Positions 1-29,694 of a DNA stretch of 29,694 nucleotides are shown here, one piece after another. The DNA lies in the IMG/VR virus record IMGVR_UViG_3300036770_005530, positions 1-29,694 of that record. One strand, given 5' to 3'. Below the pieces are notes generated by a model that saw nothing but the letters and a program-made list of their open reading frames with translations, had not been told where the DNA came from and made no database searches. The stretch is from a virus. The translations under genes were made by a program, and so were the position numbers. Positions within the stretch are counted from its first letter, which is position 1. Every line of letters begins with the position of its first letter.

Positions 1-3000
1 GATAAGTTAGAATTACTTGTATAAGGTGCTGAAACTACTATTTTATTCCCATCTTCTGAAACTAATAGCTGTTCACCAAATCTAGAATTTGTTGATATTA
101 CACTAGGTACAGTAAGTGTTTGTATATAAGTATCTTTGTTGAAAATATATACTGCCCCGGTATCTTGATTTTTTCCAGGTGCCGCTATAGCAACAACTGA
201 ACCAGATCTATTTCCAGAGATGCTATAACCCCACTGATCTCCAGTAGAAAGAGCTACAGGAGGTAATAATTCTAAATCATAGGTTGAAGTTGTTATTGTT
301 ACTTGATCAGATTCAGCATTTAAAGAATAAGCATATACATTACCTGTCCCAGTACTAACCGAACTAGGTGCACCAACTATCAATAGTTTAGTTGAGGTAT
401 CAGACTGAACATAAACGCTAGCTCCAAATCTCTGATAATTAGAAGGAGTAGGGCTCAATAATATAAATTCTGTTTTTTCTTTAAAAAGTAATGGGTTTAT
501 ACTACTAATCTTTAATACACCCTCTTCATTTAAAACAGATGCTGTTTCAGTACCAGTAGAATATCGCACACCCCCGATTGATCCGGCATTTTTCATTCTG
601 CTAGCATAAGGGGCTCCAACAAAGAGTAAACCATAATCAGTATTATTAAAGTTCAAATCATCATAATATAATGTATCACCGAAGTAATTTACACTATTAT
701 CATTATAGCTTATACTTTCGTTTAAAGTATATTTTAATTTTAATACAATATTATCATTTATGACTTCATAAAAATAAACGCTTCCGTATTTTGAATTTCT
801 TATTTCTTGTGGAGCGCTAACTAATAATACATTTGAATTTTTCTGTTTGAATATTTTTTTACCAAACTGATCTGTATTAGCGCCAACCTTTACTTTATTA
901 AATGAAGGATTATAATTTTTAGTTTTTTTGTAAACTTCCCATTTACCATTTATATTCTTATCAATCCAATAGTTAGTTCCATATGGAGAACTTAAAAGTT
1001 TATAATCTGGTATTATATTATTATAATTATCAAATCTTAAAGAAGCAAATTTAAACAATAATCCAGGAGAATCTAAACTTGATTCTAAAATTTCATAATC
1101 ATTAATAGTTTTTGTTATAACAAAATCAGAAAGAGATGCAATTCTTGCTACCTTATAAACACCATTTGATGCTGAGTCAAATTGAACTATAGATATTATA
1201 TCACCAGATTTTAAATTGTGAAATTTATCTGTTTTAAAAGTTATTTCAGTATTATCAAAATTGGAGTTAGCTGAAACAATGCGCACTCCAGTGTTTTCAT
1301 ATCTTAAAACATCCCATTCTCTAAAGTTTTTATAACCAATCCATATTACAGTATTTTCTTGAATTAAAGAATTATTTGCTATATCTATTAAACTATCTTC
1401 ATTTAATGCAGTAGCATCTATATCATCCAATCTGACATATCCAGCCGATTTTAATTTAAAGTTATTATCATCAAATGTAGAATTCAATGTTATAAAAGTG
1501 GTTGAACTTACATAATCATCAGGTTTCAACACTATCTGTGATGGTGTTTGATATGATATCAAATCGTTCGGAACACTAACAAATTGATCAACAAATTTTA
1601 TTATTTGTGGATTTTCATAAAAAGTACCTTCTACTAATGGGAATTCTATTTCTTTGAATGTTTCATATGACCCAAAACTTCCTACCCTAAAAGCCCACTC
1701 TTCTTTGAAATCAATTTCACCTTGTAAATTTTTTAAAGTTGCTTTAGCTAACTTTGTTAAAGAATTTTTTGTTCCTTTTTCCTTAATAAAACCTTGGTAA
1801 AATTTATACTGTGCAATTTTATCAGAGAAAATATTGTTCAAGAATACTCTAGGAGTATATCCAGTTAAGTGCTGGGCCATATCATTTTGTGCTTGATCAA
1901 AATTATCAATATCAAGACTATAAAAATCTTCAATTTGATTTATTTTATAATCAAAGTTTGGCAATAAATCATCATCTGGCTTACTAGATAACAATACCCA
2001 ATCATTAAAATCAAACGTATTAGTTCCTGCTATATTTCTTTTTGCTGAATAGAATTTGTTAGCATATGAAACAGTATCAGCATACTTATAATCTCTATAT
2101 TCTGTCCATTCTAAAATTTTAGCAGAATCATACACGAAACCAGGGCTATTAAAATCTCCATTCCAATTACTTGTTTTAAAGCCAGTTACTTTAACTCGTT
2201 GTTGTCTATATCCAGTTTCTAAATCAAGTATAGTATCATTAAATATTGTTTTATTATTAAACACGATTGCATGTTCTTTTTGAACTGCATTTAATCTAGC
2301 AAAATAAATTCCACTTAAATCATTTGTAGTTTTTATTACACAATATTCATCATCTCGATTTACAGTTATAAAATTTTTAGGATATGGTAGACCATTTACT
2401 TGTAATAAACCATAATCATAAAACTTATTAAAGATATCATCTATAACACTGTCAGTAATCTTAAATTTTACTTGATTAGAAAATGGGCTAATACTTATTA
2501 AACTGTTATCCGCCCAATTTTGTGTTGTCCAATATAAAAACTCCTTTGCAGAAAAATTCCAATCTAAAATTTCATTTATATTTTTATTATAATCATCAAA
2601 TACAAAACCATTATGCTCTAACCAAGCACCATATCCAACTATTAAATCATAAACTTCTTGTATTGTTTGAAGCTCTGTTCCATATTGAATTATGGTTTCT
2701 TTATTATCAAAATTTTTCGCTAATTGAACTGTTGCACCACCAATTATCGGTAAACTTGGTAATACTTGAAAATATGATGTATTAAATTGACCATCAGATC
2801 TATGATTTACTCTAACTCTATAAAAATTATTTTTGTAAAATACTATTTGACCCTGTTGATAAAATTTACCATATGTCGCAGTGGCGGCTGTTGTGGTCTC
2901 TGCATTTGATAAATTTATTGATGCGGAAGAATTGTCATCACTCCAATTTATATAAGACTCAGATATTCCACCAACAGTTATAGATTGAGTCGTTACATTT

Positions 3001-6000
3001 CGTTGAGGGGCAAAAATAGTGAAATATGGAGATGTTTGATCATACCCTTTTACAATAAATTTACCATTTAGCTTTTGTATTATAATTCCAGAAATTCTAA
3101 ATGACTTAGTTGGATTACTTTCATTTAAAACAATTCTATAGTCTTCATTCGGTAGTATAGATCCTGGATTATTTGATACTGGATCATACGCATCCATTAA
3201 AATCTGTATTTTATTTTTACTAGTAAAACCGCCAATTTTATAATAGAGATTTATATCATAATTATTTAAATTTGAAATAATTTCACTAATGTAGTTAACA
3301 TTTAAATATTTCCCATACTCAGCAATATAAACACTAAATCCACTAGTCAATACGGAAGTGTTATTGGGCACTTCTACATTTTTTAAACTTAAAAATTTAT
3401 TTAAATCTCCATATGTAACCTGATTGGCAATATTCTTACTCAATCTAGATACATCATACATTAAACTACAATAAGTGGCTGGTTTAGTTAAAGCTAATAA
3501 TTTTTGAACCGCAAAAGGCCAACTAGAGCTTTTTCTCCAAACATTTTCTGGTGGAGCAAAATCACCAAAAACCCAATTTAATTTTTGTTTGGATGGGTTT
3601 ACATTAATTATACCAATTTCAACTGGAGTTTTTAAATTTCCACCTTCATCAACTGGTAACACTAAACTTAAATTTTTTCTTATATATAGTTTATCAATTC
3701 CTTGTCTATCACCCTGTTTTATGATACCATTTTCTATATCATTCCATAAAATTTCATTGTTTGATGTATATGGAGCTGGACCATATTCTTCATCCCACCA
3801 AGAAGGTTTTATAGAAAATCCTAACATTTCCCACGGATGTGTATGTGGTCTATCGGTATCATATAGGAATTTATATATATTTCTCCAATATCCTGAAGTT
3901 GGAATTTGTATACTTTGTATATATGCGTCTTTATAATTCCACGTAAATGAATTTGTTATATCAAATATTGAATTTTTTGTGTGGTCAACACCATATAAAC
4001 CAACCCATTTAAAGAAATTTTTCTGCAATACTTGATTAATTTCTAAAGTATTATAATCAGTTTTTCTAAAAGCTGAAGGTATAATTGAATTATAGTCTAA
4101 AAATTCATTTTTATATGTAGATTTTATATTATTAAATACACGTCTTTCATATTCAATTAATACATCATCTCTATAGTCATTAAACGCTATTGTTATACTA
4201 CCATCATGACCTTGAATTACCTTTGTTTCCCCATCAATATATGTACTATCATATAAAAATTTTGGTTCAAAATTAGGATATAATCCTAATTTTGTTGGGG
4301 TTGGTGGTATATAACACCCTTCAGTATTACTGTAAAATACTATTTCTATTTCGTCACCAGATACTAAATCTACTAGCACTTCTATAGATTCATCATTAAT
4401 AAATTTGTACTCTGTTTCATTGATTAATTGAGTTCCATTTTTATATATTAAAATACTTTGTAAACTCAGATTATCTAAATTAAAATTTATAGGTATCGGA
4501 AATACATTATTAATTGTATCCACAACTCTATATTTTTTTGAAACTACATCTGAACCATAACCCAACATATCAGAGTAGTAAAAAGGACTTTTTAAATCTT
4601 TATTCTGATTTATATTTTTTAAAGCTTTATCTAAAATTTTACTAGGCGTAGTTTCATCCGATATTTCAGATATTGATTTTAATAAAGCCATCTTGAATTG
4701 TGAATATTGCAAATCACAAAAATCTATCGCATCTAATATACTATTTTCTTTTTTACCAATAAAAAATTCAGAAAAAACAATAGGATTTTTAGATGCAATT
4801 ATTCTATTTGCATACAAATTAATATCACTTATATCTCTTAATTTATAAGTACTATTGTTATTAACATTTTCAATAGCAGATTTTAAGTGATCGCTGATTT
4901 CACTTAATGTTAATTCATTAATAGCAGTATTATTAGGATTATTAGATAAACTTAGGGGTGTTTCGTAATATCCATTATTTTTAGGAGTATCTGACGTAAA
5001 TATTTTTAGTAAAAGACTTGTATTTGTTGATACGGTATTTGTAAAATTAATATATTTTGATTTATTAACATTTACTATTTCATACTCTGTTTTATCTACT
5101 TTTTTATTATTTAAGTATGCATTTACTAATATAGTTTCATTACTAATAAAATTAACCGAATCAATAAGAACTGAAGATGTACTAGAAGCTACACCCGTAT
5201 TTTGTATTATGGGAGATTTGTATTCATATGCAGAATCCCATGAATTTTTAAATTCTGTATTATTAGTATTTGTAACTTTTAGATACCCATTTTCAGTACT
5301 TAATTGCCTTACTACTTCATTATTATAAAAAATATTAAAAGTATCTGTCATTAAATAACTTTTGAATACGTAGCTGCCGATACCTACACTATTTTCAAGT
5401 TTTATGTTAAGCCCTAAAATTTTATCAAAAATATTCCCTTCTGAATATCCAAATAATTTTGTTCCTTTAAAGTCAGAATCATCACGAACATAAGATTCGC
5501 CGTTATTATCAAATACATCAAATAATGGAGCTTGATTCAACTGTGTATGTTGCTGCCCATATATCCATTTTGTACCATTAAACCACCAACTTGATCCTGT
5601 ATATTCAGCACCACTGTTTATACAAACTGTTGGACTAATTTTGTCACTCAAATCATCTTTTAAAATTAAATTTAAAACTTTTTTATTATCCACAAAATCA
5701 TAGTGAATTTCAAATATTTTACCTTGAACTAAAGGATCTGCATCTTCATTAAAAATTACAGTATTACCTTCTTGAAGAAGTTCCTGATCAACATAATAAC
5801 CAGCAGAACCTTCCACATTACTAAAGACATCAGTTGTGGTAACATCTATATAATCAACATTATCTATTCCGTTTATACCGAAATTAAATAGTTTAATATT
5901 TGGTTTAAATTCAATAATAGGACGAACCGCTCTTTTGTCAATAGGAAATACAGGCAATTGTCTATTGTAGAAAGCAGATTGTTCAATTATATCTTTATGA

Positions 6001-7142
6001 AACCATCTGTTATATCTAGACCATTGATTTAAATCTCTACTAGAACGATTTATTGTTATGTATTCAGGATCTAACGGAAGATTTTTAAAAGAATCAAATG
6101 GATAAGTATCAAACGGTGTTGAATCAAAATTATCATTATATATATCAGCTATAAAATCACCTGAAATTAACTTTTCATAATCAACTAAAGCTATTTCGTT
6201 ACCAACACCTTCAACAAAGAAATCTTTATTTCTATATTTTTCAGGATAAACTCTGCCACCAAATCGGACTTTCATCCCATTTGATAACTCAATATTATTC
6301 CCAGATTTATAATATTTTTTTCCTACTATTTCTTTTTCTACATCCAAAAATGAATTTTCATCAAATGACTTGACTATGATTTTTCCTACAGTAGAAGGAG
6401 AATCTTTACCTACATAATATAAAAGATCTGGAGTATTATCATCTATTATTATAGATAATATTCCTGTACTAGTGCCATTGTTGGTAACACCTTCATTGTA
6501 CAAATTACTAGATCCGCTTATAGTAGGTTGAGTTTTTAAATAAAATTGATATTGGCTGTTTATATCAAAATTATATGTATTACCTCTATACAAAGTTATT
6601 ATGGGATCTTCCTCTAAACCAGTGGGAGTAAATACAAATGAAGTCAATGCCTCATTATCTACTACTGTATATGTACTGGTTGTATCCGCAATAAGACCTA
6701 CTATTTTTATAGGCTGTGGTCCTGTTGGCAACCAGTAATAATCTTGATAATTTACAAATTTATCAAAATCTATAAATGGATTAAATGAATAATGGTCAGT
6801 ATTGAAAAGAGAATTTAAATTTTTAATGTCACCATTATTAAATTTAATTTCATTTATAAGATCATCATAACTTACTGTATCAAGAACATTATTTAAATTA
6901 TCTTTTAATATTAATGCTGGTTCAAATTGATAATTTGATTTTAATACATCTTTCTCATTAATATAAAAATCTTGATTTGAATTAAAATTAGGAGTTAGTT
7001 TAGATCCTATAAATCCATCTAAACGTTCAATTTCCGGTTTTTGAATTAATTGATCAATAGTACCTGATAAAAATTTTGAATTTTTATCAGTTCTTAAAAA
7101 TTCAGGCAACAAATTTACAGATTTTATTTTTTTATTAGACAT
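1..7142 (-). CDS. Giant baseplate/tail structural protein in the gp7 position, C-terminus beyond left edge
   Basis: Open minus-strand frame of at least 2380 codons, starting at the ATG at 7142-7140 and running off the left edge. The ATG overlaps the gp6 stop (ATGTCTAA), and GGAATT lies just upstream, so translation is probably coupled. I translated most of the frame by eye and met no stop. The N-terminus (LLPEFLRTDKNSKFLSGTID...) and a central segment containing DRPHTHPWEMLGFS resemble, from memory, the large virion structural proteins that follow gp6 in marine T4-like phages. A middle block has QHLTGYTPRVFL and YQGFIKEKGTKNSL. From about residue 2080 the protein has FG-GAP-type repeats (VLLVSAP, GLLFVGAP, KLLIVGAP, VVAIAAP, KIVVSAP), several preceded by a Gly/Phe/Trp strand such as RFGASV or RFGEQL. 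This is the pattern of integrin-alpha beta-propeller blades. By synteny it takes the place of T4 gp7, a wedge subunit of about 1030 residues, so it is more than twice as long. Receptor or sugar binding by the propeller is inference. Confidence 0.88.
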   Translation of the reverse strand, partial: MSNKKIKSVNLLPEFLRTDKNSKFLSGTIDQLIQKPEIERLDGFIGSKLTPNFNSNQDFYINEKDVLKSNYQFEPALILKDNLNNVLDTVSYDDLINEIKFNNGDIKNLNSLFNTDHYSFNPFIDFDKFVNYQDYYWLPTGPQPIKIVGLIADTTSTYTVVDNEALTSFVFTPTGLEEDPIITLYRGNTYNFDINSQYQFYLKTQPTISGSSNLYNEGVTNNGTSTGILSIIIDDNTPDLLYYVGKDSPSTVGKIIVKSFDENSFLDVEKEIVGKKYYKSGNNIELSNGMKVRFGGRVYPEKYRNKDFFVEGVGNEIALVDYEKLISGDFIADIYNDNFDSTPFDTYPFDSFKNLPLDPEYITINRSSRDLNQWSRYNRWFHKDIIEQSAFYNRQLPVFPIDKRAVRPIIEFKPNIKLFNFGINGIDNVDYIDVTTTDVFSNVEGSAGYYVDQELLQEGNTVIFNEDADPLVQGKIFEIHYDFVDNKKVLNLILKDDLSDKISPTVCINSGAEYTGSSWWFNGTKWIYGQQHTQLNQAPLFDVFDNNGESYVRDDSDFKGTKLFGYSEGNIFDKILGLNIKLENSVGIGSYVFKSYLMTDTFNIFYNNEVVRQLSTENGYLKVTNTNNTEFKNSWDSAYEYKSPIIQNTGVASSTSSVLIDSVNFISNETILVNAYLNNKKVDKTEYEIVNVNKSKYINFTNTVSTNTSLLLKIFTSDTPKNNGYYETPLSLSNNPNNTAINELTLSEISDHLKSAIENVNNNSTYKLRDISDINLYANRIIASKNPIVFSEFFIGKKENSILDAIDFCDLQYSQFKMALLKSISEISDETTPSKILDKALKNINQNKDLKSPFYYSDMLGYGSDVVSKKYRVVDTINNVFPIPINFNLDNLSLQSILIYKNGTQLINETEYKFINDESIEVLVDLVSGDEIEIVFYSNTEGCYIPPTPTKLGLYPNFEPKFLYDSTYIDGETKVIQGHDGSITIAFNDYRDDVLIEYERRVFNNIKSTYKNEFLDYNSIIPSAFRKTDYNTLEINQVLQKNFFKWVGLYGVDHTKNSIFDITNSFTWNYKDAYIQSIQIPTSGYWRNIYKFLYDTDRPHTHPWEMLGFSIKPSWWDEEYGPAPYTSNNEILWNDIENGIIKQGDRQGIDKLYIRKNLSLVLPVDEGGNLKTPVEIGIINVNPSKQKLNWVFGDFAPPENVWRKSSSWPFAVQKLLALTKPATYCSLMYDVSRLSKNIANQVTYGDLNKFLSLKNVEVPNNTSVLTSGFSVYIAEYGKYLNVNYISEIISNLNNYDINLYYKIGGFTSKNKIQILMDAYDPVSNNPGSILPNEDYRIVLNESNPTKSFRISGIIIQKLNGKFIVKGYDQTSPYFTIFAPQRNVTTQSITVGGISESYINWSDDNSSASINLSNAETTTAATATYGKFYQQGQIVFYKNNFYRVRVNHRSDGQFNTSYFQVLPSLPIIGGATVQLAKNFDNKETIIQYGTELQTIQEVYDLIVGYGAWLEHNGFVFDDYNKNINEILDWNFSAKEFLYWTTQNWADNSLISISPFSNQVKFKITDSVIDDIFNKFYDYGLLQVNGLPYPKNFITVNRDDEYCVIKTTNDLSGIYFARLNAVQKEHAIVFNNKTIFNDTILDLETGYRQQRVKVTGFKTSNWNGDFNSPGFVYDSAKILEWTEYRDYKYADTVSYANKFYSAKRNIAGTNTFDFNDWVLLSSKPDDDLLPNFDYKINQIEDFYSLDIDNFDQAQNDMAQHLTGYTPRVFLNNIFSDKIAQYKFYQGFIKEKGTKNSLTKLAKATLKNLQGEIDFKEEWAFRVGSFGSYETFKEIEFPLVEGTFYENPQIIKFVDQFVSVPNDLISYQTPSQIVLKPDDYVSSTTFITLNSTFDDNNFKLKSAGYVRLDDIDATALNEDSLIDIANNSLIQENTVIWIGYKNFREWDVLRYENTGVRIVSANSNFDNTEITFKTDKFHNLKSGDIISIVQFDSASNGVYKVARIASLSDFVITKTINDYEILESSLDSPGLLFKFASLRFDNYNNIIPDYKLLSSPYGTNYWIDKNINGKWEVYKKTKNYNPSFNKVKVGANTDQFGKKIFKQKNSNVLLVSAPQEIRNSKYGSVYFYEVINDNIVLKLKYTLNESISYNDNSVNYFGDTLYYDDLNFNNTDYGLLFVGAPYASRMKNAGSIGGVRYSTGTETASVLNEEGVLKISSINPLLFKEKTEFILLSPTPSNYQRFGASVYVQSDTSTKLLIVGAPSSVSTGTGNVYAYSLNAESDQVTITTSTYDLELLPPVALSTGDQWGYSISGNRSGSVVAIAAPGKNQDTGAVYIFNKDTYIQTLTVPSVISTNSRFGEQLLVSEDGNKIVVSAPYTSNSNL

Positions 7143-10100
7143 TATTAATTCCGCTATCCGTAATTATAGAAGTAGTTTTTAACTGTGATGCTGTTATTGC
7201 ATCAATTATTTCAATATCAAATACTGTTGCACCATTTACAAATATTTCATTACTTAAACATGTAATCTCATATAAACTTCCAAAATTAAAATTACCTTTT
7301 GGAACTATTATGAAATTCAAAATATCTGGAGTAAGCAAATTCATAACATAGGTTGATAATTCACTGAAATAAAAAGTTTGCCCGAAATCCCAATTTTCTA
7401 AACTAAAAAATTCTTGCATTGCACTTAATATTCTAGTTTTTATTTCATTATCACTTATAAATCTAGATGAATTTCTCACAGCTTTAAAAGTCGCTCTTAA
7501 ATTAGATTCTGCTTTATCACCAAATAGTACCTTATATTTAACTGGATGAAAAATTATCTCATCACTAATTGTTTTTATTGGTTCTAAAAATGAAGAATAA
7601 TTTTGTTCTAAACTTTGAACAGTAGGAGCCAATGGTTCATTACCCTGACCGGATAGTAGCCAACTTCTATATTCCCTATCATAATCAGAAGTTAACAAGT
7701 ATATATCTATTATATTACTCTTACTAGGATCTATTCTTCTTTCATCGCTGCTGTTATGAACATAATGAAATTTTAAGTCAGTCCTTCCTGGATATGCAAA
7801 ATAATCAGATTGCAATATCCATGGATCTGATAAATTTGAAACATTCTCATCATATTTTTTGACAACATTGTATGATGGATTATAAAAATAATATAATGTA
7901 CTTGTACTTGGTATACCAATAATATCACTTGGAGTAGGATATGCCTGAATATCTTCATCAATTAATTGATATCTTAATCCATCAGATAATTTTTTGAAAT
8001 ATACAAATTTATCATTAAACCCAGTAGTAGTGCTGGTTGTTAATGGTTCTACCACATTATTAAATGAATCTGGATCTAGAATTTGCCCATAGTTATTAAA
8101 ATCATAAAAACTTATTTTTATTTTTTTATTATTAACATACCCATCAGGTTCTACAATTGACCCATCAATTTGCCATGAATAGTCTTTTCCTAAACTACCA
8201 AAAGTGGCTGTATTTGCCGCAAGTATCGGAGTAACTGAATTATTAAATGATAATATATCAATTTTATCTTTAATCAATTTATTGCTTATAAAATCATAAT
8301 TTGTATTACTATCATCTATGAAAAACGTTGTTTCTTTTTCACTTTCGAAAATAAATTCTATAAATCTATGTCGAACTGTATAATTTATACCATTCCAAAT
8401 AAATGCTATAACCCAACTGGAATCTTTATTGGTATTGTCAATATTTCCTTGATATACTAAACTAAATGGATTGGCTATATCTAAATTAGTATCTAAAATA
8501 ATATTCCAAGTTCTTGAAATTCTATTAAAAGTAATTCCAAAATTTCTTTGATTTAAGCACAGATTTATCAATTCTGTTTCAAAAGCAAATGATAAACTAT
8601 CCACAAATTTAGGTATAACTAAAGTTGGTATAGCACCAGTTGGTATTACTTCGCTAAATTTTACTGGACCCGTTCCATTATCCAACGTTCCTTGACCACC
8701 ATTAGATCCATCACCTATAACTTGAACAACTTTAGCCCATATATAATTTTTAGTTTTATTTGTTTGTGTAGAAACTATAGATCCAGATGCAGAAAAAAAC
8801 TGATCTTGTCCCGTATTTGTTTTTGGTGCTATAAATTTAACCAACGCACCATCAGTAATATATCTTAAATTGTTTATGCCAAATGAACCTATATTAATTG
8901 GTGAAGGAACTTGAGTTGTATCTTCAAAATAACCATTAGATTCACTAGCTGTTTTTGTCACTTGATTCCAAGTAATATTAAGTGATGTTAAATCAATCCT
9001 ATCATAATTTTCCAAATAGAAAGATCTAAGTTCTTTTGAAGAAATTATAGGAGCTAATTTACTTTTAATTACTTCATAAATTTCATTTCTATTAATAAAT
9101 TCAAAAGTAAAATTAGATTCTTTTTGATCTTTATATATTATACCGTCAGATGCAAATATATTTGTATTACCAAATCTACCAGTTGAATCATTCAAATCAT
9201 AAAATTTACTAATTCCACTTGAAATTCTATTTACACTTTTAACTTTTAATATATCATTAGCAACCGTCAATGGAGCAATATTATAATCTTCCGCAGTAAC
9301 CATTCTATTTTGAGTATAATATGACTGCGGGGCTTTATTTTGTATACTTTGATTACTCTCTGCACCAGAACTGTTATTAATATTATATTGTAATGATAAT
9401 ATCATCGTTAATGTATGACTTTGCCCAGATTTATTAAAATATGGAATTTCTATTTGTATACCTGACATTTGTTCAGGTTTTATAGTATATGTCAAACCAT
9501 TACTTTGTCTGTAAAATACTCTAAATGATCCTTTTGGTAAATCACCAAAACTTCCATCAGCAAAGTTTAAATCAACTTGATCTAAATCACGGGATGTAAC
9601 ACTATAAATCTTTCGTTCGTTTTTGTTTAAACTATTGTATATTATATTATTGCCTGCTATAGCGGGCACTTTTTTCCACAATGTATCATAATTTCCATTT
9701 GAGTCTAATTGCCATAACCATACATCAGTATCATTAATGTTTGTTATGTTTACTCCAACTATTTCATTAGGGACTGGAGTATCTAAAGTAAAATTGGTTA
9801 ATCCCAATGAACCCTGTTTAAATAATACGAAAAATCCAGTATTTGAACTACTTGATCCTTGATTATCATTTCTAAATAACAAGCTGAATGTAGTATTTGG
9901 TTTTGGTGTTTCTTCATACACTGAAGTAGAATTACTAAATGAACATGGGACAATTTCAAATTCCATGTTAATACCATTTACATTTTTTGTAAATGAAAAT
10001 ATAGGAACATCAGTATTTGAACTATTAATTCTATATTGTTCTGTTAAAATACCACCAACAATACTTCTATCATATGGTTTACCAAAAGAGAAAGTACCAC

Positions 10101-10590
10101 TCATGGCAGAATTAAGGATCGTTATAAATTGTTGATACCAATTTAAATTAGAAGGATCGTTCCAATTTATATAAGAATTTGCTAAATTTATTCCAGAAGC
10201 ATCAATAACTGAATCAGTTGTAGATACTGATGTTAACTTTAAAAATCCACTCGCGGGCACATTTCTTTTAGGTATATAACTTATCAATTGTGCTAGTCTT
10301 AAAATGCTATCTCTACGTTGTGCAGTTTCTAAAAAATTTTCTCTAGCGTTTAAATCAATTCTAAAACTTAAATTCTGTCCCAAATACGCAATTAAATCAA
10401 TAAGTGCAATATATTCACTTGAATCTATAAAGTCATTAAAATCTTCAGGATAATTTTGCTGAAGATATTGCACCATTGTTCTTCTAAGAGTTTCGAAATC
10501 ATAACTCTTAAAATCGGCATTTCTGAAAGATTGATAAATCTTTTTCCAATCTTCAGTTACTAATAATTTATTTTGGGTAGATGGAATCAT
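7135..10590 (-). CDS. gp6: Baseplate wedge protein gp6
   Basis: This 1151-residue protein is the gp6 wedge subunit, which in T4 forms the inner ring joining the six wedges and contacts gp25 and gp53. The first 130 residues are diagnostic: DFETLRRTMVQYL, DSSEYIALIDLIAYLGQNL and ARENFLETAQRRDSILRLA, followed by SYIPKRNVPASG. This is the conserved helical core shared by T4 gp6 and baseplate J-type proteins. The C-terminal third has a second conserved block (LEPIKTISDEIIFHPVKYKVLFG). T4 gp6 has about 660 residues, so this one carries roughly 500 extra, mostly beta-rich, in its middle. It lies 36 bp after gp25 and overlaps the next gene by 8 bp. I see no Shine-Dalgarno upstream of the ATG; instead a late-promoter octamer sits 9 nt away. 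Confidence 0.95.
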   Translation of the reverse strand: MIPSTQNKLLVTEDWKKIYQSFRNADFKSYDFETLRRTMVQYLQQNYPEDFNDFIDSSEYIALIDLIAYLGQNLSFRIDLNARENFLETAQRRDSILRLAQLISYIPKRNVPASGFLKLTSVSTTDSVIDASGINLANSYINWNDPSNLNWYQQFITILNSAMSGTFSFGKPYDRSIVGGILTEQYRINSSNTDVPIFSFTKNVNGINMEFEIVPCSFSNSTSVYEETPKPNTTFSLLFRNDNQGSSSSNTGFFVLFKQGSLGLTNFTLDTPVPNEIVGVNITNINDTDVWLWQLDSNGNYDTLWKKVPAIAGNNIIYNSLNKNERKIYSVTSRDLDQVDLNFADGSFGDLPKGSFRVFYRQSNGLTYTIKPEQMSGIQIEIPYFNKSGQSHTLTMILSLQYNINNSSGAESNQSIQNKAPQSYYTQNRMVTAEDYNIAPLTVANDILKVKSVNRISSGISKFYDLNDSTGRFGNTNIFASDGIIYKDQKESNFTFEFINRNEIYEVIKSKLAPIISSKELRSFYLENYDRIDLTSLNITWNQVTKTASESNGYFEDTTQVPSPINIGSFGINNLRYITDGALVKFIAPKTNTGQDQFFSASGSIVSTQTNKTKNYIWAKVVQVIGDGSNGGQGTLDNGTGPVKFSEVIPTGAIPTLVIPKFVDSLSFAFETELINLCLNQRNFGITFNRISRTWNIILDTNLDIANPFSLVYQGNIDNTNKDSSWVIAFIWNGINYTVRHRFIEFIFESEKETTFFIDDSNTNYDFISNKLIKDKIDILSFNNSVTPILAANTATFGSLGKDYSWQIDGSIVEPDGYVNNKKIKISFYDFNNYGQILDPDSFNNVVEPLTTSTTTGFNDKFVYFKKLSDGLRYQLIDEDIQAYPTPSDIIGIPSTSTLYYFYNPSYNVVKKYDENVSNLSDPWILQSDYFAYPGRTDLKFHYVHNSSDERRIDPSKSNIIDIYLLTSDYDREYRSWLLSGQGNEPLAPTVQSLEQNYSSFLEPIKTISDEIIFHPVKYKVLFGDKAESNLRATFKAVRNSSRFISDNEIKTRILSAMQEFFSLENWDFGQTFYFSELSTYVMNLLTPDILNFIIVPKGNFNFGSLYEITCLSNEIFVNGATVFDIEIIDAITASQLKTTSIITDSGINNV

Positions 10591-10599
10591 ATATTTTAA

Positions 10600-10607
10600 T
10601 ATTTATT
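10600..10607 (-). promoter_or_regulatory. Candidate late-promoter octamer (AATAAATA) before gp6
   Basis: The minus strand reads AATAAATA, matching the NATAAATA late -10 element, with only 9 nt between it and the gp6 ATG. With T4 geometry (octamer at -13 to -6) transcription would start about 4 nt before the ATG. The octamer is common by chance in AT-rich DNA, so this is tentative. Confidence 0.35.
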
Positions 10608-10626
10608 ATAGAATAAACTATGGATA

Positions 10627-11064
10627 TTATTGTGTTATTAAACCTAATTGTTGGTCAAATGCAAGTTTTAAATTAGCTGTTTGATTAGTACCATTCATCT
10701 GTAATGTTATTTCCAGCAAATAACCATTAGGATATTCAGTCAAATCAATCTGTATCGGAGTAGCTCTAGGATCGTAGTTACAAATAGTATTAATATCTTT
10801 TTTTAAAAGTTCAGTTGTTTCCGGCGTAAGCGGATCCATTAATAAATTCCATATTATGGAACCAAAAGATGGATTCATCAATCTTTCACCTTTTTTTGTT
10901 CTAAAATGATTTATAATATTTTGTTTAACCAAATCTAAATCAAATAATTTAGTACCCTCAGTATTGGCGTTAACTGAGCTAAATCCTTTGTAGAATTGAG
11001 TTATTTTGAAATTTTTTTGATACACGCTTTGTGGATCATTTATTTGTATAGATTTGTATGGCAT
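10627..11064 (-). CDS. gp25: Baseplate wedge protein gp25
   Basis: A 145-residue member of the GPW/gp25 family, close to the 132 residues of T4 gp25. In T4-like and R-type tails this protein links the inner baseplate ring to the first sheath ring and helps trigger contraction. Diagnostic residues are the central NPSFGSIIWNLLMDPLT (around 64-80), preceded by a helix ending in FRTKKGERL. The C-terminal half (ITLQMNGTNQTANLKLAFDQ) matches the family's beta-sheet. It sits between gp5 and gp6, the usual order in marine T4-like phages. The ATG at 11064 has no clear Shine-Dalgarno; an AATAAATA octamer overlaps the gp5 stop just upstream. Confidence 0.95.
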   Translation of the reverse strand: MPYKSIQINDPQSVYQKNFKITQFYKGFSSVNANTEGTKLFDLDLVKQNIINHFRTKKGERLMNPSFGSIIWNLLMDPLTPETTELLKKDINTICNYDPRATPIQIDLTEYPNGYLLEITLQMNGTNQTANLKLAFDQQLGLITQ

Positions 11065-11071
11065 ATAATAC

Positions 11072-11079
11072 TATTTATT
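11072..11079 (-). promoter_or_regulatory. Candidate late-promoter octamer (AATAAATA) before gp25
   Basis: AATAAATA on the minus strand overlaps the gp5 stop codon (11078-11080) and ends 7 nt before the gp25 ATG. With T4 spacing the start site would be about 2 nt before the ATG, giving an almost leaderless message. The match may be fortuitous in such AT-rich DNA. Confidence 0.33.
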
Positions 11080-12595
11080 ATCCTACATTTGTACCGGTTG
11101 AACTATACTTTACTGGATCATTGTTTTCATGATGATCCCATGGTTCATGAGTTGGCACTCTTAACATTATAGTTTCTATATCAGGTGCTTTGAAAAATTT
11201 ACCATCCGCCCATCCATATGACTGTTTTCTATTTGGCAACGCAAATGTTGACAACAATACTGGCACGGTTGATGTTGTAGCATAAGTTGCAGCAGTTGCT
11301 GCATTTCCGGTGCTATTCATATCTATCCGTGTAGCAGTTTCTTTATAATTACCATCAGCTTTTACATGAAAATCTGTATTTGATAATTGATACATATTAT
11401 TTTTTGTTGATATGTGCATATCATCCGTTGATGTAACATATGATTTTTGACCAATATTTACATGAGAATCTTTCAAAACTGTTAATTTAGATTGTTCAAG
11501 AATTGTTTCATCTTTGTTTTTACCAACTTTAATATATTGATTTTCACCAACAATTAATTTAAAATCTTTAAGAATATTAACTTCTGCTTTACCATATGCT
11601 TTTAAATTTAAATTTCTTCCAGCTTCAATGTTAATATCACGATCTGCCCTAAAATTAAAATCAACTTCAGTATGTATACTGACACTATCTTGAGCAAAAA
11701 TATCTATTTTACCATTGCTAGTTAATTCAACCCAGGCAGTACCTTTGCTATTTGCTATATAAATTAAATCATGACTGTTATGTAATAATATTTGATGCCC
11801 TGTTCTAGTTCTAATTCTAATTAGTTCATTATTTCCATTTTTATCGCCATCATCCATTACGAATGTTGAACCACCTAATCTACTTACGGGTATAGTAGTT
11901 AATCCAGTATTACTATCCGAATAACCAACTTTCCCACGTTTTGCATTAGTACTTCTATCTAATGGGCCAGGTGTACTTATACCAAATACACCACTTGGAA
12001 CTTCTCTTCTTGCTGAACTAGAAGTAACACCACGGACATTATCTTGTATTAAACCTTGAGCCAATAATCTTTCAGCAAATGGGTGAATTGGTTTTTTTAT
12101 TGTAGAAATATTTGGATTATCTACGAATGTTTTCTTATTATACTCAGCTACTGGCAAATACTCTGTACCAAATCTTCTAATTTGTTCTGGTGTAGCACTA
12201 ACGTATTTGCTTGCTGCAATACCTGGTACCATATGGTTTTGGGAAAAGTCATATACACAACCAAACCAATATCCCTGATTTGAATCGCCGTCAATAAAAA
12301 TTACCATCACTTTAGCACCAATATCCGGGGGGACCATCCAAAAACCATAACTTTTTTGTGAATCATTATAATCACTGTTATTGTTTCCTTCAAATCTTAC
12401 AGATGTTGAACCAGCAAATGGACTTAAATATTTTACAGAAATCACATCACCCTTACTATACACAGAGTTTGGCACAGGCGTAATTAATGCGACGTCCAAG
12501 ACTCCCATAAAGTTAAGATCTAAATGATTAGTAACTTCTGCTAAAAATGGTCCAGCTGAACCTAGTTTACCTCTAAATCGTTTTTGTTCTGACAT
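11078..12595 (-). CDS. gp5: Baseplate central spike protein gp5 (no lysozyme domain)
   Basis: This 505-residue protein is the central spike under the tail tube that punctures the outer membrane. An N-terminal OB-fold-like region (about 28-135) includes GFWMVPPDIGAKVMVIF and QGYWFGCVYD, as in gp5/VgrG proteins. From about 250 to 430 it has the repetitive short strands of a triple-stranded beta-helix (ELTSNGKIDIFAQDSVSIHT, DINIEAGRNLNLKA). The C-terminal RVPTHEPWDHHEN (about 479-491) is a conserved gp5 signature. T4 gp5 carries a lysozyme between OB fold and helix. Here the linker (about 165-250) has no recognisable T4-lysozyme core, so the spike is probably non-enzymatic. The minus strand has TTAGGA 6-11 nt before the ATG as a Shine-Dalgarno. 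The gene starts 12 bp after the preceding stop. Confidence 0.92.
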   Translation of the reverse strand: MSEQKRFRGKLGSAGPFLAEVTNHLDLNFMGVLDVALITPVPNSVYSKGDVISVKYLSPFAGSTSVRFEGNNNSDYNDSQKSYGFWMVPPDIGAKVMVIFIDGDSNQGYWFGCVYDFSQNHMVPGIAASKYVSATPEQIRRFGTEYLPVAEYNKKTFVDNPNISTIKKPIHPFAERLLAQGLIQDNVRGVTSSSARREVPSGVFGISTPGPLDRSTNAKRGKVGYSDSNTGLTTIPVSRLGGSTFVMDDGDKNGNNELIRIRTRTGHQILLHNSHDLIYIANSKGTAWVELTSNGKIDIFAQDSVSIHTEVDFNFRADRDINIEAGRNLNLKAYGKAEVNILKDFKLIVGENQYIKVGKNKDETILEQSKLTVLKDSHVNIGQKSYVTSTDDMHISTKNNMYQLSNTDFHVKADGNYKETATRIDMNSTGNAATAATYATTSTVPVLLSTFALPNRKQSYGWADGKFFKAPDIETIMLRVPTHEPWDHHENNDPVKYSSTGTNVG

Positions 12596-12607
12596 ATATT
12601 TCCTAAG

Positions 12608-15600
12608 TTACGCTATAGGCTTAATTATTTTATTTAATGGTGAATCACTTGTTTTATTGCCAAAAAGATTAAGTGCAACTTTTTCACCGGCAGAAGCAAA
12701 ATTCAACCCAGCAGATTCTAAAGATTGTGTAAATTGTCCGGTCGAAGCTTTTATTTGTTCAGTTGCAGCTTCAAATTTACCCTTCAGTGCAGCCACATCT
12801 GCTTCAATTTGTGGTCTAGATGCTTCAACCGATTGAGCAAATTTTTTTGCAGTATCCTGTAAATTGTTGATAAGCTGTGGGGAAATAAAATTAGGAATTT
12901 TATCTGTACTATTTACACCAAATGCTTTTGCAAGATTCTGGTTTACCAAATCCATATTTAATGTAACTGGCTCTGGAGCTTTTACATCAGGTGGAACTAC
13001 AGGTATATTTAAAATTCTTTCTGCTGGCACAGTCGCCAATGATAGCCCTGAACGAATTGCCTGTGGCAGGTTCACGCTAACTTTGGTCGCAACTTCTTCT
13101 AGATTATTTAATTTTACCTCATTTAACCTGTTCAATTTATCTACATCAATACCTAAAGATTTGGCAACATCTTCTGACGTAGTTTCTCTAAGCTTATCTT
13201 CAATTTTTCTAGCAGAAGATTCTAATGATTTTGCAAAAGATTGCAATTGATCGATTGTACCAGATTCTTTTAAATTTTTTGCTAATTGTATAACTGTTTG
13301 TTTGGAACTTTCTAATGAATTTGCAAGTGAAGCACCCACATTTTGACCAGAAGTTTGAAGAGTAGATTCAACAGAGTTTGAAAATTGCAATGCTGCACTT
13401 TCTGCATTCTTTACCACAGATTGTAAAGTCTTATCAGCAGAAAGAATTTGTGCTCCTGATTTTAGCGAATCTACCAACTTGTCAGTTATTGCTCTAGCAC
13501 CGTCTGCAATATTATTTGATGCTTGTGAAAATACCGAAGAAAATTGTGATAACTGACTTATTCCTTGATTTGCAGAAGAAACAAATTTTCCAATAATACT
13601 ATTTACCGGGTTATTAACCGTGGGTATTGATATTTTTAATGGGTCAGCTCTAATACCAGTAGATTCAATTACTGGACTTGAACTTACTTGAGTATTTTCT
13701 AAAGCATCAGGGTATGTAATTATCACATTTGCTGGATCGGATTGAACTTTGGTATCAAGAATTTGAGAATGAATTCTGTATACTTTTAAAATTTGTTTAA
13801 AAACACCATCAGCAAAAATATTTTTTATTTCTCTAATACCATATATTCCGCTAAATGGAACTTTTAAAGTGCTAAATTTATTTAAATCTACTGGATTTCG
13901 GAAATTTACCTGTATATAAATGTCTCCCCAATACGGATCTATATCATTATATTCTGTTAAATTAGGTCTGTCTGGATTATTTTTTACTATTTCATTAGTT
14001 CCAATGTTTCCAGATAAAAATATTGGATCTCCGAGTATTTCTAGTTCCCCATTTATTGCATTTACAACAGAGTTAATAACTGAATCATGTAAATTTCTTG
14101 CCAATACTGCGTAGGGGGAATCATCTAAAACATTGCCCGTACCCTGTACTGGTTTTATATAGGTAGGGACTCCTATACTAGGAATTACCCCTGTAGGATC
14201 TTTTGCCAAAGTTTTAGTATCACTGCTTGATACTTTTACTTTTGCTTCATTATTCGGACCAATAGAGTTTGAATATCCAACATTACTATTATTGCCCATA
14301 GCATAAGGTATTGATCCATAAAACAATGATTTGAATTCTATTTTAAAATTTAATACATCTATATTTTTTCCAGTGTATGTATAATTATACTCTTTTATAA
14401 TCAAAGGTTTTAATTTTAAAGAAGCATTTATCATATTTTTATAATTTGGGATTTTAGTAATATGTATTTTATACTTAGAAACTATAAAAATATATTTTTT
14501 ATAATAATCCTTAGCTTGATCATTAAATTGTTCTTGATTTTCTATAATAGTTTTAACTATAAAATATGGAACTAGTCCATATTCATCCATACTAGCAGCA
14601 ACATCGAATAAAATTTCTTTTTTTAAATATTCACTGTCAACAATAATAGATTCTATACATTGTAAAAGTGATCTACCTTGATTAAAACCAACTCTTACTT
14701 TTGCCCCTCTCGGTATTTGTGCAGGAGTGGTATCAACAGCCTCAGGATTATATATTAATTCAGTAATATCAGGCATCACTGTAACTGAATTAACCTGTTT
14801 AAAATCATAAACTTTACTATTTTCTAATTCTTCGAAATTGTTAAATCTTATTTCAAAAATATCGTGAAATTTAGTTACATTATTTTGACTTTCTTTATCA
14901 GATAATTTTATTTGATTATTCAAATTGTCAAATAAACTTTTTAAAATTTCACCTACTTTAGACCCTTCCGCAGATATCGGTTTTTGTAATGCACTTACCG
15001 TTCCTAATGCAGAATCTTGGTGTGCTATAGCCTCACAAGAATACTTGGTCCCCCTGTCTGTAATTTCTATGTCAACGTTCCTAAAACGAAATAATAGATA
15101 TTTCGTCGCTTCGTTAATTTTTTCGCCTTTATCATTTTCATCATATCCTAAAAATTCAATTTTTAAAAGATATATTGCGTTGTTATAGCCAAGATACCCA
15201 GCTGCAATGGCAGATACATGTAATGCTTCAATAAATCCGGATATACTATATGGTTCTAAAACAGTAAAACTCATTCCTGTTGCTAATGATGAACCAAGAA
15301 CATTGTTACCCTGTATAACACCATTTATTTCTAAATTTTCTATAAAAAAATCAAATCTACCAGAACTATCCTTATTAAAACCTTCAATTATTTGTTTATT
15401 ATTTTCCAACTGTTCATCAGTTATTCTATTTTGATCATTAATTTTTCTATTATCAATGTCTTCTTGAGATAGATATGCATCAGCTATAGATTCGTTAGCA
15501 TCATAAGGTCTTTCTTGATAATTTTTTATAGTTCGTGCCAATTGAACTGGGCTTAAATTTGATGGAGCTATTATTGTTTTTGAACCTTTACCACCAGATT

Positions 15601-15745
15601 TTAAAACTAATGTATTATCAAAATTTTTTGTTCTAAACTTACCATTTTTTATTGATTCTGAATCAACTGCTGAAATAGTAAATGAATAAGTAAATGTTCT
15701 ATATCTATTAAATAAATTCGGTATTGGATCGTATTCTTTAGCCAT
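12608..15745 (-). CDS. Large baseplate hub structural protein (gp27 position) with coiled-coil tail
   Basis: A 1045-residue protein directly upstream of gp5, where a hub or gp27-like platform is expected. The N-terminal half (to about 690) is a mixed alpha/beta structural region: an opening tube/hub-like segment (YRTFTYSFTISAVDSESIKNG), then GMSFTVLEPYSISGFIEAL and LLKIEFLGYDENDKGE. WGDIYIQVNFRNPVDLNKFS and VPFSGIYGIREIKNIFADG (about 605-660) resemble a conserved segment of large structural proteins in marine T4-like phages. From about 690 to the end it is low in aromatics, rich in Ala/Ser/Gln/Lys/Glu, and predicted by eye to be helical with coiled-coil stretches. The gp27-like role rests on position; T4 gp27 is only about 390 residues. 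GGA lies about 9 nt before the ATG. It follows gp53 with a 2-bp gap. Confidence 0.72.
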   Translation of the reverse strand: MAKEYDPIPNLFNRYRTFTYSFTISAVDSESIKNGKFRTKNFDNTLVLKSGGKGSKTIIAPSNLSPVQLARTIKNYQERPYDANESIADAYLSQEDIDNRKINDQNRITDEQLENNKQIIEGFNKDSSGRFDFFIENLEINGVIQGNNVLGSSLATGMSFTVLEPYSISGFIEALHVSAIAAGYLGYNNAIYLLKIEFLGYDENDKGEKINEATKYLLFRFRNVDIEITDRGTKYSCEAIAHQDSALGTVSALQKPISAEGSKVGEILKSLFDNLNNQIKLSDKESQNNVTKFHDIFEIRFNNFEELENSKVYDFKQVNSVTVMPDITELIYNPEAVDTTPAQIPRGAKVRVGFNQGRSLLQCIESIIVDSEYLKKEILFDVAASMDEYGLVPYFIVKTIIENQEQFNDQAKDYYKKYIFIVSKYKIHITKIPNYKNMINASLKLKPLIIKEYNYTYTGKNIDVLNFKIEFKSLFYGSIPYAMGNNSNVGYSNSIGPNNEAKVKVSSSDTKTLAKDPTGVIPSIGVPTYIKPVQGTGNVLDDSPYAVLARNLHDSVINSVVNAINGELEILGDPIFLSGNIGTNEIVKNNPDRPNLTEYNDIDPYWGDIYIQVNFRNPVDLNKFSTLKVPFSGIYGIREIKNIFADGVFKQILKVYRIHSQILDTKVQSDPANVIITYPDALENTQVSSSPVIESTGIRADPLKISIPTVNNPVNSIIGKFVSSANQGISQLSQFSSVFSQASNNIADGARAITDKLVDSLKSGAQILSADKTLQSVVKNAESAALQFSNSVESTLQTSGQNVGASLANSLESSKQTVIQLAKNLKESGTIDQLQSFAKSLESSARKIEDKLRETTSEDVAKSLGIDVDKLNRLNEVKLNNLEEVATKVSVNLPQAIRSGLSLATVPAERILNIPVVPPDVKAPEPVTLNMDLVNQNLAKAFGVNSTDKIPNFISPQLINNLQDTAKKFAQSVEASRPQIEADVAALKGKFEAATEQIKASTGQFTQSLESAGLNFASAGEKVALNLFGNKTSDSPLNKIIKPIA

Positions 15746-15747
15746 GA

Positions 15748-16047
15748 TTAGATTTCCAATACTCTATTAATTGTAGATAATTTTGGTAAGTAAATTTTAG
15801 TTCCAGAAGAAAAATCAAATACAGGATCTTTTAATATTGATTTATTTCTTACTGCAAATACCCACCATAAATTTTGATTTCCATATATTTCAAAAGCCAA
15901 TAAATCTGGTCTATACTCATATTTTTTAGATATTTCAAATAGTATATCATCACCTTGACTTGGTAAATCTCTAAAATTAATAACATCCAAATAATTATTA
16001 ACTACATCAGTAGCAAAATATGGACTATCTTTTCTATAATTTGACAT
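15748..16047 (-). CDS. gp53: Baseplate wedge protein gp53
   Basis: A 99-residue protein with the gp53 core: a LysM-like segment YEYRPDLLAFEIYGNQNLWW followed by VFAVRN (about 44-69), then the D-V-F-D-F and KIYLP strand at the C-terminus. gp53 binds gp6 in the wedge and is needed for the ring of six wedges to close round the hub. T4 gp53 is 196 residues, so this is the short form made essentially of the conserved domain alone. The minus strand has AAGGAT before the ATG. The gene abuts the preceding gene exactly, with its ATG next to that gene's stop, so the two are very likely co-transcribed. Confidence 0.9.
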   Translation of the reverse strand: MSNYRKDSPYFATDVVNNYLDVINFRDLPSQGDDILFEISKKYEYRPDLLAFEIYGNQNLWWVFAVRNKSILKDPVFDFSSGTKIYLPKLSTINRVLEI

Positions 16048-17169
16048 TTATAAATATCCTTTTTTCTTTTGATTTTCAAAATTGTTAATGAATGAATCAA
16101 CCGATGCCATTTGCATTTCTTGTCTACTATACATTGGTATTAATGTCAATGTTAATTGACTAACAGTCGGTAATGCAGATTTGTCCTCAGGACTATAGAC
16201 GGGTTCATATATAAAATAATCAACATTTTCTGGATATTCAACAGTGACAGTTGCTACACTTACTGGTACGTTGGTAAGAATATAAGTTCCATATGCATCC
16301 AACCTACATACTGGTGGCGGCAATCCAGCTAATGGATCATCACCAAATCGCATTTTTGTCATCAAATATAACAGTTGTGTAGAAGCTATATACATTTCAG
16401 CATCTGCATTATTTTGAACAGTAAACCTAGCTTGAAGAGTAATAGTTCCAATTTCACTATTTTTATAAAAATTCAAAGCGTAATTACTATGTATAGGATT
16501 CTGTTTACTATATGCAACTGAATAATTAAATAAAATATTTGGGGTATAAGGAAATATTATTCCACCATTTTCTCTTATTTTATCATATTTTGCATTTTTT
16601 GGGGATGCGGATCTTACACCAAAATTTAATTCTGGTGTATCTTCAACACTGGCTGATGTAGCCGATACCAAATAATTAGACGGAATACGTAGTTTAACTC
16701 TTAAATCTTTAACTTTATCTGTATTATTCAATGGTTTATAATTTATAGTGGCAGGTGTTGAAGTTTTAGGTTCTGCGCCAAAATTTACTTCATTACCAAC
16801 ATTACCTACCAAACTTTCTTGAGCATTATCTAAATTAGTTGAGGGGTCTCCAACTACTTGTGCATTTCTATATTTGTCTACCGCAGCATCCTCATCTCTA
16901 TTAATATTATTGGCTATATCATCTTGTCGCTGAAGATCATTAATATCTCTATCAAAGCCAGTAATCTGTTCACGTAATGAATCTACTTCTGTCTGTGTCG
17001 CCTGCAAATTTTGTTCTTGGACTGCAATTTCAGTTTCGTCCCCGAAACTTTGTGCCCTAGCAACACTTATCTTCGCCTGCTCCAAAGTTTGTATTCTAGT
17101 ATCAAACTCATCTTTAGAAAGCTTACGTAAATTTTCAAAATCTTTTATTTGCTGCGCAAGATCACTCAT
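16048..17169 (-). CDS. gp48: Baseplate tail-tube cap protein, gp48-like
   Basis: A 373-residue protein whose C-terminal two thirds match tail-tube cap/initiator proteins (gp48, with gp54 the related alternative): ENGGIIFPYTPNILFNYSVA, LNFYKNSEIGTITLQARFTV, LYLMTKMRFGD, LPPPVCRLDAYGTYILTNVP and VSVATVTVEYPENVDYF. These proteins cap the hub and nucleate tube polymerisation. The first 95 or so residues are a charged heptad-rich coiled coil (LEQAKISVARAQSFG through LREQITGFDRDINDLQRQDD), perhaps for interaction with the hub or tape measure. It is the first gene of the leftward baseplate operon and has its own late octamer and a GGGGAAAA ribosome-binding stretch about 8 nt before the ATG. Confidence 0.85.
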   Translation of the reverse strand: MSDLAQQIKDFENLRKLSKDEFDTRIQTLEQAKISVARAQSFGDETEIAVQEQNLQATQTEVDSLREQITGFDRDINDLQRQDDIANNINRDEDAAVDKYRNAQVVGDPSTNLDNAQESLVGNVGNEVNFGAEPKTSTPATINYKPLNNTDKVKDLRVKLRIPSNYLVSATSASVEDTPELNFGVRSASPKNAKYDKIRENGGIIFPYTPNILFNYSVAYSKQNPIHSNYALNFYKNSEIGTITLQARFTVQNNADAEMYIASTQLLYLMTKMRFGDDPLAGLPPPVCRLDAYGTYILTNVPVSVATVTVEYPENVDYFIYEPVYSPEDKSALPTVSQLTLTLIPMYSRQEMQMASVDSFINNFENQKKKGYL

Positions 17170-17189
17170 ATATTTTTCCCCATATATCT

Positions 17190-17197
17190 TATTTATT
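17190..17197 (-). promoter_or_regulatory. Late promoter octamer (AATAAATA) for the baseplate operon
   Basis: The minus strand reads AATAAATA, 20 nt upstream of the ATG of the first baseplate gene. T4 geometry puts the start near 17184, leaving a 15-nt leader with a GGGG Shine-Dalgarno-like tract. Orientation, spacing and position at the head of the operon make this one of the better late-promoter candidates in the window. Confidence 0.6.
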
Positions 17198-17229
17198 GGG
17201 TAAATAAAGTATGTAGTTTATTAATAATT

Positions 17230-17258
17230 TTGACAAAAACCTCGTTTTTTGTTATTAT
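17230..17258 (+). promoter_or_regulatory. Sigma70-type promoter for gp55
   Basis: TTGACA at 17230-17235 and TATTAT at 17253-17258 are separated by exactly 17 bp, a near-consensus host sigma70 promoter. A second -10-like TATAAT lies at 17259-17264. Transcription would start near 17265, just before the GGAG that precedes the gp55 ATG. This suits early or middle expression of the late sigma factor by host polymerase. Confidence 0.65.
17235..17249. other. AAAAAC-CTC-GTTTTT dyad inside the gp55 promoter spacer
   Basis: A 6-bp inverted repeat (17235-17240 with 17244-17249) has a three-base CTC loop and a T-run. It has the same design as the terminator hairpin at 28988-29002. It lies between the -35 and -10 of the gp55 promoter and between two divergent genes, where no incoming transcript needs ending. 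It could be a regulator-binding dyad or an antisense-transcript terminator; the sequence does not decide. Confidence 0.45.
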
Positions 17259-17281
17259 TATAATGGAGAATTAAAATAACT

Positions 17282-18187
17282 ATGCTATTACCAACAATAC
17301 AAAAAAAGATAAAATATTTAAATAATAAAGACTTACTAGAAGAAATTCATAAAAGTAAAAACAGTTTTTCAAGTTTCACGAAACCAGAATATAAAGATTA
17401 CGACATAATTTTGGAAAGCTTGGACAAAATTAATGTAAGAACTATAGCAGCAGCCAAGAAAAATAAAGCTAAAAAAATCGGAATAAAATTATTTTTAGAA
17501 CAAAAACTGTTAGGAAATAAAAAAGTTAAACTATCAGAACTTACACCTAACTATAAAACCATAGCAAAGCAAGATATTATAATCAGGATAATGACATACG
17601 ATCACATCCCTCTTGCAATGACCCGTAAAAAAACTAAAAAAACTGTTGCAGATAATCATGAAAAAGTAAATTTCCCACCGTTTCAACATTGGAAATTTGA
17701 TGAAAATAATGAATTAATTTGTGTAGGTAAAAGCCATTGGAAGGGTGATGTTGATACTGGAAAATTTTCAAAAGATCATGGTAGAATCACTGAAAATTTA
17801 GGAAAAATGTTCATAAAACTTAGTGAAAGATACGCCCAACGTGCTAACTGGCGGGCTTATACCTACGTAGATGAAATGAAGGGTCAAGCAATTTTACAAT
17901 TAAGTCAAGTCGGATTGCAATTTGATGAAAGTAAATCAGAAAATCCATTTGCATATTATACATCCGCAGTAACAAATTCATTCACTAGGATATTCAATTT
18001 AGAAAAGAAGAATCAAGATATTAGAGATGATATGTTGGAAGAAGCCGGGTTAACACCCAGTTCAACTAGACAAAATAAACATGAATATGCCGAAGAAATT
18101 GAACGAAATGCAAAAATGTATAAAAATATAAAAATTGCAAAATCAGAAGAAGATGATATAACAGATACAGAAGAAGAAAACATATAA
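17282..18187 (+). CDS. gp55: Late-transcription sigma factor gp55-like, with long N-terminal extension
   Basis: A 301-residue homologue of T4 gp55, the small sigma-70-family factor that directs RNA polymerase to late promoters. The diagnostic region is about 185-265: YAQRANWRAYTYVDEMKGQA, then a stretch through QVGLQFDESKSENPFAYYT, then TNSFTRIFNLEKKNQDIRDD and LEEAGLTPSSTR. This is a sigma region 2-like core. T4 gp55 has about 185 residues; here about 130 precede a conserved VNFPPFQHWKFD segment. That N-terminal part is Lys-rich (KKNKAKKIGIKLF, TRKKTKKTV) and I cannot place it. The end is acidic (SEEDDITDTEEENI). GGAG lies about 13 nt before the ATG, which is long. It heads a rightward operon with gp47 and gp46, and late octamers matching its expected target are found across the window. 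Confidence 0.88.
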   Translation: MLLPTIQKKIKYLNNKDLLEEIHKSKNSFSSFTKPEYKDYDIILESLDKINVRTIAAAKKNKAKKIGIKLFLEQKLLGNKKVKLSELTPNYKTIAKQDIIIRIMTYDHIPLAMTRKKTKKTVADNHEKVNFPPFQHWKFDENNELICVGKSHWKGDVDTGKFSKDHGRITENLGKMFIKLSERYAQRANWRAYTYVDEMKGQAILQLSQVGLQFDESKSENPFAYYTSAVTNSFTRIFNLEKKNQDIRDDMLEEAGLTPSSTRQNKHEYAEEIERNAKMYKNIKIAKSEEDDITDTEEENI

Positions 18188-18200
18188 AAAAAACTATATA

Positions 18201-18229
18201 TTGATATGCGGACCAAGTTGTGGTATAAT
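18201..18229 (+). promoter_or_regulatory. Sigma70-type promoter for gp47-gp46
   Basis: TTGATA (18201-18206), a 17-bp spacer and TATAAT (18224-18229) preceded by TGG (extended -10) form a strong host-type promoter in the 61-bp gap after gp55. The start would be near 18236, giving a 13-nt leader with no visible Shine-Dalgarno. The recombination genes can therefore be transcribed separately from gp55. Confidence 0.68.
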
Positions 18230-18248
18230 ATAAAAAAACATTACAACT

Positions 18249-19265
18249 ATGACAAACCTATTCAAAAAAGTAGCATGTTTTACAGACATACATTTTGGAC
18301 TAAAATCTAATTCTATCGTTCACTTACAAGACTGTGAGGAATTCGTAGATTGGTTTATAGATAATGCAAAAAAAGAACAGTGCGAAACTGGAATATTTTT
18401 AGGTGACTGGAGTCACAATAGAAATAATATTAACTTAGTTACCCTAGAAAGCAGTATACGATGCCTAGAAAAATTAGGTAAAGCATTTGATCAGTTTTTT
18501 TGGTTTCCAGGAAACCATGACCTATATTTCAAAGATAAAAGACAAGTTCATAGTTCTATATTTGGAAAATATATACCAGGCATCACTGTAATAGATAACG
18601 TTTGCACAATTGACGATGTTACTTTAGTACCTTGGTTAGTAGGAGATGAATGGAAAATGATGCGTGATCTAAAAAGTAGATATACTTTTGGTCACTTTGA
18701 ATTACCTTTATTCTATATGAATGCCATGGTACAAATGCCAAATCACAATGAACTTCAAGCTGAACATATGTATAATCAAGAATATGTGTTCAGTGGACAC
18801 TTTCACAAAAGACAAAATAAAAATAATATTTGGTATATAGGGAATGCGTTTCCTCACAATTTTTCTGATTCTTGGGATGATGAAAGAGGAATGATGATCC
18901 TAGAATGGGGTGGAAAACCTAAATTTCTAAACTGGGATAATTGTCCAAAATTTAGAAACGTATCATTAAGTACATTAATTCAAGATAAGGATACTCTTAT
19001 TAAACCAAAAATGCATCTAAAAGTTAATCTAGATATAGATATAAATTTTGAAGAAGCTAACTTTATTAAAGAGACTTTTATTACTGATTATAATATTAGA
19101 GAAATAAGCTTGATTCAAGAAAATAGATCTATAGAAAAAGATGATGCAGGACAAAATCAAAATTATTTTGAAGGAGTCGATAACATAATTACTAATTCAA
19201 TTTTGTCAGTTGAATCAGAAAATTTTGATAAAAAACTTTTACTAGAAATTTACAATAATCTGTAA
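18249..19265 (+). CDS. gp47: Recombination endonuclease subunit gp47 (Mre11/SbcD family)
   Basis: A 338-residue calcineurin-type metallophosphoesterase that partners gp46 to resect DNA ends for recombination-dependent replication. The metal-binding motifs appear in order: DIH at 13-15, GDWSHNR at 52-58, GNHD at 88-91, GHFE at 148-151 and GHFH at 183-186. The length matches T4 gp47 (339). After about residue 245 comes the small capping/adaptor region used in Mre11-type proteins to contact the ATPase. It is followed after 23 bp by gp46 on the same strand, the standard pair. No Shine-Dalgarno precedes the ATG at 18249, although the promoter would place the transcript start only about 13 nt upstream. 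Confidence 0.96.
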   Translation: MTNLFKKVACFTDIHFGLKSNSIVHLQDCEEFVDWFIDNAKKEQCETGIFLGDWSHNRNNINLVTLESSIRCLEKLGKAFDQFFWFPGNHDLYFKDKRQVHSSIFGKYIPGITVIDNVCTIDDVTLVPWLVGDEWKMMRDLKSRYTFGHFELPLFYMNAMVQMPNHNELQAEHMYNQEYVFSGHFHKRQNKNNIWYIGNAFPHNFSDSWDDERGMMILEWGGKPKFLNWDNCPKFRNVSLSTLIQDKDTLIKPKMHLKVNLDIDINFEEANFIKETFITDYNIREISLIQENRSIEKDDAGQNQNYFEGVDNIITNSILSVESENFDKKLLLEIYNNL

Positions 19266-19288
19266 CATATATCCATAGAATAATCATA

Positions 19289-21067
19289 ATGTTTAAAATA
19301 AACAATATTACAGCGAAAAATTTTTTATCAATTGGTAATCAAACCCAAGCACTAACTTTTAATAAAGAAAATCTTACACTTATTCTAGGAAATAACCTAG
19401 ATTTAGGCGGTGGAGATGCTGGTGCTAGAAACGGAGTTGGTAAAACAGCCATTTTAAATGCATTAAGTTATGCTTTATATGGTCAGGCATTGACTAATAT
19501 TAAAAAAGAAAACTTAATTAATAAAATAAATGGCAAAAACATGCTGGTTACAGTTGAATTTGAAAAAAATTCAACCAAGTATAAAATAGAACGTGGTCGT
19601 AAACCAAATGTTTTAAAGCTTTTTATCAATGATAAAGAGTTAGTTTCCCAAGATGAAGACGAAAGTCAAGGAGATAGCAGAGAAACCCAAAAACATATTG
19701 AAGAAATAATATCAATGAGTCATACAATGTTTAAAAACTTGTTGGCTCTTAATACATATACCGAACCATTTCTTGCAATGAAAGCTGCTGATCAACGTGA
19801 TATTATTGAACAGCTGTTAGGTATAACTATCCTCAGTGAAAAAGCTGAAACATTAAAAGGATTGATCAAAGAAATCAAAGATGAAATTCAAAAAGAAAAC
19901 TTTAAAATTGAAGGTATAAAAAGTGCAAACGACAATGTTTCAAAAACTATTAATAGTTTAGAACTAAAAAGTAAAGCATGGGAAAATAAAAAGTCATCCG
20001 ACATTGAATTGATTGCAAAATCTATATTTGAACTCCAATCCGTTGATATTGAAAATGAACTAAAACTTCATAAAGAACTAAAAATTTGGGCTGAGAAAGA
20101 TTCAAATATACGACAGTTGAATAAAGAAAAGGCAACACTTGAAGCCGCTTTATCACAAGCAGAAAAGACGTATCAAAAGTATGATAAAGAATTTATTAAA
20201 TTAAAAGATCACAAATGTCCAACATGTGAGCAAGATTTGCAGGATGAAAAGCATGAATCAATGACTAAAACTGCAAAAAAGAACCTAAAAGATTCACTGG
20301 ACTATCTTAATAAAATAAAAGAATCTATAAAAATTATTCAAACAGATTTAGATAATTTAGGAACATTAGTAAAAAAACCCAATACATTTTATGATTCTGA
20401 ATTTGAAGCATACAGTCATAAAAATAATCTTTCAAGCTTAGAAAAAAGTCTAATTGAAAAATCCGAAGAAATAAATCCATACCAAGATCAAATTGATGAC
20501 TTAAAAAATAATGCGATTCAAATTATTACATGGGATAATATAAATGAATTAAATAAAGTCAAAGAACATCAAGAGTTTTTACTAAAATTACTTACAAACA
20601 AAGACAGTTTTATTAGAAAGAAAATTATTGATCAAAATTTAAGTTATCTAAATAAACGACTTGCTTTTTATACTTCTAAATTAGGATTACCACATATAGT
20701 AATATTCAAAAATGATTTAAGTGTAGAAATTACGCAGTATGGACAAGATTTGGATTTCGATAACTTGAGTAGAGGTGAAAGAAATAGATTGATTTTAAGT
20801 TTAAGTTTTTCTTTTAGAGATGTATGGGAAAATTTGTATGATTCCATTAATGTATTATTCATAGACGAACTAATAGATTCTGGAATGGATACTTCAGGAA
20901 TGGAATCTGCATTGTCCCTATTAAAATCTATGGCAAGAGAAAGAAATAAAAATATTTTCCTGATCAGCCACAAAGATGAGTTGATAGGTAGAGTCAATCA
21001 TGTTCTCAGAGTCATTAAAGAAAACAATTTTACTTCCTACGAAAATAGTGTAGAATATATACCCTGA
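19289..21067 (+). CDS. gp46: Recombination endonuclease subunit gp46 (Rad50/SbcC family ATPase)
   Basis: A 592-residue SMC-like ATPase, slightly longer than T4 gp46 (560). Walker A is GARNGVGKTA (45-54). A long coiled coil follows (about 175-300), with a CPTC zinc-hook motif at 310-313, then a return coil (about 325-450). The ABC signature is LSRGERNR (493-500), and Walker B is INVLFIDELIDSG (520-532). A C-terminal ISHKDELIGRVNHVLRV carries the H-loop histidine. With gp47 it forms the end-resecting nuclease complex that feeds UvsX-type recombination. The ATG has no obvious ribosome-binding site, and the gene ends one base before the next ATG. Confidence 0.96.
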   Translation: MFKINNITAKNFLSIGNQTQALTFNKENLTLILGNNLDLGGGDAGARNGVGKTAILNALSYALYGQALTNIKKENLINKINGKNMLVTVEFEKNSTKYKIERGRKPNVLKLFINDKELVSQDEDESQGDSRETQKHIEEIISMSHTMFKNLLALNTYTEPFLAMKAADQRDIIEQLLGITILSEKAETLKGLIKEIKDEIQKENFKIEGIKSANDNVSKTINSLELKSKAWENKKSSDIELIAKSIFELQSVDIENELKLHKELKIWAEKDSNIRQLNKEKATLEAALSQAEKTYQKYDKEFIKLKDHKCPTCEQDLQDEKHESMTKTAKKNLKDSLDYLNKIKESIKIIQTDLDNLGTLVKKPNTFYDSEFEAYSHKNNLSSLEKSLIEKSEEINPYQDQIDDLKNNAIQIITWDNINELNKVKEHQEFLLKLLTNKDSFIRKKIIDQNLSYLNKRLAFYTSKLGLPHIVIFKNDLSVEITQYGQDLDFDNLSRGERNRLILSLSFSFRDVWENLYDSINVLFIDELIDSGMDTSGMESALSLLKSMARERNKNIFLISHKDELIGRVNHVLRVIKENNFTSYENSVEYIP

Positions 21068-21068
21068 C

Positions 21069-21401
21069 ATGAAGAATTCTGACTTTGAATATTATTTAAA
21101 ACTGTATGAAGAAATGGTGCAATCATTTGTAGAACTACATAATAATAATATAAAAGTAAGTCAGGATTTGAATAAGAACGCTGCTTTTAAAGTAAGACGT
21201 ACCTTGCGAAAAATTTCTAGATTGTCAATTCACATGAGAAGAATGATTCTAGATGCTTCTAGAGAACATGCTAGGCAACTGGCAGAGCAGGGTATAGTAA
21301 GAGAAGATAAAAGAAAAAAATTATCTATAAACCAAAAAACTAGAATTAGAGCAAATTTTAGAAAAGCAAGTATGGAACGGGCAGCGTATAAGATAAAATG
21401 A
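21069..21401 (+). CDS. Small basic protein of unknown function
   Basis: A 110-residue protein I do not recognise. The N-terminal 35 residues are mixed-charge and helical (FEYYLKLYEEMVQSFVEL); the rest is strongly basic (VRRTLRKISRLSIHMRRMI, EDKRKKLSINQKTRIRANFR), with few hydrophobic residues beyond a helical face. It starts one base after the gp46 stop and ends in an ATGA overlap with the next gene, so it is translated as part of the recombination operon. The basic character and the context fit a nucleic-acid-binding accessory of DNA repair, but this is only inference from composition and position. Confidence 0.75.
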   Translation: MKNSDFEYYLKLYEEMVQSFVELHNNNIKVSQDLNKNAAFKVRRTLRKISRLSIHMRRMILDASREHARQLAEQGIVREDKRKKLSINQKTRIRANFRKASMERAAYKIK

Positions 21402-21823
21402 CATGGCACTTTAAGGATCAAGTTGTAGAAGAATTACCCGACACATGTGTTGGGTTTGTCTATTTGATAACCAACTTGACTTCTGGCAGAAAATACATTG
21501 GCAAAAAACTGGCTCAATTTACAAAAACATCATACAAAGTAGTAAAACTCAAAAACGGCACCAAAAAAAGAAAAAAAATAAAGTCTAAAATACAATCAGA
21601 CTGGCAAGACTATTATGGCTCATCATTAGAATTATTAAAAGATATAGAACTACTAGGCAAAGAAAACTTTAAAAGAGAAATTCTACAATACTGTAACTCA
21701 AAATCAGAATGCAGTTACATCGAGGCAAAATTACAATTTCATTATGGCGTTTTAGAATCTAAAGAATATTACAATAACAATATTCAAGTAAGAGTTCATG
21801 GCTCACATATATTAAAATCCTAA
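21398..21823 (+). CDS. GIY-YIG family nuclease
   Basis: A 141-residue single-domain GIY-YIG protein. GFVYLI (19-24) gives the GIY strand with Tyr22, and KYIGKK (32-37) the YIG strand with Tyr33. Conserved WQDYYGSS (69-76) and NFKREIL (90-96, Arg93) follow. Glu109 in SYIEAKLQFHYG fits the metal-binding glutamate position, and an Asn-rich segment follows near 125. There is no separate DNA-binding domain such as the NUMOD or zinc modules of I-TevI-like homing enzymes. Its start overlaps the stop of the previous gene (ATGA), so it belongs to the gp47-gp46 transcription unit. This suggests a branched-DNA or repair nuclease rather than a free-standing homing enzyme, although the 1.1-kb noncoding region right after it leaves the homing option open. 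Confidence 0.85.
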   Translation: MTWHFKDQVVEELPDTCVGFVYLITNLTSGRKYIGKKLAQFTKTSYKVVKLKNGTKKRKKIKSKIQSDWQDYYGSSLELLKDIELLGKENFKREILQYCNSKSECSYIEAKLQFHYGVLESKEYYNNNIQVRVHGSHILKS

Positions 21824-21844
21824 AATAATCACATTAAGGCAAAA

Positions 21845-22195
21845 AATTCGGTAATGGCTAGCGTCGGCTAATTTCGGACGTACATGACAACAGGATTTAG
21901 GATCACTGGGACGTAAAATCTCTGCCGAAAGAGTACTCATTCACTATCCTTAACAGGACGAAGAGCACTAATGCCGTGCTTTGGATGTTTGAACAGGTTA
22001 AAAGGCTAAAAATGAGGGCTAAAAGGCCCACGCTAACATTAACGCTCATAATAGTTTTTGTTAGCCGCCGTCGTATGAAGACGCAGCTCGTGGTACCGGA
22101 CGACCGCCACTGTAATCGCTGTAATATTATGGTCCGTGAAACTCAGATGAAGTTACATGGAAGAGAACTTCGGTCTAGCTAGGCCGAAGTTCGTC
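21845..22195 (+). ncRNA. Candidate structured noncoding RNA, family unknown
   Basis: A hand count gives 162 G/C in 360 bases (45%) for 21841-22200, far above the surrounding AT-rich DNA. Hairpins follow one another on the plus strand: TAGC-gtcg-GCTA (21859-21870); TTTCGG+ACGT (21872-21881) with ACGT (21911-21914) and CCGAAA (21925-21930); TCCT-taac-AGGA (21947-21958); AGCAC/GTGCT (21964-21980); GGGC/GCCC (22016-22029); GCTAAC/GTTAGC (22032-22065); CGTC/GACG (22070-22083); CGGAC/GTCCG (22097-22136). Last is a 12-bp stem with one G-U and an AGCT loop (22165-22192), a plausible 3' end although no T-run follows. I found no group I or II intron core, tRNA or tmRNA signature. The strand, exact ends and function are inference. 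Confidence 0.5.
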
Positions 22196-22245
22196 CATAA
22201 AATCTAGATGAAGCACTATTTGATAATTATCTATATTTCACTATT

Positions 22246-22315
22246 AAAGAAAAAAGAAAAATTGCTTGAGCGATAGCGAAAAGCAAGCGAACGAAGTTCG
22301 CTTCTATATAGAGTC
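22246..22315 (+). repeat. 70-bp perfect direct repeat, copy A
   Basis: Identical base for base to 22695-22764, 449 bp downstream. It opens with an A/G-rich tract. It then has two abutting hairpins: TTGCTT/AAGCAA (22262-22267 with 22281-22286) and the 8-bp AAGCGAAC-gaa-GTTCGCTT (22285-22303). It ends with the palindrome CTATATAG and GAGTC. Perfect identity in noncoding DNA points to recent duplication or selection on the sequence. Confidence 0.95.
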
Positions 22316-22461
22316 TACTGAGTCCATAATTAAATACCTGACTAATTAAATTCCATCCCTTGATATTTCTAACTAAGTACCTTATTGAGAAGAATGATGA
22401 TCAATCCCTATAAGTTAATATGATTCCTTCTTGAGAACACCTATTACTTCTAGATGGCTTT

Positions 22462-22519
22462 AGGTCGGTGAGAATGGGTTTGATATATATATTATTATCA
22501 TGAGGTGTTTCACCGACCT
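22462..22519 (-). repeat. Stem-loop cassette H1 (inverted orientation)
   Basis: A perfect 10-bp stem (AGGTCGGTGA with TCACCGACCT) encloses 38 nt. On the minus strand the loop reads AACACC, an AT-rich palindromic part (TGATA...TATCA) and AACCC. This is the same order as the loops of H2 and H3, but the stem sequence is different. Confidence 0.8.
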
Positions 22520-22552
22520 GGAGATCTAATGGAACACCTACCCATTAAGTTC

Positions 22553-22586
22553 GGCCCTCGGATATCCCTATCGGAGTGCCTTTTTT
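22553..22586 (+). terminator. Terminator-like hairpin with T6
   Basis: GGC-c-CTC-g-GAT (22553-22563) pairs with ATC-g-GAG-t-GCC (22570-22580) round an ATCCCT loop, with two symmetric mismatches, followed directly by TTTTTT (22581-22586). The layout is that of an intrinsic terminator for rightward transcription within the noncoding region. Confidence 0.5.
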
Positions 22587-22629
22587 CATTTACATAAGAG
22601 ATATAGAGGAATTGATTGATATAGAACAC

Positions 22630-22687
22630 CAGGTGGTTGAAAACACCTAGTATATATATTAGTATACCCCCCTTTTTCAACCACCTG
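22630..22687 (+). repeat. Stem-loop cassette H2
   Basis: A perfect 14-bp stem (CAGGTGGTTGAAAA at 22630-22643 with TTTTCAACCACCTG at 22674-22687) encloses a 30-nt loop. The loop starts CACC, has a TATATATATTAG core with an inner GTATA/TATAC pairing, and ends in six C. It lies 7 bp before repeat copy B. Confidence 0.85.
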
Positions 22688-22694
22688 CTCAATA

Positions 22695-22764
22695 AAAGAA
22701 AAAAGAAAAATTGCTTGAGCGATAGCGAAAAGCAAGCGAACGAAGTTCGCTTCTATATAGAGTC
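22695..22764 (+). repeat. 70-bp perfect direct repeat, copy B
   Basis: Second exact copy of 22246-22315, with the same paired hairpins (22711-22716/22730-22735 and 22734-22741/22745-22752). It is sandwiched between stem-loops H2 and H3. Similarity to copy A decays into GAGTCCAT-like sequence just downstream, suggesting that the duplicated unit was once longer. Confidence 0.95.
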
Positions 22765-22785
22765 CATTATCACATATCTGAGCCA

Positions 22786-22851
22786 TTAAGTAGCCGAAAA
22801 CACCGGGTGTATATATATTAGTACCCCCCCCCCTCTTTTTCGGCCACTTAA
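22786..22851 (+). repeat. Stem-loop cassette H3
   Basis: A 15-bp stem with a single A-C mismatch (TTAAGTAGCCGAAAA at 22786-22800 with TTTTCGGCCACTTAA at 22837-22851) encloses 36 nt. The loop reads CACC, GGGT, a TATATATATTAG core and TA, then a run of ten C (22824-22833) and TCT. It has the same loop plan as H2 with a different stem. Confidence 0.82.
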
Positions 22852-22910
22852 CTCCACAGAGCCCCCAACTTTACCCATATGCCCTAATTATTGATTTACA
22901 ACTAAATACG

Positions 22911-22918
22911 TATAAATA
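22911..22918 (+). promoter_or_regulatory. Late promoter (TATAAATA) for the 179-residue protein
   Basis: This is the exact T4 late consensus TATAAATA, 25 nt upstream of the ATG at 22944. The predicted start near 22924 leaves a 20-nt leader containing AAGGAATT. Perfect sequence, good spacing and a proper ribosome-binding site make this the best late promoter in the window. Confidence 0.72.
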
Positions 22919-22943
22919 ATTTCATTATTTCAAGGAATTACCA

Positions 22944-23483
22944 ATGAAACTCTCAGATGTATTAAATGAAGAACAAATTGATGAATTAGGCACAACACCT
23001 ATGGGTATTGGTGCAAGATTAGGTTATGGCGCATTATCTAAGTTGGGATCATCAAGTGCACAAGCAAGACTAGATGTAGGTAAAAGAGCTAACCGATTTG
23101 AAAAGGCATTTAATGGATGGGCAAGAAGATCCGGTTTAGATCTGGAAAATATTAAAGATGTAGATATAGATGACTTCCTTAATGCACATGGCTTACCAAA
23201 TTATGATCATAAAGGGGTAACTTCCTATGATATGTCTGATAATACAGTCACCCGAGATTTATGGACTAAAGTTGCCAATCAAACCTATCGTGCAGCGGGT
23301 GCAGTACCAGCAGGTAAACCAAAATTGGGAACTCAATTAGGAGTGCCTGCTACTCCAACCACTAGAAGTTTCACAGGTCCTAAAGGGGTAAGAACATTAA
23401 CATCATATGCAGGATCTCTGAGTAAGAGTGATTTATATGATTTACTGAGAAATCTAACCAATAAGTACAGAAGTATGCCTTAA
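22944..23483 (+). CDS. Probable virion-internal protein with capsid-targeting-like N-terminus
   Basis: A 179-residue protein without a family I can name. It begins MKLSDVLNEEQIDELG, which resembles the short capsid-targeting leader of T4 internal proteins. Within it, LNE and IDE fit the L/I-x-E site of the gp21 prohead protease. The rest is moderately basic (RANRFEKAFNGWARRSGLDL, LLRNLTNKYRSMP), with a Gly/Pro/Thr-rich linker (about 117-150). An exact TATAAATA promoter and AAGGAATT give strong late-expression signals. It converges on the gp26-associated gene and shares four bases with its stop. Packaging into the head is inference from the N-terminus and late promoter; a minor tail protein is an alternative. 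Confidence 0.7.
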   Translation: MKLSDVLNEEQIDELGTTPMGIGARLGYGALSKLGSSSAQARLDVGKRANRFEKAFNGWARRSGLDLENIKDVDIDDFLNAHGLPNYDHKGVTSYDMSDNTVTRDLWTKVANQTYRAAGAVPAGKPKLGTQLGVPATPTTRSFTGPKGVRTLTSYAGSLSKSDLYDLLRNLTNKYRSMP

Positions 23484-23497
23484 ATAAAAGGTATGCT
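23472..23497 (+). terminator. Hairpin covering both stop codons of a convergent pair
   Basis: AGTATGCCTT (23472-23481), loop AAATAA, AAGGTATGCT (23488-23497): 10 bp on the plus strand with two G-U pairs. The stops of the rightward and leftward genes lie in it, overlapping as TTAA. The downstream sequence is only moderately T-rich, so termination strength is uncertain; on the minus strand the two wobbles become mismatches. Confidence 0.45.
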
Positions 23498-23698
23498 AGT
23501 TTCTTGGGTCAATTTTATATTTTCTTGAATAATTTCATTTATTATTACTCTATCATCATAGGATAGGGCAAATGCTTGGTCTATGTCTACTGACCCTCTC
23601 ATAAACCAAGCTATTTTAAATATTTCTTTCTTTAAGGCTTTTGAATCTTTATCAAATTTATTGATTTCAGATTCTATCTCTTCAAGAGAAAGACTCAA
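23480..23698 (-). CDS. Small tail/hub-assembly protein downstream of gp26
   Basis: A 72-residue protein: a charged helix (LEEIESEINKFDKDSKALKKE), then IFKIAWFMRGSVDIDQAFAL and SYDDRVIINEIIQENIKLTQ, ending in a short IPFI. This last pattern (W-M-R-G, then two helices ending N-x-x-x-T) recurs in small proteins beside tail and baseplate genes of T4-like phages. I place it as an assembly factor by context, without a firm family name. The only plausible start is TTG (23698-23696), overlapping the gp26 stop as TTGA; the next in-frame ATG (residue 33) would remove half the protein. It is probably translated by coupling to gp26. Confidence 0.72.
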   Translation of the reverse strand: MSLSLEEIESEINKFDKDSKALKKEIFKIAWFMRGSVDIDQAFALSYDDRVIINEIIQENIKLTQETSIPFI

Positions 23699-24567
23699 AA
23701 GCCGTTGCCGAAAAAATCAGAATTATTAAAGTTAATAGGAACACTATAGGATTCTGGTGCACCTCTCTGTCTCTGTTCCTCTGTAGTTTCAAAAAATAAT
23801 GGTTTTAATTCATTTGCTTTCTTAAGCTCACCTAGATGAGTTTGAATTTTGTCAAATATTTCTTTATCGGCATTTGTGACAAATTCTTTAATAAATTTTC
23901 TATCTATAACTATTTGACCATTGGCATATATTTTATCTATGCTATCACTAACTAGGTCAATTGTAATTTGTGTTAATTTTTCAAAGCTTTGTTTGAACAG
24001 TTGAGTTTTATCCTCTTCACTTAGTTCTTGATTATTAACTATATTTAAAATCTTATTGGTTTCAAATTGTTTCAAACCAATATGGGTAACGTGTTTAAAT
24101 GTTAGTGGTTTTACAAATATAATAAAATTTTCATTTATTATTATTTGATCTATCCAAGTACATTCACTTTGTTGATCTAGAACTACACGTAGATCCAAAT
24201 AATGTTCTACTTCCTCGTCAATATTTGGTATGGTATGGGATATTTGCATTTTATCACCATACGTGGCTAATCTTATTGCTATTAAAATATAATCAATATC
24301 AGTTGTTGGTATTGCCCATGCATTTTTTATGCATGGTACACAACTTTGAATAACATCTGCTATTGCTTGGCCGTTCATTAAGGCATCAGGTGTTTTAAAA
24401 GTTAATTCATCTTTTGCTGTCATTGAATAAACTGGAATTTCTCCTGATTCTGGTATATCCAAACTGTTTGGTTCCCAATAATTTCCTCTGCTAGGCAGTT
24501 TTATGTAAATTTTTGGTTGTCTCATAAAACTAAACAACGGGTTGTTGGATAATTGATTTGCGTTCAT
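23695..24567 (-). CDS. gp26: Baseplate hub protein gp26
   Basis: A 290-residue protein of the T4 gp26 type, a factor in hub assembly. The N-terminus is characteristic: FMRQPKIYIKLPSRGNYWEP, then EIPVYSMTAKDELTFKTPDA, LMNGQAIADVIQSCVPCIKN and AIPTTDIDYILIAIRLATYG. T4 gp26 is 208 residues; the C-terminal extension here is helical and charged. GGAG lies about 7 nt before the ATG, and a TATAAATA late promoter precedes it. It is divergent from the tape-measure gene and coupled to the small gene behind it, so both are expressed late with the rest of the tail. Confidence 0.85.
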   Translation of the reverse strand: MNANQLSNNPLFSFMRQPKIYIKLPSRGNYWEPNSLDIPESGEIPVYSMTAKDELTFKTPDALMNGQAIADVIQSCVPCIKNAWAIPTTDIDYILIAIRLATYGDKMQISHTIPNIDEEVEHYLDLRVVLDQQSECTWIDQIIINENFIIFVKPLTFKHVTHIGLKQFETNKILNIVNNQELSEEDKTQLFKQSFEKLTQITIDLVSDSIDKIYANGQIVIDRKFIKEFVTNADKEIFDKIQTHLGELKKANELKPLFFETTEEQRQRGAPESYSVPINFNNSDFFGNGF

Positions 24568-24578
24568 TGATTAACTCC

Positions 24579-24586
24579 GATAAATA
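24579..24586 (+). promoter_or_regulatory. Late promoter octamer (GATAAATA) for the tape measure
   Basis: GATAAATA on the plus strand fits NATAAATA and would start transcription near 24592, leaving a leader of about 50 nt before the ATG at 24644. It lies beside the gp26 Shine-Dalgarno and faces the opposing octamer at 24610-24617. Confidence 0.5.
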
Positions 24587-24609
24587 AACAATAGTAGTAG
24601 TGTAACATC

Positions 24610-24617
24610 TATTTATA
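24610..24617 (-). promoter_or_regulatory. Late promoter (TATAAATA) for gp26
   Basis: The exact consensus TATAAATA on the minus strand predicts a start near 24604 and a leader of about 37 nt that contains GGAG before the gp26 ATG. Because the opposing octamer lies to its left, the two divergent transcripts would overlap by about a dozen bases. Confidence 0.65.
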
Positions 24618-24643
24618 TACGGGGATAATTGGTAATTTAAACT

Positions 24644-26920
24644 ATGAGTGCAGCAACCGAAGCTACGTTAAATGAGCTATTAGTTAATAATAGAACAATG
24701 GCCCAAGCCATTATTAGAATGGCTAACAAAATGGGGGCAGATACGTCTGGTATTGCTGATGCGTCAGATAGTTTAGGTGGTCTTGGTGAGGAAGGTAAAG
24801 ATTTAACAGATAAATTTAAACAGATAGCAAAAGCGGTTGGATCTTCTGTTAAAGCAGTTTATGATTTAGGTGCACAATCTAGTAATACTGGAGTTTCTTT
24901 ATCTAGTTTTTATACATCATTGGCTAGTTTATTACCAAAAGATGGAGTATTTCAGGGATTTGCATTAAAAATTGCTGAAATAAGTAAAGAGTTTGAAGGT
25001 AATCAGAAGGTATATAATGATTTAATAAATGTTGGAGCAACTTTTAATGGTTCATTGATGAATGTTGCTACCACTGCGGGCAAGGCATATATGACAATGG
25101 ATCAATTTGCCAATGTCGTAAAGAATAATACTGATGTTTTTAGATTAATGGGTGGTTCTGTACAGACTGGTATGACTAGATTCGTTGACATACAGAACCA
25201 AATGTTGGGTGAAAAAAGTACATATGCTAAAACTATAAACGCATTAACTGGTGGTTCTCAAGGTGCGGCAGACGCATTAGCTGGATATATGCGTACACAA
25301 GGAGCTATGAATAAAGAATCATTAATGAATGATAAAGTTATACTGGAAGGAACCATATCATATGCTAGAAATTTAGATTCTTTAAGCAAAATAACAGGTA
25401 AAAGAAAAGAACAAATAGAAAAAGAAGCCGCAGAAGTTGCTGCTGAAGAAAGTTTTCAACAATACTTGGCTTCATTAGATGCAACAAAAGCTGCTGCGGC
25501 GCGTCAAGCGGTTGATTCTGCTAGAGCAATATTTGGTAAAGATGTTGCCGAACAAGTTAGAACCTCACTTCAGTCAGGTGTTATTGCTCCACTAACAGAT
25601 GGTCAACGAACTATGGACGTTATGACCTCTGGTGCTACTACAAAATTTGTTGAACAAATTATGGAATCAGTAAACAATGGAAAAAAGGCAGAGGCAGTTC
25701 ACCTAGAGACAATTGCATTAGGCAAAGAGGCAGCTGTAAATTTAAGACAGTTTAATGAAGATCAACGTGCAATACTAGCAGTTAATGCAACAACACAAAG
25801 TGGACTTCAAGCAGCTGCTACTTCAACTTTAGGTCAATATGATAGGTTGTCAAAAGGTTTATCTGCTTCACAAATTGTAGAAAAAATACAAAAACAACAA
25901 GCTGACCTAGAAAAAGGATCGGCTGTAGCATTAACTGGAGCACAGCAAAGAATTCAAGAGTTAGGTGCAAAGGTTTTAGAGTTACGTGAAAAAATACTAG
26001 ATCCTATTGTAAGTTCTATGTCAAAACTTACTGGACAATTTGTTGGTACTATTACAGATGTGCTTAAAAGTGATTTTGTTACTAAGTTATCAGATGAATT
26101 GGGAGCAGCATTAAGTAATTTAAATGAAAAAATTCAATCTGGTGAGTTAGTTAATGAGTTAAAAGCTAAAATAAAAGGTTTTTATGATAAATTAACAGCC
26201 ATATTCGATGCAGAAGGTATAACTGGAACGATTTCTGCTGCATTTGATTTTGGATCATTTACCGCTAATGTGGTTAGTGAAGCGGCCAATGGAGTTATTC
26301 AAGGGTTTAATTCTATATTTACACCATTATTGTTAGCAATGTTTACTAAAATTACTGATTACGCAATGGAAATTATTGAAAGATTTGTTCCGGGGGTATC
26401 TTCAGTTGATAAAGAAATAGAAAAAACTACTGCACAATTAGCTCAGGTAAATAAAAAATTAGAAGCTGCTCAAGCAGCTAAGGCAGCAGGAAAATCAACT
26501 TTTGGAATACGAATAGCGGATCAAGAAAAAATGGCTAAAGAATTAGAAGAAAAATTAAAAGGTTTGGAAGCTAAAAAAGCAGCTAGATCAATGACATTTT
26601 CCGATCTTGTTGACAAATATAAAAAAGAATATCAACCAGCTACCCCAACAACTACTGTACCGGCAGTTCAACCACCAGCAGGTTCATCTCCTGCGACTAC
26701 TAGTGAACCTACTGGATCTACAGTTGATGGCCAAAAACTAGGTGTTCTAACTCCGGACGTAGTAAACAAACTTGTAACTTCTAATAAGGAACTTGCTGAT
26801 GTCCTAAATACTAGGTTAACCGAACTAGTCCGCTATACTCAAATGAATAATGATAATACATCAAGAGCCGTGAGTGCCATCAATAGGCTTAGTGGGGACG
26901 GTTTTGCCGCTGTTGCTTAA
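24644..26920 (+). CDS. Tail tape-measure protein
   Basis: A 758-residue, Ala/Lys/Glu-rich, almost wholly helical protein (for example KAKIKGFYDKLTAIFDAEG, KEIEKTTAQLAQVNKKLEAA). It has a hydrophobic stretch near 535-570 (VIQGFNSIFTPLLLAMFTKI) and a Pro/Thr/Ser-rich linker (about 665-695) before a short C-terminal domain. These are tape-measure features, and in marine T4-like phages such a protein lies just before the portal. If each residue spans about 1.5 angstrom, it implies a tail of roughly 110 nm. T4 gp29 (590 residues) is the functional counterpart. The Shine-Dalgarno is weak. It ends 12 bp before the portal ATG. Confidence 0.82.
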   Translation: MSAATEATLNELLVNNRTMAQAIIRMANKMGADTSGIADASDSLGGLGEEGKDLTDKFKQIAKAVGSSVKAVYDLGAQSSNTGVSLSSFYTSLASLLPKDGVFQGFALKIAEISKEFEGNQKVYNDLINVGATFNGSLMNVATTAGKAYMTMDQFANVVKNNTDVFRLMGGSVQTGMTRFVDIQNQMLGEKSTYAKTINALTGGSQGAADALAGYMRTQGAMNKESLMNDKVILEGTISYARNLDSLSKITGKRKEQIEKEAAEVAAEESFQQYLASLDATKAAAARQAVDSARAIFGKDVAEQVRTSLQSGVIAPLTDGQRTMDVMTSGATTKFVEQIMESVNNGKKAEAVHLETIALGKEAAVNLRQFNEDQRAILAVNATTQSGLQAAATSTLGQYDRLSKGLSASQIVEKIQKQQADLEKGSAVALTGAQQRIQELGAKVLELREKILDPIVSSMSKLTGQFVGTITDVLKSDFVTKLSDELGAALSNLNEKIQSGELVNELKAKIKGFYDKLTAIFDAEGITGTISAAFDFGSFTANVVSEAANGVIQGFNSIFTPLLLAMFTKITDYAMEIIERFVPGVSSVDKEIEKTTAQLAQVNKKLEAAQAAKAAGKSTFGIRIADQEKMAKELEEKLKGLEAKKAARSMTFSDLVDKYKKEYQPATPTTTVPAVQPPAGSSPATTSEPTGSTVDGQKLGVLTPDVVNKLVTSNKELADVLNTRLTELVRYTQMNNDNTSRAVSAINRLSGDGFAAVA

Positions 26921-26932
26921 TAAGGAATAATA

Positions 26933-28708
26933 ATGGCTTGGAAAAAATATTTTACACTAGCTAAACAAAATACTGCTGGGAATTTAAGTGTTTTAAGTGG
27001 AAAGAGTGATTACAGCACCAATCCATCTAGAACAAACTACTCAAGTTACCTACCAGATGTGTATTCAGGCCATCCAAATCGTTTAGAACGATATGGGCAA
27101 TATGACACTATGGACTGGGATAGTGAAGTAAATGCTGCTTTGGACATACTTGCAGAGTTTTGCACTCAAGAAAATACAGAAAATGGAACTCCATTTCAAA
27201 TATTTTTCAAAGATAAAGGTACAAGTACTGAAGTTAAGCTAATAAAGAAGTATTTGCAGAAATGGACTAAGCTGAATAAATTTAAAATTAGAATGTTCAA
27301 GATAGTTCGTAATGCATTCAAGTATGGAGATGTATTTTTTGTACGTGATCCGGAAACAATGACATGGATGTATGTAGATCCTGCAAAAGTTGATAAGATA
27401 ATTGTTAATGAAAGTGATGGTAAAAAGCCAGAGCAGTATATTATTAGAGATTGGAATCCAAACTTTGAAACTTTGGCTGCTACTGCTATACAACCTAGTA
27501 ATGTTCATGGTGGTGGAAGTCAGTTTGGTGGCAGTTATGGAACTGGTCAAGGCGGTGCTGGTGGTAGTAGAGGTATGGTAGGAGCATTTCCAACTAGTAC
27601 GAACAGTTCTAGATTTGAACAAAACCAAAATCAATATGCTATAAATGCAGAACATGTTATACACATATCGATGAGTGAAGGATTGGACAATAATTATCCA
27701 TTTGGTAATAGTCTAATGGAGAGTATATTTAAAGTCTTCAAACAAAAAGAGTTATTAGAAGACGCTATTATTATATATCGAGTTCAACGTGCGCCGGAAA
27801 GAAGAGTTTTTTATATAGATGTGGGTAATATGCCTAGCCATTTGGCTATGGGTTTCGTTGAAAGAGTTAAAAACGAAGTAAATCAACGTAGAATACCAAG
27901 CAATACAGGTGGAAGTCAAACAGTTATTGATTCTGGATACAATCCATTGTCCATAAATGAAGATTATTTCTTCCCACAGACGGCTGAAGGCAGAGGAAGT
28001 AAGGTTGATATATTGCGGGGTGGTACCAATCTAGGTGAGATTGACGATTTAAAATATTTTACCAATAAACTTTTTAGAGCTTTACGTATTCCAAGTTCTT
28101 ATTTGCCAACTGGCGCAGATGATGGGGGGAGTAATTTCAATGATGGTAGAGTTGGCACAGCTTATATTCAAGAATTACGATTTAATAAGTATTGTGAAAG
28201 ATTGCAAAGCTTACTAAACGAAAGTTTTGATACTGAATTTAAATATTATCTCCACAAATCTGGAATTAATATAGATAGTAATCTTTTTGATGTTAAATTC
28301 AATCCCCCACAAAATTTTGCATCATATCGTCAGGGAGAGATGGATACTCAGCGTGGAAATACTTTCAATTTAATTTCCCAGATTCCATATATGAGTAAAA
28401 GATTTGCATTAAAGAGATTCTTAGGTTTGACTGCTGAAGAGATTGCAGAAAATGAAATGCTTTGGAGAGAAGAAAATGTTGATTCTGCAAATAAGGGAGT
28501 AGATTCTTCTGGATTGCGGGGTGTTGGTATAACTTCTGGTGGAATTGCGGCTGATTTAGGTGGTATGGAGTCAAACGTTCCACCGCCTGATATTACTGGT
28601 CAAGAAGGTGGAATGGAAGGTGCTGGGGCTACTGGGGCTGATGGATCTCCTGTTGGTGGTGTGGGTGGTGCTGGTGCAACTCCAGCAGGTGGTACTCCAC
28701 CAATTTAA
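26933..28708 (+). CDS. gp20: Portal vertex protein gp20
   Basis: A 591-residue portal subunit: twelve copies form the channel through which DNA is packaged. Diagnostic segments are WDSEVNAALDILAEFCTQEN (about 63-82), LLEDAIIIYRVQRAPERRVF and YIDVGNMP (about 273-301), and FTNKLFRALRIPSSYLP, followed by the helical stem and crown (RVGTAYIQELRFNKYCERLQ). T4 gp20 is 524 residues. Two additions stand out: a Gly-rich insertion at about 190-215 (HGGGSQFGGSYGTGQGGAGG) and a Gly/Ala/Pro-rich C-terminal tail from about 530. Both are probably disordered. AAGGA lies 8 nt before the ATG, after the tape-measure stop. Confidence 0.96.
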   Translation: MAWKKYFTLAKQNTAGNLSVLSGKSDYSTNPSRTNYSSYLPDVYSGHPNRLERYGQYDTMDWDSEVNAALDILAEFCTQENTENGTPFQIFFKDKGTSTEVKLIKKYLQKWTKLNKFKIRMFKIVRNAFKYGDVFFVRDPETMTWMYVDPAKVDKIIVNESDGKKPEQYIIRDWNPNFETLAATAIQPSNVHGGGSQFGGSYGTGQGGAGGSRGMVGAFPTSTNSSRFEQNQNQYAINAEHVIHISMSEGLDNNYPFGNSLMESIFKVFKQKELLEDAIIIYRVQRAPERRVFYIDVGNMPSHLAMGFVERVKNEVNQRRIPSNTGGSQTVIDSGYNPLSINEDYFFPQTAEGRGSKVDILRGGTNLGEIDDLKYFTNKLFRALRIPSSYLPTGADDGGSNFNDGRVGTAYIQELRFNKYCERLQSLLNESFDTEFKYYLHKSGINIDSNLFDVKFNPPQNFASYRQGEMDTQRGNTFNLISQIPYMSKRFALKRFLGLTAEEIAENEMLWREENVDSANKGVDSSGLRGVGITSGGIAADLGGMESNVPPPDITGQEGGMEGAGATGADGSPVGGVGGAGATPAGGTPPI

Positions 28709-28717
28709 TTAAAAACT

Positions 28718-28725
28718 TATAAATA
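28718..28725 (+). promoter_or_regulatory. Late promoter octamer (TATAAATA), 5 nt from an ATG
   Basis: The exact TATAAATA lies in the 22-bp gap after the portal stop. With T4 spacing +1 falls on the A of the next ATG (28731), and no Shine-Dalgarno is present. A leaderless transcript is predicted if the element is used; read-through from the portal gene is the alternative. Confidence 0.5.
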
Positions 28726-28730
28726 TTGTT

Positions 28731-28976
28731 ATGCTTCTTAAAGAATTTATATATTTTGATAAAAAAAATCTGAATGCTCAGGAGGATAATCGTTATCTTC
28801 CTGACAATGATAGCTCGATTTTAAGTAGAAAAGATGTTAGAAAAACACGTTTGACATTACGAATGTTAAATCAGATTAGATTGATGAATGATCAAAGAGA
28901 ACAGGAAACAAATGAAGAATTAGTTTTAATTAGAAAAATGTACGCTGCCCCGCCACCTCAGGCTGGTGGAATTTAA
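28731..28976 (+). CDS. Small conserved protein between portal and prohead core
   Basis: An 81-residue protein, MLLKEFIYFDKKNLNAQEDN then RYLPDNDSSILSRKDVRKTR, LTLRMLNQIRLMNDQREQE and a helical end with a Pro/Gly tail. From memory, similar short proteins sit between gp20 and the head-protease/scaffold genes in marine T4-like phages, but I know no tested function. In T4 this interval holds prohead-core genes 67 and 68, so a role in head assembly is likely by position. There is no Shine-Dalgarno; a perfect late octamer is 5 nt from the ATG. It is followed by a double terminator, so it closes the tape-measure/portal transcript. Confidence 0.78.
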   Translation: MLLKEFIYFDKKNLNAQEDNRYLPDNDSSILSRKDVRKTRLTLRMLNQIRLMNDQREQETNEELVLIRKMYAAPPPQAGGI

Positions 28977-28987
28977 TAAAAAAACAC

Positions 28988-29027
28988 AAAAACCCCGTTT
29001 TTTACCCTATTATGGGTATATTTTTTT
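28988..29027 (+). terminator. Tandem terminator hairpins
   Basis: The first hairpin is AAAAAC-CCC-GTTTTT (28988-29002). The second is TACCC-TATTAT-GGGTA (29003-29018), followed by a T7 run (29021-29027). Both lie in the 105-bp gap after the 81-residue gene and before the next leader. The first has the same design as the dyad at 17235-17249. Confidence 0.65.
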
Positions 29028-29034
29028 ATATATT

Positions 29035-29042
29035 TCTAAATA
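29035..29042 (+). promoter_or_regulatory. Degenerate late octamer (TCTAAATA) for the prohead-core gene
   Basis: TCTAAATA differs from TATAAATA at one position and follows the tandem terminator directly. Spacing predicts a start near 29048, and the 34-nt leader contains a strong AAGGAG. The terminator-then-promoter arrangement supports independent transcription. Confidence 0.4.
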
Positions 29043-29081
29043 TTAAACAAGATTTGCTGTAACCTTTAAGGAGAAATCTGC

Positions 29082-29694
29082 ATGAATACAAAATTTGAAC
29101 AGTTACTAGATTATTTAGTAAATGAAGAGATGGAAAAGGCTAATGAACTTTTCCATGAAATAGTTGTTGAAAAATCTAGAGATATTTATCAAAATTTGAT
29201 AAATGAAGAAGAAGAGGACGAAGAAGAAGTCGATGAATCATCTGATGAAGATATGGGTGCTGAAGAAGAATTAGATGAATATATGGACGATGAAGAAGAA
29301 TTAGAAGATTCTTATTCCGTCGATATGGATGAAGTCGATGACGACGACGACATGATGCCCGGTGATGATGACGCAATGATGGGTGGCGATGATAAAATGC
29401 CGCCAGTCGATGGCGATGAAGATGAAGATATGGGGCCACTTGATGGCGAAAAAACTGACGATCTATTAAAAGACGTAGAAGCTGAACCTTCTGCCGAAGA
29501 CATGGAAGCCGAAATAGACAGAATGATGGATATGCTTTCTGATTTCAAAAACTCACTGGCTGGTAGTGATGTAGGTGATACCAATTCAAAAATGGGTGGT
29601 GATGACGATTTTGGTAGCGATGACGACAGTGATGACGATGAATTTGGTGGCGATGATGACACCGAGAAAAAAGAAGATACCATGTTCGAAGGCC
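29082..29694 (+). CDS. Acidic prohead-core protein (gp67-like), C-terminus beyond right edge
   Basis: Open for 204 codons to the right edge, with AAGGAG 8 nt before the ATG. The N-terminus (MNTKFEQLLDYLVNEEMEKA, NELFHEIVVEKSRDIYQNLI) has the plan of T4 gp67: a short helix, L-F-x-E, and a second helix with I-N-E, a possible gp21-protease site. Both then turn into long Asp/Glu runs. Here the acidic part is far longer than in T4 gp67 (80 residues), with Met/Gly-rich interruptions (DDDMMPGDDDAMMGGDDKMP) and one ordered-looking helix (AEDMEAEIDRMMDMLSDFKN, about 146-165). Such core proteins fill the prohead and are cut to peptides during maturation. The position after the portal agrees. Confidence 0.75.
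   Translation, partial: MNTKFEQLLDYLVNEEMEKANELFHEIVVEKSRDIYQNLINEEEEDEEEVDESSDEDMGAEEELDEYMDDEEELEDSYSVDMDEVDDDDDMMPGDDDAMMGGDDKMPPVDGDEDEDMGPLDGEKTDDLLKDVEAEPSAEDMEAEIDRMMDMLSDFKNSLAGSDVGDTNSKMGGDDDFGSDDDSDDDEFGGDDDTEKKEDTMFEG

Follow-up and report, generated by a model that had tools for sequence, protein, structure and literature searches.

In a phage, three noncoding hairpins, H1, H2, and H3, which all lie within 400 nt, have diverged as local copies of a single element (Table 1). This element is a nested palindrome of approximately 58-66 nt whose outer stem closes over a CACC strand, an AT-rich inner hairpin, and a strand rich in C. As a tentative explanation, to which we give a probability of approximately 0.38, a REP/BIME-like element would have been multiplied locally, and its foldability would be kept because the folded form acts as a transcript boundary or stabiliser.

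Judged by its sequence, the window (the whole stretch of DNA analysed, 29.7 kb) is part of the genome of a freshwater T4-like jumbo myophage. A T4-type portal is encoded in it (Pfam Portal_T4, E 9e-107), together with other T4-like proteins, namely gp46/gp47-like subunits, gp25- and gp5-like baseplate proteins, and a late sigma factor. The closest isolates by the portal and the gp46-like protein were PA5oct-like Pseudomonas phages and Sinorhizobium phage Phosso (approximately 48-50%). H1-H3 are located within a 1,120-nt noncoding gap, defined by the absence of ORFs of 75 aa or longer. BLAST of this gap against phages and plasmids gave no match, and a search for relatives of the protein encoded downstream of it found none.

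Table 1 Features in and around the noncoding gap (positions in the window).
Feature	Position	Strand	Remarks
Late sigma factor, likely gp55	17282-18187		
SegE-like GIY-YIG gene	ends 21823		5' border of the gap
Polynucleobacter-1 RNA (RF01718)	21856-21990	+	85.2 bits (gathering score 37); model positions 1-141 of 141
3' continuation of the conserved RNA locus	21991-22315	+	outside the Rfam model; block GCTCGTGGTACCGGACGACCGCCACTGTAA, strong hairpin at 22165-22192, two-hairpin tail
Two-hairpin tail, copy 1	22262-22303	+	variable stem around loop GAGCGATAGCGAA, then GCGAACGAAGTTCGC; covaries strongly across relatives
AACACC/GGTGTT motifs (six)	22436-22804		starts 22436, 22504, 22533, 22625, 22642, 22799; three inside H1-H3, three outside
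H1, nested hairpin	22462-22519	- (probably inverted relative to H2/H3)	10-bp core stem with perfect arms; inner TGATA/TATCA hairpin
Intrinsic-terminator-like imperfect hairpin and six T	22553-22586	+	between H1 and H2; -12.9 kcal/mol, z -2.1
H2, nested hairpin	22630-22687	+	14-bp perfect stem; loop CACCTA-GTATA-TATATTAG-TATAC-CCCCCT
Two-hairpin tail, copy 2	22711-22752	+	inside the 73-nt repeat
H3, nested hairpin	22786-22851	+	14 pairs and one A.C mismatch; inner GGG/CCC and GTA/TAC pairings; 10-C run
T4-late-promoter-like TATAAATA	22911-22918	+	approximately 25 bases before the start codon of ORF 22944-23483
Orphan ORF	22944-23483		3' border of the gap

A covariance model was built from H2 alone, blind to H1 and H3. 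In the 29.7-kb window, this model recovered H3 (E 8e-10) as well as H1 (E 1.1e-4 inverted and 9.3e-4 direct), and the next best match, with an E of 0.11, was not convincing. The local score between the loops of H2 and H3 was 49.5, above those of all 2000 shuffle pairs (mean 23.5, maximum 38). The loop plan that the original prediction described as shared is thus better than shuffled sequence for H2 and H3. The similarity of the H1 loop was modest in either orientation (p values of 0.0045 and 0.0010 on the plus strand, and 0.0085 and 0.015 on the minus strand, each uncorrected).

The 10-bp cores of the three stems (AGGTCGGTGA, AGGTGGTTGA, and AAGTAGCCGA for H1, H2, and H3) align in register and are related, although they were first described as being of different sequence. 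Between H2 and H3, pairs 1, 3, 6, 8, and 9 are changed in the 5' arm, and pairs 1, 3, 8, and 9 in the 3' arm; four of the five changed pairs are therefore altered on both arms and still complementary, with a lone one-sided change at pair 6. In each of these four double changes, both arms underwent a transition. In the H1/H2 comparison, the two changed pairs (5 and 7) are likewise altered on both arms with complementarity retained. The chance of such both-sided complementary change was approximately 6e-5 for H2/H3 and 2e-3 for H1/H2 by a simple hypergeometric reckoning on three copies. Together with the recovery of H1 and H3 by the H2-only model, these both-sided changes uphold the view that the hairpins are paralogous copies whose changes preserve pairing. 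Selection on structure, of which such changes had been taken as the sign, is one possible explanation; hairpin-templated correction of quasi-palindromes predicts the same pattern, and three copies without an orthologue do not separate the two.

As for orientation, H1 is likely inverted relative to H2 and H3, as had been proposed; the structural model, however, prefers the inverted form only ninefold, and the loop similarity is about equal both ways. The AACACC and ACCC strings of H1 run opposite to those of H2/H3, whereas its TATATATATTA string runs in the same direction, so that the orientation is uncertain.

All three hairpins folded much better than dinucleotide shuffles on both strands. 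For the plus strand as RNA, the z values of H1, H2, and H3 were -5.3, -7.9, and -5.5, respectively, and none of 200 shuffles equalled them. The arm lengths of 10 and 14 bp first given for H1 and H2 were confirmed, while H3, listed at 15 bp, has no clean 15-bp stem owing to its mismatch. With the opposite strand as the RNA, this single A.C mismatch would be read as G.U; together with the double transitions, this agrees with selection on RNA as well as with hairpin-templated correction. The stem of H1 grows to approximately 15 pairs including G.U when the plus strand is folded as RNA; in terms of the element, H1 and H3 carry their G.U pairs on the same strand. When this 'bottom' element strand (plus for H1, minus for H2 and H3) was folded as RNA, the energies were -29.3, -27.8, and -28.3 kcal/mol, compared with -18.9, -25.1, and -22.1 kcal/mol for the other strand. 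The better predicted folding of the bottom strand in all three copies would weakly support an action as RNA. A scan of H1-H3 against Rfam 15 gave chance-level matches only, none at a gathering score. Separately, the 14 nt at 22533-22546 are complementary to the two internal-loop strands of H1 taken together; this match was set aside, as the real window contains 49 such split matches and shuffled windows approximately 30.

The surroundings of the hairpins were compared with the equivalent gaps of relatives, found via the gp46-like and SegE-like proteins (160 loci). This gap often carries a large conserved RNA, of which the first 135 nt (the 5' third) match Polynucleobacter-1 RNA (RF01718; Weinberg et al. 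2010, PMC2864571). The RNA of the window is a clear member of that family (85 bits), and 16 other loci reached the gathering score with 71-123 bits. However, similarity among relatives extends approximately 200-330 nt beyond the Polynucleobacter-1 part, up to a two-hairpin tail, and in the window the RNA continues for approximately 325 nt past the Rfam model. These results indicate that the RNA locus (21856-22315) is really approximately 460 nt long, approximately 320 nt of which lie beyond the 141-nt model. The locus is syntenic in many freshwater T4-like jumbo phages (loci L002-L081 and L168-L211); the sequence of L170, the nearest to the window among those found, stops within the RNA.

In relatives, the tail has two parts, a variable stem that encloses GAGCGnnAGCGAA and, 3' of it, a hairpin formed around GAACGnAGTTC. 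Across 15 distinct tails, 94% of cells were paired and 33 both-sided changes were counted against 8.6 in shuffles, a signal that collapsed on a one-column slide. The next gene lies closely 3' of the tail, often with a late-promoter-like TAAATA. Each of 32 relatives has one tail per locus, whereas the window has two; the second lies in a 73-nt repeat (22243-22315 and 22692-22764) that is 99% identical, which shows that local duplication has occurred in this region. The order in the window is tail copy 1, H1, the terminator-like hairpin, H2, tail copy 2, and H3. The hairpins lie in approximately 550 nt of sequence without a match elsewhere; they are outside the RF01718 model and absent from the other members examined, and relatives keep the RNA locus and the single tail at the equivalent place without H1-H3.

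Several further structures were observed at or near this locus. A different structured-looking 5' RNA (GGTTAGCGGGCCAG...) with a tail of the same kind is present at the equivalent locus in three relatives (L042, 8722-9200; L207, 4450-4960; L211, 4690-5110), and an Rfam scan of L207 and L211 gave no match. In the isolates Phosso and PA5oct, Rfam found no Polynucleobacter-1 match. In large noncoding gaps a few genes downstream of gp46, both isolates (Phosso, L248, 8710-8790; PA5oct, L249, 8790-8880) have a long-stem hairpin with the shared loop AGTTTACGAA and differing stems, followed by a second hairpin; this pair is possibly the counterpart of the two-hairpin tail. In another relative, the SegE-like gene and the RNA locus are separated by a second ORF resembling GIY-YIG genes (L196, 4432-5082), a possible homing-type insertion beside the RNA.

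The REP/BIME-like boundary reading is favoured because the copies are found at the end of the RNA locus, adjoin the terminator-like hairpin, and precede the late-promoter-like sequence, and also because the G.U-bearing strand is shared as described above and folds best in every copy. GTAG- and CGTC-tagged palindromic repeats of the REP/BIME type are thought to act at transcript ends (PMC3733652), and H1-H3 resemble them as short extragenic palindromes in close copies and opposite orientation, downstream of transcribed units. H1-H3 are longer, at 58-66 nt, than the 20-40 bp of a REP palindrome, and have a nested inner hairpin and a C-rich loop. They have no unpaired GTAG/CGTC tag at the stem foot (GTAG occurs only inside an H3 arm). 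REP are high in copy number; of the present element three copies are known, in a phage of which 29.7 kb is covered. No RAYT transposase was seen among the ORFs scanned in the 29.7-kb window. Like intrinsic terminators, H1-H3 are stable, GC-containing, intergenic stem-loops; unlike them (GC stem, short loop, U-tract), their loops are at least 30 nt long and no U-tract follows the stem. H1-H3 are not REP, since they lack the tag, nor are they intrinsic terminators or any Rfam family, and would work, if at all, like a REP/BIME hairpin.

Under the boundary reading, a nested palindrome would have been multiplied by local duplication, as REP/BIME-like palindromes are, and would have stayed foldable because, once folded, it marks a boundary or gives stability at the ends of transcripts. 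The setting would be a lineage-specific expansion of approximately 0.55 kb downstream of the RNA locus, interleaved with the duplicated tail. H1 would act when the RNA locus is transcribed rightward, at a point shortly ahead of the terminator-like hairpin, which a simple consensus scan did not call. The place of action of H2 and H3 would be the untranslated region ahead of the next gene's late promoter, perhaps in transcripts that read through leftward. Against this reading, the data searched contain no orthologue of H1-H3, the same scan called no terminator with a U-tract at H1-H3, and the flanks of the copies are otherwise dissimilar, save for 30 nt at 77% after each tail copy, the limit of similarity when the two spacers following the tails were aligned.

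It is also plausible, though in our judgment less likely, that the element is a DNA-level site, in which the palindromes and AACACC would bind a phage protein of replication, recombination, or packaging, as duplex or extruded cruciform and in either orientation. In 628 nt, six AACACC/GGTGTT motifs were found against 0.4 expected, and none of 2000 shuffles reached six; half of them lie outside the hairpins. The hairpins also form with DNA parameters (z of -4.4, -6.9, and -3.4 for H1, H2, and H3, respectively), and the apparent inversion of H1 would suit such a site. However, no similar cluster was found at the locus in relatives, where a shared essential cis site should have orthologues.

Of equal probability is the reading that H1-H3 have no function and are local quasi-palindrome duplicates in which hairpin-templated mutation or repair (template switching), and not selection, preserves the complementarity of the arms. 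The paired stem changes are exactly as templated correction would give, the element is absent from all relatives searched, and the low-complexity loops (C runs of 6 and 10) suggest slippage. On the other hand, H2 and H3 show strong conservation of the loops alongside divergence of the stems, opposite to what simple decay gives, and three copies are retained in an otherwise densely coding phage genome.

Three insertions of a MITE-like miniature mobile element with inverted-repeat ends are quite improbable. Like bacterial MITE-like mobile sequences (PMC2229807), H1-H3 are small, noncoding, hairpin-forming, and present in several diverged copies, one probably inverted, with long terminal inverted repeats (arms of 10-14 bp). 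Unlike them, no dispersed copies were found in related records. The H2 model, with which further members were sought as the original prediction had advised, gave no convincing match in the rest of the window, in 95 related whole records (45 and 50), or in 80 further loci. Exact loop patterns had no match in IMG/VR, and pattern scans in which a flanking stem was required found none in 2.9 million viral contigs or 85,000 prokaryote genomes. Furthermore, no target-site duplication was obvious in the flanks of H1-H3, no orthologous empty site was seen for each copy, and no transposase was recognised among the window ORFs scanned. With H1 ambiguous in orientation and no copy found elsewhere in these searches, the earlier suggestion of an element that is mobile or acts as DNA, drawn from the one reversed copy, could not be substantiated. 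Among the sequences searched, H1-H3 are private to this phage, whose own genome is represented by 29.7 kb, in collections that may omit records very near the window.

Some candidates from these searches were rejected. The weak model match in PA5oct (E 0.09) was a plain AT-rich hairpin without the loop plan. A looser IMG/VR pattern returned 23 contigs, of which a few GC-rich ones (63-68% GC) look convergent, with other stems and palindromes. In GC-rich contigs L092 (10770-10850) and L096/L102, the end of a primase/ATPase-like gene carries a hairpin that combines GAAAACACC with an AT palindrome and a C run; its loop plan is similar and probably convergent.

The possibility that H1-H3 are functional hairpins of a modular RNA locus with shuffled modules (interchangeable 5' domains, a covarying tail, and here a tail duplication and extra hairpins), in which the phage expands a structured RNA and H1 is able to pair with loop strands of the H2/H3 type, is likewise quite improbable. 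Chance occurrence of three unrelated inverted repeats in AT-rich noncoding DNA is strongly disfavoured: the inner palindromes are indeed low-complexity AT and the H1 loop similarity is modest, but the fold z values of -4 to -8, the H3 match, and the paired stem changes speak against it, as do approximately 60 loci in GTDB genomes and IMG/VR that have the same loop motif by chance, none with a flanking perfect stem of more than 8 bp.

Another signal was observed nearby. The baseplate-hub-like gene (23695-24567, minus strand, phrog_150) ends with ...GAT TTT TTC GGC AAC GGC TTT TGA, in which the slippery heptamer T TTT TTC is followed by a stem-loop GGCTTTTGA/TCAAAAGCC with a loop of approximately 50 (23636-23730, minus strand). 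At least 14 relatives retain this stem-loop, with extensions that covary. A -1 shift would join the 72-aa ORF 23480-23698 to the 290-aa product, giving 362 aa. From these sequence features, 23636-23730 is likely a programmed -1 frameshift site, as in tail assembly chaperones.

Bacterial chromosomes are well known to carry short hairpin repeats whose pairing persists despite stem change; to our knowledge, such repeats are little described in phages. If kept by selection, H1-H3 would be an additional module of the RNA locus conserved among freshwater T4-like jumbo phages. The wider RNA locus, which is testable in any isolate of this phage group, has a broader interest than the three hairpins, and together with the likely -1 frameshift signal it may matter more than H1-H3.
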